A program made the position numbers and the translations under genes. From positions 186,001-250,000 of the forward strand of contig NZ_CP021914.1 of the NCBI RefSeq assembly GCF_002814095.1: 64,000 nt of DNA. The letters run 5' to 3'. How positions within the stretch are numbered: position 1 is the stretch's first letter; each line of letters starts with the position of its first letter. This document shows, one piece after another, positions 1 to 64,000 of this stretch. The stretch is from Sagittula sp. P11. GTDB lineage: Bacteria > Pseudomonadota > Alphaproteobacteria > Rhodobacterales > Rhodobacteraceae. The notes under the pieces are model-generated. The model was not told the origin of the DNA. It ran no database searches and saw only the letters and a program-made list of their open reading frames with translations.

Positions 1-882
1 CGCCAGCCGGGCCAGCAGCGCCTTCGCCTGTTCGACCGGCAGCGGGCCGGTGTTGGCGATGTAGTCCTTGAGCGGCTCGCCCTCGATGAACTCCATCACG
101 AGGAAATAGCGCTGAAGCTCTGGGTCGGGAACGTAGTTGTAATAGCGTACGATGGTCTCGTCCGTCAGGCGGCGCAGGGTCCGGGCTTCGCGCTTGAACA
201 GCAGGCCCGCCTCGGCATCGTCGGCCTTTTCCTGCAGGATCGCCTTGATCGCCACCGGGTCGCCGGTGTGGATCTCGATCCCGCGATAGACCTCGCCCAT
301 GCCGCCGGACTTCAGGACTTCCTCAATCCGGTAGTTGTTGTTGATCAGCGTGCCGATGGGCAGCTTGCCGGTGGCGCGCGCAGCCTCCGCCGCGGCCTGG
401 TTGGCCCCGGTCGGCGCGGGCGGATACCCGGTCGAGGTGGTCTGCGGCGCGTAGGACGGATCCTGCGTGTAGCCCCCCTGCCCCGTCCGGGTGACCTGCG
501 GTTCGTAGGACGGGTCCTGCGTCGGATAGGCCGGGTTCTGCGACGGTTGGTTTGTGGTCTGCGGCGGCGCGGACGGTGGCGTCGGGGGCGGATAGCCGGT
601 GTGCGTATACGGCCCCTGCTCGTAGCCGGGGTCGGTCTGCTGACCGGCGTTCGGATCGTTCGGCCGGGGCTGCTCGGGCCATTCCGTCGGCGTCTGCGCC
701 GGGTAGGACGGGGGCTGCTGCGCAGGCCATGGCCGCGCTGCGCCCGGACCGGCGAACTGCGTGCGCTCGTCCTCGTCGTCGTCCTCAGGCGGGCGCGTCT
801 GGCCCGGCGGCGTCGGCGGACGGAAGACCGTGCGCTCGTCGTCGTCGTCATCCTCGGGTGGATTGGTGCCGGAAGCGTTCAT
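1..882 (-). CDS. ppkA: T6SS-associated Ser/Thr protein kinase (PpkA type), N-terminal 294 residues, runs off window
   Basis: A Hanks-type kinase that in T6SS loci phosphorylates secretion components and is countered by the PP2C phosphatase encoded just upstream. Residues 1-170 are a disordered, Pro/Gln/Tyr-rich tail with two acidic-threonine motifs (DDDDDERTVF, Thr18; DDDEDERTQF, Thr41) and a near-repeat TQDPSYEPQ/TQDPSYAPQ near 121 and 139. The kinase domain opens near 184 with a glycine-rich loop (KSGGMGEVYRG) and the ATP-binding Lys213 in VAIKAIL; a hinge-like LVMEFIEGEP lies near 261-270. The catalytic loop lies beyond base 1. The ATG overlaps the phosphatase stop as ATGA, which fixes the start and implies coupled translation. 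Kinase family membership is clear; the T6SS role rests on context. Confidence 0.9.
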   Translation of the reverse strand, partial: MNASGTNPPEDDDDDERTVFRPPTPPGQTRPPEDDDEDERTQFAGPGAARPWPAQQPPSYPAQTPTEWPEQPRPNDPNAGQQTDPGYEQGPYTHTGYPPPTPPSAPPQTTNQPSQNPAYPTQDPSYEPQVTRTGQGGYTQDPSYAPQTTSTGYPPAPTGANQAAAEAARATGKLPIGTLINNNYRIEEVLKSGGMGEVYRGIEIHTGDPVAIKAILQEKADDAEAGLLFKREARTLRRLTDETIVRYYNYVPDPELQRYFLVMEFIEGEPLKDYIANTGPLPVEQAKALLARLA

Positions 883-1688
883 GCCTCGGCCTCACCCGCA
901 GATGTGTCCAGTTCCAGCACGTCGTCCATCAGGTCGTCTTCTTCTTCCAGCTCCGGCGGTGGCAGGCAACGCATCGCGACCACGGTCACGTTGTCCTTGG
1001 CGCCACGTTCCAGCGTCAGTTCGATCATCGCCTCGCAGGCGTCCTTCGGGCGATGCCTTGCGGCCAGTTCCGCAATGTCCTCGTCGCTCAGGTGCTCCGT
1101 CAGCCCGTCAGAACACAGGATGAAAGTATCGTCCAGCGCCAGCTTGCCACTGACCACATCACATTGCGGGGTCTCTGTCACCCCGATGGCACGGGTGATG
1201 ACGTTCTTGCGCGGCCAGTTCTGTGCCTCTTCCTCGGTGATGGCTCCGGAATCGAGCAGCATCATCAGTTCGGTGTGATCGCGGGTCTGCTGCACCAGCT
1301 TGCCGTCCCGCAGAAGGTAGATGCGGCTGTCGCCCGACCAGATGCAGGCGTAATCCTCGCCATGGATCAGCAGCGCCACCAGAGTTGCACCGATGGTGCC
1401 GCGTTGCAACTCCTGCGCGTGTTCGTAGATCGCGGTGTTGGCGCGGTGGATCCGCTCCATGAAGCGGGCCTGAAGGTCGTCCGGAGAGGCCGACATTCCG
1501 ATGGAGTTCAGCTCCTGCACGATGGTGTAAGAGGCATAGTCCCCGGCCGCGTGCCCGCCCATGCCGTCCGAGACCACCCAGAGCCCACAGTCGGGGCGCG
1601 ACAGGAAGTTGTCCTCGTTCACCGTCCGTTTGCGTCCGACGTCCGTGGCCTGCCCGGTCTCGAAGGTGAAGAATTCGTTATAATCCAT
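879..1688 (-). CDS. pppA: PP2C-type Ser/Thr phosphatase (PppA type) of the T6SS cluster
   Basis: A 269-residue metal-dependent PP2C phosphatase expected to reverse PpkA phosphorylation in the cytoplasm. All PP2C motifs are visible: RTVNEDNF near the N-terminus, DGMGGHAAGD (metal-binding Asp and Gly), SGDSRIYLL, LCSDGLTEHL and the final DNVTVV. No membrane segment is present. Two ATGs lie six bases apart. The second (1688) is preferred because AAAGGA lies about six bases before it, whereas the first ATG (1694) overlaps that ribosome site. The gene sits between tagF and ppkA on the same strand and overlaps ppkA by ATGA. Pairing of PppA with PpkA is the well-known threonine-phosphorylation control of T6SS. 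Confidence 0.92.
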   Translation of the reverse strand: MDYNEFFTFETGQATDVGRKRTVNEDNFLSRPDCGLWVVSDGMGGHAAGDYASYTIVQELNSIGMSASPDDLQARFMERIHRANTAIYEHAQELQRGTIGATLVALLIHGEDYACIWSGDSRIYLLRDGKLVQQTRDHTELMMLLDSGAITEEEAQNWPRKNVITRAIGVTETPQCDVVSGKLALDDTFILCSDGLTEHLSDEDIAELAARHRPKDACEAMIELTLERGAKDNVTVVAMRCLPPPELEEEDDLMDDVLELDTSAGEAEA

Positions 1689-1776
1689 GGGCATCCTTTG
1701 AGCGCCTCGTCATGCGCTGCCGCCGTGCAGGTCCTGCGTTGCCGCTAGAGGGGCGCAGGCCGGGTTTCAACGTTAC

Positions 1777-2466
1777 TTACCATTCCGCGGCTTCGGCCGT
1801 CTGTTCCTGTTTCGGCTGCCCCGCCAGCAGCCACCTCAGCGCGCCCGCGTCCGGCAGGCCGTGGCAGCCCAGCCAGACCGGCAGGCGCGTGTCGTCCCCG
1901 GCGGACCACCAGTAGGACCGCTGCAGCGCCCCGCGAGCCAGGTCGGCACCCGCCGCGGCCCGCAGCAGCGCATCGAGGTCGCCCTCGGGATGGTGTGCCC
2001 AGATGGTCGGGCCAAGTGCGCGCTCCACCTCGCCCTCGGCAGGCAGCTCCAGCGTCAGCCCCTCGAGCAGGCTGGCCGCGCCCTTGCCCGGCGCCATTGC
2101 CGTCACATGCGCCTCAAGTGCCTCCCACGGCGACTGGTCGGTCGCGCCGCCATCACCCGGGACGGGCAGAAAGACGTTCTCGGCGGCAAGGATCAGCGGA
2201 TAGTCCCGCCCAACCTTGTCCTGCGACGGCTGCATCACGCCCGCCACGGGCACGCCCAGAACGCTGCGCCCGATCCAGAACCGCAGCGGCTGCGCCTGTG
2301 CCCACCATGACTTCCAGTCCGAACCGGCGTCCTCGCGCACGCGGCTCAGGGTCTTGTCCAGCCAGCGCATCAGCGCATCGTGCACGTCCTTCGACAGCCC
2401 CGACTGGATGAAGTCGCCGAAGCCTGGGTGTTTACCCATGACACCGATGCGCGCGGGTTCCGTCAC
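1777..2466 (-). CDS. tagF: TagF/ImpM family T6SS accessory protein
   Basis: A 229-residue TagF (ImpM, DUF2094) protein; family members are negative post-translational regulators of T6SS linked to the kinase pathway. The N-terminus MTEPARIGVMGKHPGFGDF carries the family's G(K)xPxxGDF signature, followed by the Trp-rich segment WKSWWAQAQPLRFWIG and the conserved KVGRDYPL block. The start is taken as GTG at 2466, six bases after the tssM stop and in the expected family position. A longer open frame upstream overlaps tssM in another frame and has no family similarity. A separate gene here, rather than a TagF-PppA fusion, matches the following pppA. Confidence in the family is high. Confidence 0.88.
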   Translation of the reverse strand: MTEPARIGVMGKHPGFGDFIQSGLSKDVHDALMRWLDKTLSRVREDAGSDWKSWWAQAQPLRFWIGRSVLGVPVAGVMQPSQDKVGRDYPLILAAENVFLPVPGDGGATDQSPWEALEAHVTAMAPGKGAASLLEGLTLELPAEGEVERALGPTIWAHHPEGDLDALLRAAAGADLARGALQRSYWWSAGDDTRLPVWLGCHGLPDAGALRWLLAGQPKQEQTAEAAEW

Positions 2467-2471
2467 TCCGC

Positions 2472-5400
2472 TCACTCCAGCGACGTCGGGCAGCTGAAGT
2501 CCCGAAGCTCGCGCATCAGGAACGGCACGGTCGAGCTGTCGAACTCGATCCGGTAGGTGATCGATTGCCCGCGGATTGTGTAGCGCACGGTGACCACGTT
2601 GCCCTGCACCTTCGGTGCGCCGTCCGCCAGCCACTTGGCGATGTCCCAGCGGCCCTGGCTGAATTCGAAGGTCGCCTGATTGCCTATCCGGGTCGGGATC
2701 AGCTCGATCGACACGCCCGCCGTTTCTCCCGGCCATGAGAAGCCCGCAGGCGTCGAATCCGGCTGGGTCGGGATGGTCTTGCCGTGGATGTTGAGGTTGG
2801 CCAGCCCCACGCCCGGCGAAGAGGTCACATGCTTGATCGACATGTTGACCTCCGGCGTCGGAGAGCCGGATGCGAAGAACGCGCGCTGGATCTTCTGCGC
2901 CCGGTCGAACTGCGCCAGTGCGCTGCCGGACAGGCGCTGGCCGACGGCGGTGCCGGGATCCGCGCGCAACCCGTCAGAGGTGCGGATCACGTAGGGAGCC
3001 AGGTGCTGCGAATAGAACTGGTCCATCTTGCCGCCCGGTCCGAAGAACTGGCCGAAGATCGACGGCGAAAGGTGCCGCGACGACCCGCCCGAGAACGGGT
3101 AGAACGGCGCGATCTCCGTCTTGCAGAACTGCGCCACCTCGTCGTTCAGGGCACGGGTCAGCTCCGCCAAGGTGGCGTTCTCGGCGGCGGTGCGGAATTC
3201 CGTCGCCACCGCACTGTTCATCCGCGCGATCACGTCCGGCGCACCGGCGTTCGTGCGGGTCAGCGCGGTCAGCGCCTGCCCCAGCATCTGGTCGTCGGCG
3301 GGCGTCGGCGCAAAGGCCGCGTTCGAGCGGTTCTCCTGCACGCTGGCATAGGCCTGCAGCATGAAGTCGATGGGCCGGTTCGGGCGCTCGCCCTTGATCA
3401 GGGTGTGCCAGTCCTTGAAGTCGTCGGTGATGCGCTGCACCCGGCGCCGGTCGACGTCCTCGGCCAGCCCGCCGGAACTGGCGCGGAGCTGGTTCTTCGT
3501 CCGGTTGCCGAGGCTTTCGAGGATCACCCGCGTGAAGACGCCCGACCGCGAATAGATCCGGTCATAGGCCGCACTCCCCAGCGCGCCGCCCAGTTCCGCG
3601 TTCCCTCCCGAAGCGATCAAGCGCGCCGCGTCGGTCTCGGAAATCCCGCCGATCTCGTCGTAAAGACGCATCAGGTTGGTTTCCTCGGTCACGCCCTCGG
3701 CCAGTTCGGCGATGGGCGAGTTCGTGGGCGAGGCGGCATAGCTCAGCAGCGTGTAATTCGGGCTGTCCGCGCTCATCTTGGCGATGGTCAGCTTCTCGAA
3801 CATCACGTTCCACGCCACCGTGAATTCGCGGCGGTACTTGGAGAAAAGCTCGTTCTCGAGGTTGGCAAGCTGGGTGTTGAAGTTCACCCGGTCGCCGGTC
3901 TCCCCCAGCACCCACTGCTCGTCTTCCAGCCGTTCCTTGGCCGAAACCATCTCGTCGACGAAGAAGCCCCAGTACCCTTCGAAGGTGTAGAGCCCCGGCA
4001 CGGAAAGCTGGTCCAGAGGCGAGCCGTCCGTGGTCCGGAACACCTCGTTCACGTTGCCCGACACCCGGTTCACGAGGTTGAAGTCCGGCACGCCCGACAG
4101 GCTCGATGCCTCCTTGATCGCCGCATAGGCCTGATCGGCCAGCGGCAGGTTCACGATGCTCTCGCGCGCCCGGCCCTTGATGTTGTCGTCGGGCTTCACC
4201 ATCACTTCCTGGTCGGTGTCCAGTTCGAGCATGGCGTCGAGATGCTGCATCAGCTTCGTCCGCTCGTCGAAGCGCGTGGCCCCGGGCATCATGATCTGCC
4301 ATTCGGTGTCGAAATAGTTGCGGATCGCCTCGTCGCCGTCGCCCTTCGCCTCCAGATCGCGGCCAAGCTGCATGTAGACCTTCAGCGCGCGATATGTGCC
4401 TTCGGTGTCGCCGTCGATGATCAGCTGCGGGATCTCGTTTTCGAGGTGCAGCATCATGCGCGGCCGCAGCATCCGTTCCAAACCGTCGGAATAGGCCTTC
4501 CTGGCGGAGTTCGCGATCTCGCGCGACCGGTTCAGGCCGAAGCCTTCCCAGAATGTCGGGTTGTGCGGATTGCCGTAGCCCGCGGGCATGTTCCTCAGCG
4601 CGTCGAGATGGTCGATGACGCCGGTCGGATCGGGGTCCTGGATCAGCGAGTTGTCCAGCTCGTTGCGCGCGGAATCGAGGTAGACCGCCGCGTGCGCCTC
4701 TGCATCGCGGACCAGCGTCGCGTTCTGCCAGAAGCTGTAGCCGAAGGCCGCCATGGCCGCCGTCGTCGCAAGCCCGATCACGCTGAACGCCAGCGTCCTC
4801 AGGATCGCCACGCGCCGCACGGCGCGGCGGTCGAAGTTCACCCAGTCGCGTTCCTCGAATATGACCTTCGCCAGCACGTCGTGCAGGAAGTAGCTCTTGC
4901 CCTTGCCGGACATGAAGGCGGGCTGGAACCCCTCCCCTTCCCCGTCGCGCGACATCGCACCCAGCACCTGGTCGATGGGCGTGCCTTCCTGGGTGCCGGA
5001 GGTGAAGTAGAAGCCACGCAAGATCGCGTTGGTGTCGTAGCGGGTCGGCTCGAACACCTTGCGCAGGAACTCCACCACGTTCTCGCGCAGCATCGCCATC
5101 TGGCCGGGCAGGCCGAAGATCTGAATGCGCGAGGTGTCGTCGGGCTCCTCCACCATGCGGTCCACGACCTCGTCCGAGAGCCGCGACAGCAGCGCGTCAA
5201 ATTCCTCGCCCACCTGCGCATGGGTCGCCTCGCGGCGGTCCTTGGTCTGGAAGGTCGTGCCCCACGCCATCTTGCGCCGGGCCTGGCTGAAGGAACTGAA
5301 GTACTCGCGGAAACCGGCAATCAGGTCGGCCTTGGTGAAAAGCACGTACACCGGGAAGTCGATGCGCAGCGCCTGATGGATCTCGCCCAGCCGTTCGCGC

Positions 5401-6116
5401 ACCACCGCGGCGTGCTGGGTCAGAGACTCCGGCGTGCCCTTCAGCATGTCCTCGACGGAAAAGGCGAGGATCACGCCATTGATCGGCTGATCCGGGCGGC
5501 CTTTCTTCAGCAGTTCGAGGAACGCGCTCCACGAGGCCTTGTCGGCATTCGCGTCGCTCTCCTGCATGACGTAGCGCCCGGCGGTGTCGATCAGGACCGC
5601 CTGCTCGGCGAACCACCAATCGACGTTCTTCGTCCCGCCGAACCCCTGCGCGCCCTCGGTCAGCGCGTCCTGGCCGGGGAAGTCGATCCCGGAATAGCGC
5701 AGCGCCGTCGTCTTGCCCGCGCCCGGCGGGCCGATGATGACGTACCACGGCAGCTCGTAGAGGTAGTTCTTGCCACCGGTCTTCTTGAGCTTCTCCAACG
5801 CCTCGCTGAACCGTTCGTTCAGCACCTCGCCGTCGCCCACCGGTGCCTCGACGAGGCTGTCCTCCAGCGCCTTCGCCTTGCGGCGCCGGCGGATGAACTT
5901 GAACAGGTACCAGCCGAGGATCGGCGACAGGATCAGCACGATCACCGCGACCCGTACCCAGATCCGGGAGAAGAACTCCGACCCGGTCATCGGCAGGCCG
6001 AAGAAAATCGCAAGGAAGACGCAGATCACGCCGACGACGATCCAGAAGCGCAGGAACGCGCGGCTGGTCAGGATTCTCCAGATGACGTGGAAGAACCGGA
6101 AGAACAGGTGTTCCAT
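2472..6116 (-). CDS. tssM: TssM (IcmF) inner-membrane T6SS core protein
   Basis: A 1,214-residue TssM, within the usual 1,100-1,300 range. It forms the membrane complex with TssL and TssJ and spans to the periplasm. Two transmembrane helices lie near residues 22-41 and 54-75, then a cytoplasmic NTPase-like domain with Walker A GPPGAGKTT (129-137) and a Walker-B-like AVLIDTAGRY near 175. A third helix (about 435-460, VIGLATTAAMAAFGYSFW) precedes the large periplasmic region, which ends in the Ig-like C-terminal domain (GETAGVSIELIP, then FEFSQGRWDIAKWL). It lies five bases before tssL's stop region and five bases from tagF, so the genes are co-transcribed. Confidence 0.95.
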   Translation of the reverse strand: MEHLFFRFFHVIWRILTSRAFLRFWIVVGVICVFLAIFFGLPMTGSEFFSRIWVRVAVIVLILSPILGWYLFKFIRRRRKAKALEDSLVEAPVGDGEVLNERFSEALEKLKKTGGKNYLYELPWYVIIGPPGAGKTTALRYSGIDFPGQDALTEGAQGFGGTKNVDWWFAEQAVLIDTAGRYVMQESDANADKASWSAFLELLKKGRPDQPINGVILAFSVEDMLKGTPESLTQHAAVVRERLGEIHQALRIDFPVYVLFTKADLIAGFREYFSSFSQARRKMAWGTTFQTKDRREATHAQVGEEFDALLSRLSDEVVDRMVEEPDDTSRIQIFGLPGQMAMLRENVVEFLRKVFEPTRYDTNAILRGFYFTSGTQEGTPIDQVLGAMSRDGEGEGFQPAFMSGKGKSYFLHDVLAKVIFEERDWVNFDRRAVRRVAILRTLAFSVIGLATTAAMAAFGYSFWQNATLVRDAEAHAAVYLDSARNELDNSLIQDPDPTGVIDHLDALRNMPAGYGNPHNPTFWEGFGLNRSREIANSARKAYSDGLERMLRPRMMLHLENEIPQLIIDGDTEGTYRALKVYMQLGRDLEAKGDGDEAIRNYFDTEWQIMMPGATRFDERTKLMQHLDAMLELDTDQEVMVKPDDNIKGRARESIVNLPLADQAYAAIKEASSLSGVPDFNLVNRVSGNVNEVFRTTDGSPLDQLSVPGLYTFEGYWGFFVDEMVSAKERLEDEQWVLGETGDRVNFNTQLANLENELFSKYRREFTVAWNVMFEKLTIAKMSADSPNYTLLSYAASPTNSPIAELAEGVTEETNLMRLYDEIGGISETDAARLIASGGNAELGGALGSAAYDRIYSRSGVFTRVILESLGNRTKNQLRASSGGLAEDVDRRRVQRITDDFKDWHTLIKGERPNRPIDFMLQAYASVQENRSNAAFAPTPADDQMLGQALTALTRTNAGAPDVIARMNSAVATEFRTAAENATLAELTRALNDEVAQFCKTEIAPFYPFSGGSSRHLSPSIFGQFFGPGGKMDQFYSQHLAPYVIRTSDGLRADPGTAVGQRLSGSALAQFDRAQKIQRAFFASGSPTPEVNMSIKHVTSSPGVGLANLNIHGKTIPTQPDSTPAGFSWPGETAGVSIELIPTRIGNQATFEFSQGRWDIAKWLADGAPKVQGNVVTVRYTIRGQSITYRIEFDSSTVPFLMRELRDFSCPTSLE

Positions 6117-6120
6117 GGCC

Positions 6121-7937
6121 TTACTCCTCCACTTCGCGGCGGATCATGATTTCCACCCGCCGGTTGCGGGCGCGGCCTTCGGCGGTGGCATTGTCGGCGA
6201 TCGGATCGACCGGCCCCTTGCCCTCGACGCTCACGCGTTCCTTGTCGCTGAGGCTGGCGGTCACGAGGTCCGACACGGTCTGCGCCCGCGCCTGGCTCAG
6301 TTCCTCGTTGGTCTTGAACCGCCCGCGTCCGGACAGCGGCACGCTGTCGGAATGCCCGACGATGCGGATCGGACCCGGCTGTTCGTTCAGCACGACGCCG
6401 ATGGCCGTGGCCAGCGCGGTCAGGTCGTTCTCAAGCTCTGCACGGCCCGAAGCGAAGCGCAGCGCCGAGCCGAGGCGGATCAGGATCCACTCGTTCTTGA
6501 CGTCGACCTCGACCTCCTGCCCTTCCAGCGCCGCGCGGATATCGTCGAGACGGTCGACCACCACGGGCGGCGGCTCCGGCGTGCGCTCCACCGGGGCGGA
6601 GCGTTCGATGGTCACGTCCGGCAGGTTGAAGTGCATCATCGCGATGCCGTTCTGGGTGCGGCCCGCCTGCTGCGACAGCAGGTAGGCGAGCGTCGCGAAC
6701 AGCGCCACGACCATGGCGCCGCCCACGGCGGCAGCGACCCAGACCGGGATACCGCCCCGGCGCCGCTTGCCGTTCACGATCACCGGCGTCCAGCGGACAG
6801 AGATGTCGTCGTCCGGCCGTTTCACCACCTTGCGCAGCGTCTCGTAGATCGCCTTGCGGATGCGGGCCAGTTCGTTCGGCCCGTTCGGCATCGCCCGGTA
6901 CTGGCCTTCGAAACCCAGCGACAAGCAGACGAGGAACAGGTCCAGTAGGTGGAACTTCTGCCCCGGCGCCTTCATCGCGCGGTCCATGCGCTGGAAGAAG
7001 CCCACACCGGCGTTCCGCTCTCCGAAGAACCGCGCGCCCATGGAGTATTCCAGCCACATGCCCCGGTCCGCGCCGGGCAGGTTCTGCACGATGTCGTCGG
7101 CGGTGGCCGCCAGCGCGTATTTCGCGTCGGTCACGTCATCCGCCGGCACTCCGGCCTCCAGCGCGTTCGACTCGAAGGCGTCGATCTCGCGTGCGACGTG
7201 TTCCAGGAGCGGCGCGGACTGCATCTCAACCATGCCGGTGCGCAGGCGGCCCAGCAGGATCAGCAGGTTCGCGGCGGCGGCGACCAGCGGATTGTTCGGC
7301 CCGCCCGCGCCAAGCCCGGTGGCACGCAGCGCGTCCTCCAGTGCGATCTTCTGCCGGACAGAGCGGGCGACCGTCTCGCGCCGTCGCAGTTCAGGGAACA
7401 GCTCGGGGCTTTGCGGGCGGCCGGTGTCAGTGTCGTAGATCCGGCCGGAATAATGGTTGCTGCCCGGGTTGCCCATCGGGCGCGGCTGTGGCTGGTAGGC
7501 CGGTTGCTGCGGCGCCGGGCGCGGGGCGGCCTGCGGCGCCTGCGGGATCGGTGTAGGCCGCGGCGCCTGCGGTTGCGGCGGCGGGGGCGGCGCGGGCTGA
7601 TGGTACTGCTGCTGCGGCGGGGGAGGATTATGGGACACCTTACCCCCAGCCAGGTGTCCTCTCCGCCCGCGCCACCGCCGACCCAGGTCTGGTGCGGCGG
7701 CTGCTGGATCGGACTTTGCGGGAAGGCCGATGGCGGGCGCTGCCCCTGCGGCGCCACGCGCGGCGGCTGGTTCTGCGGGCTGATCGGCGTGCCGAAGACG
7801 GTGCGGTCCGGATCGCTCGGGTTCACGTTCTGCGACGGCGGCGCGGGCCTCTGGCCACCACCCTGCGACGGGCGCGGCGGCTGCGGGATCGCCTGTCCGA
7901 AGACGGTCTTTTCGTTGTCGTCGTCGTCGCTTGCCAT
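6121..7937 (-). CDS. tssL: TssL (DotU) with C-terminal OmpA/MotB domain; reading frame broken by an apparent 1-base deletion
   Basis: T6SS inner-membrane protein. The intact downstream frame (6121-7638, 505 residues from a GTG) has a Pro/Gln-rich start, the DotU domain (about 75-290), one transmembrane helix (about 298-322) and an OmpA-type peptidoglycan-binding domain (about 385-500: IRIVGHSDSVPLSGRG, NRRVEIMI). A further frame starts at 7937 with ATG overlapping the tssK stop as TGATG. It encodes MASDDDDNEKTVFGQ, then DPDRTVFGTP, then EDTWLG, typical of TssL N-termini in this group. The frames meet at a run of five C (five G on the coding strand) at 7643-7647. One extra G would give EDTWLGGKVSHNPPPP and one protein of about 605 residues. 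A sequencing error, a mutation or a real two-start arrangement are all possible. Confidence 0.88.
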
Positions 7938-9271
7938 CACCCTTGCTCCGGAATGGCCCAAAGCTCCAGCTTCAGGTCTGGCCAGTTACCGGCGAAGTGC
8001 ATCCCCACGGCCGGGGCCGAAGAGAACTCGCGCCAGAGGTCGGTCGACTTGTCGAGAAGGAAGTAGACGTTGGAGGCGATCACCCGGATCTGCCGGGGCG
8101 GGTTGGGCATGTGGACCAGCCCGATGCCCGGAAGGTTGGCGTTGATGATCTGCCGCATCGCCGTCGAGGGACCGACCTTGCACAGTTGCGGGAACTGCTG
8201 CTGCACCTGCGTGAGCGGCAGTCCCGAGGACACTTCTACCACGAAAGCGGCATTGGCGAACAGGTGGCGGTCGTTGACCTTCGCCAGATAGGAATTCGCC
8301 CGGACCTCTTCCAGCGGCAGCCGGATCGCGCGCCCGACCTCCTGCGCCAGCAGCGACTGGATGTCGTAGACGATGGGGGTAAAGCTCTCCTTCGGGCTGT
8401 CGTGCCGGTAACCCCCGTAATCCTTCGCCTTCCGGTCCGCCTGGTCGAAGGTGGTCAGCTCGCCCGCGAGGCTGACCAGTTTCTCATAAAGCCGTTCGGG
8501 ATGCACCGCCCCCTGCCCGCGAAGGTGCCGCAGGACCGGCAGTTCGCGGTTGATGACCATCAGCATCAGGTAGTCGGTCGCCTGCATGCCCCCGCCCGAC
8601 GACGGATCGGAGGCATAGCGCGCCAGCATCGACAGCTTGGCCTCCATCCAGCCGATCACCCGGCTGAGGTAGCCCTCGTAGGCGGAGTGCACCGCGAGGA
8701 TCATGCCGGTCGGCGGCACTGTCTCGTCCAGCGTCACCACGCCGTCGCGCATGTCCGCGATCCGGCCGATGTAGATGTTCTGGTGCCCGGGTTTTGGCGT
8801 GTTCCGCAGCGACAGCTCCAGCCGCGGTGTGGCGATCTCGATCGGCTGCTCGCTGCGCGCGGACGAGGAGTTGTCGACCACCGTCTCCGACCCCAGCAGG
8901 TAGCGCGTGGCATTGTCGGCGCTGGCGGCGGCCACGTCCTGCGCGTTCACCTCGATGTCCGGCAGGGTCAGCCAGATTCCCAGACCGCTGGCCTCCTCCT
9001 CCGGCACGGGCACGGCGGTCGGCAGCGGCGTTGCGTTGGGTGCGTCGAACGGCAGCCCGTCGGGAAAGATGCCGACGATGGACCTCAGCCCGATCCGCCC
9101 CTGCTGGGCGAGGTCACGGTCGAAGACGAGGTTCGAGACACCCCAGGGGTACGGCGTGATCTGCGCGGTCCGCACCCGCAGGAGATGCTCCATGTAGCGA
9201 TCAGCCTGCTGAAGGTGATGCGGCTGAAGGAACAGGCCCTCTTTCCACGCAACTTTGCTGTACCACGACAT
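7937..9271 (-). CDS. tssK: TssK T6SS baseplate protein
   Basis: A 444-residue TssK, the baseplate trimer that links the T6SS tail to TssL/TssM at the cytoplasmic face. The N-terminus MSWYSKVAWKEGLFLQPHH is the family hallmark, and the C-terminal part carries PGIGLVHMPNPPRQIRV and the terminal LELWAIPE. The ATG at 9271 is chosen because it matches the family start. An in-frame GTG at 9301 would add ten residues but lacks a better ribosome site. The stop overlaps the upstream-frame tssL ATG as TGATG, showing tight coupling. It is the first gene of the visible T6SS operon, so its promoter should lie in 9272-9348. Sheath (TssB/C), Hcp, ClpV and VgrG genes are not in the window. Confidence 0.94.
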   Translation of the reverse strand: MSWYSKVAWKEGLFLQPHHLQQADRYMEHLLRVRTAQITPYPWGVSNLVFDRDLAQQGRIGLRSIVGIFPDGLPFDAPNATPLPTAVPVPEEEASGLGIWLTLPDIEVNAQDVAAASADNATRYLLGSETVVDNSSSARSEQPIEIATPRLELSLRNTPKPGHQNIYIGRIADMRDGVVTLDETVPPTGMILAVHSAYEGYLSRVIGWMEAKLSMLARYASDPSSGGGMQATDYLMLMVINRELPVLRHLRGQGAVHPERLYEKLVSLAGELTTFDQADRKAKDYGGYRHDSPKESFTPIVYDIQSLLAQEVGRAIRLPLEEVRANSYLAKVNDRHLFANAAFVVEVSSGLPLTQVQQQFPQLCKVGPSTAMRQIINANLPGIGLVHMPNPPRQIRVIASNVYFLLDKSTDLWREFSSAPAVGMHFAGNWPDLKLELWAIPEQG

Positions 9272-9348
9272 GTGCGAAATCGGTCCCTGTATTAAAGACA
9301 CGACACCGCGAAAGCCGCGATGCCGCTTTGAAATCGAGTTTGAAACGT

Positions 9349-9377
9349 GGCCGGGGCTGGGTCAAGCCGCCCCGGCC
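9349..9377 (-). terminator. Hairpin downstream of the autotransporter gene
   Basis: A perfect 9-bp stem (GGCCGGGGC / GCCCCGGCC) with an 11-base loop lies 12 bases past the autotransporter stop. The minus-strand tail is ACGTTTC, only a weak T-tract, so it may be an imperfect intrinsic terminator or an mRNA 3' stabiliser. Confidence 0.55.
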
Positions 9378-9389
9378 GGTAATCCCTTA

Positions 9390-12300
9390 TTAGAACTGCA
9401 GTCTGACCTGTGCGGTCAAGCCCCATGAGTCGAGATTGTCTGAGAAGCGTGTGTCTGCACGGAGGGATGCGTCGACCTGGCGTGCCGGGAGGGCGGAGCC
9501 TGCGTCGAGGATTGCGGTGTAGTTGAAGCCGAAGCTGAGCTCTCCGAAGCCGGCCAGGGTCTCGGATGTGAGGACCTGGGAGGAGCCGTTGCTGTCGACG
9601 GTGAAGGTGCTGTCGAGGTCGTCCCCGAAGTCGTTGAAGTAGGTTCCGGTGACGAAGTAGGTGGTCGCCGCCGTGCCGCTTTCCGCGACCTGGGTGCGGG
9701 CCAGGGTTGCGCCGAGGTAGCCGATCCGCTGGTCGATGTCGCCGACCTGCAGGGTGGCGTTGTCGGCCGTGGTGGAGGGATCGTTCTCGATGGCGATGCT
9801 GTCGCTCTCGATGTGACTGAACGAGAAGCCGGCGGTGGGCACGAGGCGCAGGCCGAGCTGTTCGTTGAGCGTGTGCGAGTAGCTGAGCGAGCCCGAGACG
9901 GTCTTGCCGCGGCTGTCGAAGTCCTGCGTCTCGATGCCGAGACCGCCGTTGGCGAAGCTGTTGCTCTCCTGGATGGAATAGGTGGTCTTGTCGGCGCGGA
10001 TCGACAGGTCGCCGAACCACTGGCCCTTGGCCGCGCTCAGGTAGAGGCCGCCGAAGGTCTGGTCGAACTCGGTGCTGAGCGTGGTGACGGTGCCGCCGAA
10101 GTTGACCGGCAGGGAGGTGTCGCCGCCGTTGGTGCCGAGCATCGCGCCGTAGGCCAGGTCCCAGCCGTTGTAGTAGCCGCCCGAGCAGGACCGGTCGAGG
10201 CCGATCTGGATGCCGCGGTAGCGCAGGTCGATCTGGTTGGACAGCGAGCCGGGCAGGCTCGCGGCCGAGGTCGACAGGCTGGCCGAGGCCCGCCCGCCGG
10301 TGATCCGGCTCCAGGAGCCTATGGCGCAGGGATCGTCGCCCGGGGCCACCAGCGGGGTCACCAGCGCCGAGGACGGCCGGTTGACCACGGTGGAGATCAG
10401 GCTCTGGGTCGCCGCGAGGCCGGAGGCCACGCCGCCGAAGGCGAGGTTGGGCGTCGCGGTCAGCTGCACCGCGGTGCCGGTGTTCTGCAGGTTGTAGACG
10501 AAGGCGCCGTTGGTCGGCAGGCCGGTTTGGGTGGCCGAGACGCCGGCGGTGCTGGCCGCGGTGATCAGGTCGATCGGCGCCGCGACGTTGGAGAACACGC
10601 CGTTGACGTTGGAGAACGCCAGCGTCGGCGCGCCGGTGGCGGTGCCCGTCACGTTGACCTGGTCGGCGGTGTCGGCGGGCGAGGTGCCCACCATCGCGCC
10701 GGAGACGTTGACGTCCATGCCGATCACGCCGTTCAGCACCGCGTCGCCGTTGATCACCAGGCGGTCGGCGGTCTCGCCGTCGACCATGTCGATCAGGCCG
10801 GAGCTGGTGAAGCTGCCCCCGCCGCTGGTGGTCAGCGTCACGGTCTGGCCCACGCCGGAGTTGATGTTGAACCGGCCGGTGTTGGTGATGTCCGAGCCCG
10901 CCCCGGCGGTCAGCGCACCGGTGGCGCCGAGGAAGTCCATCACGCCGTTGGTCTCGTTGCCGAGCGCCGCGAAGGAGAGCAGCGTGCCGCCGTTGCCGAT
11001 GGCCACCTGGTCGTCGTTCTCGAGATCGCCGCTGGTGGTCTGCAGGGTCGCGCCCGCCCCCAGGGTGACGCCGCCGGCGTCCTCGATGTCGGCGCTGCCC
11101 ACCGCGAAGGTGAAGCCGGGGTCGACGGCCAGCGTGCCGCCGTCCATGTCGAAGAGGCCGGTCACGGTGGCGTTGCCGTCCACGGTGGTCGACCCCGCCG
11201 TCTGGGTGAGAGTGCCGCCGATGCTGCCGGAATCGGTCAGCGTGCCGGTGTTGGTGACGTTGCCGGTGACCGCGACGTTGTTGTCGAAGGTGCCGGAGTT
11301 GCCCACCCCGCCCACGACGGTGCCGTCATTGGTGAAGCCGCCGGCGTTGGCGACGTCGGTGGTGAAGGTGGCGGTGTTGCTGACCGTGCCGGTCGCGCCC
11401 ACGGTGGTGCCCGCGGCGGCGTCGGTGTCGGCGTTCACGTTCAGCGTGGCATCGTCCACGGTCAGCGCGCCGGTCACGACCGATGTGCCGCCCCCGCCCG
11501 TGCCGTCCACCGTCACGGTGCCGCCGTTTATGTCGAGGATGCCGCCGAGGGTGCCCGCCAGCGTCGAGGTCGCGGTGCTGCCGGCCTGCTGGACCACGTC
11601 TCCGGTGATCGTCGCCGTGCCGCCGCCCGCGCTGTTGAGGTCGAAGAAGCCGGTGCCGCCCACGGTCACCGGGCCGTTCACCGTCGCGTCGCCGAGGACG
11701 TTGGCGTTCAGTTCGATCCCCGCCTCGTCGAAGGTCACGCCGCCGGTGGTCAGCGCCGCGCCGCCGCTGGCGTCCGCGGTGAGTGTGACCGCGGTCAGCG
11801 ATCCGGTGCCGGTGTCTGTCACCGTGCCGGTGCCGAGGTCGAGGGTGCCGCCGAGGATCTGCAGCCCCGAGCCCATGCCGCTGGCGACGAGGTTGTCGTT
11901 GCCGGTGGCGGTCACGGTGCCCGCGTCGATGACGATCTGGCCCTCGTTGACGATGGTGCCCTGGCCCGCGCCGCCGGCGCTCAGCGTGCCGCCGTTGGCA
12001 TAGGTGATGACGCCGTTCGACTGGTTGGTCAGGGTGGTGGCGGCGATCAGGTTGCCGCCGGCACCCACCGCGACCTGGTCGTCGGTGGTAAGTGCGCCCG
12101 CGGTGGTCTGCAGGGTCGCCCCTGCGCCCACCGTGACGCCGCCGGCGTCCTCGATATCGGCGCTGCCCGCGCTCAGGGTGATGCCGGGATCGACGGTCAG
12201 CGTGCCGCCGTCGATGTCCAGCTCGCCGGTGACCGTGGCGTTGCCGTCCGCGGTGGTCGATCCCGCCGTCTGGTCGAGATCGCCGGTGATCGTGCCGGAG

Positions 12301-15300
12301 GTCGTCAGCGTGCCGGTGTTGGTGAAGGCCAGCGTCGAGCCGTTGTTGTCGAACGTGCCCGAGTTGCTGACCGTGCCGGTGCCGCCGTTGTTGGTGAAGG
12401 TGCCGGAGTTGCCGACGCCGCCCGTGGTGCCGTTGTTGGTGAACCCGCCGGAGTTGGTCACCCCGTCCACCGTGCCGTCGTTCTGGAAGGTGCCGGCGTT
12501 GGTGGTGGCGCCGTCGATCTCGCCGGTGGCAGCGACGTTGCCGAAGGCGCCCGCCGCCACGTCGACACCGGCGCCGGTGGCGTCCAGCGTTGCGCCGCCC
12601 GCGACCGTCAGCGTGCCCGCGTCGATGTTCACGAGGCCCGAGACGACCGCATCGCCGTCGACGGTGATCGTGCCCGCGCCGGTCTGCTGCAGGAAGCCCG
12701 CGATGTCGCCCGCCAGCGTGTTCAGCGCGCTGGTGCCCGCCTGGGTGACGTTGCCGGTGACCTCCGCCGGGGCTGCGCCCGAGGTGCCGTTGATGTCGAA
12801 GGAGGCGGTGTCCTGCGTTTCGAGGTTGCCGTCGACGGAGCCGTTGACCGTCACCGTCGCGGTGTTCTCGGCCGTCACGTCGCCGTCGAGCGTGCCGTCC
12901 ACGACAACCGTGCCCGCGCCGCCCGATCCGCCCGCCAGCACGTTGCCGCTGGCGGTCAGGGTGCTGCCCGCGCCGACGTTCAGCGTCGCGTCGTCGACGG
13001 TGGTGGCGCCGGTCACCGTGGTGTCGGCGTTGACCGTCAGCGTGCCGCTGTCGACATCCACCGTGCTGCCGAAGGACGAGGTGCCGTCGACGGTGGTCTG
13101 CGCGCCCGCGCCCTGCTGGGTGAAGGCGCCGGTGACGGTGCCGTCGAGGGTGATCGCCGTGGCCGACTGGTTGTCCAGCGCCCCGGTGATCGTGCCGTCG
13201 TTGAGGTCCAGATCCGCGGTGCCGCTCAGGTTCACGTCGCCGTCGAGCGTCCCGGCCGAGACGATCGTCCCCGCCGAGGAGTTCAGCGTGGTGAAGCCCA
13301 GCGAGGTGCCGCCGCCGAGGAAGATCGCCGCCGTGCCCGCCGTCGCGCCGTTTGCCGTCGAGCTGTTGGTCAGCACGTCGATGTCCGAGACCGAGGAGCT
13401 GTCCAGGAGCGCCAGCGTGGCAGAGCCCTGGTTGGTGAAGTTGTCGTCGCCGTCGGTGCCGAAGCTGACGTTGCCGGTGCCGTTCACCGTGATCGTGCCG
13501 TCGCTGGTGATCGTGCCGGTCGCGTTGTTGTCCTGGTCGGCGTCGAACACGATGCCCGTCCCGCCGGTGTTGAACGTCACGCTGCCGGTCGCGCCGATGT
13601 CGATGCTGCCGTTGTCGTTCAGCGTCGACCCGTCATTGTAGGTCGCCGCCCCGTTGATCGTCGTCGTGTTCGCCGTGCCGAAGACCTGCGCCCCGGCCTC
13701 GGCCGTGAAGCTCGCGCCGTCCGCCACCGTCAGCGAGGCATAGGTCAGCGACTGGCCCGCGCCCACCGTCAGCGACCCGGAGGTCACCGTCGCCGCGCCG
13801 GTCACGGTCGTGGCCGCGTCCGCGTTCACCGTGCCGCCGTCGATGTCGAGCGTGGTGCCGATGACCGAGGTGCCGTCGGTGGTCAGCGTGCCGCCGTTCA
13901 CGGTGACGCCGCCGCTCACGTCGCCCGCAAGCGTCGAGGTGTCGGTCGCGCCGGCAAAGAGCGTCAGGTTGCCGTCCACCTCCACCGTCGCGTCGCCGCT
14001 GGTGCCGTTGATGTCGACGGTGCCCGCATTGAAGACGCTGACGTTGCCGATCATGCTGCCGGTGTCGGCCACCGTCAGGGTGCCGCTGCCGGTGTTGCCG
14101 CCGTCGAAGCCCACGTTCAGGGGGCCGCCGCTGGCGGTGTAGGACGCGCCGGCCTGAACGGCCAGCGTGCCGCCGCCGTCGACGAAGCTCAGACCGTTCG
14201 ACACCGCCGCGCCGTCCACCTGAACGGTTCCGGCAGCCGTGATGTTGAGGTTGCCGACGGTGCCTGCGAGGGTCGAGGTCCCCGTGCCGGCGTGGGTCGC
14301 CGTCCCGGTGACGGAGCCGCCCGCATTGATGTCGAAGGTGCTGGTGTTGTTGGCGTTGAGCGTGCCGTCGACGATGCCGTCCACCACAACGCTGCCGCCG
14401 CCGCCGAGTGTGCCCGACTGGACGTTGGACGTCAGCGTGCTGCCGGCGTTCACCGTCAGCGCGCCGGTGTCGACCAGCGTGTTCCCGGTCACGCCGAGAT
14501 CCGCATCCACCACGACCGCGCCGCCGGTCACGTTCAGGCCCGACTGGAACTCCGAGGCGCCGTCGACCGTCAGCGTGCCCGCCGACACCGACACGTTGCC
14601 GGCCACGTCGCCCGCAAACGTCGAGGACCCGGTCGAGCCCTGCGACAGCGTCCCCGTCACCTCGACCGTCGCATCCCCGCTCGTGCCGTTGATGTCGAAG
14701 GCCGAAGCGCCCGCCGTCGACAGGTTGCCGTCGACCGACCCGCCGGCGTTCTGCACAAGCGCCCCCGTGCCCGAAAGCGCCACATCGCCGTCAAGCGTCC
14801 CCGCACTGGTCACCGTCCCCGCCGACGAGTTCAGCGTGTTGAAACCCAGAGTCGCGCCAGCGCCCACCTGGATCGCACTGCCCGAACTCGAACTGTTCGT
14901 CAGCGTATCAATCCCGTTCAGCGTGCCGTTCGCCTGCACGTCGATCGTGCCGGTGCCCTGGTTGGTCAGGTTGTCGTCGCCCGCGCCGTCGTTGTTGGCC
15001 ATGCTGACGGCGCCCGCGCCGCCGCCCGCGACGGTGATCGCACCGTCGTTGGTGATCGTGCCGACGTTGTCCTCGTCGTCGTCCGCGTTGAAGCGGATGC
15101 CGGTCGCGCCGGTGTTGAAGGTCACCGTGCCGGTTGCACCTATGTCGATGCTGCCGGCGTCGTCCAGCGTGTCGCCGTCGTTGTAGACCGCAGCGCCGTT
15201 GATCGTCGTCGTGTTCGACGTGCCGACCATGGCGACGCCGCCCGCGCCGGCCGTGGTGAAGGTCGCGCCGTTCTGGACGGTCAGCGAGCCGTACGTCAGG

Positions 15301-18300
15301 TCTCCGGTCACGGTCATGGTGTTGGGGGACTGTACGGTCAGGCCGTCATTGAAGGTGCCCTCAACGTCGCTGTCGCCGGCGAAGACCACGTTGCCGCTGA
15401 TCGTACCGTTGGCCACGACGGCCCCGCCGTCGACCAGAAGACCGCCCGCCGCGTCGAAGGCCTGGTTAGCGTTCACCGTCAGCGTGCCGTTGGTGTTCAC
15501 CGTCGTCAGCCCGGTGACCGAGGCCACGGCGCTGTTCACGATGGTGTTGCCACCGTTCAGGGTCAGCGCACCGGCGATCGTGCCGTCGAGGTTCAGCGTT
15601 CCGGTGTTGGTCAGGCCGTTGGTCGCCGTAACGGTCACTCCCGATCCGACGGTCATCGTTCCCGCGTTGCTCGACGCGTTGTCGAGCGTGTGCGTGCCGG
15701 TGCCCGCGAAGATGATCGTGCCCGCGGTGTTCACCAGCGTGCCGATCCGGGAATCGGAGTTGATCGTGGTGACGGAGTTCGCGTTGTTCTGCGTGAACGT
15801 CCCGGTGATCCGGTCCGTCCCGGTGCCGTTGCCGATGGTATTGTTCGTCTGGCCGCTGGTGATGTCCACGTCGCCTGTGATGGTGCCGTTCATCGTCAGC
15901 ATGCCGGCGCCCGAGATGTCGACGCTTCCAGACGCCGTGAAGTTGGCGCCATCGTTCACCGTCAGATTACCGCCGGAGATCGTGCTGGTGTGGATCACCG
16001 AGGAGGATCCCGTGACGGTGGTCTGACCTGCGGTCTGGTTAATCCCGGCGACGAGCTCTGCACCCGACAGGTTCAGGCTGCCCGAGTTATTGATCGCCAG
16101 TTGGATGCCGTCATTGCCAAAAATCGCCGCCACGTTCAGCGTGCCGGTGTTGGTGACGTCCGCGCCGATGCTGGTGGTGCCGTTGATGTTCAGCGTCCCG
16201 CCGTTGGTCACCGTGCCGAACTGGGCGAATCCGGTCGTTCCCGTCGCGGTCGTCGTGACCGTGCCGGACTGGTTGTCGAGCGTGACGATCTGGTAATTCC
16301 GGTTCAGCTCGACCGTCGCGTCGGCATTGGTGACAATGACTTCCGAAGTGAAGCCGAAGTTCGTGCCGTTTCCGAAGTTGTGGGTGACGGTCGAAGTGCC
16401 GCCCACGTTGATTGTCCCGTTCACGTTGCCCGCGACGTCCAGAACGGCAGTGCCTTCCGCGGTGATCCCGCCCGTCGCCGTCAGGCCCGAGCCGGCATTG
16501 ACCGTAAACGTCCCCCCCGACAGGGTCGATGCATTGGTGATCGTGGCATTGCCGCCCACCACGGTCGCACCGCCGCTCTGGGTCAGCGTGCCCACCGTGC
16601 CGCCGTTCAGGGCGAAGTCGCCGGTGTTCTGCGTCATCGTGCCGATGCTGCCGCCGCTCAGCGTGACGTCCGGTGTCCCGTCGGTGACGGCGTTGTTCAC
16701 GACCGCCGCGACGTCACCGCTGGTCACGACAAGCGCGCCGCTGCTGACGGTGGTGGTGCCGCCCAGCTCCGTGCCGCCTCCGGTCGTGCCGGCGACGGTC
16801 AGCGTGCCGCCGTTCACCGTGTTGGTGGTGGAGGCCAGCGATCCGGTCACGGTCAGGTTGCCGTTGGTGACGGTCGTTGCCCCGGTATAGGTGTTCGCCC
16901 CGGACAGCGTCAGGTCGGCCGTTGCGCCGTTCACGGTCAGCCCGCCGCCACCCGACATCACACCCGAGAAGGTCGTCGGTGCCACGGTGCCCGTGCCCGC
17001 GACGGTCAGGGTCTGACCGCCGGCAAGGGTCACGTTGCCGGCGCCGGACAGCGCGCCGATGGTCTCGCTGTTCACGACCTCCAATGTCCCGCTGGCGGCA
17101 TTCACCAGCCCGGTGTCGGCAATCGCGCTCCCACCCGACGCGGTCAGGATACCGCCGCCGGTGATGTTCGTGGCGCCGGTGTAGGTGTTCGTGCCCGACA
17201 GGAGCACAGTGCCCGCGCCGCTGTGCGTTACGGAACCGGAGTTGCCGCCGTTGCCGGTATCGTCGGCGATGTTGTCACTTACGGTGAGCGTCTCGCCCGT
17301 GCCGGGAGCCAGCGTCACGCCCGCGTTCTGCAGGAAAAGGCCCGAACCCGCCGCGCTGCCGTCGCCTGCGCCGTTCTGGCCCGAACCGCCGGTGACGGAA
17401 CCGCCGCTGAGGCCCGTCGTGCCGGTGAAGGTCAGGGTTGCCCCGTCCTGGACAAAGACCGCGCCGCCAAAACCCGCGCCGCCGCCGCCGCCCACAGAGG
17501 TGGAGCCGTTTCCGCCTCCGAAACCGCCAGCACCGCCGTCGATGAAGACGCTGCCGCCGCCGCCGCCGCCAAAACCTCCGGTGCCGGCAGTAATGAACCC
17601 GCCGCCGCCGCCGCCGCCGAAGCCACCAGTACCGCCGTCGCCGAAGTCGGCGCCGCCGCCGCCGCCGCCGCCATAACCACCTGCACCGCCTACGTCGCCA
17701 CCACCACCGCCGGCACCGCCGCCTGTGTAGTCCCCACCGTCAGATCCGTTGGCGTTGACACCGCCTGCGCCACCGTTCGGGCCGCCGCCGTTACCGCCAG
17801 TGCTGCCGGAACCGTTCGTGCCGTCTTCGAAGGCACCACCGCCGCCACCGCCACCATTATCAGTGGAATTGTTGAAGTTCGTGATACCCCCGTCACCGCC
17901 GAGGCCGCCGCCACCGCCGCTTGCGCCGTCGTCAGAACCGAGTGCGCCGCCGTCACCGCCGATCGCGTCGTTGTTCGAAAAGCTCACGTTGGACACCGTC
18001 ACGGTCGGAGCGGTATCGCCGCGCACGTACAGTGCGCCGCCTGCCCCCATGCCGCCGCCGCCCGCGCCGTTGTCGACGCCGTTGTCACCGTCACCGCCGT
18101 CGCCGCCCTCGGCGAGGCCGTCGGCAAGCGTGCCGTTCTCGATCGTGGCGGTGCCCGAGCCGACAAAGAAGATGCGTGTCACGCTGTTGCCCGACAGCGT
18201 GTTGCCGCCAAGGTCGATGGTCACGCCGTCCGCGTCTTCGAGCGTCGGCAGGAAGGTGGTCAGCGTGATGTTGTTGGACAGCGTGATGGTGTCCGCCTCG

Positions 18301-18509
18301 GCATTGGCGTTGGCGCTGTTGATCGCCGCCGCCAGCTCGCCCTCGTTGGTGACCGCGAAGGTCGCCGCCTCGGCGCCGCCCCCGATCACCAGCGTCGCGC
18401 CGGTGGCCAGGACAAAGACCAGTTCCGTCGCGCGGCCCAGCTTGCAGTGACGTGCCAGCGAACGCTGACGGATGCCGATCTGACGGTGCGAGGGAATGAA
18501 ATCAAACAT
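9390..18509 (-). CDS. Giant type Va autotransporter with Gly-rich segment and duplicated beta-helix modules
   Basis: A 3,039-residue exported protein. From MFDFIPSHRQIGIRQRSLA it has a long basic signal region (about 1-48) ending near AEAATF. A short parallel-beta-helix segment (TITLSNNITL, VTIDLGGNTL) follows, then a roughly 230-residue Gly/Asp-rich stretch (GGDGGDGDNG, many GGGGG runs, about 17420-18130). About 2,300 residues of passenger repeats come next, including autotransporter-associated-strand motifs such as SGTNTYTGATN and TVNADTTVTGA. The last 330 or so residues (9390 to about 10370) form an outer-membrane beta-barrel ending in VRLQF with terminal Phe. The start at 18509 is preceded by AGAAGAAAG; longer upstream frame has no signal-like sequence. 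Likely a surface adhesin or biofilm protein; no enzymatic domain was seen. Confidence 0.9.
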   Translation of the reverse strand: MFDFIPSHRQIGIRQRSLARHCKLGRATELVFVLATGATLVIGGGAEAATFAVTNEGELAAAINSANANAEADTITLSNNITLTTFLPTLEDADGVTIDLGGNTLSGNSVTRIFFVGSGTATIENGTLADGLAEGGDGGDGDNGVDNGAGGGGMGAGGALYVRGDTAPTVTVSNVSFSNNDAIGGDGGALGSDDGASGGGGGLGGDGGITNFNNSTDNGGGGGGGAFEDGTNGSGSTGGNGGGPNGGAGGVNANGSDGGDYTGGGAGGGGGDVGGAGGYGGGGGGGADFGDGGTGGFGGGGGGGFITAGTGGFGGGGGGSVFIDGGAGGFGGGNGSTSVGGGGGAGFGGAVFVQDGATLTFTGTTGLSGGSVTGGSGQNGAGDGSAAGSGLFLQNAGVTLAPGTGETLTVSDNIADDTGNGGNSGSVTHSGAGTVLLSGTNTYTGATNITGGGILTASGGSAIADTGLVNAASGTLEVVNSETIGALSGAGNVTLAGGQTLTVAGTGTVAPTTFSGVMSGGGGLTVNGATADLTLSGANTYTGATTVTNGNLTVTGSLASTTNTVNGGTLTVAGTTGGGTELGGTTTVSSGALVVTSGDVAAVVNNAVTDGTPDVTLSGGSIGTMTQNTGDFALNGGTVGTLTQSGGATVVGGNATITNASTLSGGTFTVNAGSGLTATGGITAEGTAVLDVAGNVNGTINVGGTSTVTHNFGNGTNFGFTSEVIVTNADATVELNRNYQIVTLDNQSGTVTTTATGTTGFAQFGTVTNGGTLNINGTTSIGADVTNTGTLNVAAIFGNDGIQLAINNSGSLNLSGAELVAGINQTAGQTTVTGSSSVIHTSTISGGNLTVNDGANFTASGSVDISGAGMLTMNGTITGDVDITSGQTNNTIGNGTGTDRITGTFTQNNANSVTTINSDSRIGTLVNTAGTIIFAGTGTHTLDNASSNAGTMTVGSGVTVTATNGLTNTGTLNLDGTIAGALTLNGGNTIVNSAVASVTGLTTVNTNGTLTVNANQAFDAAGGLLVDGGAVVANGTISGNVVFAGDSDVEGTFNDGLTVQSPNTMTVTGDLTYGSLTVQNGATFTTAGAGGVAMVGTSNTTTINGAAVYNDGDTLDDAGSIDIGATGTVTFNTGATGIRFNADDDEDNVGTITNDGAITVAGGGAGAVSMANNDGAGDDNLTNQGTGTIDVQANGTLNGIDTLTNSSSSGSAIQVGAGATLGFNTLNSSAGTVTSAGTLDGDVALSGTGALVQNAGGSVDGNLSTAGASAFDINGTSGDATVEVTGTLSQGSTGSSTFAGDVAGNVSVSAGTLTVDGASEFQSGLNVTGGAVVVDADLGVTGNTLVDTGALTVNAGSTLTSNVQSGTLGGGGSVVVDGIVDGTLNANNTSTFDINAGGSVTGTATHAGTGTSTLAGTVGNLNITAAGTVQVDGAAVSNGLSFVDGGGTLAVQAGASYTASGGPLNVGFDGGNTGSGTLTVADTGSMIGNVSVFNAGTVDINGTSGDATVEVDGNLTLFAGATDTSTLAGDVSGGVTVNGGTLTTDGTSVIGTTLDIDGGTVNADAATTVTGAATVTSGSLTVGAGQSLTYASLTVADGASFTAEAGAQVFGTANTTTINGAATYNDGSTLNDNGSIDIGATGSVTFNTGGTGIVFDADQDNNATGTITSDGTITVNGTGNVSFGTDGDDNFTNQGSATLALLDSSSVSDIDVLTNSSTANGATAGTAAIFLGGGTSLGFTTLNSSAGTIVSAGTLDGDVNLSGTADLDLNDGTITGALDNQSATAITLDGTVTGAFTQQGAGAQTTVDGTSSFGSTVDVDSGTLTVNADTTVTGATTVDDATLNVGAGSTLTASGNVLAGGSGGAGTVVVDGTLDGDVTAENTATVTVNGSVDGNLETQDTASFDINGTSGAAPAEVTGNVTQAGTSALNTLAGDIAGFLQQTGAGTITVDGDAVVSGLVNIDAGTLTVAGGATLDATGAGVDVAAGAFGNVAATGEIDGATTNAGTFQNDGTVDGVTNSGGFTNNGTTGGVGNSGTFTNNGGTGTVSNSGTFDNNGSTLAFTNTGTLTTSGTITGDLDQTAGSTTADGNATVTGELDIDGGTLTVDPGITLSAGSADIEDAGGVTVGAGATLQTTAGALTTDDQVAVGAGGNLIAATTLTNQSNGVITYANGGTLSAGGAGQGTIVNEGQIVIDAGTVTATGNDNLVASGMGSGLQILGGTLDLGTGTVTDTGTGSLTAVTLTADASGGAALTTGGVTFDEAGIELNANVLGDATVNGPVTVGGTGFFDLNSAGGGTATITGDVVQQAGSTATSTLAGTLGGILDINGGTVTVDGTGGGGTSVVTGALTVDDATLNVNADTDAAAGTTVGATGTVSNTATFTTDVANAGGFTNDGTVVGGVGNSGTFDNNVAVTGNVTNTGTLTDSGSIGGTLTQTAGSTTVDGNATVTGLFDMDGGTLAVDPGFTFAVGSADIEDAGGVTLGAGATLQTTSGDLENDDQVAIGNGGTLLSFAALGNETNGVMDFLGATGALTAGAGSDITNTGRFNINSGVGQTVTLTTSGGGSFTSSGLIDMVDGETADRLVINGDAVLNGVIGMDVNVSGAMVGTSPADTADQVNVTGTATGAPTLAFSNVNGVFSNVAAPIDLITAASTAGVSATQTGLPTNGAFVYNLQNTGTAVQLTATPNLAFGGVASGLAATQSLISTVVNRPSSALVTPLVAPGDDPCAIGSWSRITGGRASASLSTSAASLPGSLSNQIDLRYRGIQIGLDRSCSGGYYNGWDLAYGAMLGTNGGDTSLPVNFGGTVTTLSTEFDQTFGGLYLSAAKGQWFGDLSIRADKTTYSIQESNSFANGGLGIETQDFDSRGKTVSGSLSYSHTLNEQLGLRLVPTAGFSFSHIESDSIAIENDPSTTADNATLQVGDIDQRIGYLGATLARTQVAESGTAATTYFVTGTYFNDFGDDLDSTFTVDSNGSSQVLTSETLAGFGELSFGFNYTAILDAGSALPARQVDASLRADTRFSDNLDSWGLTAQVRLQF

Positions 18510-19046
18510 GGGGGCAACTTTCTTCTGAGGCGCTGCGGGCGTGCGCTGGCAAAGGGGCATGCCGGTCTTGCGGGCGCGGTGCGACCACAAACGGCGTTTC
18601 TGTCGGGCAGGACTGGAGGAAAACAGGGACCGGGCGGCACCTCTGCGGCGCCGCATTCAGAGACCCGCGGAATCCGGTGCGGCGGGCGCACCGGCGGGGC
18701 GGGTATGTTTCGGTCATCGGGCTTCGCAATTTTTGTTCGCCAGCCTGCCCAAAAGGTGAATAATTCATCTGTTGGTATGCGATGACGCCCCGGCACCTGT
18801 CAAAAATTTTCGGGACCGGCGTTCAGGGCGCGAATACTCCCGGCGCCAATGTTGCCGATCCGACACGCTGCGGTTTTACCCTGCGGAATTGGTATATTCT
18901 GGTTGGCCTGGTGGCCCGCCCCCTGCCCCCTCGGCGCCTTTCCCGGCGGGACGCGGGCCGGGTTCTGTCGGAAACTTTGGTTCTTGACCGATGTGTACTG
19001 GAGGACTGCCGGTCCGTGGGGTCGGGCGCTGTTCGGAGGGAGTAAG
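18510..19046. other. Intergenic region upstream of the autotransporter
   Basis: About 540 bases without a convincing gene. It should contain the autotransporter promoter and leader on the minus strand. An AT-rich stretch lies at 18729-18780 within otherwise GC-rich DNA and is the likeliest promoter zone. Short open frames here show no family resemblance. Confidence 0.5.
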
Positions 19047-19740
19047 ATGATCTCGTCAAAAGGCGCTCGGTTTCCGAAGGAAGTCGTCCTCTTCGCGGTC
19101 TTCGTCTGCGTTCGCTACTCGGTTTCATAAAGGGATGCGGAGGAGATGATGGGCGAGCGCGGCGTCCAGGTTGACCATGCGACTCTCAATCACTTGGTGG
19201 TCAAATACCCCCACTGATTGCCGCCAATGCGCGTCTCCGGACGGATCCAACTGATCGTTCTTGGCGCATGGATGAAACCTGTGTCCGGGTGAAAGGCACG
19301 TGGGTTTACCTCTACCGGGCCATCGACAAGCTCGGGAAAACCCTGGACTTCTCGCCGCCGAAACGGCGCAACAAAATGGCTGCGACCAAGTTCTTCGCTC
19401 GGGCGCTGGAAGTAAACGGTCTGCCCCGCAAGATCGTCATCGACCGCTGTGGGGCTTACACCGCCGGGATCAACGCAGTGAACCGAGTGCCACGTAGCTT
19501 TGGATACTTGATCCCGATCGAGACGGTCCGGATCAAGTATCTGTACACCATGGTTGAGCAGGATCACCGCACCATCACAAACCGCATTCGACCGATGGCT
19601 GGGATTCAAGCCATTGGTCTCCGCATCGGCAACGTTCGAAGGGATCGAAGCCGCCAAAATGATCCGCAAGGGCCAGATGACGCCCGGCCTTTGCCCGTTC
19701 ACGCAATTTACGGCACTGGCGGCCTGACAAAAGGTGGTTA
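19047..19740 (+). pseudogene. Decayed IS6-family transposase
   Basis: An IS6/IS26-type DDE transposase in several pieces. Frame 1 (19047-19130) reads KEVVLFAVFVCVRYSVS and ends in TAA; after the stop RDAEEMMGERGVQVDHATLNHLVVKYPH matches the IS6 helix-turn-helix region but is cut by another stop. A second frame (from 19268) reads MDETCVRVKGTWVYLYRAIDK, containing the first catalytic Asp region, then IVIDRCGAYTAGI around the second Asp. A further frameshift near 19600 is needed to reach ATFEGIEAAKMIRKGQM at the C-terminal end. With at least two stops and two frameshifts this copy is dead. No clear terminal inverted repeats were found. Its right end abuts the truncated dehydratase gene. Confidence 0.85.
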
Positions 19741-19744
19741 GAGC

Positions 19745-20012
19745 GGTTCTCTCGGTTGCCTATAAGTTTGCGACGGAACCAGGCGCGACGCCGCAAATCG
19801 CCGGTCAGCCATTCGAAGTCGCCGGAGAACTGGAACAGCGTGATCTCAAGTCAGTGGTCGCGGATCATTGCCCCGATGTCGCGGGTCCTGCCCACATCGG
19901 CAACGAAATCTTGCCCAAAGATCTCGATACCGTCGAACCCTGCCTTGGCGATGGCGGCCGGTTTCGCGCGTAGCGTGCCAGATATGGAAAACGTGGCGAT
20001 TGAGGTTTTCAC
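19745..20012 (-). pseudogene. 5' fragment of a 3-dehydroshikimate dehydratase-like (TIM-barrel) gene
   Basis: From GTG at 20012 the frame reads VKTSIATFSISGTLRAK, then IAKAGFDGIEIFGQDF, the N-terminus typical of sugar-phosphate isomerase/3-dehydroshikimate dehydratase proteins (often fused to a 4-hydroxyphenylpyruvate-dioxygenase-like half). The GTG overlaps the stop of the shikimate dehydrogenase gene as GTGA, so it was once the last gene of the tct operon. After MIRDH a TGA interrupts the frame, but homologous sequence continues (LEITLFQFSGDFEWL) for about 30 residues before the IS6 relic truncates it. About 90 residues of a protein usually near 300 or 600 remain. It cannot encode an active enzyme. 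Confidence 0.75.
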
Positions 20013-20848
20013 TGCGCCGCCTCCAGCGCTTGTCGCAAAGCGATCCGATCCAACGGTTTGCCGCCAGAGAAATGCTCCCAAGCGTGGACGCCTTGCCAGA
20101 AGAACAGTTCGTAGCCGGAAATGATGTCCAGACCTTGTGCGGTGGCGTCCTTCAGGAATTGCGTATCGACGGGCGTGTAGACCGCGTCAAAGGCCCAGTC
20201 TGCCCCTTGCATCGCATCCGCGACCAGTGGCGTGCCGTCGTAGCCGACCATGCCGACGGGTGTGCCGTTCAGCAAGCCCTGCGCCCCCCGGGCAGCTTCG
20301 GTCACATCTGCAAAGGCGGCAATGCGGGTGTCACCGGCAACCGCACGCAGATCGTCCGCCAGCGCCTCGGCCTTGGCCATATCACGGTCCACCAGCCGGA
20401 TTTCCGTGGCTTTCAACGCGACCAACCCAAAGGCCAGCGCCCGCCCGACCCCACCGGTGCCGATCAGGCAGCTGATGCCGGGGGCGTCGATCCGTGTCGC
20501 GCGATAGGCCGCCACGAAACCGGTATAGTCGGTGTTGAAACCCTTCGGTCCATCAGCATCGAAAAGCACCGTGTTGACCGCTCCGATTGCACGGACCAAC
20601 GGGTCATCGACCGTCACCTTGGCCGCGGCGCGTTCCTTGTAGGGGTACGTGACGTTGATCCCGCGAAACCCGTGGCCGGGGCACCGATCAAACACGGCGT
20701 CGAACTCTTGCCCCAGATCACGCGGGATCAGACGGTCATATTGCACGGTCATACCGTTCTGCTCACCAGCCAGCCGGTGCAGCAAAGGCGAACGCGACCG
20801 GGCGATATTGTCGCCGATCAGGCCCAGATGCAGATCGGGCATGGTCAT
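20009..20848 (-). CDS. Shikimate/quinate 5-dehydrogenase (AroE/YdiB-like)
   Basis: A 279-residue NAD(P)-dependent dehydrogenase. Family signatures are SRSPLLHRL (substrate-binding Ser/Thr-rich loop) near residue 18, NVTYPYKE with the catalytic Lys, NTDYTGF with the catalytic Asp, and the Rossmann loop GTGGVGRA. Its place between tctA and a dehydratase fragment, rather than with biosynthetic aro genes, points to catabolism of quinate or shikimate toward protocatechuate; this is inference. The ATG at 20848 overlaps the tctA stop as ATGA. A second Met two codons later is an alternative start. Cofactor preference and the exact substrate (quinate or shikimate) cannot be decided by eye. Confidence 0.85.
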   Translation of the reverse strand: MTMPDLHLGLIGDNIARSRSPLLHRLAGEQNGMTVQYDRLIPRDLGQEFDAVFDRCPGHGFRGINVTYPYKERAAAKVTVDDPLVRAIGAVNTVLFDADGPKGFNTDYTGFVAAYRATRIDAPGISCLIGTGGVGRALAFGLVALKATEIRLVDRDMAKAEALADDLRAVAGDTRIAAFADVTEAARGAQGLLNGTPVGMVGYDGTPLVADAMQGADWAFDAVYTPVDTQFLKDATAQGLDIISGYELFFWQGVHAWEHFSGGKPLDRIALRQALEAAQ

Positions 20849-22347
20849 GCCTCCTTGAACAGCTTGGATTTGCCCCAACGCCAGACAGGGGTCTGAGAGA
20901 CGAATACGAGGATCACGGCCACCAACAACGTCAGGCTCAGCGGGCTGGTGACGATCCCCCAGAAGAAGCGGCCCAGTTCCTCGCGCTCGGAGATGATCGC
21001 GCGGCGCCAGTTGTCATCCAGAAGGCGTGAGAGGATCACCCCAAGGATCACTGGCCCCAACGGATAGCCGTAATGCCGCATGAAGTAGCCGAACACGCCA
21101 AAGCCGAGCATCCAGTAGACGTCGGTGATCGCGTTGTTCACGGCAAATGCGCCGACGATCGACAGCAGCATGATCAGCGGGATAAGCACAGAGCGCGGCA
21201 TCTCGACGATCTTGGTGAACAGCTTTATGCCCGTCAGACCAAAGATCAGCATGAAGACGTTGGCCATGACCAGGCAGCCGACGATGAACCAGAACATATC
21301 CGGTTGCTCGATCATCAGCATCGGGCCAGGGTTCAGCCCGTGAATGAACAGCGCACCGATCATGATCGCGGTCACCGCGTCACCGGGAATCCCCAGCGTC
21401 ATCATCGGGATGAACGCCCCACCCACGGCGGCGTTGTTCGCGGTTTCGGGGGCCACCAGCCCCTCCATCGCGCCTTCGCCAAAAGGCACTTCGGGGTTTT
21501 TCGTGACCCGTTTCGCGTGATCATAGGCCATGAGCGCGGCAATATCTCCGCCAGTTCCCGGCAGAGCGCCAATGATGACGCCAATCGACGAGGTTTGCAG
21601 CGACAACGGCAGGTGTTTCTTCACCGTCGCCAGCGACGGCACGATACGGCTGATCTTTTGCCGCACAGCGTCCTTGTCGACGTGGTGCAGCTGCAGAAGC
21701 GCCTCGGACACGCCGAACATGCCGATCATCACCGCGATGAAGGAAATGCCGCCGTTCAGGAGGTTCAGGTCAAAGGTGAAACGCTCGGTAAAGGTCAGCG
21801 GATCGCGCCCAACGGCACCGATGGCAATGCCAAGCGCCCCGGCAAAGATGCCCTTGAGCAAGGACCCCTGCGACAGCGACCCCACCAGCAGGATGCCCAG
21901 AATGGCCAGTAGCATGTAGTCGCGCGGCTGGAACTTCAGCGCGAAATCCGACACGAAGGGCGCGGCCAGTGCCAGCACGCCGATGCCGATGAACCCGCCG
22001 ATAAAGCTCATGACCGTGGTCACACCAATCGCCGTACCCGCCTCGCCGCGCTGCGCCATGGGATAGCCGTCCAGCGCCGTGGCAATGGCAGAGGGCGCGC
22101 CGGGGATGTTCAGCAGGATCGCCGTGCGCGAGCCGCCATAGACCCCACCCATATAGATGCCGATCATCAGCGAGATCGCCGGGTAGACGTCCCAGGAAAA
22201 GGTGAACGAGATCAGGATCGACACCGCCATCGTCACCGACAGGCCCGGGATCGCACCGACATAGACCCCGGCAAAGGTGCCCAGACCCACCAGCAGCAAC
22301 AGTTGCGGCTGAGTGAAGACAAGGAAGAAATCCATGAGCGCGGTCAT
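20845..22347 (-). CDS. tctA: Tripartite tricarboxylate transporter large membrane subunit TctA
   Basis: A 500-residue polytopic inner-membrane protein of the TctA family (DUF112). The N-terminal PQLLLLVGLGTFAGVYVGAIPG and the signature GIYMGGVYGGSRTAILLNIPG lie in the first third, with a second internal-repeat block around GALPGTGGDIAALMAYDHAKR and a GIPGDAVTAIMIGAL segment. Family proteins form the transport channel with TctB and receive substrate from periplasmic TctC. The start ATG overlaps the tctB stop as ATGA. Substrates of such systems range from tricarboxylates to aromatic acids; the neighbours here suggest a quinate/shikimate-like compound. Confidence 0.93.
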   Translation of the reverse strand: MTALMDFFLVFTQPQLLLLVGLGTFAGVYVGAIPGLSVTMAVSILISFTFSWDVYPAISLMIGIYMGGVYGGSRTAILLNIPGAPSAIATALDGYPMAQRGEAGTAIGVTTVMSFIGGFIGIGVLALAAPFVSDFALKFQPRDYMLLAILGILLVGSLSQGSLLKGIFAGALGIAIGAVGRDPLTFTERFTFDLNLLNGGISFIAVMIGMFGVSEALLQLHHVDKDAVRQKISRIVPSLATVKKHLPLSLQTSSIGVIIGALPGTGGDIAALMAYDHAKRVTKNPEVPFGEGAMEGLVAPETANNAAVGGAFIPMMTLGIPGDAVTAIMIGALFIHGLNPGPMLMIEQPDMFWFIVGCLVMANVFMLIFGLTGIKLFTKIVEMPRSVLIPLIMLLSIVGAFAVNNAITDVYWMLGFGVFGYFMRHYGYPLGPVILGVILSRLLDDNWRRAIISEREELGRFFWGIVTSPLSLTLLVAVILVFVSQTPVWRWGKSKLFKEA

Positions 22348-22916
22348 TCGGCACCTCCTGCGAACAGCGTGCGGAAAAATTGGACAAGCTCGGCCTCGGG
22401 GACGATGCCGGACGGCATAAGAACGGAAAACACGATGCGGAAGATCAGCCAGATCACCACCAGCGCAGCCAGCGCGATGGAGCTGGTCCAAAGCCACGAC
22501 CGCCGCCCCAGCACCTTGATCGCGACGATCAGGAAGGCGGCGGAGACCGGCAGGAAGCCGACGGTCTTCAGCGCCATCCCATAGGCCACCAGCAGCCCCG
22601 CGAACAGGATCACCGTCCACGGCAGGATGTCTTTCATCACCGTTTCCGTGCGGTCCAGCGGCAGGCGCACGGTCTTCAGCAGCACCAGCGCGCCACTGAT
22701 CACCATGACCACGGTCGTCGCCAGCGGGATGGATCGCGGCGAGGACAGTCCGTTGGGGCCAAAGGAATTCTCGATCCCCCAGGCGTCCCAAACCAGATAC
22801 AGGCTGGCCACCGTCAGAAAGACGGCAAAGAGCAATTCTCCGGGGCGCCGCTTGTCAGGCTCGCCGCCGGGCGTGGCATCGGATGTGCCGTCGTGATGTT
22901 CCGGATCGATCTGCAT
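22344..22916 (-). CDS. tctB: Tripartite tricarboxylate transporter small membrane subunit TctB
   Basis: A 190-residue TctB-family protein with four predicted membrane helices: ELLFAVFLTVASLYLVW, IPLATTVVMVISGALVLL, ILPWTVILFAGLLVAYGMAL and SSIALAALVVIWLIFRIVF. A charged cytoplasmic N-terminus precedes them. The ATG at 22916 is chosen because GGAGGAGGG lies just upstream; a longer frame to 22967 would run into the tctC-tctB terminator hairpin. It lies between tctC and tctA on the same strand. The subunit is poorly conserved in sequence, so the call relies on length, topology and position as well as the family pattern. Confidence 0.88.
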   Translation of the reverse strand: MQIDPEHHDGTSDATPGGEPDKRRPGELLFAVFLTVASLYLVWDAWGIENSFGPNGLSSPRSIPLATTVVMVISGALVLLKTVRLPLDRTETVMKDILPWTVILFAGLLVAYGMALKTVGFLPVSAAFLIVAIKVLGRRSWLWTSSIALAALVVIWLIFRIVFSVLMPSGIVPEAELVQFFRTLFAGGAE

Positions 22917-22945
22917 GGGGCCCTCCTCCCGTTGCGTGTCACTAT

Positions 22946-22979
22946 GAAAAAGGGTGCCGCACCCCATTGGGCGGCACCC
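22946..22979 (-). terminator. Intercistronic terminator/attenuator between tctC and tctB
   Basis: A perfect 9-bp stem (GGGTGCCGC / GCGGCACCC) with a 10-base loop is followed on the minus strand by TTTTTC. It stands inside the operon after tctC. Partial termination would give more binding protein than membrane subunits, the usual arrangement for binding-protein transporters. Confidence 0.8.
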
Positions 22980-23020
22980 CGGTTGTGCCTCGGGCCAGCG
23001 GCCCGACAGGGAATGTCAGA

Positions 23021-24022
23021 TCACTCGCCGGGGCGCGCGATGCCGAACTCTTCGGGCGATGCCTTGGTCATGCCTGCGTCTTGAAGCAGCCACGCGGTGC
23101 CCTGCTGCCACTTGGACAGGAACGCTTCGGCTTCGGCGCCGGAGATGTTCATCAGGGTAAAACCACGACCTTCCATCAGGGCTACGAAATCTTCGTTCTG
23201 CGCGGCCTGTGCATAAGCGTCGGTCAGCTTGGCGACCACCTCGTCCGGCGTGCCTTTCTTGGCGAACACGCCAAAGAACGGACCCCAAGGGAGGTAGGTG
23301 TTGTAGCCTGCGTTCACCTCGGCCACGACCTCGACATCGGGCAGGTTCTCGTTCTTGGCCACGTCGACCACGCCGAGCGCCTTCATGTTGCCGGCCTTCA
23401 CGCCTTCGATGGCGGCGCCCAGAACTGCGGGCATCACGTCGATCGCACCGCCCTGCAGGCCGGTCAACGCCGGACCGTCACCGTCGTAGGGGACAAAGAT
23501 CACGTCCAGATCACCCTCGACCGCCTCGACCATTGCGGTCACGACCGACGGCAGACCACCCGGGCCAGTAGAGCCGAAACGGACCTCGCCCGGATGGTCC
23601 TTCACATAGGCGATCATCTCGGAATAGGTGTTGAAAGGCGCGTCGTTGTTGGCCACCAGCAGCGGGGTGCCGCGTGCGAGGATGTTGATCGGCGTGAATT
23701 CCGAGTAATCCTTGTCGCCCAGACCCATGATTTTATACAGCATCGGGTTCTCGGCGCCCATCAGAACGGTGTAGCCATCCGCAGCTGCATCGGCGACGTA
23801 ATTCAGGGCAATCGCGCCCACCGCGCCGGTCATGTTCTGCATGACCACAGTGCCGCCGAGAACCTCTTCGGCATGGGGCGTAACCGAGCGCATCACCGTG
23901 TCGGTCGATCCACCGGCCCCCCACTGGATGATGCCCTGGATTTCCTTTTCGGGGTATTCGGCAATCGCCATGCCAGTGGTCAGTGCAAGCGCCGCAGCGG
24001 CGCCCATCAGAATGCGCTTCAT
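23021..24022 (-). CDS. tctC: Tripartite tricarboxylate transporter periplasmic binding protein TctC
   Basis: A 333-residue periplasmic solute-binding protein. A Sec signal peptide (MKRILMGAAAALALTTGMAIA, about 1-21) precedes the family's mature start YPEKEIQGIIQWGAGGSTDT. The conserved GAVGAIALNYVADAAADGYT and GSTGPGGLPSVVTAMVEA blocks of the Bug/TctC family are present. The start at 24022 has AGGGAGGAT seven bases upstream. It is the first gene of the minus-strand operon; its upstream region carries the 30-bp-spaced TGAYGTTA repeats shared with the divergent flavoprotein promoter. The ligand is unknown. Confidence 0.94.
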   Translation of the reverse strand: MKRILMGAAAALALTTGMAIAEYPEKEIQGIIQWGAGGSTDTVMRSVTPHAEEVLGGTVVMQNMTGAVGAIALNYVADAAADGYTVLMGAENPMLYKIMGLGDKDYSEFTPINILARGTPLLVANNDAPFNTYSEMIAYVKDHPGEVRFGSTGPGGLPSVVTAMVEAVEGDLDVIFVPYDGDGPALTGLQGGAIDVMPAVLGAAIEGVKAGNMKALGVVDVAKNENLPDVEVVAEVNAGYNTYLPWGPFFGVFAKKGTPDEVVAKLTDAYAQAAQNEDFVALMEGRGFTLMNISGAEAEAFLSKWQQGTAWLLQDAGMTKASPEEFGIARPGE

Positions 24023-24112
24023 GGTATCCTCCCTAAGCGTCTCCATGTCTCCCACTGCCGGGATCCTCCCGACCAGGAGACGATGGCAGGCAATCTGCCC
24101 GATTCTGTATTT

Positions 24113-24150
24113 TAACGTCAAATACCCAAACTTCACTGATCATAACATCA
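24113..24150 (-). promoter_or_regulatory. Paired direct repeat (probable LysR operator) upstream of tctC
   Basis: Reading toward tctC, TGATGTTAT starts at 24150 and TGACGTTAA at 24120, exactly 30 bases apart, about 98-128 bases before the tctC start. The same repeat and spacing occur before the divergent flavoprotein gene at 25121-25159. Confidence 0.6.
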
Positions 24151-24152
24151 GG

Positions 24153-25097
24153 TTAATCCATGGGATCAGCCTTGCGCACACCGCGCAACGATGGACCATC
24201 CTCGATCGCCTTGGACAGTTCACGGCGGAACTGCGCGATGGCATACTCGGCAAAGCCCGACAGCACGCGCCCTTTTTTGCGCACCACATAGATGCCGACC
24301 TGCGTCACCTCTTTCAGCGGGCGGCGGATGACACCGGGCATGTAGACTTCGGCCACAGAGAATTCGTCGATTACCGCAACCCCCAGCCCGTGCCGGACAA
24401 AGCTGACCAGCGTCTGGGCAAAGCGCCCGCGCATCGCATGCTGCACCGCCAGCCCCTCCTGTTCGAAGGGCCGCGCAAGAAGACGGCCGTAAGGATCTGC
24501 GGGTTCCAACCCGATGACAGGGTGCTGCGCCAGGTCATGTACGGAAACCTCTGCCTGGGCGGCCAGCGTATGACCTTCAGGCATGATCGCCACCAACCGT
24601 CCTTCGGCGATCTTGTCATTCTCCACAGCGGCGTTGACCACGGACGAGCTCATGATGACGAACTCTCCACGCTCCAGCAGAAGGTAATCCAAAGTCTCTT
24701 CGATCTTGAGGATGTTGAGGTCGATGAACAGGTCGGCGTAGCGTGCCCGCACCTGTTTCATGACGCGCGCAGCGATGAACTGCGCCACCGATGGGGCCGA
24801 GGCGCAGGATAGCCGCACCTCTTCCCCCTTCTGCAGCGCGCCAACCGCCTGCTGCAGGTTCTCGACTCCCTTGTAGACCTCGCGCAATTGGTCAAAGACT
24901 TTCGACGCCTCGATCGAGGGGATGAACAGGCCGGACTTGCGCTCGAAAAGCCGAATGCCAAGGCTTTCCTCGGTGTGCTTGACCAGGCGGCTTATGCCGG
25001 GGGCCGAGACATTCAGCATTTGCGCGGCACCGTTGATCGTGCCGGTCATCATCACGGCCCGAACGACCTCGATCTGCCGCAATGTCATTTCCGTCAT
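24153..25097 (-). CDS. LysR-family transcriptional regulator of the tct/flavoprotein island
   Basis: A 314-residue LysR-type regulator. The N-terminal winged helix reads MTLRQIEVVRAVMMTGTINGAAQMLNVSAPGISRLVKHTEESL, here split by the usual LysR positions (AA at the second helix, SRLV in the recognition helix), followed by a periplasmic-binding-like effector domain with the common HGLGVAVIDEF motif. The start ATG at 25097 has GGGAGG five bases upstream; the longer frame adds nothing family-like. It lies between tctC and the divergent flavoprotein gene, so it probably controls both, through the repeats found at each promoter. Substitution of the usual S/Q-P-A-V by SAPGIS in the recognition helix is typical of one LysR subgroup. 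Confidence 0.9.
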   Translation of the reverse strand: MTEMTLRQIEVVRAVMMTGTINGAAQMLNVSAPGISRLVKHTEESLGIRLFERKSGLFIPSIEASKVFDQLREVYKGVENLQQAVGALQKGEEVRLSCASAPSVAQFIAARVMKQVRARYADLFIDLNILKIEETLDYLLLERGEFVIMSSSVVNAAVENDKIAEGRLVAIMPEGHTLAAQAEVSVHDLAQHPVIGLEPADPYGRLLARPFEQEGLAVQHAMRGRFAQTLVSFVRHGLGVAVIDEFSVAEVYMPGVIRRPLKEVTQVGIYVVRKKGRVLSGFAEYAIAQFRRELSKAIEDGPSLRGVRKADPMD

Positions 25098-25120
25098 GGG
25101 GGCCTCCCGTGCGGTTAACA

Positions 25121-25159
25121 TGACGTTACTCATTGCGAAAAACAAGCATTTGACGTTAC
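25121..25159 (+). promoter_or_regulatory. Paired direct repeat (probable LysR operator) in the lysR-flavoprotein intergenic region
   Basis: TGACGTTAC occurs at 25121 and again at 25151, a 30-base step (about three helical turns), inside the 106-base divergent region. The second copy is preceded by ATT, as is the copy before tctC (ATTTGACGTTA in both). Confidence 0.65.
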
Positions 25160-25203
25160 CCGCCCACCCCGCGAGTTTGCGTGCAGCAAAAGGGGGGATC
25201 GGC

Positions 25204-26883
25204 ATGGACATGGACTGCGACCTGTTGGTGATAGGCTCGGGCGCGGCGGGTCTGGCAGCGGCCGTAACGGCGGCACATCACGGGCTGCGCGTCATAGTGT
25301 CAGAGAAATCCGCAACGGTGGGCGGCACGACGGCGTGGTCCGGCGGCTGGATCTGGGCGCCGTGCAACCCGGTCGCGCATCGCAACGGCATCGTCGAAGA
25401 CCCGTCCGAGCCGCGCCGCTATCTCGAAGCCGTCCTGGGCAACGCGTTTAATGCCGAATTGGTCGATGCCTTTCTGGCTGCCGCGCCGGAAATGGTCGGT
25501 TTCTTCGAAGACAACACCGCGCTTGCCTTCGAATGTGGGGCAAAGATCCCAGATACCTACAGCCACTTGCCCGGCGCGGGTATGGGTGGCCGCTCGGTTA
25601 TCGCGCAACCCTATGACGCACGCGATCTGCGAGACGCGGTAGAGCTGCTGCGCAAACCGATGAAGGAAACGACCTTCTGGGGCATGACGATTCAGGCCGG
25701 GCCGGACCTGCGGGCCTTCATGACGGCAACGCGGTCGGTCGGGTCGGCGCTGCATGTGGCACGGCGTTTGTCGCGGCATGTGTTGGAACTGGCGCGGTTC
25801 GGTCGCGGGATGCAGGTGCGCAACGGCAATGCCCTTGTCGCGCGTCTGCTGCGCTCGGCACTGGATCAAGGTGTGACGATCCTGCCCGGGCATCCCGCGA
25901 CCGGGATGATCAACCTAGACCGGCGCATCAAAGGCGCGACCCTGACAGGCCCGGATGGTGCTGTTCAGGTCACCGCAAGCAAGGGCGTCGTGCTGGCGGC
26001 GGGCGGCTTTCCGCATGACCTCACGCGTCGTGCGGCCCAGTTTCCGCGACCCGAGAACCACCTGTCCCTTGCCCTGCCCCTCGCCACGGGCGACGGGCTG
26101 CGACTGGGCGAAAGTGCGGGCGCGCAGCAGAACACCACTTTGGTCAGCCCCGGCGCATGGTGCCCGGTGTCGCGCGTGCCCTTTGCCGATGGCTCGACCG
26201 GGGTCTTCCCGCATATTATCGACCGCGGCAAGCCCGGCGTGATCGGCGTGCTGGCCAGCGGGCGGCGCTTCACCAACGAAGGCCTGGGCTATCACGACTA
26301 TGTCCGCGACATGCTGGTCTCGGTCCCCGACGGTACGCCCGCCGAAAGCTGGCTGATCTGCGATCACCGGTTCATCCGCCGCTATGGTCTGGGCATCGTG
26401 CGGCCCGCGCCGGTGCCGCTGTCGCCTTGGCTCAGGAACGGCTACCTGACCCGAAGCGAGACACCAAAGGCGCTGGCGCAGGCCTGCGGCATCGATCCGG
26501 CTGGGTTGGTCGAGACACTGACGACATACAACGCAGGCGCACGGCGGGGCGAAGACCCTGCCTTTGGGCGCGGCACGACCCCCTATATGCGCCTGCAGGG
26601 TGATCCTGACGTCACGCCGAACCTCTGCATTGCACCCATCGAAAGCGGCCCGTTCTACGCGGTCAAGGTGATGCCGGGCAGCTTTGGCACCTTTGCGGGA
26701 TTGAAGACGGATGGACATGCAAGGGCTCTGGACGACAACGGCGCGCCGATCCCCGGCCTTTACGCCGCGGGCACCGACATGGCTTCTGTCATGGGTGGGT
26801 ACTATCCGGCGGGCGGCATTAACCTTGGACCGGCCCTGACTTTTGGGTTCATCGCTGGTCGACACGCAGCGAAAGGCGTCTGA
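25204..26883 (+). CDS. FAD-dependent oxidoreductase of the fumarate reductase/3-ketosteroid dehydrogenase-like family
   Basis: A 559-residue flavoprotein. The FAD-binding motif LLVIGSGAAGLAAAVTAA lies at the N-terminus, followed by VGGTTAWSGGWIWAP, the typical TxxSGG stretch of this superfamily. The C-terminal flavin contact reads GLYAAGTDMASVMGGYYPAGG and a GPALTFGFIAGRHAA helix closes the domain. No signal peptide is seen, so it is cytoplasmic. The ATG at 25204 follows a GGGGGG ribosome-site-like run; a Met two codons later is an alternative. It is divergent from lysR and two bases before the TIM-barrel gene. The substrate is unknown; context suggests a cyclic acid related to quinate. Confidence 0.85.
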   Translation: MDMDCDLLVIGSGAAGLAAAVTAAHHGLRVIVSEKSATVGGTTAWSGGWIWAPCNPVAHRNGIVEDPSEPRRYLEAVLGNAFNAELVDAFLAAAPEMVGFFEDNTALAFECGAKIPDTYSHLPGAGMGGRSVIAQPYDARDLRDAVELLRKPMKETTFWGMTIQAGPDLRAFMTATRSVGSALHVARRLSRHVLELARFGRGMQVRNGNALVARLLRSALDQGVTILPGHPATGMINLDRRIKGATLTGPDGAVQVTASKGVVLAAGGFPHDLTRRAAQFPRPENHLSLALPLATGDGLRLGESAGAQQNTTLVSPGAWCPVSRVPFADGSTGVFPHIIDRGKPGVIGVLASGRRFTNEGLGYHDYVRDMLVSVPDGTPAESWLICDHRFIRRYGLGIVRPAPVPLSPWLRNGYLTRSETPKALAQACGIDPAGLVETLTTYNAGARRGEDPAFGRGTTPYMRLQGDPDVTPNLCIAPIESGPFYAVKVMPGSFGTFAGLKTDGHARALDDNGAPIPGLYAAGTDMASVMGGYYPAGGINLGPALTFGFIAGRHAAKGV

Positions 26884-26885
26884 AC

Positions 26886-27695
26886 ATGCGTTTTCTGTCC
26901 CTGGCCCACCTTACTGCCATTGATCTCGATCCACCGGCCCTGATCCGCGCTGCCGCCGATGGCGGTTTCGACGCGGTTGGGCTGCGCCTTTTGCAGGTGA
27001 CACCGACATCACCGGGTTATCCGCTTTGGGAAGATGCGCACCTGCTGCTCGAAACACGGGCGGCGCTGCGCGAGACCCGCGTAACGGTTCATGACATCGA
27101 GTTCGTGCGCATCACGCCGGACACGGATGTCGACGCCCTGCTGCCGTTCCTCGACATCGGGGCCGAACTGGGCGCGCGGGAAGTCATCACCGCGCCCTAT
27201 GATCCTGACCATGCACGCATGGCCGAGACCCTCGGTCGTTTGTCGGTCGCCGCGAGCCAGCGAGGTCTGGGTATCGTGCTGGAGTTCTTCCCTTGGACCG
27301 ATATCCGTACGGTGGATGACGCGCTGCGCCTTGCAACGCAAGCCGGGCCAAGTGTCGGCGTCCTGCCCGACAGCCTGCACTTCGACCGCTCTGGCTCCTC
27401 GCTCGACACCCTTGCCGCGCTGCCGCCCGAACGCTTGCGCTTCGCCCATCTGTGCGACGCGCCTGTCCTGCCTGCCTACAATGAAACCACGCTGTTGTAC
27501 GCAGCGCGCGAGGAACGTTTGCTGCCCGGAAAAGGTCAAATCGACCTCGCCGCCTACCTCCAGGCGTTGCCAGCCGGGCTGCCTTTGGGGATCGAAGTGC
27601 CCAGGACAAAGAGCTTCCAAGCCATCGGTGGCGCCGAACTGATCAAGGAAACCGGTGAGTCAGTCAGATCATTCCTCAAATCGTTGATGACATAG
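26886..27695 (+). CDS. Sugar-phosphate isomerase/epimerase-like TIM barrel, possibly a 3-dehydroshikimate dehydratase
   Basis: A 269-residue AP-endonuclease-2/xylose-isomerase-fold protein. Likely metal ligands sit in the expected order: Glu133 (IVLEFFPW), Asp162 and His165 (LPDSLHFDRSG), His188 (RFAHLCDAP) and Glu237 (GIEVPR), with a LLPGKGQIDL loop near 212-221. The family includes isomerases, epimerases and 3-dehydroshikimate dehydratases. In this island a dehydratase role would replace the truncated gene at 19745-20012, but this is inference. It is co-transcribed with the flavoprotein (two-base gap). The TGA-ATG spacing and lack of a signal peptide fit a cytoplasmic enzyme. Confidence 0.75.
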   Translation: MRFLSLAHLTAIDLDPPALIRAAADGGFDAVGLRLLQVTPTSPGYPLWEDAHLLLETRAALRETRVTVHDIEFVRITPDTDVDALLPFLDIGAELGAREVITAPYDPDHARMAETLGRLSVAASQRGLGIVLEFFPWTDIRTVDDALRLATQAGPSVGVLPDSLHFDRSGSSLDTLAALPPERLRFAHLCDAPVLPAYNETTLLYAAREERLLPGKGQIDLAAYLQALPAGLPLGIEVPRTKSFQAIGGAELIKETGESVRSFLKSLMT

Positions 27696-27797
27696 AACTG
27701 CGGCAGCCCCGAACCGGTAATCGAACCGCAGATCATGGCCGTAAATGCGGGAACCCGGCGGGTTGGTTCTCCGGGCCCGAGAAGGAGAGCCCGTTCG

Positions 27798-27999
27798 TTA
27801 GAACGAGAAATCGTCGTCACGGTCGACCAACTCGGAGTTTTTGTTCTCAGCCGACTACGGGCGGCTCAGGAAGGCGACCTTCCGAGAGGCCGGGGCGGAA
27901 GGTAGCGAGGCTGAAGTTGGTGATCTTGGTGCCGCTCTGGATGGTGCGGACTTCGGGGGTCTGTTAGGCGTTCCCGGCGACGATGATGATTTTCTGCAT
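27798..27999 (-). pseudogene. ssb: Relic of a single-stranded DNA-binding protein gene (ssb) with internal deletion
   Basis: From ATG at 27999 the frame reads MQKIIIVAGNA, stop, QTPEVRTIQSGTKITNFSLAT, which matches the first OB-fold strands of SSB. About 100 bases later, in another frame, NSELVDRDDDFSF and a stop resemble the acidic SSB C-terminal tip (usually DDDIPF). The central OB fold is missing. This looks like a gene reduced to its two ends. An ssb relic often comes from a plasmid or phage module. The call rests on short matches only. Confidence 0.5.
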
Positions 28000-28487
28000 G
28001 ATAAGCTTCTGTGTGTCTTGTCTTAGGGACCGTCCCTTCGACAAGACCCATAAAACGCTCGTCGGGTAACGCGTGCACGGTGGACGGAACGGACGCCGGA
28101 AACCCTCTGAGGTTGGGGATGGAGCGGGCAGGAGGCCAAAGGCAACCAACACGGCCCGGACTGACGCGATGCTTCGCGCAAGAGACCGAACGGGATTAGC
28201 GGATCGTGCTTCGAAGGAGTAGCCCAGAAGGCAGAGAGACGCAGGGAGCCCACACCAGAGCATGTCGCCCCGTTCATCTGGACAGTTTGCCCCAAGCCGC
28301 ACGCGACGACCCCAGCGCTCACCTCAAGATTCTCACGCCGCCTAGCGCTTTCGCCGTGCGAACGGTGCATGTGTTTCCCGAGACGGACAGCAGATACTTG
28401 GTCAGTCGCACGCAATACACAATCGCCCAACTTCAACCTTAAGATGCAAGCGGAGCGCATGCTGAAAAGCTGAAGGTCAACGCCAGG
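28000..28487. other. Region without recognisable genes between ssb relic and IS5 relic
   Basis: Short frames on both strands show no family resemblance, and no inverted repeat of the neighbouring IS could be identified. It is probably decayed mobile-element or plasmid DNA. Confidence 0.4.
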
Positions 28488-29180
28488 TCATGTTGACAAA
28501 TGGCGGATCCAAAGCCTGATCGACGTGATGTCGACAAAGCCGAGGAAACTCCCTGCGGTCTTATCGTAGCGGGTAGCAACGCGGCGGGCGTTTTTCAGCT
28601 TGTTGAAACACCGTTCGACCAGGTCGCGTCGCTGGTAGAGTGAGCGGTCGACCCCGACGCGCATTTTGAGTGATTTCCGCATCGGGATGACAGACAGAAC
28701 GTCACGGCTTTCCATGGATCTGCGAATGCTGTCAGAGTCATAGCCGCGGTCGGCCAGCAGGACGCTCGGGGTAGGCAGATTGTCGGTCAAGACCATATCG
28801 AAGCCAAGACAATCAGAGGTTTGCCCCGCGGTGATTTCGGTCCTCATGGGCAGCCCTGCAGCATTGGCGATGAAGTGGATCTTGGTCGTGAAGCCACCTC
28901 TTAAGCGGCCGAACCCCTGTCGCCGAGTCCCCCTTTAGCGCAGGCTGCCTGATGGTGCACGCCAACGACCGTGATGTCGATCATCGGAAGTGCATGCGGC
29001 ACTGCCTCGCTTTCGTTAAGGGCGTCCATGATCAGTTCACAAAGTCCTGCCAGTGTCCAGCGCCGGAACTGCCGATAGACGCTGGAGCACTTGCCAAACT
29101 CTTCCCGCAGGTCTCGCCACCGGGCTCCGGTGCGGGTAATCCAGCAAATCCCATCAACAACGAGGCGGTGGATGCTAGCT
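28488..29180 (-). pseudogene. IS5-family (IS427-like) transposase, 5'-truncated, in two frames
   Basis: The upstream frame reads VDGICWITRTGARWRDL, then SSVYRQFRRWTLAGL and MIDITVVGVHHQAACAKGG; the downstream frame gives GGFTTKIHFIANAAGLPM, VLLADRGYDSDSI (second Asp region), RCFNKLKNARRVATRYDK and ends LWIRHLST. The frames meet at five C on the plus strand (28929-28933); six would join them as GGTRRQGFGR. IS427-group elements often need frameshifting here, so this could be natural. The first 40 or so residues and the left terminal repeat are missing, apparently lost near the adjacent IS3 element, so the copy is not autonomous. Confidence 0.8.
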
Positions 29181-29272
29181 GTTCAGTCCCGGCATTTGGC
29201 GGATCGAGTTTAGGATGAATCTGTCGGGCTCTGAAGTCCAGATCCTGCAGACGTTGACCTGCCACTGAACTT

Positions 29273-30202
29273 TCATCCAGCCACGACCGGAGCCCGGTTA
29301 GTGTTTACGCCGGTTGGCGCAGGTTGAGCAATCGCCCGGCGCGCGGAGCTTTCATCTCGCGCAGCGGGGCGGGCGATTGCGGTGGTCAGGGTCCGCGCGT
29401 AGGCAGCCGGGGTCTGGTAATCCAAGGCCGAATGGGGGCGCTCGGTGTTGTAGTCCGTAGCCCAGGCTGCGATCACGATCCGCGCATGGGCCAGATTGCG
29501 GAACATGGTCTCGTTGAGCAGCTCGTCGCGCATCCGGCCGTTGAAGCTTTCGACGAAACCGTTCTGCATCGGCTTGCCCGGCGCGATGTAGTGCCATTCG
29601 ACCCGGTGCTCGGAACACCACCGCAGGATCGCGTTACTGGTCAGCTCCGTCCCATTATCGCTGACAATCATGCCGGGCTTGCCGCGGCGCTCGATCAGGG
29701 CCGTCAGTTCACGCGCGACACGGCGCCCTGAGATCGAGGTGTCCGGGATCGCCGCCAGGCATTCCCGGGTGACGTCGTCGACCACGTTGAGCACGCGGAA
29801 GCGCTGGCCGTTGGCGAACTGGTCATGGACGAAATCCAATGACCAACGGGCGTTCGGTCGCGCCTCGACCAGGATCGGTGCCCGCGTTCCGACCGCCTTG
29901 CGCCGCGCCTTCCGCTTGCGCACCGTCAGCCCTTCTTCGCGGTAGAGCCGATAGATCCGATTGATCCCCGAGGGCTCGCCCTCGCGGCGCAGCAGCACGA
30001 ACAGGCGCCGGTAGCCGAACCGCCGACGCTCGTTGGCCAGGTCCCGCAACCGGCCGCGCAGAACCGTGTCCGGCGCGCGCTGAGATCGATAGCGGATCAT
30101 CGTGCGATCCGCGCCGACGATGTGGCAGGCCCGCCGTTCCGACAGGCCATGCTCAGCCTGAAGATAGGCGACGACTTCGCGCTTCACCGCGGGCCCTACC
30201 AC
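29273..30202 (-). CDS. IS3-family transposase OrfB (DDE integrase domain)
   Basis: A 309-residue frame with an HTH_21-like start ([20 protein letters not shown]) and an integrase core with all three acidic residues: Asp in [11 protein letters not shown], Asp in [10 protein letters not shown] and Glu in [15 protein letters not shown]. It is normally produced as an OrfAB fusion by -1 frameshifting. The slippery heptamer A AAA AAG sits at the end of orfA (about 30198-30205), and slipping there gives [12 protein letters not shown] across the junction. The copy has no stop or frameshift damage and probably encodes an active transposase. Confidence 0.92.
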
Positions 30203-30462
30203 TTTTTTGAAACCAGATCCTTCATCGCCGCCAGATCCAGCATCTGTTCGGCCAGAAGCTTCTTCAACTTGGCGTTCTCATCCTCAAGCGCCTTCAGCCG
30301 CTTGGCCTCTGATACCGTCATGCCACCGAACTTGGCCTTCCAGTTGTAGAAGGTGCCTTCCGACATGCCGTGCTTGCGGCATAGATCGGCGCACTTCGCG
30401 CCGGCCTCATGCTCGGCCAGGATGCCGATGATCTGCTCGTCCGTGAATCTCGTTCGCTTCAT
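30196..30462 (-). CDS. IS3-family transposase OrfA (helix-turn-helix)
   Basis: An 88-residue DNA-binding frame. [21 protein letters not shown] and [20 protein letters not shown] form the helix-turn-helix, and [20 protein letters not shown] is the leucine-zipper segment used for dimerisation. The end of the frame contains A AAA AAG, a classical -1 slippery site, just before its TAG stop. OrfA alone usually represses or modulates transposition. Confidence 0.92.
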
Positions 30463-30525
30463 TGTCCGTCCTCAGGTTGGGCCGGACTCTAATCGACGGT
30501 GGAGGAAAAATCCCGTGGCAGGTCA

Positions 30526-30714
30526 GCAGCAGCCCGCCGTATCTTTTCTTTCAGTTGAAGCAGGTCGGCTGGCTGATCCCCCCTTGCGGCAGATCTCCCC
30601 GAGCGGCGTGCCTTCCTCGCCCTGCTTCAGGATGAACGCCTTCTGCCCCTCAGTGAACTTCGATGCCTTCACGCTTTTCCTAACCTTAATCTCAGTTGTT
30701 TGAATTGTTTGCAT
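30526..30714 (-). pseudogene. Relic of a second IS3-family OrfA
   Basis: The frame reads VKASKFTEGQKAFILKQGEEG and GEICRKGG, the start of a different IS3-type OrfA. It then shifts frame at six C (30578-30583) into ISQPTCFN, stop, KKRYGG. One extra G on the coding strand would restore the frame, but the internal TGA (where Trp is expected) would remain. It ends at the right inverted repeat of the complete IS3 element, which probably truncated it. Confidence 0.75.
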
Positions 30715-30832
30715 GCACCCAAACAAGATGCGCAAATATTAATCGAATGAATAAATATTGCGGGCTTCTTCTCAGTTTCGCTTTGAGGAATCGAAGGTAG
30801 CTCTGATTGTTGATGTACGAACAATAATGAAA

Positions 30833-30849
30833 GACCCGCTCACCGGGTC
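30833..30849. repeat. Small hairpin in the livK leader
   Basis: GACCCG and CGGGTC form a 6-bp stem with a 5-base loop 33 bases before the livK start. It may be a leader structure or the 3' end of an upstream minus-strand transcript (followed by TTTC on that strand). No role is certain. Confidence 0.35.
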
Positions 30850-30881
30850 CAATGACTGTAGAGACACAACAGGAGCGCACT

Positions 30882-32174
30882 ATGAACAAGAAGGTTGCAC
30901 CGGCGTCTTCCCTATCCCGCCGCACGTTGCTGCGTGGTGCTGCGGGCGCCGGGCTTTTGCTGTCCGCCCCCGGCATCCTCGGCCGCGCCTCGGCGCAATC
31001 CGGCGACGTGATCAAGCTCGGGGCCCCATTCCACCGCACCGGCATCGGCGCTTCTTACGGCCGCTGGTACGAACGCACCGCCAACGCGGCGGTCAAGCTC
31101 ATCAACGAGCAGGGCGGGATCAATGGCATGCCCATCGAGATGATCATCGAGGATGACGGCACCGATCCGAAACGCGGAGTCGAGGTGATGGAGAAATTCG
31201 CCACCGAGCACAAGGTGGACGCGGTTTTCGGCCATCTCTATTCCCATGTGGTCGCCGCCACCGCACCGCGCGCGGGCGAGCTGAAAATGCCTTATTTCCT
31301 GTGCTCCGAAGCCCATACGCTGGCCTCGGGAGCGTTCAACCGCTACTGCTTCCAGCCCTCGATCACCGATGTCAAAAGCCAGGTGAGCTCCATGGCGCCG
31401 TGGATTTCCAACAATCTCGGCAAGAAGGTTACCCTGATCTACCCGGATTTCAACTTCGGCTACGATCACCGCGACAACATGACGGCGGCCATCGAGGCGC
31501 AGGGCGGCCAGGTGGTGGCCTCTATCGCCATTCCGCCGAGCGAAACCTCTTTCACTCGCTATATGCCGCAAATCCCGTTCAACACCGATGTGATCTATCA
31601 CGTCATGGTCGGCCCGGCGGTTCTGACCTTTGTGAAAGAACTGGGCGAGCATCTGGGCAGCAAGCGCCCGGAGATTTTCGGTTTCATCGACAGTCTCGAA
31701 GCCGTGGACATGGACATCCCGCAGCTCGCTTTCCTCGAAGACACCTATTTCTGGGAGGCGATGCCGCGCTACGCGCAGGCCAATCAGACCGAGTTCGACA
31801 AGTTCTTCCGCGAAAAGGTCGGCGTCGATGACAAGGGCGCCTCGGTGGACGATCCGAAAGACATCGCGACCTATGCGCATATGTTCTCCGTCTGGGAGAC
31901 GCTGTTTGCGATGAAGGCGGCGATGGAGAAGGCCGATTACAAGGGCCAAGCGCAGAAGATCGACTTCCTCGAGGCAATGGAAAGCATTGCAGGCTTCGAA
32001 GAATCCAACGAGTTCCCGCAGGGCGACAAGATGTTCAACGGCAAGACCCACCAGTCCTTCGGCCATCAGAACATTTCCAAGGTCAAGGACGGCAAACTCG
32101 AAGTCGTCTACCGCACCTCTATCGAGGAAACGCTCTACCCGGACGAGGTCGATTACACGCAGATGTCGTTCTGA
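30882..32174 (+). CDS. ABC transporter periplasmic binding protein, branched-chain amino acid/amide type (LivK/UrtA-like)
   Basis: A 430-residue type I periplasmic binding protein. The N-terminus has a Tat-type signal (SRRTLLRGAAGAGLLLSAPG) ending near ASAQSG. The mature part shows the HAAT-family features: IKLGAPFHRTGIGASYG near the start, NEQGGINGMPIEMIIEDD, and VDAVFGHLYSHVVAA. The start ATG at 30882 follows AGGAG by seven bases; an upstream in-frame ATG at 30852 adds ten residues that weaken the signal. It heads a five-gene transporter set followed by oxidoreductases, so the ligand is probably a small organic acid, amide or ester product rather than an amino acid. Confidence 0.9.
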   Translation: MNKKVAPASSLSRRTLLRGAAGAGLLLSAPGILGRASAQSGDVIKLGAPFHRTGIGASYGRWYERTANAAVKLINEQGGINGMPIEMIIEDDGTDPKRGVEVMEKFATEHKVDAVFGHLYSHVVAATAPRAGELKMPYFLCSEAHTLASGAFNRYCFQPSITDVKSQVSSMAPWISNNLGKKVTLIYPDFNFGYDHRDNMTAAIEAQGGQVVASIAIPPSETSFTRYMPQIPFNTDVIYHVMVGPAVLTFVKELGEHLGSKRPEIFGFIDSLEAVDMDIPQLAFLEDTYFWEAMPRYAQANQTEFDKFFREKVGVDDKGASVDDPKDIATYAHMFSVWETLFAMKAAMEKADYKGQAQKIDFLEAMESIAGFEESNEFPQGDKMFNGKTHQSFGHQNISKVKDGKLEVVYRTSIEETLYPDEVDYTQMSF

Positions 32175-32185
32175 TCTCAAATCTC

Positions 32186-32213
32186 ACGAGGGCCGGTTTT
32201 GACCAGCCCTCGT
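32186..32213 (+). repeat. Hairpin between binding-protein and livH genes
   Basis: A perfect 8-bp stem (ACGAGGGC / GCCCTCGT) with a 12-base loop lies 11 bases after the binding-protein stop. Without a T-tract it is more likely an mRNA-stabilising or attenuating hairpin that raises binding-protein levels over permease. Confidence 0.6.
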
Positions 32214-32286
32214 TCCCCCAGCCATCCTGAAAAAGCCGGACGGGCCACGTCGAAAGCGACGGGCGCGAACCGGGGGAGTACGCATA

Positions 32287-33174
32287 ATGGATATCGCTCC
32301 ATACCTATTGCTCGCGACGCTTGAGGGCCTGGTGCAAGCCTCGGTCCTGATGTTGACCGCGCTTGGCCTGTCCCTCGTTTTCGGTGTCATGCGGGTCGTC
32401 AACGTCGCCCATGGAGAATTCTTCATGGTCGGCGCGCTCGTCGCCTGGCTCTGTGGCGCCTATATTCCCGGCCCGCCCGCCATCGGGTTCATCGCCGGTC
32501 TGATCGTCGCGCCGCTTTTTGTCGGGCTGCTGGCCTGGCTCGCCGACTGGGCCGTGCTGAAGCGGATCAATTACAACCCCGAGGGCACAATCGTCTCGAC
32601 CATCGGGATGCTCTACATCATCCAGCAGTTTGCGCTTCTGACTTACGGGCCGGACGCGCGCGCGGTGGATGCACCGTTCTATCACATCATCCGCACTCCG
32701 TGGTTCGGCTATTCCAGCTACAAGCTGTTCATCATCGTTGTAGCTATCGCGCTTGTGGCAGGGCTCTGGTTCATGCTGCGCCGCTCGAAGGTCGGGCTGA
32801 TCATGCGGGCAACCCAGTTCGACAAGGAAACCGCGCAGAACTTCGGCATTCCGGTCGACAAGGTCTATTCCATTGTCTTCGCCATCGGCGCGATGCTCGC
32901 GGCCATCGGCGGGGTGCTGGTGGTGCCGAACCAGCAGGCGCATTACCTGATGGGCACCGACCCGCTTCTGTTGTCCTTTGTCGTCGTCATCGTGGGTGGG
33001 CTGGGCTCCATTCCGGGCACCATCGTGGCCGCCGTGCTTATCGGTCTGTCGGACGGTCTGCTCTCTGTCTTCTTCTCTCCGACGCTGGCCAAGATCGTCT
33101 CGACGCTTCTGGTAGCCGTCGTGCTGGTGTTCAAGCCGCAGGGCCTGTTCGGCGGCAAAGGAGCGCGGGCATGA
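32287..33174 (+). CDS. livH: ABC transporter permease LivH
   Basis: A 295-residue inner-membrane permease with about eight helices. Family features include LTALGLSLVFGVMRVVNVAHGEFFM in the first helices (shown here only as a landmark; the key piece is the NVAHGEF motif) and ETAQNFGIPVDKVYSIVFAIG, the EAA-like cytoplasmic loop contacting the ATPases. The C-terminus VVIVGGLGSIPGTIVAAVL is typical. The stop overlaps the livM start as ATGA. It lies 112 bases after the binding-protein gene. Confidence 0.92.
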   Translation: MDIAPYLLLATLEGLVQASVLMLTALGLSLVFGVMRVVNVAHGEFFMVGALVAWLCGAYIPGPPAIGFIAGLIVAPLFVGLLAWLADWAVLKRINYNPEGTIVSTIGMLYIIQQFALLTYGPDARAVDAPFYHIIRTPWFGYSSYKLFIIVVAIALVAGLWFMLRRSKVGLIMRATQFDKETAQNFGIPVDKVYSIVFAIGAMLAAIGGVLVVPNQQAHYLMGTDPLLLSFVVVIVGGLGSIPGTIVAAVLIGLSDGLLSVFFSPTLAKIVSTLLVAVVLVFKPQGLFGGKGARA

Positions 33175-34220
33175 GCCTGAACAGCACGGATATTCCCACC
33201 AAACCTTCACCTGCGGCGGGCGAGACCTCCGCTCCCGCAGGCCAAAGGAAAGCCTCTTTCATGACTATCCATAACAGCAGGCTTCTGATCCTGTGCCTTG
33301 CCACCATTGCCGTGCTCTTTGCCCTGCAATTCCTGCTCAGCGATTATCTCGTGCTGGCGCTGACCCGCATCCTGATCCTGTCGATCTTCGCCATGGGGTA
33401 TAACATGCTCATGGGCTACACTGGCCTCTTGAGCCTCGGCCATGCGATGTTCTTCGGCTTCGGCCTCTACGCCGCCGGTCTGTCGAGCTATTATTTCGGC
33501 ACCTCCCTGCCGGTCTCCTTTCTGATCGGCGTGGCCGCGTCCTTGGTGTTTTCCTTCGTCATCGGGCTTCTGGCGCTCCGCACCGAGGGTGTGTCATTCA
33601 TGATCGTGACGCTGATGTTCGCACAGGCCGCCTATCTCTCCACGCTCTATTTCTCCAAGATCACCGGCGGCGATCAGGGGCTGACCCTGCCGACAACGGC
33701 ACGTTCCTTTTCCCTGCTGGGGATCGGTTTCGACATGACCAGTGACACGGTGCGTTTCAACCTGTCGCTGGTGATGTTCTCCGCCGTGCTCTTGTTCTTC
33801 TTCTTCGTCACTCAGGGCCCCCTCGGGCGGCTGTTCTCGGCGGTGAAGGAAAATGAACCTCGCACGCAGATGCTGGGTTTCGACACCTACCGCGTTCGTC
33901 TTGCGGCCTTCACCCTCTCAGGCACGGTCTCGGGCCTTGCGGGGGCGCTTTACGGGCTGATGTTCGGCTATATCGGCTCCGCTTTTGCTGGGTTCCATTA
34001 CTCGATCGAGGCGCTTCTGTTCACCCTCGTGGGCGGGCCGGGCACGCTTTTGGGGCCGCTTCTGGGCACCGGCGTAATGACCATGCTGATCGACCGTCTG
34101 AGCGGCATCACCACGGCCTATCTGATTATCATCGGGGTGATCCTCATCATGGTGAACATGTGGTTCCCCAAAGGTATTCTCGGCACCATTCGTGAAAGGT
34201 GGATCCCGTGGCTGAAGTAA
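33171..34220 (+). CDS. livM: ABC transporter permease LivM
   Basis: A 349-residue permease. A roughly 40-residue hydrophilic N-terminal extension (PTKPSPAAGETSAPAGQRK) precedes the first helix; an internal ATG at 33261 (MTIHNSRLL) is a possible shorter start. The body has the LivM signature YNMLMGYTGLLSLGHAMFFG and the cytoplasmic loop RLFSAVKENEPRTQMLGFDT, and ends MVNMWFPKGILG. The chosen ATG overlaps the livH stop as ATGA, supporting translational coupling. The end overlaps the livG start region by 13 bases. Confidence 0.92.
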   Translation: MSLNSTDIPTKPSPAAGETSAPAGQRKASFMTIHNSRLLILCLATIAVLFALQFLLSDYLVLALTRILILSIFAMGYNMLMGYTGLLSLGHAMFFGFGLYAAGLSSYYFGTSLPVSFLIGVAASLVFSFVIGLLALRTEGVSFMIVTLMFAQAAYLSTLYFSKITGGDQGLTLPTTARSFSLLGIGFDMTSDTVRFNLSLVMFSAVLLFFFFVTQGPLGRLFSAVKENEPRTQMLGFDTYRVRLAAFTLSGTVSGLAGALYGLMFGYIGSAFAGFHYSIEALLFTLVGGPGTLLGPLLGTGVMTMLIDRLSGITTAYLIIIGVILIMVNMWFPKGILGTIRERWIPWLK

Positions 34221-34951
34221 CCCTTCTCGAAACCCGCGGTCTGTCGCGCCATTTCGATGCGCTCAAGGCGGTAGACGGTGTAGACTTCAAACTCAACAAA
34301 GGCGAAATCCGCGCCATCATCGGGCCGAACGGGGCAGGCAAATCGACCTTCGTCAGCCTTCTGTCCGGGCGTATCCCGCCCTCCGCCGGTCAGGTATTTT
34401 TCGACGGCGAGGATGTCACCGCGCTTCCGGCACACAAACGGGTTCGTCGCGGCATTGCTTACACGTTCCAGATCACCAACATCTACCCGAGCCTCACCGT
34501 GCTCGAGAACATCGAGATCGCGGTGCAAAACCGGCTCAAACCGTCTCTGTTCGGCGGCGCGAGCGAGGCGGAGATCAATGCCGAAGCCATCAAGGCGGCC
34601 GAGGCCGTGGGGCTGCGCGATCGTCTGAATGAGACGGCGGGCATTCTGGCCTATGGTCACCAGCGACTTCTGGAAGTTGCGATGGGGCTGGGGCTTCGTC
34701 CGAAGCTTCTGATCCTCGATGAACCGACCCAGGGCCTCTCGGACTCGGAGATCGCCAACTTCATTGAGGTGGTGAAACGGGTGAACGAGACCGCCACCGT
34801 ACTCCTGATCGAGCACAACATGGATGTGGTTCTGGCTCTGGCCGACCGGATCACCGTGCTCGAACGCGGTCAGCTTCTGGCCGAGGGCACGCCCGACGAG
34901 ATCGTCGACAACGCAGCCGTCCAGGCCGCCTATCTGGGAGAACCGGCATGA
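34208..34951 (+). CDS. livG: ABC transporter ATP-binding protein LivG
   Basis: A 247-residue ATPase. Walker A is GPNGAGKST near residue 38, Walker B LILDEPTQGLS near 170, and the LivG-type insertion YTFQITNIYPSLTVLENI is present. The signature region here reads ILAYGHQRLLEVAMGL, the YGxQR variant usual in LivG. GTG at 34208 is preferred because AAAGGTGG lies six bases before it; another GTG at 34199 is possible. It overlaps the livM end and the livF start (ATGA). Confidence 0.93.
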   Translation: MAEVTLLETRGLSRHFDALKAVDGVDFKLNKGEIRAIIGPNGAGKSTFVSLLSGRIPPSAGQVFFDGEDVTALPAHKRVRRGIAYTFQITNIYPSLTVLENIEIAVQNRLKPSLFGGASEAEINAEAIKAAEAVGLRDRLNETAGILAYGHQRLLEVAMGLGLRPKLLILDEPTQGLSDSEIANFIEVVKRVNETATVLLIEHNMDVVLALADRITVLERGQLLAEGTPDEIVDNAAVQAAYLGEPA

Positions 34952-35655
34952 GCATGATGTCCGTCAAAGGCTTTGACGCCTTCTATGGCCGCAGCCAGGC
35001 ACTGCGCAATTTCACCATCGATCTGAAGGGCGGCGAAGTGCTTTGCCTTCTGGGCCGCAATGGCGCGGGCAAGACCACGGCGCTCAAGACCATCATGGGT
35101 ACGGTGCGCCCGGCGTCGGGGACGCTGACCTTGGACGGCAAGGACCTCACGGGGCTTCCGGCCAAGGACATTCCGCGCGCGGGCATCGGCTATGTGCCGC
35201 AGGGGCGGCGTTTGTTCACCGAGCTGACGGTCTGGGAAAACCTCGAAATCGGGCTGATGACACGCAATACCGACATCAGCGCGCTCGATCATGCGCTCGA
35301 ATTGTTCCCGGTGCTCAAGGAAAGGATGCGTCAGCGCTCCGGCACCTTGTCGGGCGGGGAACAGACCATGCTCGCCATGGCGCGCGCCATGTGCATCAAC
35401 CCGTCGGTGATCATGCTCGATGAACCGACCGAAGGGCTGATGCCTTCGGCTATCGCAGGCATTCGCGATGCGGTGGTGAAACTGCGCGACGAAGGGGTGG
35501 CGGTCCTGCTGGTGGAGCAACGCGTCGATGCGGTGCTCTCCATCGCCAACCGGGTCGCCTTCATGGATCACGGCGAAATCAAAGCCGAATTCGATATCGA
35601 AGAGGTCCGGGCCAAACCGGAACTGCTGCACCAATACGTCGGGGTCGGCCGCTGA
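34948..35655 (+). CDS. livF: ABC transporter ATP-binding protein LivF
   Basis: A 235-residue ATPase of the LivF type. Walker A is GRNGAGKTT near residue 34, the signature LSGGEQTMLAMARAM near 135, and Walker B VIMLDEPTEGLMP near 155. The conserved GYVPQGRRLFTELTVWENL is diagnostic of LivF. The start overlaps livG by ATGA. It completes the KHMGF set and lies 37 bases before the GMC oxidoreductase gene, so transport and oxidation genes are likely one operon. Confidence 0.93.
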   Translation: MSMMSVKGFDAFYGRSQALRNFTIDLKGGEVLCLLGRNGAGKTTALKTIMGTVRPASGTLTLDGKDLTGLPAKDIPRAGIGYVPQGRRLFTELTVWENLEIGLMTRNTDISALDHALELFPVLKERMRQRSGTLSGGEQTMLAMARAMCINPSVIMLDEPTEGLMPSAIAGIRDAVVKLRDEGVAVLLVEQRVDAVLSIANRVAFMDHGEIKAEFDIEEVRAKPELLHQYVGVGR

Positions 35656-35692
35656 GCCGTTCCCTTCAGACCAAATCCAACGGGAGCACATC

Positions 35693-37324
35693 ATGAACCA
35701 GTACAGCCCAACCGATCTTTCGCCCGATCGCGAAATCATGTCGGAGTCCATCCGCGCGTCCTATGACTTCATCGTCTGTGGCGGCGGCACCGCCGGCAGC
35801 GTGGTCGCCCGTCGTCTGGCCGAAGACCCGAACGTGTCGGTTCTTCTGCTCGAAGCGGGCGGCTCCGACCGGGTGCCGCAGGTGATCGACAGCACGCAAT
35901 GGATGTGGAACATCGGCACCTCGCGCGACTGGGGCTACAAGGCCGCGCCGTCGGACACGGTGAACGGGCGCACGCCGGTCCTGCCGATGGGCAAGGTGCT
36001 GGGTGGTGGCTCGTCGATCAACGGCTCGGTCTGGGCGCGTGGTCACATGAACGACTTCAACAACTGGGCGGCAGCTTCCGGCGAAGAGGCGTGGAACTAC
36101 GAGAACACGCTGGCGATCTATCGCAAGATCGAGGACTGGCAGGGCACGCCCGACGAGAAACGACGCGGCAAGGGCGGGCTTCTGAATATCCTTCAACCCG
36201 AAGATCCGATCCCGCTTGTTGCCAGTCTGATCAAGGGCGCCGAAGCCATCGGCATCCCGTTTGTCGATGACATCAACGCCGCGCCGATGGAAGGCGAGGG
36301 AGGCTGTGGCCTGCCGAACGTTCTGGTGCAGGACGGCAACCAGCGTGTGTCCATGGCCGCAACCTATCTGCATCCCTACATGGGCCGCCCGAACCTGCAC
36401 GTCTTGCTCTGCGCCGAGACCACAAAGGTCGAGATCGAAGACGGCAAGGCCACAGGTGTCAGCTTTGTGCGCCGGGGGCGTCAGTACACGGTCAATGCCG
36501 ACAAGGAGATCATCCTGTCGATGGGGGCGATCAACACTCCGAAGACGCTGATGCTCTCCGGTGTCGGCGATGAAGCCCAGCTCAAACAGTACGGTATCGC
36601 CGTGAAACAACACCTGCCGGGCGTCGGCAAGAACTTCCAGGATCACATCCTTCTGGCGGGCTGCTGCTGGGAATACATCACGCCGGAAGCGCCGCGTAAC
36701 AACGCCGCCGAGTTCGTGTTCTACGCCAAGAGCCGCCCGGACCTTCCGACCCCGGATCTCATGCCGGTGTTGGAGGAATGCCCCTTCGGCTCCGAGGTCA
36801 CCGGCCCGCAATACGGCCTGCCGTCTGCGCCCGAAACCGCCTGGACGCTGGCGCCGGGTCTGGCGCGCCCGGACAGCCGCGGCGAGGTGAAACTTGCCTC
36901 CGCAGACTGGCGCGATGCGCCGATCATCGAAGCGAACTTCCTTTCGACCCAGACCGACATCGACGCGATGCTGAAATGTATCGAGATGTGCCGTGACATC
37001 GGCAATTCCGAGTTCTGCGCGCCGTATCGCAAGAAAGAACTGATGCCCGGTCCGCTCCCGAAGGACGAGATGACCAACTTCCTGCGCGACGCGGCAGGAA
37101 CCTATTTCCACGAGACCTGCACCTGCAAAATGGGCACGGACGAGATGTCTGTCGTGGACGGTCGCCTGAACGTCTACGGCATCAAGGGCCTGCGCATCGC
37201 CGATGGCTCGATCATGCCGGAAATCACCACCGGCAACACCATGGCGCCGATTGCCGTGATCGGGGAACGCGCCGCCGGGTTCATCCGTGAGACGTACAAC
37301 CTGACCGCCGAAGCTTCGGCGTGA
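35693..37324 (+). CDS. GMC-family FAD-dependent alcohol/choline-type dehydrogenase
   Basis: A 543-residue GMC oxidoreductase. The N-terminal FAD motif FIVCGGGTAGSVVARRLAE (about 26-44) is followed by the GMC signature region MGKVLGGGSSINGSVWARGH. The C-terminal catalytic domain has YFHETCTCKMG with the conserved His and the final NTMAPIAVIGERAA with the active-site Asn position. The family oxidises alcohols to aldehydes. It is followed after 22 bases by an aldehyde dehydrogenase, a classical alcohol-to-acid pair like betA/betB, though the esterase nearby argues against choline as the substrate. The start follows GGGAG by seven bases. The longer frame overlapping livF is a shadow. Confidence 0.9.
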   Translation: MNQYSPTDLSPDREIMSESIRASYDFIVCGGGTAGSVVARRLAEDPNVSVLLLEAGGSDRVPQVIDSTQWMWNIGTSRDWGYKAAPSDTVNGRTPVLPMGKVLGGGSSINGSVWARGHMNDFNNWAAASGEEAWNYENTLAIYRKIEDWQGTPDEKRRGKGGLLNILQPEDPIPLVASLIKGAEAIGIPFVDDINAAPMEGEGGCGLPNVLVQDGNQRVSMAATYLHPYMGRPNLHVLLCAETTKVEIEDGKATGVSFVRRGRQYTVNADKEIILSMGAINTPKTLMLSGVGDEAQLKQYGIAVKQHLPGVGKNFQDHILLAGCCWEYITPEAPRNNAAEFVFYAKSRPDLPTPDLMPVLEECPFGSEVTGPQYGLPSAPETAWTLAPGLARPDSRGEVKLASADWRDAPIIEANFLSTQTDIDAMLKCIEMCRDIGNSEFCAPYRKKELMPGPLPKDEMTNFLRDAAGTYFHETCTCKMGTDEMSVVDGRLNVYGIKGLRIADGSIMPEITTGNTMAPIAVIGERAAGFIRETYNLTAEASA

Positions 37325-37346
37325 TCTGAACTGAAGGACAATCAAA

Positions 37347-38840
37347 ATGAACGCACCAGTGCCTGCACTGTCTTCAGCTGCGCAGAGCTTTATCTCTTCC
37401 AAGCACGGTCTCTACATCGGCGGGGAATGGGTCAAATCCCTCTCCGAGGAAACCATCGACATCGTCGACCCGGCAACCGGCGGGGTGATCGCTAAATCCG
37501 CCGCCGCGGGCTCTGCGGATGTGGACAAAGCGGTTGCCGCCGCCCGCGCCGCGTTCGATTCCGGTCCCTGGGCCGAGATGACCGGCATGCAGCGCGGTCG
37601 CCTGATCTCCAAATTCGCCGAGAAACTCGAAGAGCTGGCCGATGAACTGGCGGAAATCGAGGCGATCGACTGCGGCAAGCCGGTGACCTACGCCAAATAT
37701 GTCGACGTGGGCCTTTCTGCGACGATCTACCACTACTATTCCGGCTGGGCCTCCAAGATCTCCGGCGAAACCGTTGGCGTCTCCATGCCGGGCGATTTCC
37801 ATGCCTACACCATGCGCGAGCCGGTGGGCGTCGTCGCCGCCATCGCGCCGTGGAACTTCCCGCTGGTGCTGACCGCCTACAAGCTCGCCCCGCTTTTGGC
37901 GACGGGCTGCACGGCGATCATCAAGCCGTCGGAACTGACCCCGCTGTCGTCCTTGCGTCTGGCGCAGATCGCCGAGGAAGTCGGCTTCCCGCCGGGTGTG
38001 ATCAACGTTGTCACCGGTTACGGCGCTGCCGCCGGTCAGGCGCTGGTCGAGCATCCGGGTGTGGACAAGGTGGCCTTCACCGGCTCTGTCGAGACCGGCA
38101 AGAAGATCGTGCAGTCCGCCACCGGCAACCTGAAACGTGTGACGCTGGAACTCGGCGGCAAATCCCCGATGATTGTTCTGCCCGATGCGGATCTGGAGAA
38201 AACCATTCCGGGGCTGGCGCAGGCGATCTTTTTCCATCAGGGGCAGGTCTGTACCGCTGGCACGCGTCTTTACGTCCACAACTCGATCCACGATCAGGTG
38301 CTCGAAGGCATCGCCGAAGCCTCGAAAGGGCTCAAGATCGGTCACGGTCTCGACCCGGAAACCACCATGGGGCCGCTGATTTCTTCGGGTCAGTTGCAAA
38401 AGGTCATGGGCTATCTCGACGAGGGCAAAGCCTCCGGTGCAGAGCTGGTTTGTGGCGGCGGTCGTGTGGGCGAATGCGGCTTCTTCATGGAACCGACGGT
38501 TCTGGCAGGCACCACCAACGATATGTCCGTCTCATGTCAGGAAATCTTCGGGCCGGTTTTGGCGGCTCAGGGCTATGACGACGACAGCCTCGACGCGATT
38601 GCGGCCAAGGCCAACGACTCGATCTTCGGTCTGGCGGCCTCGATCTGGACCCGCGACATCTCGGCGGCGCACAAGTTGGCGAAAAAGGTCAAGGCGGGCT
38701 CTGTCTGGATCAACCAGCACAACTTCTACGATCCGGCGCTGCCGTTCGGTGGTTACAAACAATCCGGCTGGGGCCGTGAGGAAGGCTCTGAGGCGATCAA
38801 GACCTTCACCGAAGTGAAGGCGGTCTGCGCCGCCCTGTAA
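37347..38840 (+). CDS. NAD(P)-dependent aldehyde dehydrogenase
   Basis: A 497-residue ALDH-superfamily enzyme oxidising an aldehyde to its acid. The catalytic general base Glu268 lies in TLELGGKSP and the nucleophile Cys302 in GQVCTAGTRL, both in canonical positions. The cofactor loop FTGSVETGKKI and the PWNFPL active-site entry are present. Length is normal for the betaine/phenylacetaldehyde-type group. It lies between the GMC dehydrogenase and the esterase, so it probably handles the GMC product. No signal peptide is present, so it acts in the cytoplasm. Confidence 0.94.
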   Translation: MNAPVPALSSAAQSFISSKHGLYIGGEWVKSLSEETIDIVDPATGGVIAKSAAAGSADVDKAVAAARAAFDSGPWAEMTGMQRGRLISKFAEKLEELADELAEIEAIDCGKPVTYAKYVDVGLSATIYHYYSGWASKISGETVGVSMPGDFHAYTMREPVGVVAAIAPWNFPLVLTAYKLAPLLATGCTAIIKPSELTPLSSLRLAQIAEEVGFPPGVINVVTGYGAAAGQALVEHPGVDKVAFTGSVETGKKIVQSATGNLKRVTLELGGKSPMIVLPDADLEKTIPGLAQAIFFHQGQVCTAGTRLYVHNSIHDQVLEGIAEASKGLKIGHGLDPETTMGPLISSGQLQKVMGYLDEGKASGAELVCGGGRVGECGFFMEPTVLAGTTNDMSVSCQEIFGPVLAAQGYDDDSLDAIAAKANDSIFGLAASIWTRDISAAHKLAKKVKAGSVWINQHNFYDPALPFGGYKQSGWGREEGSEAIKTFTEVKAVCAAL

Positions 38841-38846
38841 GGAGGG

Positions 38847-38888
38847 GGCTGGTGTCTTGCGGCACGTTTCTCGTCGCAGGGGCCAGCC
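38847..38888 (+). repeat. Hairpin between aldehyde dehydrogenase and esterase genes
   Basis: GGCTGG pairs with CCAGCC, with additional pairing of TTGCG and CGCAG inside. No T-tract follows, so it may be a processing or stability element rather than a terminator. Confidence 0.4.
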
Positions 38889-38924
38889 GCCCGTTCAACC
38901 TCTCGAAAGTTAAGGAACATCCCA

Positions 38925-40595
38925 ATGAAACGCATGAGAGTACTCTTGCGCGGCGGTCTTGCCGTGTCTCCAGTCTTCCTCGCGAGTGCGGCCACCGCAT
39001 TTGACTGTACCCTTGAGAGCGCCCGCGATCTCGGCCTGCCGGGCGTGACGGTCACTGCTGCCGCACCCGCCGAGAGCGGTGCGCCGGCTTGTCTCGTCTC
39101 GGGCACTGCCGTCACCTCCGACGACACCGCGCCCGATGGGGAGGCCCGGTTTGAAATTCGTTTGCCGGACGACTGGAACGGGCGGTTTGCCATGTTCGGA
39201 AATGGCGGTCTTGCAGGCCGGGTCCGTGCTTCCGCAAATGCCGTCGATGTCGAATACGCCAATGACACGGGCTATGTCACCGCAATGACGGATCTCGGCC
39301 ATGTCGCCGAAAGCAGCGTCGATGCCCGGTTCGCCCTCAATTCGGACGGAACGCCCAACGAGGCGGCCGTGGCAGATTACTACTATCGCGCCAGCCATGT
39401 GATTACCGAAACGGCCAAGGCCATGGCTGAAGCGGCCTATGGCCGCGCACCGGATCATTCCTATCTTACGGGCTGTTCGACGGGTGGGCGTATGGCGCAG
39501 GTTGCGGCGACGCGCTACCCGGACGATTTCGACGGGGTGATCTCCGGTGCGCCTTTCATGGACATATCGTCCATGCTCAAGATCCAGCATTTCCAGATCA
39601 ACCAGTTGCTGAGCCCGGATGCGCAGCTCCTGCCGGCCAAATTGCCAGCGATCGAGGCGGCGGTGCTCGCCTCCTGCGATGCGGTGGACGGTGTCACGGA
39701 CGGTCTGATACAGGACCCGGCGGCCTGTTCCTTCGAACCCGAGACGCTCGTATGTACGGGGGCCGAAGACGACAGCTGTCTGACTGGCGCACAGGCCAAG
39801 GCCTTGCGCGCCTATTTCACGGCGTTGCACACCGATGACGGGCAGCTCGTTTATCCGGGATACGCCCCGGTGCTATTCGATAGCGGGTTCTCGTTGTTTC
39901 AGGGCGGAAAAGAACCGGCGCTGGATGTGAACGCGGCCGAGCCCTGGGGCAATGACGGGTTCGACCCGGCGCCGATCGAGTGGTCTTTCTCGGATCATAT
40001 CGTCCAGTATCTGGTGAAACAGGACCCGACATACAATGTGCGGGAGTTGGGCATTTCGCCCGATGGAACCGTGCCGCGCGCGGTCGTCGAGGAGTTCGTT
40101 GCCATGACCGAGGCGGGCAATGGATCGGACCTGACGGCCACCCAGGCGTTCCTCGACAGCGGCAAGAAGATGATCCTCTATCACGGCTGGGGAGATCATG
40201 CGCTTTCGCCCTTCCGCACCACGCGTTTCGTCGATGATCTGATCCGTCGCGAAGGCAGCGAAGAGGCGCTGTCTGACAAGGCGCGTCTGTTTATGGTCCC
40301 GGGTATGGGGCATTGCCGCGGCGGCGCAGGACCGGACACCTTCAACACGCTGGCTGCACTCGAGGCATGGGTCGAAGAGGGGCGCGCGCCCGACATGCTC
40401 ACGGCACGGAAATTCGACGACGAAGGTGTTGAGACGCGCGCGATGCCGCTCTGCGCCTATCCGGCGCGCGCCGTTCACGACGGGACGGGCGACGTCAATC
40501 TTGCAGAGAGCTGGAGCTGCCAGAACGCCTCTCTGGGGATCGGAAGCGTCGGGATCTCTGCGGGCCTGCTGACCGGAGGAGAACCCACACAATGA
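38925..40595 (+). CDS. Tannase/feruloyl esterase-family exported hydrolase
   Basis: A 556-residue alpha/beta-hydrolase of the tannase family, which includes tannases, feruloyl esterases and MHETase. A signal peptide (about 1-25, ending SAATA before FDC) indicates export. The nucleophile Ser185 is in LTGCSTGGRM and the catalytic His in PGMGHCRGGAG; the adjacent Cys residues fit the family's CS-D-HC motif, where a disulfide joins the Ser and His loops. ILYHGWGDHALSP carries the Asp. It is expected to cleave an ester in the periplasm, whose products could enter via the liv system and be oxidised by the GMC/ALDH pair. The actual ester is unknown. Start follows AAGGA by eight bases. Confidence 0.9.
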   Translation: MKRMRVLLRGGLAVSPVFLASAATAFDCTLESARDLGLPGVTVTAAAPAESGAPACLVSGTAVTSDDTAPDGEARFEIRLPDDWNGRFAMFGNGGLAGRVRASANAVDVEYANDTGYVTAMTDLGHVAESSVDARFALNSDGTPNEAAVADYYYRASHVITETAKAMAEAAYGRAPDHSYLTGCSTGGRMAQVAATRYPDDFDGVISGAPFMDISSMLKIQHFQINQLLSPDAQLLPAKLPAIEAAVLASCDAVDGVTDGLIQDPAACSFEPETLVCTGAEDDSCLTGAQAKALRAYFTALHTDDGQLVYPGYAPVLFDSGFSLFQGGKEPALDVNAAEPWGNDGFDPAPIEWSFSDHIVQYLVKQDPTYNVRELGISPDGTVPRAVVEEFVAMTEAGNGSDLTATQAFLDSGKKMILYHGWGDHALSPFRTTRFVDDLIRREGSEEALSDKARLFMVPGMGHCRGGAGPDTFNTLAALEAWVEEGRAPDMLTARKFDDEGVETRAMPLCAYPARAVHDGTGDVNLAESWSCQNASLGIGSVGISAGLLTGGEPTQ

Positions 40596-41995
40596 CCGAG
40601 ATGCGGCGCGTCATGGCGGCATGCCTTGTTGCTCTGGCCGCCGCAACCTGGCCCTTCGCGGCTCTTGCGCATGAGGCGGCGGGGGGCTTCATCCTGTTGA
40701 TGCCGACGGAGATCTACATCCTCGGCGCGTCTCTGGCGGTGCTCGCGAGCTTTCTCATTCTGGCCGTGGTGCCCGCCGAGCGTTTTCACAGCCTTTACAA
40801 ACGCGAGGCAGATCAGACCGTTGATGTGCGGCCGGGTAATGGGCAGGTGATCGTGTCCTGCCTGTCTTTCCTGTTCACGCTGTTCCTGCTCTATGCTGGG
40901 CTTGCGGGCAAGGACGATCCGCTGACCAATCCGATCACGCTCGGGGTCTGGACACTGGGCTGGATCGTAATGTCGGCGGTGGCAGCGATCTTTGGCAATC
41001 TCTGGCCCTGGCTGAACCCATGGACCGGCATTCTGACCGTTTTGGGGCTTGGGCAGAAGCCGGTGCTCACATTGCCCGCGCAGCTCGGCCACGGCATTGC
41101 CATCGCGCAGATGTTCTACCTGATCTGGGTCGATCTGATCTCGATCCATGCGACCGATCCCGAGGCTTTGTTCGTGCATCTGATCTGGTTTCTCGGGCTG
41201 AATGGGCTTGGCATGGTCCTTTTCGGCATGGCAGATTGGACGCGTCGGGCGGAGCCGCTTCATGTGCTCTATCACGCCCTGTCCGTGGTCTCGCCCGTCG
41301 TGCTTTCCTCCGATGGCTGGCGTCTGGTCCTGCCGGGGGCGGCAGCGCTGATGCGTCCGGTGCTGAGCCTCTCTGCCGCCGGATTCATCATTCTGATGCT
41401 GGCGGCCGGGACGTTCGACGGGGTGGTTTCGACCTTCAAATGGCTTGGATTTCTGGGTGTGAACCCGCTCGATTTCCATGGCCGGTCCACCGTGATCGGA
41501 CCGAACACGCTGGGTTTGATCGTTGGTGTCTGTCTGCTGGCGACCGTTTTCAGTTTCGCCCTCTGGCTGGGAGAGCGCATTGCCCGGACGGATGTGCCGC
41601 TGCGCACGCTGATCGGGCGCTTCGCCTATACACTCTTGCCGATTTACGTCGCCTATATGCTGTCGCATTTCGCGACACGGCTGATCATGGACGCGCAATA
41701 CTTGTGGGTCGTGATCTCCGATCCGCTGGGACACGGCTGGGATCTGTTCGGCACGGCGCACAGCCATGTCACCCAGTCGATGTTCAACACCGAAGCCGGG
41801 GTGCATACGCTCTGGGCCTTCCAGACCATCGTCATCACGCTCGGTCATATCGTGGCGGTTCTGATGGCGCATGGGATCGCGCTTGAGACCCACGAAACGC
41901 CGCGCAAAGCCGTCCTGTCGCAAATCCCTCTGGCGTTCTTCATGGTGTTCTACACCTCGCTTGGCCTGTGGCTTCTGGCGTCGCCGAGGATTTGA
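40592..41995 (+). CDS. Polytopic membrane protein of unknown function
   Basis: A 467-residue protein with a signal-like first segment (MAACLVALAAATWPFAALAHEA) and roughly ten further hydrophobic helices. Landmarks are LWPWLNPWTGI, HLIWFLGLNGLGMVLFG and a C-terminal IVITLGHIVAVLMAHGIAL. It has several His residues near membrane faces (HEAAGG, HSHVTQ) that could bind metal or haem, but no known motif was recognised. Related proteins are sometimes annotated as fenitrothion-hydrolase-like without proof here. Its ATG overlaps the esterase stop as ATGA, so it must be translated with it. A role in export, electron transfer or uptake tied to the esterase is possible. Confidence 0.6.
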   Translation: MTEMRRVMAACLVALAAATWPFAALAHEAAGGFILLMPTEIYILGASLAVLASFLILAVVPAERFHSLYKREADQTVDVRPGNGQVIVSCLSFLFTLFLLYAGLAGKDDPLTNPITLGVWTLGWIVMSAVAAIFGNLWPWLNPWTGILTVLGLGQKPVLTLPAQLGHGIAIAQMFYLIWVDLISIHATDPEALFVHLIWFLGLNGLGMVLFGMADWTRRAEPLHVLYHALSVVSPVVLSSDGWRLVLPGAAALMRPVLSLSAAGFIILMLAAGTFDGVVSTFKWLGFLGVNPLDFHGRSTVIGPNTLGLIVGVCLLATVFSFALWLGERIARTDVPLRTLIGRFAYTLLPIYVAYMLSHFATRLIMDAQYLWVVISDPLGHGWDLFGTAHSHVTQSMFNTEAGVHTLWAFQTIVITLGHIVAVLMAHGIALETHETPRKAVLSQIPLAFFMVFYTSLGLWLLASPRI

Positions 41996-42520
<525 letters not shown>

Positions 42521-42544
42521 ATCGACATCCTGCCGACAGAGCGG

Positions 42545-42870
42545 GTGACGCCCGGCTCCGAGGGAATGCGACCTGGAACTAGGCAAAGTCCAGCTGGTCC
42601 TGCTGGCCGGCGGGCGTCTCGAAGCGCCGCTCGAACCGGCGCGGAGCCGCAGGGCGAAGAGCCCTGGTCAGGAAGACAACCTGTCGACCGGGTAGGTGCG
42701 ATGCTCTGTGGCCAGACACTCCTCCGGCTCGCGCGTCCCGTGGACCGGCACCTCAAGCCCGCGCTCGAGGTATTTCCTCACCGTCTTGCGGGCCAGCCCG
42801 GTTTGCCGCGCGATCGCGTTGACGCCAAGACCGTTCGTGAGCTTTACCAACGGCCCCCTAGGGTCGGGAC
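42545..42870 (-). pseudogene. IS21-family istA relic
   Basis: One frame reads LVKLTNGLGVNAIARQTGL and ARKTVRKYLERGLE, the IstA N-terminal helix-turn-helix. A separate downstream stretch reads RFERRFETPAGQQDQLDFA, then a stop, matching the start of the IstA integrase core. The intervening sequence and the rest of istA, plus all of istB, are absent. It truncates the nicC-like gene on the left and abuts an IS5 relic on the right. Confidence 0.65.
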
Positions 42871-43642
42871 TCATAGCCAATAGATGACGGTTGCGGCGAG
42901 AGCGATTGCGTAGAGGAAGAGCTTTGGTCACCTGTCGTATCGGGTCGCCACGCGCCGCCAACCCTTAGCCTGCCGAACATGATCTCGATCCGATTGCGCC
43001 GTTTGTAGCGGCGCTTGTCGTATTTCACGGCCGTCCTGCGTTGCTTCCGATCCGGCATGTGGGCGCGTATTTCCTTGTCTTTCAGCGCTTCCCGGAGCCA
43101 GTCCGCATCATGGCCACGGTCGCCCAGCAGCCAGTCGACCTTTGGCAAACCGCCCAGCAATGCCCGTGCGCCAATGTAGTCGCTGATCTGTCCGGCGGTG
43201 ACGAAGAGGTCAGGCGGTCGCCTCTTGCTGTCGCAGATGGCGTGCGGCTTGGTGTTCATGCCGCCCTTGGTGCGCCCGATCAGGAGGCCATAGCCCCTTT
43301 CTTCGCGGCCAGGCTGGTCGCGGTCCGGTGTGCCTCCAGATATGTCGCGTCGATCATGGCCGTCTTCTTCTCGCCGTGCTCGGCGGCCATGCCAACCACG
43401 ATGCATGCAAAGACGCCCTTGTCGCTCCATCGCTTCCAGCGGTTATACAGGGTCTTGTGCGGACCGTATTCCGCAGGTGCATCGCGCCACCGCAACCCAT
43501 TGCGATTGATGAAGATAATCCCGCTCAACACACGCCGGTCATCGACGCGCGGCTTACCGTGGGACTTCGGGAAAAAGGGCTCCAGACACGCCATCTGCGC
43601 CTCCGTCAGCCAGAAGAGATCAGACATGTTCACCGCTCGTTT
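42868..43642 (-). pseudogene. IS5-family transposase (two-frame type), decayed
   Basis: The first frame starts at MSDLFWLTEAQMACLEPFF and contains GKPRVDDRRVLSGIIFINRNGLRWRD, cited only as the family hallmark around the first Asp, and ends SLAAKKGAMAS. The second frame gives IGRTKGGMNTKPHA, VDWLLGDRGHDADWL and RRNRIEIMFGRL. Two frames joined near AAGAAAGGGG are normal for this group. After MFGRL a further 1-base deletion (CTAAGGG, expected CTAAAGGG) is needed to reach WRRVATRYDR, and then a stop interrupts before KLFLYAIALAATVIYWL. The transposase is therefore damaged at its C-terminus. Confidence 0.8.
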
Positions 43643-43834
43643 CTCGAACCGTGAATCACCCCATCCAGCGAAAATCAATGGGGCCTGACCCTAGACGGTA
43701 CCATCGGGCGCGCGATGCGCGAAGCGACGGGAAAAACAGGTAATGTCGCAAACGTTTCTGTTCACCTGTTGGGCTTGATCTGCCGATCATGTCAATCGGT
43801 TGGTGAGGAGTATGCGGCGTGATCGAGTCTAGAG

Positions 43835-43895
43835 TCAGGACGCACAGCCAGTAGATGACCATGGCAGCGAGACCGATGCGGGTGAACCAGGCGGG
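43835..43895 (-). pseudogene. C-terminal scrap of another IS5-type transposase
   Basis: A short stretch reads TRIGLAAMVIYWL, the usual last residues of IS5-type OrfB, followed by unrelated sequence. Too short for subgroup assignment. Confidence 0.4.
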
Positions 43896-43934
43896 CCGGT
43901 TGAATTGACCCTCCGCGGACCTTCAGAGGAAGAA

Positions 43935-44970
43935 AGCCCATGCGCAGACGCCACCGAAGCCGCAGTACAGCATTCAAACGCTGGGGCGTCGCCGAGTATC
44001 ATGGCGGCGAAACACTCAACGCGCTCGGCTGCCGAGCTTATGGCTGAGTACGAAGCCCGGATCGGTGTGGTCAAGCAGCTTGCCGGGCGCTGGACGCTCG
44101 CCGAGAAACGGGCCTGCACCCGGGACTGTCGGTCCCGAAGACTCTCGATCCGGCGGGGATGCGAGCTGATGGACGTCGCGAGGTCCAGCCTTTGTGCCGA
44201 TCCCGGTCCCAAGCCTGAGGACGCTGTCATCGTCGAAGAGTTCCGGACGGATCACTAGTTCGAAGGCTACGGCTGCCGCCGGATCGATGCCGAGCTTCCT
44301 CATCGGGGCATGGCCGTGAATTCGCGGGAGGCCCGGCGCCTGATGAAGGAGAAGGGCCTGAACCCGAGGCCGAGGCGGCGCTCCGTCCGTACGACTGACG
44401 GCGACCATGGCCGGCCGATAATTCCCCTCACTTACAATGAATCCGAGGTTCACGACCAAGACCAGTTGTGGGGGCCGACCTGACCTACATCCCCATCCGC
44501 CGGGGCTTCGCCTATGCGGCGCGGATACTCGACGCCTAGTCGTGGCGCGTCGTTGCGTGTAACGTCGCCCGCAGCATCGACGCCCACCTGGCGGCCAAAA
44601 GCGCTCCGCAATGCGATCGCGGAGCGGTGTCCCTAGCCGGCTGCGTGTCGTACACGGACCGCGGATATCAGTACGCGTCGGAACTGCATCGAGGAATTCT
44701 TGCAGAAAACAGCGTCTTTGCCTCGATGAGCAGACGCGCGAGGCCGTACGACAACGCGCAAGCCAAGAGCTTCATGAAGACACTGAAGGTAGAGGACGCT
44801 TACCTAATGGAGTGTGAGACTTTCGACGACGTCGCCATCGGGTTGCCTCGGTTCATCGAGGCCTGCAACAACTGCCCCAGAAAATGTCGACTCGCAGGGG
44901 CGCACTCCACCTCCCGCAGCGACATAGTTCAAACTCGCCATCTGACTTCCCCTGACCGCGCACGGCGCAG
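43935..44970 (+). pseudogene. IS3-family (IS2-like) element relic
   Basis: OrfA traces read MRRRHRSRSTAFKRWGVAEY and GGETLNALG, then in another frame ELMAEYEARIGVVKQLAGR. OrfB traces read FEGYGCRRIDAELPHRGM, REARRLMKEKGLNPRPRRR, WGADLTYIPIRRGFAYAA, SYTDRGYQYASELHRGIL (second Asp), MSRRARPYDNAQAKSFMKT and VEDAYLMECETFDD. Stops (for instance after RILDA) and several frame changes separate these pieces. The order is complete, so this is one element that decayed in place. Confidence 0.8.
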
Positions 44971-45361
44971 AGAGACACCGCCCGAAGTTCAACCTCTAGT
45001 CGCTTTGCGCAGCCGGTGCCGCGATGGATGCACAGCAAGACGGCCTGAACCTGCGCAGAACGCAGCGCGTCAAGCGCACGATCAACAGCGATCACGCGAG
45101 GAACATCGCTCTTGACCCGGCTCTCGGGACGGCCCGTCGTCGGCCACCCGGCCAATGTTTCGGCCCCCAAGGCGAAGGAACACCCGGTGCGGGTGCGGCG
45201 GCCGCCGGGTTTTTAATCTACGCACGGCAGGGCTGAAGGCAGCCGCCCCGGGCGGGAATATCCTACAACAATACGCATGAGTGGCGCACAGGAAACACGC
45301 CCGAAGGCCTAGGACGTTGCCGGGAATGGTGAAGACCAGTCCCCTGCCCCGTCACGCTGCA
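44971..45361. other. Intergenic region, no gene seen
   Basis: Apart from a possible terminator at 45184-45218, nothing with family resemblance is visible. A 70-residue open frame here has no recognisable similarity. Confidence 0.4.
45184..45218 (+). terminator. Possible plus-strand intrinsic terminator
   Basis: A GC-rich imperfect hairpin bounded by CCCGG and CCGGG is followed directly by TTTTTAA. Internal pairing is poor, so confidence is moderate. Confidence 0.4.
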
Positions 45362-46285
45362 CTATGCGCCTTTGAACAGATCCGAGACGCCCTTCACCTG
45401 CTCATCGATGACCGCGTGAAACATGGTCGCGAAGGCGTCGGCCTGTGGCGGGCGATCGAAGCGCGGGAAGACGGCGGAGAAGCGGAAGGGAATGTCGGGG
45501 GTAAAGGGCCTTACGACGACGTTGGACAGATCCGCGCGCATGATCGAGAAGACATCGGTTACCGATATGCCCAGACCCGACGACACATAGCTTGAAACCG
45601 TGTTTGAATAGAGCGTCTGGATCGTGGCGCCCGGGCGCACGCCGGCGCGTTCCATGACCGCCTCGATCTGCATCCGCAGCAGGCTGCTGACCCCCAGAGA
45701 GATGAAGGGTTCGCCGTCCAGATCCTCGACCCTGATCTCGTCGCGCCGGGCCAGGGGGTTGGTCTTCGGCAGCAGGCAAACCGCTGAAGACACGGGCATT
45801 TCGAGATGTTCGAGGTCCGAGCGTTCCGGCGGCACCCGGCAGAGGCCAAGCGAGAACTCGTCCCTCTGGAGGGCGTCCAGAATATGCACGGAGTTGTCGG
45901 AATGGATGAAGAATTTCGTATCCGCATAGCTCTCGCGGAAGCGCCGGATCGCCTCGGGCAGCGCCCCGACGGACAGCGTGGACATGGCCGCGATCCGCAG
46001 CTTTTGGCCCTGCTTCTTCTTCAGTTGGTCGGCACTGTCGCGTACCCGTTCGAGCGAGCCCACGTATTTCTCGACTTCGCGGAACAGCTCGATGGCCTCG
46101 GCGGTCGGCTGCACGCCGGACCATTTGCGGTTGAACAGCACGAGGTCGAGATCCTGTTCCAGATCGCGCACGAGACGGGTCACCGCAGGCTGGCTGATGT
46201 GGAGGATCCGTCCGGCCGCAGTCATGCCGCCGCCGATCATGACGGCCCGGAATGCCAGTATCTGCCGGTGGTTCAGATAGTGCAC
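45362..46285 (-). CDS. LysR-family regulator divergent from TRAP system 1
   Basis: A 307-residue LysR-type regulator. The winged helix (HRQILAFRAVMIGGGMTAAG, then ISQPAVTRLVRDLE) is followed by an effector domain with SSGLGISVTDVF. The start is GTG at 46285, with AGGAG six bases upstream. It is divergent from the D-glutamate-cyclase-like gene and TRAP system 1, with a T-N11-A-type palindrome between them. Its HTH is very similar in layout to regulators of opine and amino-acid catabolism, but the effector is unknown. Confidence 0.9.
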   Translation of the reverse strand: MHYLNHRQILAFRAVMIGGGMTAAGRILHISQPAVTRLVRDLEQDLDLVLFNRKWSGVQPTAEAIELFREVEKYVGSLERVRDSADQLKKKQGQKLRIAAMSTLSVGALPEAIRRFRESYADTKFFIHSDNSVHILDALQRDEFSLGLCRVPPERSDLEHLEMPVSSAVCLLPKTNPLARRDEIRVEDLDGEPFISLGVSSLLRMQIEAVMERAGVRPGATIQTLYSNTVSSYVSSGLGISVTDVFSIMRADLSNVVVRPFTPDIPFRFSAVFPRFDRPPQADAFATMFHAVIDEQVKGVSDLFKGA

Positions 46286-46352
46286 GGGCGCTCCTGTGGC
46301 GGCATACAGTCCATGGATAAGTCAGAACAAAACTGCAGAAGGAGAGCAAGCC

Positions 46353-46369
46353 CATAATCGGTTGTTATG
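46353..46369. promoter_or_regulatory. LysR-type T-N11-A palindrome between lysR and the D-glutamate-cyclase-like gene
   Basis: CATAA and TTATG are separated by seven bases, giving the ATAA-N7-TTAT box typical of LysR sites. It lies 68 bases before the lysR GTG and 85 bases before the divergent ATG. Confidence 0.55.
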
Positions 46370-46453
46370 ACCTATGCCCTAATTCGATTCGCCAGCGCTC
46401 TACCCTCCTGCCTAGGCTTTCGGAAATCAAAACTGGAAGGAGGTCGGTCTTAT

Positions 46454-47500
46454 ATGGCTGATATCATGGGAGAATACGTTGATCGGTTGGTGACCGTGGA
46501 GATGCGGAACCGCGGCATGAATCACAACATCATCGCTCCGATCTACGAAGAGGCGCGGCGCGAGGGCGGTGGTCGGCCCATCAGTGCCCGGGCCGCCGAG
46601 GCCCTTGTCGAGCATGTCGGCGAAGGCGACGTCGTGCTGATCGTCACCGGCGCCGGCTACGCTCCCGAAGTCCCCAACGGCGAAAGCGACGGACCGCCGG
46701 GCGCCGTGGCGCTGGCCCGCGCCCTTTACTGGGGCCTCAAGGCGGTGCCGGTCTACGTTTCCGAAGTCTGCCATGCGCCGCCGGTGATCGCCTCTTCCAA
46801 TGCCGCGGGCATCATGATCCGGGACTATGAGCTTGCCACCACCCGCCGGATGGGCGCCGCGATGGTGACCGCCCCCGAAGACCAGAGCGAGATCGACGCA
46901 TGGGCCGATGAGCTGCTGGAGCGGACGCAGGCCAAGGCGATCATCTCGATCGAACGGCTTGGCCCGAACGAAAGCGGCATCGTGCATTATTCGACCGGCG
47001 TCGCACCGAAGAACTGCGTGAACGTCGCCCCGCTTTTCGACAAGGCCGCCGAGCGCGGCGTTTTGAGCATCGGCATCGGCGACAACGGCAACGAGATCGG
47101 CTTTGGCCGGATCCACGCCTTCATGCAGGATTTCCACCCCTACGGGCGCGAAACGCAGACCGACAAGCCGGGCGGTGCGATCACCGTCACCGCGACGGAC
47201 ATCTTCCTGCCCGCGTCGATCTCAAACTGGGGGGCCTACGGCATCGCCGCGATGCTGGGCTTCCTGCTCAAGGACAAGGAGCTGCTTCAGGATCCGGAAC
47301 TGGAAAAGCGTATTTTGCGGGCCTGCCTGGACGCCGGCGGCTGGGAAATGCGCTACTGCACGTCGCGGTTCATCGTCGACGGTGCGGAAGGCGAGAGTTC
47401 CATGGCGATCGTCCAGCTCTTGCGCGACATGATCCGCCTGAACATAGCCGCCCCTGACCGGGGTCTGTCCCATGGGAAAATGAAACAGGCAACAGTCTGA
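46454..47500 (+). CDS. DUF4392 / D-glutamate cyclase-like protein
   Basis: A 348-residue cytoplasmic protein of the DUF4392 family, whose mammalian member cyclises D-glutamate to 5-oxo-D-proline. Visible family features are VVLIVTGAGYAPEVPNGESDGP (cited as landmark: the GxGYxP..ETDGP-like loop), RLGPNESGIVHYSTG, and SIGIGDNGNEIGFG with conserved acidic residues. The C-terminal CTSRFIVDGAEGESSMAI is also conserved. ATG at 46454 has GGAGG 11 bases upstream. It precedes TRAP system 1 by 132 bases on the same strand. D-glutamate or a related lactam is a reasonable but unproven substrate. Confidence 0.75.
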   Translation: MADIMGEYVDRLVTVEMRNRGMNHNIIAPIYEEARREGGGRPISARAAEALVEHVGEGDVVLIVTGAGYAPEVPNGESDGPPGAVALARALYWGLKAVPVYVSEVCHAPPVIASSNAAGIMIRDYELATTRRMGAAMVTAPEDQSEIDAWADELLERTQAKAIISIERLGPNESGIVHYSTGVAPKNCVNVAPLFDKAAERGVLSIGIGDNGNEIGFGRIHAFMQDFHPYGRETQTDKPGGAITVTATDIFLPASISNWGAYGIAAMLGFLLKDKELLQDPELEKRILRACLDAGGWEMRYCTSRFIVDGAEGESSMAIVQLLRDMIRLNIAAPDRGLSHGKMKQATV

Positions 47501-47504
47501 GTGT

Positions 47505-47563
47505 CCCGCCCCGGGGCGGGAAAGGCCGGCGGACGCCCGGCCTCGCCCCGGGGCGGATTTGGA
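47505..47563 (+). repeat. Cluster of GC-rich palindromes between the cyclase-like gene and dctP
   Basis: CCCGCCCC/GGGGCGGG at 47505-47520 is a perfect 16-bp palindrome. It is followed by GGCCGG/CCGGCC (47524-47542) and another CCCCGGGG. These may stabilise or attenuate the message before dctP. Confidence 0.5.
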
Positions 47564-47632
47564 AAACCCCGGTGACAAGGGGTGCAAAGAAGAACCCGAA
47601 AACGAAAAACCCGACAGCGGAGAACATCAACA

Positions 47633-48712
47633 ATGACAATCTCAAAATATCTATGCGGCGCAGCCCTTTGCCTAATCCTGCCTTTCGCGGCCTCGGCTCA
47701 GGATCTGCCGGAAACAGAGCTTTCCGTCATCGGTTCGCCGGTGAACTCGCCGAACTGGACAAACGTGCTTGAGCCGTTCTGGAATGAAACCGTACCCGCC
47801 GACAGCGGCAACAAGATCACCGCGAATGCCGTCAGCATGACCGACCTCGGCGCCAAGGGCCCCGAATTGATGCGCCTCGCGGGGTCCGGCGTGGCGGACA
47901 TCGTGGCGGGCAGCACGACGCTGATTTCAGGGGAGCTTCCCGAGAACGACGCCATCGATCTTGCCGGTCTCACGCAGGATCTCGATACGCTTCAGAAGGT
48001 GATCGCGGCCTACCGTCCGGTACTGGAAGAGCGGTATCGCGATCAGTTCGGCGTTGTGCCGCTTGGCTTCTGGCCGACCGGCGCGCAGGTGCTGTGGTGC
48101 GCGACCGAGGTTTCCGGACTGGACGATCTGGCCGGCAAGAAGATCCGGGTCTTTTCGACCACCACCTCGGCCCTGATTGCCGCCGCCGGCGGCACCCCTG
48201 TCACCATGTCCTTCAGCGAGATTGTCCCGGCGATGCAGCGGGGCGTCATCGACTGCGCGATCACCGGCAGCAACTCTGGCAACAATGCCAAGTGGAACGA
48301 CGTCGCGACCCACCTCTTCCCCATCACCCTCGGCTGGGGCGTGAACTTCATCGTTGCCAATGCCGACAGGTGGGACGGGCTCGACCCCGAGGTGCGCGCG
48401 TTCCTTGAGCAAGAGATCGAGACCAAGCTGGAGCCCGCAGGCTGGGAGATGGCCCGCATCGCCACCGACCAGGGCATCTGGTGCTCGGTCGGCGATGATC
48501 GCTGTGTCCCTGAATCGACTGCGCCGCGCAACCTGACCAAGGCCGACATGACCCTCGTCGACCTGACCGATGCCGACCGCGAGACGCTCAAGACCCTTGT
48601 CGCTGAGCATGTCATGGCAGAGTTCACCGCCGCTTGCGGTGCGGACTGCGTGCAGCGCTGGAACGAGACGGTCGGCGCAGTTGTCGACATCGAGCTCGAA
48701 GCCGCGCAGTGA
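47633..48712 (+). CDS. dctP: TRAP transporter periplasmic binding protein DctP, system 1
   Basis: A 359-residue DctP-family protein. The signal peptide (MTISKYLCGAALCLILPFAASA) is followed by the mature domain with LDDLAGKKIRVFSTTTSALI, the usual DctP strand, and MSFSEIVPAMQRGVIDCAITG, the ligand-contact loop. The conserved WGVNFIVANADRWDGL follows. Four Cys in the C-terminal half (WCSVGDDRC, CGADC) could form disulfides, unusual for DctP. The start ATG at 47633 is chosen for its signal peptide. The stop overlaps dctQ as GTGA. The ligand is unknown. Confidence 0.9.
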   Translation: MTISKYLCGAALCLILPFAASAQDLPETELSVIGSPVNSPNWTNVLEPFWNETVPADSGNKITANAVSMTDLGAKGPELMRLAGSGVADIVAGSTTLISGELPENDAIDLAGLTQDLDTLQKVIAAYRPVLEERYRDQFGVVPLGFWPTGAQVLWCATEVSGLDDLAGKKIRVFSTTTSALIAAAGGTPVTMSFSEIVPAMQRGVIDCAITGSNSGNNAKWNDVATHLFPITLGWGVNFIVANADRWDGLDPEVRAFLEQEIETKLEPAGWEMARIATDQGIWCSVGDDRCVPESTAPRNLTKADMTLVDLTDADRETLKTLVAEHVMAEFTAACGADCVQRWNETVGAVVDIELEAAQ

Positions 48713-49269
48713 GCGGTCGCTCTTCCTGCCTGCCTTCCGACAAGCTTGAACGGCTCGCTCGGATCGCGGCAATCGGCAGCGGAGTCCTTCTCTTGGGGTC
48801 CGCTGCCCTCATGACCTTCGAGGTTCTGGCCCGACGGCTTTTGGGTCACAGCATCATCGGGGTCGACGAACTGGCGGGCTACGCCTTCGGCATCGCCATG
48901 GCCTGGGGCTTTGCGCAGGCCTTGTTCATGCGCGCCCACATCCGGGTGGATCTCGTCTACCTCCGGCTGCCCATGAAGATGCAGCGGGTGCTGGATGTGG
49001 TCGCCATGGGCGCCTTTGCCGGGATCATCGGGATCCTCGTCCGCCATGCGACCGGAACGCTGCTGGAGTCCCTGCGCCTTGGCGCACGGGCCAGCACCCC
49101 GCTGAACACGCCGCTCTGGATTCCGCAGTCACTCTGGTTGATGGGCCTGATCTTCTTCCTGATCTGCCTCCTGGTGCTTCTGTTCGACCTCGTGGTGGCG
49201 ATGCTGCGGCGGGACTACGCGCTGGCCGCGCGGCTTGGCGCCTCCGAGAGCGCGCTGAAAAGGATGTGA
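48709..49269 (+). CDS. dctQ: TRAP transporter small membrane subunit DctQ, system 1
   Basis: A 186-residue four-helix DctQ protein. Helices include IAAIGSGVLLLGSAALMTFEVLA, YAFGIAMAWGFAQALFM, DVVAMGAFAGIIGILV and LWLMGLIFFLICLLVLLFDLV; the family's VDELAGY and AHIRVDL motifs lie between the first pairs. The GTG start overlaps the dctP stop as GTGA, which fixes it. The subunit joins DctM in the membrane. It is one base from dctM. Confidence 0.9.
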   Translation: MSGRSSCLPSDKLERLARIAAIGSGVLLLGSAALMTFEVLARRLLGHSIIGVDELAGYAFGIAMAWGFAQALFMRAHIRVDLVYLRLPMKMQRVLDVVAMGAFAGIIGILVRHATGTLLESLRLGARASTPLNTPLWIPQSLWLMGLIFFLICLLVLLFDLVVAMLRRDYALAARLGASESALKRM

Positions 49270-49270
49270 C

Positions 49271-50551
49271 ATGCAACTGGCACTCTTTCTTCTCTTCCTG
49301 CTGATCGCCTTGGGCCTGCCGATTGCCGCCGTGCTCGGGCTGCTGGCGGTTGCCCTCGATCTGGCACTGTCCTCCTTCCCGCTGCAGCGCGCCTTCGGAG
49401 AGATCGCGTGGTCGCACAGCATCGACTTCGTTCTGATCGCCATCCCCATGTTCATCATGATGGGCGAGATCATGCTGCGCTCGCAGATGGCGGACCGCAT
49501 GTATCGCGGCGTCTCCGCTTGGATCGGCTGGCTGCCCGGCGGTCTGATGCACGCCAACATCGGCGCCAGCGCGCTCTTCGCGGCCACCTCCGGGTCCAGC
49601 GTCGCGACGGCCGCCACCATCGGCACGACGGCGATGCCGCAGGTGGATCGGCACGGCTACAACGAGCGGCTGTTTCTCGGCAGCCTTGCCGCGGGCGGGA
49701 CGCTGGGCATCCTGATCCCGCCCTCCATCAACATGATCATCTATGGCTTCCTGACCGACACCTCCGTTCCGCGCCTCTTCGTCGCCGGGCTGGTGCCGGG
49801 CATCCTGCTTGCGCTGATCTTCGTGGTGACGATCCTGACCCTGTGTCTGATCGTGCCGTCATGGGGCGGCCAGAAGGCGCCCATGTCGCGCGAACGCCTG
49901 TGGCGCAGCCTTCCGGACCTCGCGCCGCCGCTGGGCCTGTTCCTCGTGGTGATCGGTTCGATCTACGCCGGCTGGGCCACCCCAACCGAGGCCGCATCCA
50001 TCGGCGTGATCGCGGCGCTCGGGCTGGCGGCGATGTATCGCGAACTGAGCTGGCCCATGCTGGTCGAGGTCTTCATCGGCACCATTCGCACCTCGTCGAT
50101 GATGATCCTCATCACCCTGCTGGCCTTTCTGCTGAACTTCGTGATCGGGGCGACCGGGCTGGTCTCGTCGGTCAACACCTTCGTCAGCGGACTGGACTGG
50201 AGCCCGCTTGCCACCCTGCTGGTCATCCTGTGCGTCTACCTCGTGCTGGGCATGTTCATGGACACCCTCGCGATGATCGTGCTGACCATCCCGATCGTGA
50301 CGCCCATCGTCGTGGGACTGGGCTACGATGCGATCTGGTTCGGGGTCATGATGGTGCTGGTTGCCGAAACCTCGGTGCTGACGCCGCCCATCGGCATGCT
50401 GTGCTACGTGGTCCACGGGATCCGCGGACGGGGCGAGTTGCAGGACGTGTTCATCGGGGTCGCCCCCTTCATCGTCGCCCTGATGGTCATGATCGGGCTG
50501 ATGATCTCCATGCCGCAGCTCGCGCTCTGGCTTCCGAACCTGCTGTACTAA
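49271..50551 (+). CDS. dctM: TRAP transporter large membrane subunit DctM, system 1
   Basis: A 426-residue polytopic permease of the DctM family. Signatures are FVLIAIPMFIMMGEIMLRS, ATSGSSVATAATIGTTAMP and the GTLGILIPPSINMIIYGFLT block, with the second repeat ILIPPS-like segment TSVLTPPIGMLCYVVHG. Na+-coupled solute import with DctP and DctQ is the family role. It starts one base after the dctQ stop and ends 24 bases before a strong hairpin. Confidence 0.94.
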   Translation: MQLALFLLFLLIALGLPIAAVLGLLAVALDLALSSFPLQRAFGEIAWSHSIDFVLIAIPMFIMMGEIMLRSQMADRMYRGVSAWIGWLPGGLMHANIGASALFAATSGSSVATAATIGTTAMPQVDRHGYNERLFLGSLAAGGTLGILIPPSINMIIYGFLTDTSVPRLFVAGLVPGILLALIFVVTILTLCLIVPSWGGQKAPMSRERLWRSLPDLAPPLGLFLVVIGSIYAGWATPTEAASIGVIAALGLAAMYRELSWPMLVEVFIGTIRTSSMMILITLLAFLLNFVIGATGLVSSVNTFVSGLDWSPLATLLVILCVYLVLGMFMDTLAMIVLTIPIVTPIVVGLGYDAIWFGVMMVLVAETSVLTPPIGMLCYVVHGIRGRGELQDVFIGVAPFIVALMVMIGLMISMPQLALWLPNLLY

Positions 50552-50575
50552 GGGGCGCAGGCTCCGAATGAAGGC

Positions 50576-50612
50576 TGATCCCGCTCCGGTCCTTGTAGCC
50601 GGGGCGGGATCA
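50576..50612 (+). terminator. Hairpin downstream of TRAP system 1
   Basis: TGATCCCGC pairs with GCGGGATCA, with inner CCGG/CCGG, giving a long GC-rich stem 24 bases after dctM. The T-tract is weak (TCGCGTTT). It probably ends the plus-strand operon before the convergent gene. Confidence 0.6.
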
Positions 50613-50740
50613 TCGCGTTTCCGGAGGACGGTCCGCCATAGGGGAGCCGCCATGGAGACACGGGTCTCGGGCCAGCCGATGTCCTGCGCCTCGACAGGAA
50701 AGGCCCGCAACTCTTCGCCCCTGCCCTCCTCTTGGAACGA

Positions 50741-50772
50741 AGAAAAGGCCCGCGGCAGTGCTGCCACGGGCC
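50741..50772 (-). terminator. Intrinsic terminator of the TRAP system 2 operon
   Basis: On the minus strand GGCCCGTGGCA pairs with TGCCGCGGGCC (one mismatch) around GCAC and is followed by TTTTCTT. It lies 36 bases after the octopine-dehydrogenase-like stop. Confidence 0.8.
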
Positions 50773-50807
50773 AGGGCTTTGACACCGGTCTTCAGGTCAA
50801 GGCGCTG

Positions 50808-51818
50808 TCAAAGGGCCTCGAGCACCTCCGAGAGCATGTCGTTCTTCGCGCGGAAGTCCGCACCGAGATAGCCCGCCAGCAGCCTGATCCCGGCCTCGTG
50901 CAACTCCATCGGGGCGCCTTTCGCCCGGGCAAGTGCGCAAAGCGGCACAAGCCCGAAAGGCACGTCCTCCCAGATGTAGCGCGTGTCGAGGCTTCGGGGG
51001 CCCAGCGTTCCGGGGGCGCGCCGAAAGACCTGCCCGGCCATCTCGGAGACGGTGCCCGGGGTCAGGCCGGGGAAGGTCATCAGGTAGTGGTCATGCACGC
51101 TGCGGACCTCGAACCCATAGCTTTGCGCCAGCGCCAGCCGTTCCGTGTCGAGGTCCTCGATCAACCGGCCCACGGCGGGGGTAATGCACTCGTAGTTCTC
51201 CCAGGACTCGCCGCGCTCGATGCGGGTGAGGTTCGCGATGGCGTTGGCCAGGTGGATCTGGGGATTGAGGTTGCTCAGACCGATCCGCAGGACATCCCCC
51301 ACATACCGGAAGCGGGGGCCGAAGAGCGTGACGCAGAGCGCAGTGGCCTCTTCGGCGTCCTCGAACCCCGCGCTGGCCATGTCGACCGTGTCGCGCAGTG
51401 TGCCTACGCGGATACCGCCGTCGTTGCGCTGCGCCGTGGGCACGGTCGTCGACCACGAAACGGTGCGGACAGAGCGGCCCTGAGCGGCAATGGCCCCGCG
51501 CAGGTAGACCGAGGCATAGGACAGTTCCGCGCTGAAGATCACCACCTGCTCGGGGCGAAGGTGCGGCACCAGCGCATCCAGCGCCGCCCGATTGCCCTGC
51601 GCGCAGCGGGCCATCACCAGAACCTCGGCGAAGGCGGCGGCCTCTTCGGCTCCGGCAACCTGCTCGATCCGGTGGTCGCCCTCGATCTCTCCGGTGAAAT
51701 GCTCCACCCCGGACCCACTCCGGCTTTGCGACCAGAGCCGCACGTCATGCCCCGCCTGCTTCAGCAGCGCGCAATAGGTCAGGCCGACGGGGCCGCCCCC
51801 GACAACAGTTGCTTTCAT
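50808..51818 (-). CDS. NAD/NADP octopine/nopaline dehydrogenase-family enzyme
   Basis: A 336-residue dehydrogenase. The Rossmann loop is TVVGGGPVGLTYCALL at the N-terminus, and the C-terminal domain shows the octopine dehydrogenase pattern SNLNPQIHLANAIANLTRI, ERGESWENYECITPAVG and ALAQSYGFEV. The family reductively makes or oxidatively breaks opines (amino acid-keto acid conjugates). GGAGGAGAG lies a few bases before the ATG. It lies 34 bases after dctM of TRAP system 2 on the same strand, so it may act on the imported compound. Substrate is unknown. Confidence 0.85.
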   Translation of the reverse strand: MKATVVGGGPVGLTYCALLKQAGHDVRLWSQSRSGSGVEHFTGEIEGDHRIEQVAGAEEAAAFAEVLVMARCAQGNRAALDALVPHLRPEQVVIFSAELSYASVYLRGAIAAQGRSVRTVSWSTTVPTAQRNDGGIRVGTLRDTVDMASAGFEDAEEATALCVTLFGPRFRYVGDVLRIGLSNLNPQIHLANAIANLTRIERGESWENYECITPAVGRLIEDLDTERLALAQSYGFEVRSVHDHYLMTFPGLTPGTVSEMAGQVFRRAPGTLGPRSLDTRYIWEDVPFGLVPLCALARAKGAPMELHEAGIRLLAGYLGADFRAKNDMLSEVLEAL

Positions 51819-51852
51819 AGTCTCTCCTCCGGCCGGGAAGCCGTCTTGGTTT

Positions 51853-53151
51853 TCAGTTTGTTGGAAAGGCTTCCGGGAAGAAGGTCTTCGGCAGGAACAT
51901 GAAGACCGACGGAAGGAAGATCACCAGCAGGATGATCCCGACGGTGATCAGCACGATCGGCAGAACGGCGCGGAAGGCCCGGGGCATGTCGACCTCGCCG
52001 ATCTGTGCGGCGATGAGCAGGCAGATGCCGTAGGGCGGCGTCGTCAGACCGATGGCCAGCGACAGGCAGACCACAAGGGCGAGGTGGATGTCGGGGATCT
52101 GCGCGACCAGCCCCAGTTCCTTGATGATCGGCAGGAAGATGATCACCGCGGTCATCGGGCTGAGCACGGTGCCGACGATCAGGCTGAAGATCATCAGCAT
52201 GATCAGCACGCCCCAGTCCTTCTGCGAAACGGACGAGATGAACTCGGCGATTTCACGTGCAACCCCGAGGTAGGAGATCAGCCAGCCCATGATGCCAGCG
52301 GCGGCCACGGCGAACATCGGCAGCGAGTAGGCCACGACGGTTTCGCAGAGGATACCGAAGAGCGCGCGCGGATTCACCGTGCGGTAGATCGCGACGGCCA
52401 GCACCAAGCCGACAAGCGCGGCGATGGCCGAGGCTTCGGTGGCGGTGAACATCCCGCTGGTGATGCCGCCGAGGATGATCAGCGGGATCAGCAGCGCAGG
52501 GGCCGCGCGCTTGGCGGTGTCTCCCCGCTCCTTCCACGGGATCCGCACGGTGTTCACCACCCCGTGCCGCGAGGCGACGTAGTAGGTGTATCCCATCTGG
52601 CCCAAGGCGATCAGGATGCCGGGCAGGATGCCCGCCATGAAGAGGCCCGCGATGGAGACGCTGCCGAAGGCGCCGTAGATCACGAAGAGGATCGAGGGCG
52701 GGATGATCACCCCCAGTGTCGACGAGGTGGCGGTCAGCGCCACGGCGAAGGGGGCCGGGTAGCCCGCTTTCTTCATGGCCGGGATCATGATGGCGCCCAC
52801 GCTGGCGGTATCGGCCGCGGCCGAGCCCGACATCGAGGCGAACATCATGCTGACGAGCACGTTGATGTGGCCCAGCCCGCCCTTGATGTGGCCGACCATC
52901 GACTGCGCGAAGGTCATCAGCCGGTCGGTGATGCCGCTGTCGTTCATCAGCCGCCCGAGCAGCAGGAAGAAGGGCACCGCGAGAAGCGCGAAGGAATTGA
53001 TGTTCGACAGCATCTGGTTGACCACCGAACTGGCCGGCAGGCCGAGTTGCAGGACGGTGACAAGCGAGGCCAGCGCGATGGCGAAGGCAATCGGAACCCG
53101 AAGCAGGATCAGGAACAGGAAGCCGGCGATAAGGGTGATGATGGGGATCAT
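51853..53151 (-). CDS. dctM: TRAP transporter large membrane subunit DctM, system 2
   Basis: A 432-residue DctM permease. Landmarks are VPFFLLLGRLMNDSGITDRL, MFASMSGSAAADTASVGAIM, the GVIIPPSILFVIYGAFG block and LAIGLTTPPYGICLLIAAQIG. It starts 12 bases after the dctQ stop. The sequence differs clearly from systems 1 and 3, so the three are not recent duplicates of each other. Confidence 0.94.
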   Translation of the reverse strand: MIPIITLIAGFLFLILLRVPIAFAIALASLVTVLQLGLPASSVVNQMLSNINSFALLAVPFFLLLGRLMNDSGITDRLMTFAQSMVGHIKGGLGHINVLVSMMFASMSGSAAADTASVGAIMIPAMKKAGYPAPFAVALTATSSTLGVIIPPSILFVIYGAFGSVSIAGLFMAGILPGILIALGQMGYTYYVASRHGVVNTVRIPWKERGDTAKRAAPALLIPLIILGGITSGMFTATEASAIAALVGLVLAVAIYRTVNPRALFGILCETVVAYSLPMFAVAAAGIMGWLISYLGVAREIAEFISSVSQKDWGVLIMLMIFSLIVGTVLSPMTAVIIFLPIIKELGLVAQIPDIHLALVVCLSLAIGLTTPPYGICLLIAAQIGEVDMPRAFRAVLPIVLITVGIILLVIFLPSVFMFLPKTFFPEAFPTN

Positions 53152-53163
53152 GTCGGTCAGGCC

Positions 53164-53643
53164 CTAGCGGTCGGAAGAGAACAGCCGGGTGGCGGTCCGG
53201 ATGATCAGCTCGATGGCGAACAGCATCATGGCGGCTCCGGCCACGGCGATCACGACGTTCTGGTAGAACATCGGGAAACCCAGCGAGAAGGAATAGCGGC
53301 GCCAGCTCATGTCTGCGTAGCTCCAGCCATTGACCATGAGCACCCAGATCACCGGGAGGCACAGGACGAGGGCAAGGAGTGCAAGCGCGAGATTGGAGCG
53401 TTCGAAGTGGGCGGGCAGGATTTCCACGACGTAGTGGACGCCTTTCCGGAAGCCCACGGCAGCGCCGAGGAACACGCTCCAGACGAAGCAGAACATCGCG
53501 ACCTCATCGGTCCAGACGTAGCTGCCCGGCAGCAGGTTGCGCGAGAGGATCTGGAACAGAACGCAGAGGATGAAGATCAGGAAGAACGTGCCGCCCGCGA
53601 CGTAGCACAGGCGTTCGATCCCGGAGTTCAGTTTGGTGAGCAT
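53164..53643 (-). CDS. dctQ: TRAP transporter small membrane subunit DctQ, system 2
   Basis: A 159-residue four-helix protein with the DctQ pattern: GTFFLIFILCVLFQILSRNL (helix 1), YVWTDEVAMFCFVWSVFLGA, the amphipathic FRKGVHYVVEILP, and LALALLALVLCLPVIWVLM. ATG at 53643 is followed directly by LTKLNSGIERL. It sits between dctP and dctM with gaps of 65 and 12 bases. Confidence 0.9.
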   Translation of the reverse strand: MLTKLNSGIERLCYVAGGTFFLIFILCVLFQILSRNLLPGSYVWTDEVAMFCFVWSVFLGAAVGFRKGVHYVVEILPAHFERSNLALALLALVLCLPVIWVLMVNGWSYADMSWRRYSFSLGFPMFYQNVVIAVAGAAMMLFAIELIIRTATRLFSSDR

Positions 53644-53708
53644 GGCCGGTCCCTTCGGCGAAGAGGCACCGGGCGGCGGGGAGGAAGCCGCCGCCCGGAT
53701 CGCGTCAA

Positions 53709-54698
53709 TCAGTCGATGTTGCGGATTGCGTCGAGAACTTCGGAGGCCCCGATCTGTTCGGCGACCTCGTCATGCAGCGGGCGGACGACCTCGATGAAGG
53801 GCGCCTTGTCGACCTCCGAGAGGATGACCTGACCGGAGTCGACCAGCGGCTGGAGAAGCGAGCTGTCATACTCGATGCCCTTGTCGATGCCGACCACGGC
53901 TGCCTTGGCGGCGGCCTCGCGGAAGATCGTCTTGTCTTCGTCCGAAAGGCGATCCCAAGCGATCTGGCTGATGGTGATGTGGCTCACCATGAACTGGTGC
54001 TGCGTCGTGGAGTGATAAGGCGCCACTTCGTAGAGCTTGTTGCCGACATAGGCGCTGATGGAGCTTTCGAAGGCATTGGCCACGCCGGTCTGGAGGGCGG
54101 TGTAAAGCTCGGTGAAGGGTAGAGAGATCGGCTGCGCGCCACTGGCCTCCCACATCACGGCGTCCAACCGCGAGCCCGGGACCCGCATTTTCATGCCGGC
54201 CAGATCGTCGATGGAGGCGACCTCCTTCGCGTTGTTGGACAGGTTGCGGATGCCCCCGCCGGTGAGGCCCAGCAGCACCAGCCCGTTGCCCGAGTCCTGA
54301 TAGACCCGGTCGAAGTAGCCGACGACCGGCCCTTCCGGATCCATCGCCTTGCGGAAGACCTCGATGCTGGGAAACAGGTAGCTGATGCTGAAAAGCTGGA
54401 ACTCGGGGAAGAAGGGGGTCGCTTCCTGCGTGCCGCCGATCAGCAGGTCGATGGTGCCGAGGCGCATTTCGTCCAGCGCGGTGGCATCCCGTCCCAGCGT
54501 GGCGCCCGGGAAGATCTCGATCTCGATCCGCCCGTCGGTGGCCGCCTCGACCTCGGCCTTCAGCGTTTCGGCGGCGTCCAGCCACGGATGCGGGGGGTTG
54601 CCCTGGGTGGACAGGCGAAGGGTTTCGGCATCGGCGGTTCCGGCGAGGCCAGCCGCGACGGCGCAGGCGGCAAGGGCGCCCATCATTCGGTTCATCAT
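53709..54698 (-). CDS. dctP: TRAP transporter periplasmic binding protein DctP, system 2
   Basis: A 329-residue DctP protein. The signal peptide (MMGALAACAVAAGLAGTADA) is followed by mature ETLRLSTQGNPPHPWLDAAE. Family landmarks are IFPGATLGRDATALDEMRLG, SIDDLAGMKMRVPGSRLDAV (with the ligand-binding Arg of DctP) and ISLPFTELYTALQTGVANAF. Of two adjacent ATGs the first (54698) has GGAG five bases upstream; the second is almost as good. Carboxylate ligands are normal for this family; the octopine-dehydrogenase neighbour suggests an opine or amino acid. Confidence 0.92.
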   Translation of the reverse strand: MMNRMMGALAACAVAAGLAGTADAETLRLSTQGNPPHPWLDAAETLKAEVEAATDGRIEIEIFPGATLGRDATALDEMRLGTIDLLIGGTQEATPFFPEFQLFSISYLFPSIEVFRKAMDPEGPVVGYFDRVYQDSGNGLVLLGLTGGGIRNLSNNAKEVASIDDLAGMKMRVPGSRLDAVMWEASGAQPISLPFTELYTALQTGVANAFESSISAYVGNKLYEVAPYHSTTQHQFMVSHITISQIAWDRLSDEDKTIFREAAAKAAVVGIDKGIEYDSSLLQPLVDSGQVILSEVDKAPFIEVVRPLHDEVAEQIGASEVLDAIRNID

Positions 54699-54774
54699 GT
54701 CTTCTCCACTGTCGGAACGTGTTTTTCGTGACCCCGCAGGGATGCAGGGTGTTGCAAAGGCTGACAATCCGTTG

Positions 54775-54808
54775 TGATAATGTCCAATACAAACTAGTGA
54801 TCTTATCA
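54775..54808. promoter_or_regulatory. Inverted repeat in the dctP2-lysR divergent region
   Basis: TGATAA at 54775-54780 and TTATCA at 54803-54808 face each other across 22 bases in the AT-richer centre of the 147-base divergent region, a layout suitable for a LysR dimer pair. Confidence 0.45.
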
Positions 54809-54845
54809 TGCACTGGTGTTATACTAGGCCGGAGACGCCCCCACC

Positions 54846-55742
54846 GTGGTACATGTGACCCTCCGTCAGATCGAAGCCTTCCGTCATCTCATGGAGAGCC
54901 GGACCATGACCGGCGCGGCGGAGCGGATGTCGATCAGTCAGCCCGCGATAAGCCGCCTCATCGCGGACCTCGAGGCCACCCTCGAATTGCAGCTCTTCGA
55001 GCGATCCGGGCCAAGGCTGCGCGCCACGACCGCGGCCCTGCGACTGGTCTCTGAGGTGGAGCGGGTGTTCCTTGGACTCGACCATGTGGAGGCGGCGGCG
55101 CGGCGCATTCGTCGTTTCCCATCAGACCCTTACAGGATCGCCGCCCCGCCCTTCCTGTCGAGCGGCTTCATGGCGCGGCTGGTGGCCCGGGTGACCGCAG
55201 ACCTGCCGGATCTGACCGTAAGCCTGCATACGGATACCTCGCACGCGATTGCCGAACAGGTGTCCCGGGGTGAGCATGATTTCGGTCTCTGCACCCTCGC
55301 CACTTCGGTGCAGGACGTCACCGTGGCCCACCGTGTGACCATCGGCACGGATTGCGTGGTGCCTGCGGATCACCCTCTCGCGACCAAGGCGGTGATCCGC
55401 GAGGTCGATCTGGATGGAGAACGGATTTTCGTGCTGGGCCGAAGCGGCGCCATCAGGCCGCAGATCAACAGCGTCTTCGAGCGCGCCAACATCCAGATGC
55501 GGATCGTGGGCGAGGTGCTGCACGCATCCTCCTGCGCCTCCTTCGTGGCCGAGGGGCTGGGCATCGCGCTGATGAACACGATCTCCGCGCGGACCTCCGT
55601 CGTCGCGGGAACGCGGATCGTGCCGTTTTCCCCTGCGATCACTCAGGATTTCTCGGCCATCGTCCCCAAGCGGGACAAGTTCGCGGACGTGACAGAGGCG
55701 TTCCTGTCCCACCTCCCCGGTGTCGTCGAAGACTTCACATAG
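54846..55742 (+). CDS. LysR-family regulator divergent from TRAP system 2
   Basis: A 298-residue LysR-type regulator. The winged helix reads LRQIEAFRHLMESRTMTGAAE and ISQPAISRLIADLEATLEL; the effector domain ends ASSCASFVAEGLGIALMN. Start is GTG at 54846; another GTG three codons later is possible. It is divergent from dctP2, so it probably senses the compound carried by system 2. Confidence 0.9.
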   Translation: MVHVTLRQIEAFRHLMESRTMTGAAERMSISQPAISRLIADLEATLELQLFERSGPRLRATTAALRLVSEVERVFLGLDHVEAAARRIRRFPSDPYRIAAPPFLSSGFMARLVARVTADLPDLTVSLHTDTSHAIAEQVSRGEHDFGLCTLATSVQDVTVAHRVTIGTDCVVPADHPLATKAVIREVDLDGERIFVLGRSGAIRPQINSVFERANIQMRIVGEVLHASSCASFVAEGLGIALMNTISARTSVVAGTRIVPFSPAITQDFSAIVPKRDKFADVTEAFLSHLPGVVEDFT

Positions 55743-55850
55743 GGGAGTTGTCACGGGTTCTGCGCAATTTCCTTACTTTCGGGAGACCGAGCTACCGTTT
55801 CCGTTCCGGAAAGCACTCCGGAGACCGGATTCTCTTAACTGGTGCGCCTT

Positions 55851-55873
55851 GTAATGCTGCGATGCAGCATTAC
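55851..55873. promoter_or_regulatory. PhaR-type operator upstream of the phasin gene
   Basis: A perfect palindrome with 10-base arms GTAATGCTGC and GCAGCATTAC around GAT. Its core CTGC-N3-GCAG fits the motif reported for PhaR in Rhodobacter sphaeroides. It lies 52 bases before the phasin ATG. An upstream frame starting at 55842 would run through this operator and is rejected. Confidence 0.8.
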
Positions 55874-55925
55874 ATGTGACTCAACGCAAAGAGAAACGCT
55901 AAACACTCCCGAAAGGAGCCCTGAC

Positions 55926-56354
55926 ATGGCAAAGCAGAACCAGAAATCCGCATCGAACGAAATCCAGAGCATGTTCGATCCGAAGAACTACCAGGACTTT
56001 TTCAAGACATGGGCAAAAATGAACGAGCGTTTCACCTCGATCATGGTCGATGCTGGCCACCGCTCCATCAAGATCACGTCCGAGACGGCTAACGAGGCCC
56101 TGTCGAACTTCCGCGACGCAGCACAGGTTCAGGACGAACCGGCGCATTACGCGCAAGCCTACAGCACCTTGATGCAGCAGCAGATTGAACTTGCCGGACG
56201 CGCCATGCAGTCCTTTGGCGAAGAGAGCCAGAAAACCGGGTCCGCGGTTGCCGAACTGACGTCCGAAGAAGGCAACGCGATTGCCGAAAAGGCGACCGAG
56301 AACGCCGAACGTCTCGCGGAAAAGGCGAGCTCGGCCGCGAAGAAAGCGGCCTGA
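55926..56354 (+). CDS. phaP: Phasin-family polyhydroxyalkanoate granule protein
   Basis: A 142-residue phasin. The body MFDPKNYQDFFKTWAKMNER and TSETANEALSNFRDAAQ matches Phasin_2-type proteins, and AYSTLMQQQIELAGRAMQSF is the amphipathic helix covering the granule. The Ala/Lys/Glu-rich C-terminus (EKASSAAKKAA) is a coiled, PhaF-like tail without the histone-like repeats. ATG at 55926 has AAAGGAGC eight bases upstream. The operator upstream and the terminator after it make a single-gene unit controlled by PhaR. Confidence 0.9.
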   Translation: MAKQNQKSASNEIQSMFDPKNYQDFFKTWAKMNERFTSIMVDAGHRSIKITSETANEALSNFRDAAQVQDEPAHYAQAYSTLMQQQIELAGRAMQSFGEESQKTGSAVAELTSEEGNAIAEKATENAERLAEKASSAAKKAA

Positions 56355-56387
56355 GTTCCATCACGCGAAAGCGTTGCCCAATAAGAA

Positions 56388-56418
56388 ACGGCGGATCCGA
56401 AAGGGTCCTCCGTTTTGC
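56388..56418 (+). terminator. Intrinsic terminator of the phasin gene
   Basis: AACGG-GGA-CC pairs imperfectly with GG-TCC-CCGTT around a GAAA loop and is followed by TTTTG. It lies 33 bases after the phasin stop. Confidence 0.75.
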
Positions 56419-56542
56419 TTCTAAGAGAGCCCCGATGCCGGTGCCATCAACCTGACAATTGGACTCCGACAGGGAACAACCGCTCGCTCCGCACACCCGC
56501 AGAATGGTCTAGCCGCTCTGAAGTGGTCCATAACCGATCGGA

Positions 56543-57391
56543 TCAGTGCAGGGCCACGATCCGGGAGGGCCCGCCTGACCCGCCTGCGACCTTGGGCGCT
56601 CCGACGAACACGTACGCCCCGGAGGGCGCGATCTCGTCCATCGACGCAAGACACTCGACGCCCCACCGCCCGGAGCCCAGCCAGTCGTAGTGGACGGGGA
56701 AATCACCTGAAGCGAGGCCGCGGTCCAGCGACAGCGTGTCCACCGCGATCCCCCTGACCGAGCGCTCCTCGATCAGGAAGCGGGCGGCTTCGGCGTGGAA
56801 GCCGGGTGTGTGGTTCTTACCCTCGGCGTCGAGGCCCGTGTATTTCTCTGTCGTGAGATGGGCTGCCCAGCCCGAGTTCATGGCAACACAGGCGCCTTCG
56901 GGGATTTCACCGTGCTGTGCTTCCCACGCCGCGATGTCGTCGGGGGTCAGGTAGGCGTCGGCATCCGCGGCCGCCTTGGCCCGGATGTCGATGATTGCAA
57001 GCGGGCAGAGCAGGTCTGCGACCGGGATCAGGTCTACGCTGTTGCCGTCTTCGGAGAAATGGAGCGGCGCGTCGATGTGGGTGCCGGTGTGCTCCATCAG
57101 CGTCCAGCGGTTGAGGTTGACCCGATCCTTTTCCCAGGTGACGGGACGTTCCATTTCGAACCACCGTTCGCCGGAGAAGGTCGGAAACCCTTCGTAGAGC
57201 GTATGGCTCATGTCGGTGATCTTGCTGAAACTGAGGGGACCGGTATCTGTCGCCGCAGACGCAGGACGGGCGCCGCCGGCAAGGGAGCCGGCACCTGCCA
57301 TTGCAGCGATTCCAAGCGTGAAGCCGGATTTCAGGAGACCGCGGCGCGTGGCCTTTTCACAGACCGCGTGAAGGCAATTCGGAGGGCACAT
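56543..57391 (-). CDS. Cyclase-family metal-dependent hydrolase (kynurenine formamidase-like), Tat-exported
   Basis: A 282-residue cyclase-superfamily protein. The metal-binding motif HxGTHxDxPxHF is present as EHTGTHIDAPLHF near 130. The N-terminus has a twin-Arg signal (KATRRGLLKSGFTLGIAAMAG) with an Ala-rich cut region (PASAATDTG), so it is periplasmic. The family hydrolyses amides or lactones and includes kynurenine formamidase and isatin hydrolase. It lies 104 bases after dctP of system 3 on the same strand, as the last gene of that operon. Substrate is unknown. Confidence 0.85.
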   Translation of the reverse strand: MCPPNCLHAVCEKATRRGLLKSGFTLGIAAMAGAGSLAGGARPASAATDTGPLSFSKITDMSHTLYEGFPTFSGERWFEMERPVTWEKDRVNLNRWTLMEHTGTHIDAPLHFSEDGNSVDLIPVADLLCPLAIIDIRAKAAADADAYLTPDDIAAWEAQHGEIPEGACVAMNSGWAAHLTTEKYTGLDAEGKNHTPGFHAEAARFLIEERSVRGIAVDTLSLDRGLASGDFPVHYDWLGSGRWGVECLASMDEIAPSGAYVFVGAPKVAGGSGGPSRIVALH

Positions 57392-57495
57392 TGGATTTGT
57401 CCTTGTATGATGGGGTAAGGAAGATGAGCGGCGGGATGCCGCGATCCGCACCCGCAGCCAAGGAACGGCTACGGGTGTGGCAACAGGCATGGCGG

Positions 57496-58482
57496 TCAGA
57501 GACCGTTGATCGCGTCCAGCATGCCCTCGGGCCAGGACTTCGACAGTGGAGAGTTCAGGTACTGCTCCTGCGCGTGGGACTGGAACGCCGCGACATCGGG
57601 CGTGTACACCTTGAGCCCCTCACCTTCGAAGAACTCGATCAGCTCGGCTTCCTGGTTCAGGTATTGTTCGTCCGACCACGCGACGGCCTTTTTCGCCGCC
57701 GCGCGCATCCGCTCCTGCTGTTCGGGAGTCAGGGCGTCGAAGACTTGCGACGAGACGAGGATAAGGCCGATCCCGACATTGTGGCCGGTCAGCACGATCT
57801 GGTCGGTGACCTCGTAGAATTTCATCTCCTTGTCGTTGGGCAACGGATTGTCCTGACCGTCGACCACGCCGGACTGCAGCGCGGTGTAGAGCTCGGCATA
57901 GGGAACCGGAACCGGGTTCGCCCCCAGCGACTTGCCGAGGAATTGCCAGCTTTCGCCGCCGGGCATCCGCAGTTTCACGCCGGACATGTCGGCGGGGGTG
58001 TTGATCTCCTTGTCGCCGCGCAGGTTGACCTGGCGGGTGCCGTAGTAGAGTGGGGTCAGGATCTCGACGCCCAGCTTATCGCGGGCGATCTGGCGCAGCT
58101 GTTCGCCGACCTCCGAGTCGAAGACCGCCTTGAGGTGCGCCTGGTCGCGGATCACATAGGCTGCGCCAAGGATGTCGAACTCTGGCGCCTGCTGGGCGAG
58201 GTCGGAGGGCGGCAGGCTGGCCATCTGAATGTTGCCGCGCTGGATGCCCGTCAACTCAGTGCCCTGCTTCATCAGGGTCGCGCCATAGTATGGCTTGAAG
58301 TCGAACTCTTCGCCGATCTCCTTGGCGAAGATATCGACGAGGGCCACGTTGCGCGGCGCCTGCTGCGGGTTCACGTCGGAAAAGATCAGCTCGATCTTGT
58401 CCTGAGCCTGCGCGGCCCCCGTGAGCATCGCCACCGCAAGCGCGGCTGACGCGAAAGTCCTGAGTCTATTGTGGATCATCAT
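57496..58482 (-). CDS. dctP: TRAP transporter periplasmic binding protein DctP, system 3
   Basis: A 328-residue DctP protein. The signal peptide (LRTFASAALAVAMLTGAAQA) precedes QDKIELIFSDVNPQQAPRN. Family landmarks are MSGVKLRMPGGESWQFLGK, with the conserved Arg, and VPVPYAELYTALQSGVVDGQDNP, cited as the standard ligand loop. The C-terminus EFFEGEGLKVYTPDVAAF closely matches the miniature protein at 61264-61542. Two in-frame ATGs occur at 58482 and 58479; GGGAGG favours either. It lies 18 bases after the SMP-30 gene. Confidence 0.92.
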   Translation of the reverse strand: MMIHNRLRTFASAALAVAMLTGAAQAQDKIELIFSDVNPQQAPRNVALVDIFAKEIGEEFDFKPYYGATLMKQGTELTGIQRGNIQMASLPPSDLAQQAPEFDILGAAYVIRDQAHLKAVFDSEVGEQLRQIARDKLGVEILTPLYYGTRQVNLRGDKEINTPADMSGVKLRMPGGESWQFLGKSLGANPVPVPYAELYTALQSGVVDGQDNPLPNDKEMKFYEVTDQIVLTGHNVGIGLILVSSQVFDALTPEQQERMRAAAKKAVAWSDEQYLNQEAELIEFFEGEGLKVYTPDVAAFQSHAQEQYLNSPLSKSWPEGMLDAINGL

Positions 58483-58500
58483 GTCCTCCCTTGGTGATCG

Positions 58501-59394
58501 TCAAAGTGCAAAGCGGTTCTCCGGCACCCCCTGCCCCGCGCCTTCTATTGCGAAGACGCTGCCGGCCAGCGGCTCGACGTCCAGTTGATCGGGCGACAGG
58601 AACTTGAAGGCCGAGGTGACGTAGAGAGTGCGGAATTCGGGCCCGCCGAAACACAGGCAGGTCGGGTTGGTTACAGGCAGCGCGATTTCGCGGTCGATCC
58701 TTCCGTCAGGGGCGTAGCGTACGACCCGGCCACCGGCAAAGAAGGCCTGCCAGAGGCAGCCATCGGCATCGACGCAGGCACCGTCCGGCCGGTCGCCGGA
58801 GGCGGAATAGTCGGCGAAGACTTCGCGCCCGACGATGGTCTCCCCTGCCTCGTCAAGTGCGAAGCGCCAAGTGATGTAGCGGCGGGTGTCGGTGAAGTAC
58901 ATGTGCCGTCCGTCCGGATCGAAGGCGATACCGTTCGACACGATCACGTCGTCCAGCATCTGCGTGGCGGTGCCGTCCGGATCGACCCGGTAGAGTGCGC
59001 CCAGCCCCTGGCTCAGACCATTGTCCATCGTACCGATCCACAGGCGTCCGCGGGTATCGACCCGGCCATCGTTCAGCCGTGTGGCGGGCATCTGCTCGCC
59101 GGGGATGGTGGCGAAGGATCTGGCCGCACCGCTTTGCGGGTCGATCAGCACCAGGTCGAGGTCACGCGCGGCGAGCAGACCGTCGGACCCTGTCAGTGCG
59201 AGCGAGCCGAAGTAGATGCCGGGCTGTTCCAGCGCCACCGCTTCGCCGGTGGCGGGGTCCAGCCGCCAGAGCGTCGGCTGCTCGATGTCGATCCACCACA
59301 GGCAGTTGCGACGCGCGTCCCAGAGCGGGGTCTCTCCCAGTTGGGCGGCGACTTTCTGGACGCATTCGACCTTTGGTTGTGTCATGCGCTTCAT
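58501..59394 (-). CDS. SMP-30/gluconolactonase-like protein
   Basis: A 297-residue six-bladed beta-propeller of the SMP-30/regucalcin family, which includes sugar lactonases. Likely metal ligands are Glu in LGETPLWD, Asn in ATRLNDGRVD, Asn in VSNGIAFDPD and Asp in GDRPDGACVD, the expected E-N-N-D set. The start ATG at 59394 (MKRMTQP) overlaps the dctM stop as ATGA; MTQP at 59385 is an alternative. With the cyclase-family enzyme and TRAP system 3 this points to uptake and ring-opening of a lactone, which is inference. Confidence 0.88.
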   Translation of the reverse strand: MKRMTQPKVECVQKVAAQLGETPLWDARRNCLWWIDIEQPTLWRLDPATGEAVALEQPGIYFGSLALTGSDGLLAARDLDLVLIDPQSGAARSFATIPGEQMPATRLNDGRVDTRGRLWIGTMDNGLSQGLGALYRVDPDGTATQMLDDVIVSNGIAFDPDGRHMYFTDTRRYITWRFALDEAGETIVGREVFADYSASGDRPDGACVDADGCLWQAFFAGGRVVRYAPDGRIDREIALPVTNPTCLCFGGPEFRTLYVTSAFKFLSPDQLDVEPLAGSVFAIEGAGQGVPENRFAL

Positions 59395-60686
59395 CCCTTG
59401 TAGCCCAGCATCCGGGGCAACCAGAGCACGAAGTCGGGCACGAATGTGATGATCATCAGGGCCACGACCAGGGCGAAAAGGAAGGGCACCAGGTCCCGGA
59501 CGATGCGTGCCAGTGGCTGTTTGGTGATCGTGGACACGATGAACAGCAGCAGTCCGTAGGGCGGCGTGATCAGCCCCAGCATGGCGTTGACCACGCAAAT
59601 GACACCGAAGTGCACGAGGTCGATCCCAAGCGACTGGGCCGTCGGGATGAAAATCGGAACGATGATCAGCAGGATCGCCCCGGACTCCAGGATGCAGCCC
59701 AGAACGAGGAACAGCGCGTTGATGGCCAGCAGGAACCCGACGCGGGACAGCTCGTACTGGCCGAGGAAGGCTGCGAGCGAGTCCGGCACGTTCTCGCGGG
59801 TGACGACGTACTGGAAGGTCAGCGCCCCCGCGATGAGGATGCCGACGGTCGCCGTCGAACGGGCCGAAGCCAGCAGCGTCTCGTAGAACTGCCCCAGTCT
59901 GACCGAGCGATAGACCACGACCGAGATCGTGAGCGCGTAAAAGGCAGCCACGGCGGCGGCCTCTGTCGGGGTCATCACGCCGCCGTAGATGCCGCCCAAA
60001 AGGATGACCGGCAAAAGCAGAGCGGGAATGGCGCGGAAGGTGACACCGGGCATGTCGCGCAGCGAAACCACCTCGTCTACGGAGAAGTTGCGGCGATGGG
60101 CGATGACGGCGTTCATCACCATCAGCACCACCCCCATCAGGAGACCCGGCGCCATGCCGGCGGCAAAGAGGTAGCCGACAGACTGGTCGGAGACGAGCGC
60201 GTAGAGCACCATGGGGATCGACGGGGGGATGATCGGCCCGATCGTGGCCGAGGCGGCGGTGATCGCAGCGGCGTAGGACGCGGTGTACTTGCCGTCCTTC
60301 GTCATCATGTTGATGATGATCTTGCCCATGCCGACCGCATCCGCGACGGCAGAGCCCGACATACCTGAGAAGATCAGCGAGGACACCACGTTGACGTGTC
60401 CCAGGCCGCCCTTGAACCGCCCGACGAGCGCCTGCGAAAACTGCAGCAGCCGGTCCGCCAGAGAGCCGATGTTCATTATGTCGGCCGCGAGGATGAACAG
60501 CGGGATCGCCAGCAGCGTGTAGCTGTTGAACAGCCCCTGCAGGAGCGTCTCTGAGGCGATGGAGGGGTCGAACCCTTTCATGATCAGGTAGACGGAGGAC
60601 CCGCAGATCATGGACAGGCCCATCGACAGGCCGCCGAACGCCAGGAAGGCGATCAGCAGGATCGAGACGAGAAACGGATCAGTCAT
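59391..60686 (-). CDS. dctM: TRAP transporter large membrane subunit DctM, system 3
   Basis: A 431-residue DctM permease. Landmarks are LLAIPLFILAADIMNIGSLAD, SSLIFSGMSGSAVADAVGMG, SATIGPIIPPSIPMVLYALV and GLITPPYGLLLFIVSTITKQP. It overlaps dctQ by eight bases on the left and the SMP-30 gene by ATGA on the right. Confidence 0.94.
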   Translation of the reverse strand: MTDPFLVSILLIAFLAFGGLSMGLSMICGSSVYLIMKGFDPSIASETLLQGLFNSYTLLAIPLFILAADIMNIGSLADRLLQFSQALVGRFKGGLGHVNVVSSLIFSGMSGSAVADAVGMGKIIINMMTKDGKYTASYAAAITAASATIGPIIPPSIPMVLYALVSDQSVGYLFAAGMAPGLLMGVVLMVMNAVIAHRRNFSVDEVVSLRDMPGVTFRAIPALLLPVILLGGIYGGVMTPTEAAAVAAFYALTISVVVYRSVRLGQFYETLLASARSTATVGILIAGALTFQYVVTRENVPDSLAAFLGQYELSRVGFLLAINALFLVLGCILESGAILLIIVPIFIPTAQSLGIDLVHFGVICVVNAMLGLITPPYGLLLFIVSTITKQPLARIVRDLVPFLFALVVALMIITFVPDFVLWLPRMLGYKG

Positions 60687-61200
60687 ACTCGTGGGTTCCG
60701 GCCGATTGGGTTGTGTCGAACGCCGGCCCGGAACCGGAAATGCCGCGCCAGATGCTGATGAAGCAGCGCAGGATCACGGAGAGCGCGAAGGGCATGTAGA
60801 TCGCGAAGACCCAGTCGAAGGGAATCTTCATGTAGGCGGTCTTCTCGATCGCCATGAAGGTGACGTAGTCCCACACGTAAGGCAGCGTCCAGATGAAGAT
60901 GCCCGCGCAGATGGCCCCCGTCACGACATCCATCGCCCGCCGTCCGCCGCGCGGCAAAAGGTTGTAGAGAATGTCCAGCCGGATCACCTCGGATTCGCGC
61001 ACGACAAAGGCGTATCCGAACAGGATGCCCCACAGCCACGCGATCGACACGAACTCCACCGTCCAGCCAAGCGGGAGGTTCAGCAGGTAGCGGAACACGA
61101 TCTGGATCAGGAAGCTGACGAAGAGTGCGCCGAGGATCAGCGCGAGAAAGTTCTCGGCTCGCGCACCGAGCCATCCGATTGGTTTTCGCAGACGGTCCAT
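60679..61200 (-). CDS. dctQ: TRAP transporter small membrane subunit DctQ, system 3
   Basis: A 173-residue four-helix DctQ protein: FLALILGALFVSFLIQIVFRY, WTVEFVSIAWLWGILFGYAF, a short amphipathic SEVIRLDILYNLLP, and AIYMPFALSVILRCFISIWRG. ATG at 61200 reads MDRLRKPIGWL. It overlaps dctM by eight bases and follows the mini-DctP gene by 63 bases, which contain a small CGGCCG-AAA-CGGCCG hairpin. Confidence 0.9.
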   Translation of the reverse strand: MDRLRKPIGWLGARAENFLALILGALFVSFLIQIVFRYLLNLPLGWTVEFVSIAWLWGILFGYAFVVRESEVIRLDILYNLLPRGGRRAMDVVTGAICAGIFIWTLPYVWDYVTFMAIEKTAYMKIPFDWVFAIYMPFALSVILRCFISIWRGISGSGPAFDTTQSAGTHEYD

Positions 61201-61263
61201 CCTGCCCCCGGTGGTGAAAGGTGTCGGGTCCGGCCGAAACGGCCGTCTCCCCGTTATCTGGCC

Positions 61264-61542
61264 TCAGAGGCCGTTGATCTTTTCGAGCCGCCTCTCGGGC
61301 AAGTCCGCGGAATACTTGGAGTTCCTGAACGCCTCGAGCACGTGGTTGCGGAAGGCCTCCCTTTCGGGTTCGTAGACCTTCAGCCCCTGTTCCTTGAAGA
61401 AGGTCACCAGTTCCGCCTTCTGGGCGATGGTGTCGACATCCAGCGCAGCCTGGAACTCGCGCACGTCCTGCGCCACCGCGGTGCCGGCGCCGATTCCGGC
61501 AGCCATCAAGGCTGCCAGCCCTGCCACCTTGAAGTTCCTCAT
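61264..61542 (-). CDS. Miniature DctP-like exported protein (signal peptide plus DctP C-terminal segment)
   Basis: A 92-residue frame with GGAGGAG upstream of its ATG. Residues 1-25 (MRNFKVAGLAALMAAGIGAG, then TAVAQ) form a Sec signal. Residues 40-92 align without gaps to the last 53 residues of DctP system 3 with 26 identities (about 49%), including AEL-FF, GLKVY-P, AF, H and the final INGL. The whole ligand-binding body of about 240 residues is missing. Either this is an in-frame deletion relic of a second dctP or a small stand-alone periplasmic protein derived from one. Its start signals look intact and it lies in the operon before dctQ. Confidence 0.75.
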   Translation of the reverse strand: MRNFKVAGLAALMAAGIGAGTAVAQDVREFQAALDVDTIAQKAELVTFFKEQGLKVYEPEREAFRNHVLEAFRNSKYSADLPERRLEKINGL

Positions 61543-61588
61543 GATCCTACGCTCCTCCCAGTTGCGCTTCGTGGACGTCAGGACGCCC

Positions 61589-61960
61589 CTAACCGAACGA
61601 ACCGAATGCCTCCCGCATCCGGTCGGTGTCGGGCTTCTCTCTCTTGAAATGTTCTTGGACCCGCGCGGGCTCGCAAAGCGCCATACCGAAGACGGGCGGG
61701 ACGGTGCGCTTGTACCGACGAGGCACGTCCAGCCATTCAAAGCCCTCTGCCCCGAGACTGTCCGAGGCACTCGCCGGAACGTTGCTCTCGTCCGCATCGA
61801 CCGGGACGTGGCCAAGCCGCAACCCGACCGCTGCCGTGATCGCGCGCGGTGACCGAAACGGGCCGATCCCGCGGCTCATGCGGGCGATTGAACGCCCGCG
61901 ACCGACAACCGGGCCGGTCTGCAAGGGAGCGGCAAACGTCACGAAACTCCTCCTGTCCAT
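61589..61960 (-). CDS. Hypothetical protein, first gene of the TRAP system 3 operon
   Basis: A 123-residue frame (MDRRSFVTFAAPLQTGPVVG at the start). No family was recognised. The C-terminal half (DVPRRYKRTVPPVFGMALCE, HFKREKPDTDRMREAF) has protein-like composition with charged residues, while the first 40 residues are Arg/Gly/Ser-rich. No ribosome site precedes the ATG, so it may be spurious or start later. It lies 46 bases before the mini-DctP gene on the same strand and divergent from the TetR-hydrolase gene. Confidence 0.35.
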   Translation of the reverse strand: MDRRSFVTFAAPLQTGPVVGRGRSIARMSRGIGPFRSPRAITAAVGLRLGHVPVDADESNVPASASDSLGAEGFEWLDVPRRYKRTVPPVFGMALCEPARVQEHFKREKPDTDRMREAFGSFG

Positions 61961-61978
61961 GGCGGGTTCTCTGACCGC

Positions 61979-62008
61979 TTGACGTGAGAATGTTCGTGAC
62001 GGTTAAAT
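61979..62008 (+). promoter_or_regulatory. Possible sigma-70-type promoter for the TetR-hydrolase gene
   Basis: TTGACG at 61979-61984 and TTAAAT at 62003-62008 are 18 bases apart in an unusually AT-rich patch, about 125 bases before the ATG at 62134. Confidence 0.45.
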
Positions 62009-62133
62009 ATGTCAACCTTTTGTACCAGATCGTTAAAAGTGGGTGCGGCGATGCGAGATCCACGGGCATTTCCGCGCGCCTTGCCTTGCGGTACACGGGG
62101 GCGTTGGCCAAGGATCGAAGGAGAGACGGCACC

Positions 62134-63780
62134 ATGGGGGATGCACCTTCCCACCCGCGCCCGGGCGAAACGCAACGCGGTGGCTGGAAACAGGATCCCG
62201 ATGCCGTGCGCCGCAACATCCTGCAGGTCGCGCGCACCGTCTTTGCCCGGCAGGGCCTGTCGGGCGCGCGGGTCGATGAGATCTCGGCCAGCACGAAGAC
62301 GTCGAAGCGGATGATTTACTACTACTTCGGCGACAAGGAGGGGCTCTACCGCGCCGTACTCGAGGACGCCTATGCGCGGATGCGCGACGACGAGGCCGCC
62401 CTGGACCTGCGCGCCGTGCATCCCATGACGGCCCTGCGTCAGCTGGCGGAGTTCACCTTCGAGCACCACCGGCAGGACCCGGACTTCGTGCGACTGGTGA
62501 TGATCGAGAACATCCACGGCGCCGCGCATATGGACTCGTCCGAGATCCTGGCCGGGCAGAACAGTTCGGCGATCCTGCTGCTCGAGGACATCTACCAACG
62601 CGGCTGCGACGCCGGCCTGTTCCGGCGCGGGCTGACGGCGCTCGAGCTGCACTGGCACATCTCGGCTCTGTCCATCTTCAACATCGCCAACCGCGCGACC
62701 TTTTCGCGGATCTTCGGCAATGACCTCTTTACCGAGCGTGGCCAGCGCATGCTGTGCCGCCATGTCGGCGACATGATCCTGGGGCTCGTGATGAAGCCCG
62801 GACTTTCCGCCGAGTTCGACATGCCAAGACCCAAGGAGGAGGCACGCACGATCAACCCGGGTATTTTCCGATTTCTCGACGTATGGGACAGCAAATGGGC
62901 CACGCTCGCACCGGGGGCGACCCCCGCCGAGCGGCGTACGCACTTCGAAAGCATCGCGCGCGACATGCGCCTGCCGACACCCCGCGAGGTCGAGACCGAT
63001 GACGAACACTGGATTGACAGCGACGGCGGTCCGGTGCGGGTGCGGGTCTTTCGTCATGACAGCGGAGGCACGCAGCCTGCACTGATCTACATGCACGGCG
63101 GGGCATGGATGCAAGGCAGCCCGGAAACCCATTGGGACATCACCGCGCGGCTTGCAGCGTGGAACCGGCAGACCGTGATCTCGGTCGACTACGCCCTGGC
63201 GCCGGAGCATCCCTTTCCGGCGGCCTACCTTCAGGTGCTGTCCGTGGCGCGATGGGCCCATGCGGAAGCGAACTCCCTGGGGATCGACCCTGCGCGCATC
63301 GCCATCGGAGGCGACAGCGCGGGCGGCAACCTTGCCGCTGCCGCGGCGCTGGCCTGCCGTGACGAAGGCGTCCCGATCTGCGCCCAGCTTCTGATCTATC
63401 CGGCCTGCGACTTCGACCAGTCCCGCCCCTCTTACGCCGAGAATGCCGAGGGGCCCCTCCTGAAGGTCGCGGGCATGGCGGCGACCCACGCGCTCTACTG
63501 TCCGGACGAGGCAACCTTGCACGGCGATCCGCGCGCAGCGCCTCTGGCGGCCGATAGTCATGCGGGCCTGCCTCCTGCCTTCATCGCTGTGGCACAGAAC
63601 GACCCTCTGCGCGACAGCGGGCTGGCCTATGCCGAGGCGCTGACGGCTGCAGGCGTCGATGTCGAGGTCGACCGCGGAGAGGGGCTGATCCACGGCTATC
63701 TTCGTGCCATGGAATACTGCCCTGACACAGAAACCAGCCTCCGCCGGATGGCTGGCTGGCTGCGCCGGATCACGGGATAA
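62134..63780 (+). CDS. TetR-family regulator fused to an alpha/beta-hydrolase (HSL/esterase type)
   Basis: A single uninterrupted 548-residue protein. Residues about 24-72 are a TetR helix-turn-helix (RRNILQVARTVFARQGLSG, then TSKRMIYYYFGDKEGLYRAV), followed to about 225 by a TetR-type ligand domain with DFVRLVMIENIHGAAHM. A linker of about 80 residues leads to a complete alpha/beta-hydrolase fold-3 domain: oxyanion motif HGGAW at 321-325, nucleophile Ser395 in IGGDSAGGN, Asp490 in VAQNDPLRDS and His520 in GLIHGYL. All catalytic positions are intact. ATG at 62134 follows AAGGAG by ten bases. It diverges from TRAP system 3 and its lactonase-like enzymes. A regulator that hydrolyses its own effector is one reading; an enzyme autoregulated by substrate is another. 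Confidence 0.9.
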   Translation: MGDAPSHPRPGETQRGGWKQDPDAVRRNILQVARTVFARQGLSGARVDEISASTKTSKRMIYYYFGDKEGLYRAVLEDAYARMRDDEAALDLRAVHPMTALRQLAEFTFEHHRQDPDFVRLVMIENIHGAAHMDSSEILAGQNSSAILLLEDIYQRGCDAGLFRRGLTALELHWHISALSIFNIANRATFSRIFGNDLFTERGQRMLCRHVGDMILGLVMKPGLSAEFDMPRPKEEARTINPGIFRFLDVWDSKWATLAPGATPAERRTHFESIARDMRLPTPREVETDDEHWIDSDGGPVRVRVFRHDSGGTQPALIYMHGGAWMQGSPETHWDITARLAAWNRQTVISVDYALAPEHPFPAAYLQVLSVARWAHAEANSLGIDPARIAIGGDSAGGNLAAAAALACRDEGVPICAQLLIYPACDFDQSRPSYAENAEGPLLKVAGMAATHALYCPDEATLHGDPRAAPLAADSHAGLPPAFIAVAQNDPLRDSGLAYAEALTAAGVDVEVDRGEGLIHGYLRAMEYCPDTETSLRRMAGWLRRITG

Positions 63781-63898
63781 CGAGACCCTCAGACTCAAAA
63801 TACAGCGGCGCCGGGATACGGCGCCCCTGCCCCATCGCCCAGCACGCGGGTCGATGCGGGTTTGCGTGGGGGTGATTCCTGATATATCTTCCAAAACA

Positions 63899-63922
63899 CC
63901 CTACGATTCTAATTTCGTAGGG
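63899..63922. promoter_or_regulatory. Palindromic operator upstream of the right-edge gene
   Basis: CCCTACGA and TCGTAGGG are perfect inverted arms around an 8-base AT-rich spacer, 16 bases before the next ATG. The size suits a TetR- or GntR-type repressor, possibly the fusion protein encoded just upstream. Confidence 0.65.
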
Positions 63923-63938
63923 CATTATGGGAGGAAAA

Positions 63939-64000
63939 ATGCTAAATCTCAATCGTCGGCTCGTCTGTGGTTTCGCCGCTGCGGCCATGGCCCTTTTCCC
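63939..64000 (+). CDS. N-terminus of an exported protein, cut by the window edge
   Basis: From ATG at 63939, with GGGAGG seven bases upstream, the frame reads MLNLNRRLVCGFAAAAMALF, a Sec signal peptide start. Given the window's pattern it may be a further transporter binding protein, but nothing of the mature part is visible. Confidence 0.7.
   Translation, partial: MLNLNRRLVCGFAAAAMALF

What the first reader, a model, noticed from the sequence alone, without database searches (positions are those of the whole stretch)
61264..61542. Mini-DctP: signal peptide joined to the last 53 residues of a TRAP binding protein
A 92-residue exported frame aligns gaplessly with the DctP system 3 C-terminus (26 of 53 identical) but lacks the ligand-binding lobes. 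It keeps a good ribosome site and lies at the head of the same operon. DctP C-terminal helices pack against the lobes and approach the membrane subunits, so a free copy could modulate docking or be a clean deletion relic.
Basis: seen in the sequence. Interest (0 to 1): 0.65.

Follow-up and report, generated by a model that had tools for sequence, protein, structure and literature searches.

The report
Leftover of a deleted TRAP binding-protein gene
The short exported reading frame is what remains of a full-length transporter binding-protein gene after an internal deletion, and its surviving end now drifts without visible selection, so it looks like an ordinary gene relic and not a new mini-protein.

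Summary
That DctP is not its parent. In 6 of 6 syntenic relatives examined, one of the same genus, a full-length binding protein ("SBP1", 327-329 aa) stands in this place, and the tail is closest to it: 41 of 65 residues against 28 of 65 for the window's own binding proteins. So the frame is SBP1 minus about 237 internal codons, in frame. Sagittula sp. MA-2 shares the deletion. Since the two strains parted, 15 of 65 tail residues have come to differ; the same stretch of the intact DctP differs at 3 bases and no residue. Changes fall in both lineages, some at positions invariant in the relatives, such as WPEG to LPER. The ORF just upstream looks like an internally deleted aroE. Of 68 other matches in 394 family genomes, 65 lie in frames of 330 codons or more and 3 abut contig ends. 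Verdict: relic of a shared deletion in a partly decayed operon; a weak hint of faster-than-neutral change remains.

The parts
61264..61542 (-). SBP1 relic: 92-codon in-frame remnant of a DctP-type binding-protein gene (head with putative signal peptide, then the last ~65 codons)
61264..61460 (-). tail of the relic (codons 28-92), homologous to the last 65 codons of SBP1; codons 42-92 hold all 17 differences from MA-2
61461..61542 (-). head of the relic (codons 1-27, putative signal peptide); the deletion junction is near codon 27/28 (VAQDV|REF)
61589..61960 (-). probable aroE (shikimate dehydrogenase) relic: 123-codon ORF, weakly matching head plus clearer tail, internal deletion of about 150-165 codons in frame
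60679..61200 (-). dctQ, intact small TRAP permease subunit
59391..60686 (-). dctM, intact large TRAP permease subunit
57496..58482 (-). intact dctP at the far end of the operon
62134..63780 (+). divergent TetR-alpha/beta hydrolase fusion gene, the synteny marker

Best explanation
The frame is the relic of a full-length DctP-type binding-protein gene (SBP1) that stood between aroE and dctQ in the ancestral operon. An in-frame deletion of about 237 codons joined its putative signal peptide to its last ~65 codons before the window strain and Sagittula sp. MA-2 separated. The product lacks both lobes that bind the ligand and contact DctQM, and the tail has since drifted. The membrane subunits are probably served by the intact DctP at the operon's end and perhaps by the intact binding protein starting at 63939. 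Shown: the full-length gene at this place in relatives, the shared junction, the loss of constraint on codons 42-92. Inferred: that the product is inert, and which binding proteins serve DctQM. The downstream genes stay under selection, and because the deletion is in frame it need not have silenced them.
For: Synteny: TetR-hydrolase / aroE / SBP1 / dctQ / dctM with full-length SBP1 in 6 of 6 relatives examined (G001 same genus, G195, G070, G095, G045, La6 plasmid CP031587), SMP30 and end-dctP also found in 5 of 6. Tail identity to those SBP1 56.9-66.2%, to the second tandem SBP of three of them 44.6-50.8%, to the window's own two binding proteins 28 of 65 each; in a 19-row tail tree the two relics fall in the SBP1/SBP2 half, branch support 100/100. 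A survey by dctQ, independent of the relic: 28 of 30 loci read have a full-length binding protein directly upstream of dctQ, 1 has none there (L062), 1 is cut by the contig end (L074). Window vs MA-2: relic Nd 15.5, Sd 1.5 (dN/dS 3.25) against dN/dS 0.14 (dctQ), 0.036 (dctM), 0.046 (end dctP); Fisher p 3.5e-6 against the end dctP. By majority of six relatives 9 of 17 changes are derived in the window and 8 in MA-2; of 29 positions invariant in six SBP1 the window breaks 5 and MA-2 3. Neighbouring ORF is a similar relic.
Against: The frame is still open and has a good ribosome site in both strains; but 17 random changes would leave it open with probability 0.49-0.66, and the head lies in a stretch of 1,694 bases with 2 differences, so constraint on codons 1-41 cannot be tested. 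Only two strains carry it. MA-2 breaks 3 invariant positions, no more than the most divergent full-length SBP1 (3 of 32 for G045; others 0-2). The tail differs at 17 of 156 bases, above the 56 of 861 at fourfold sites (two-sided p 0.034) and is the densest 156-base stretch of the 16-kb comparison, a hint of faster than neutral change, though two noncoding stretches reach 8.2 and 9.0%.
Confidence: 0.87

Rival explanations
1. A functional mini-DctP: the exported C-terminal piece binds DctQM or the intact binding proteins and modulates docking.
For: Open frame, ribosome site and putative signal peptide kept in two strains. Papers (passages seen) describe contacts of QM with both lobes of the binding protein (PMC9352664).
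Against: No purifying selection on the tail: 15 of 65 residues differ while the same stretch of the intact DctP differs at 0 of 65. W81 and G84, invariant in six SBP1, are lost in the window; a proline is gained at residues 52 and 86 in MA-2. No other mini form among 68 further matches, within the limits.
Confidence: 0.04
2. A small secreted peptide with a new role that changes fast under diversifying selection.
For: 15 to 16 of 17 changes alter the protein; the tail is the densest stretch of change in 16 kb.
Against: The excess is not firm: P of 15 or more of 17 nonsynonymous under neutrality is 0.09-0.22, of 16 or more 0.02-0.07, depending on the transition bias; the stretch was picked after the fact.
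Confidence: 0.05
3. Relics kept open for the operon's sake: selection tolerates only in-frame deletions upstream of dctQM because untranslated leader RNA would invite Rho-dependent termination. The peptides themselves do nothing.
For: Two adjacent relics (aroE, SBP1) are each internally deleted in frame and still open, and the genes downstream stay constrained.
Against: Two in-frame deletions have a chance of about 1 in 9; staying open has a chance near one half. The operon's transcript is not known. This would add to the relic reading, not replace it.
Confidence: 0.12

Closest known systems
SBP1, first DctP-type binding protein of the syntenic operon (L019 4755-5744 in G001; QEW23264.1 'Neu5Ac-binding protein' on CP031587.1)
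   Same: Place between aroE and dctQ, tail sequence (63% over the last 65 residues for G001), putative signal peptide at the head.
   Different: About 237 internal codons, both lobes, are missing; conserved tail positions are broken.
WP_283983845.1, hypothetical protein of Sagittula sp. MA-2 plasmid p3 (NZ_CP126148.1)
   Same: Same relic: same length, place and junction, 83.7% identical.
   Different: 15 of the last 51 residues differ; different conserved positions broken.
PDB 4pf6, C4-dicarboxylate-binding protein
   Same: Its residues 274-328 match relic residues 38-92, E 1.1e-10.
   Different: A whole two-lobed binding protein, which also matches SBP1 of G001 over 303 residues.

Membership tests
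DctP-type TRAP binding protein (PF03480) | Match to the family profile | tested here: not met
   No Pfam match at E up to 1; the NCBIfam scan gave only a chance hit at E 0.12. A short tail can miss the profile, so this shows a lack of the domain body, not a lack of homology.
DctP-type TRAP binding protein (PF03480) | Two lobes around a ligand site | tested here: not met
   About 237 codons between head and tail are absent relative to G001 SBP1.
DctP-type TRAP binding protein (PF03480) | Descent from a DctP gene | tested here: met
   Tail 57-66% identical to SBP1 of six syntenic relatives, tree, place.
Gene relic (pseudogene by internal deletion) | Intact gene at the same place in relatives | tested here: met
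   6 of 6 syntenic relatives examined.
Gene relic (pseudogene by internal deletion) | Loss of purifying selection | tested here: met
   Nd 15.5 / Sd 1.5 between two strains, all in codons 42-92; codons 1-41 not testable because that stretch is nearly identical by recent exchange.
Gene relic (pseudogene by internal deletion) | No functional product | not testable with these tools
   No expression or proteomic data at hand.
Conserved small protein of TRAP operons | Occurrence next to TRAP operons beyond one lineage | tested here: not met
   Found in the window genome and MA-2 only; other family matches lie in frames of at least 330 codons (65 of 68) or abut a contig end (3 of 68) (about one genome per genus, E <= 1e-8).

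The most novel reading that the evidence does not exclude
After the deletion the exported remnant took on a role of its own as a fast-changing secreted peptide, which would explain an almost wholly amino-acid-changing burst of substitutions in the tail while the frame and ribosome site stayed whole in both strains.
Probability: 0.05. Interest if true: 0.55.

Novelty: new member of a known kind. Interest (0 to 1): 0.12.

Why it matters
Little beyond annotation: it shows that a clean, exported, well-initiated small ORF beside a transporter can be a deletion relic, and how one syntenic comparison plus one close strain settles it. It also shows this multi-receptor TRAP operon losing one of its binding proteins. 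If the novel reading held, it would be a small secreted peptide born from a binding protein.

Tried and rejected
Derivation from the window's own DctP or from the binding protein starting at 63939: rejected, 28 of 65 tail residues each against 41 of 65 for SBP1 of G001, and the tree puts them in the other half.

Hybrid of two tandem binding proteins (three relatives have SBP1 and SBP2 in tandem): not favoured, since the tail is nearer SBP1 (57-66%) than SBP2 (45-51%), and the place next to aroE fits SBP1. The origin of the head alone (27 codons of signal peptide) is not settled by sequence.

The 203-codon stop-to-stop frame around the relic: the 111 codons before the ATG overlap the aroE relic in another frame; taken as a chance open frame.

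The orphan binding protein as a control of the tail: it is identical in both strains in that stretch, but the stretch lies inside a 603-base identical run (64530-65132), so it says nothing and was dropped as evidence; the end dctP (3 base, 0 residue differences) is the control used.

Relatives in viral contigs: none. Genome contigs: 8 loci, matching from residue 35 or later, all in frames of at least 333 codons. Papers: no paper held the four terms truncated / TRAP transporter / DctP / pseudogene, none held five of six terms on small remnants; the listings gave no work on this point by title.

Full report
Observation. The 92-codon minus-strand ORF at 61264-61542 exists, with a GGAGG ribosome site and a head that looks like a signal peptide by eye.

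Parent gene. A search of 4 genus genomes and 394 family genomes, nearly one per genus, and of plasmids with the ORF gave its best matches, apart from MA-2, at tails of full-length binding proteins. I took the six best (G001 of the same genus, G195, G070, G095, G045 and the La6 plasmid CP031587, which appears to be the same contig as G242:C3) and compared synteny. All six have the TetR-hydrolase fusion gene, a full-length binding protein (SBP1, 327-329 aa) and dctQ-dctM in the window's order; five of six also have SMP30 and the end dctP within the stretch read. Three have a second tandem binding protein (SBP2). So the ORF occupies the place of SBP1. The alignment shows head ...AVAQDV joined to the equivalent of (C)AREFQ..., removing about 237 codons relative to G001, in frame. 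Tail identity is 57-66% to SBP1 against 45-51% to SBP2 and 43% (28 of 65) to the window's own two binding proteins. A tree of 19 tails puts the relics with SBP1/SBP2, branch support 100/100, without resolving them further.

Independent survey. Because the six were found through the relic's own tail, I also searched with DctQ. Thirty loci other than the window's were read (one listed match, G045:C23, had no locus and was not read): 28 have a full-length binding protein directly upstream of dctQ, one (L062, G218) has none there, one (L074) is cut by the contig end. In G218 the operon is itself in ruins: DctM pieces 1-84 and 256-354 in different frames, DctP 129-326 only, hydrolase fragments. None of the 30 shows a mini form.

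Shared by a second strain. Sagittula sp. MA-2 plasmid p3 carries the same relic, annotated as a hypothetical protein, with the same junction and 83.7% identity. The two strains are 97.4% identical over 16 kb. A stretch of 1,694 bases, 61420-63113, holds only 2 differences, which I read as recent exchange; it includes codons 1-41 of the relic and the aroE relic, so no constraint can be read there.

Selection. In codons 42-92 there are 17 base differences and 15 residue differences. The same stretch of the end dctP has 3 base and 0 residue differences when its last 65 codons are taken. The orphan binding protein's tail is identical but lies in another identical run, so it is no control. Over whole genes dN/dS is 0.14, 0.036, 0.046 and 0.081 for dctQ, dctM, end dctP and the hydrolase, against 3.25 for the relic (15.5 against 1.5 changes). 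SMP30 is looser than these, 96.0% identical in protein. Relic against end dctP: Fisher p 3.5e-6. By majority of six SBP1, 9 of 17 changes are derived in the window and 8 in MA-2, two of the 17 on tied outgroup columns; of 29 invariant positions the window breaks 5, including W81 and G84, and MA-2 3, while each full-length SBP1, left out in turn, breaks 0-3 of 29-32. That both strains decay separately speaks for drift. Against a plain neutral reading: the tail's 10.9% exceeds the 6.5% at fourfold sites (56 of 861; p 0.034, chosen after the fact), and 15-16 of 17 changes are nonsynonymous (P 0.02-0.22 by count and transition bias); two noncoding stretches reach 8.2% and 9.0%, two others 4.4% and 4.8%. 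I read this as neutral with a weak unexplained surplus.

The neighbour. The 123-codon ORF at 61589-61960 (MA-2: WP_157815096.1) matches AroE: tail 22 of 48 identical (E 9e-9 in a six-sequence comparison) and a weaker head (25 of 73, E 7e-4), both in its frame (by tblastn 4e-9 and 4e-4). All six relatives have a full-length aroE there. So it is probably a second internally deleted gene, with the exact junction unsettled. Pfam and NCBIfam do not recognise either relic (one chance NCBIfam hit).

Mechanism. Passages of two papers (not read whole) state that TRAP transporters accept substrate only from the binding protein (PMC10942642) and that QM contacts both its lobes (PMC9352664). The relic keeps neither lobe whole, so docking in the known way is unlikely (inference). 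With one more binding protein at the operon's end and one beyond the hydrolase gene, SBP1 may have been dispensable (inference).

Breadth. Of 69 listed matches in 394 family genomes one is the relic; 65 of the other 68 lie in open frames of at least 330 codons and 3 short ones abut contig ends (two seen in loci L034 and L042, G136 by its position). Limits: E <= 1e-8, stop-to-stop frame length is not gene length, and about one genome per genus. In plasmids 1 of 35 matching records covers at least 80% of the ORF (MA-2).

Verdict. An ordinary gene relic by in-frame deletion, shared by two strains.

Noticed in passing
window 61589-61960 (-): ORF annotated as hypothetical in MA-2 (WP_157815096.1) is probably an internally deleted aroE; six of six syntenic relatives have a full-length aroE there.
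   Followed up: yes
L091 (G218:C6:1000-14000), 4570-7105: The same operon in ruins in another genus: dctM head and tail in different frames, dctP and TetR-hydrolase as fragments, no SBP1 or aroE match.
   Followed up: partly
window 61420-63113: 1,694 bases with 2 differences from MA-2 within a 2.6% background; several other identical runs (64530-65132, 59659-60131) suggest patchy recent exchange between the plasmids.
   Followed up: partly
L019 6886-8486 (G001): The TetR-hydrolase gene matches in three reading frames, so it is frameshifted or misread in G001.
   Followed up: no
window 62134-63780 (+): One gene fuses a TetR regulator (TetR_N, TetR_C_29) to an alpha/beta hydrolase (Abhydrolase_3) and is kept beside this operon in other genera.
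   Followed up: no
window from 63939 (+): Intact DctP-type binding protein without dctQM genes beside it in the corresponding MA-2 stretch, on the other side of the hydrolase gene; it might share the operon's DctQM.
   Followed up: no
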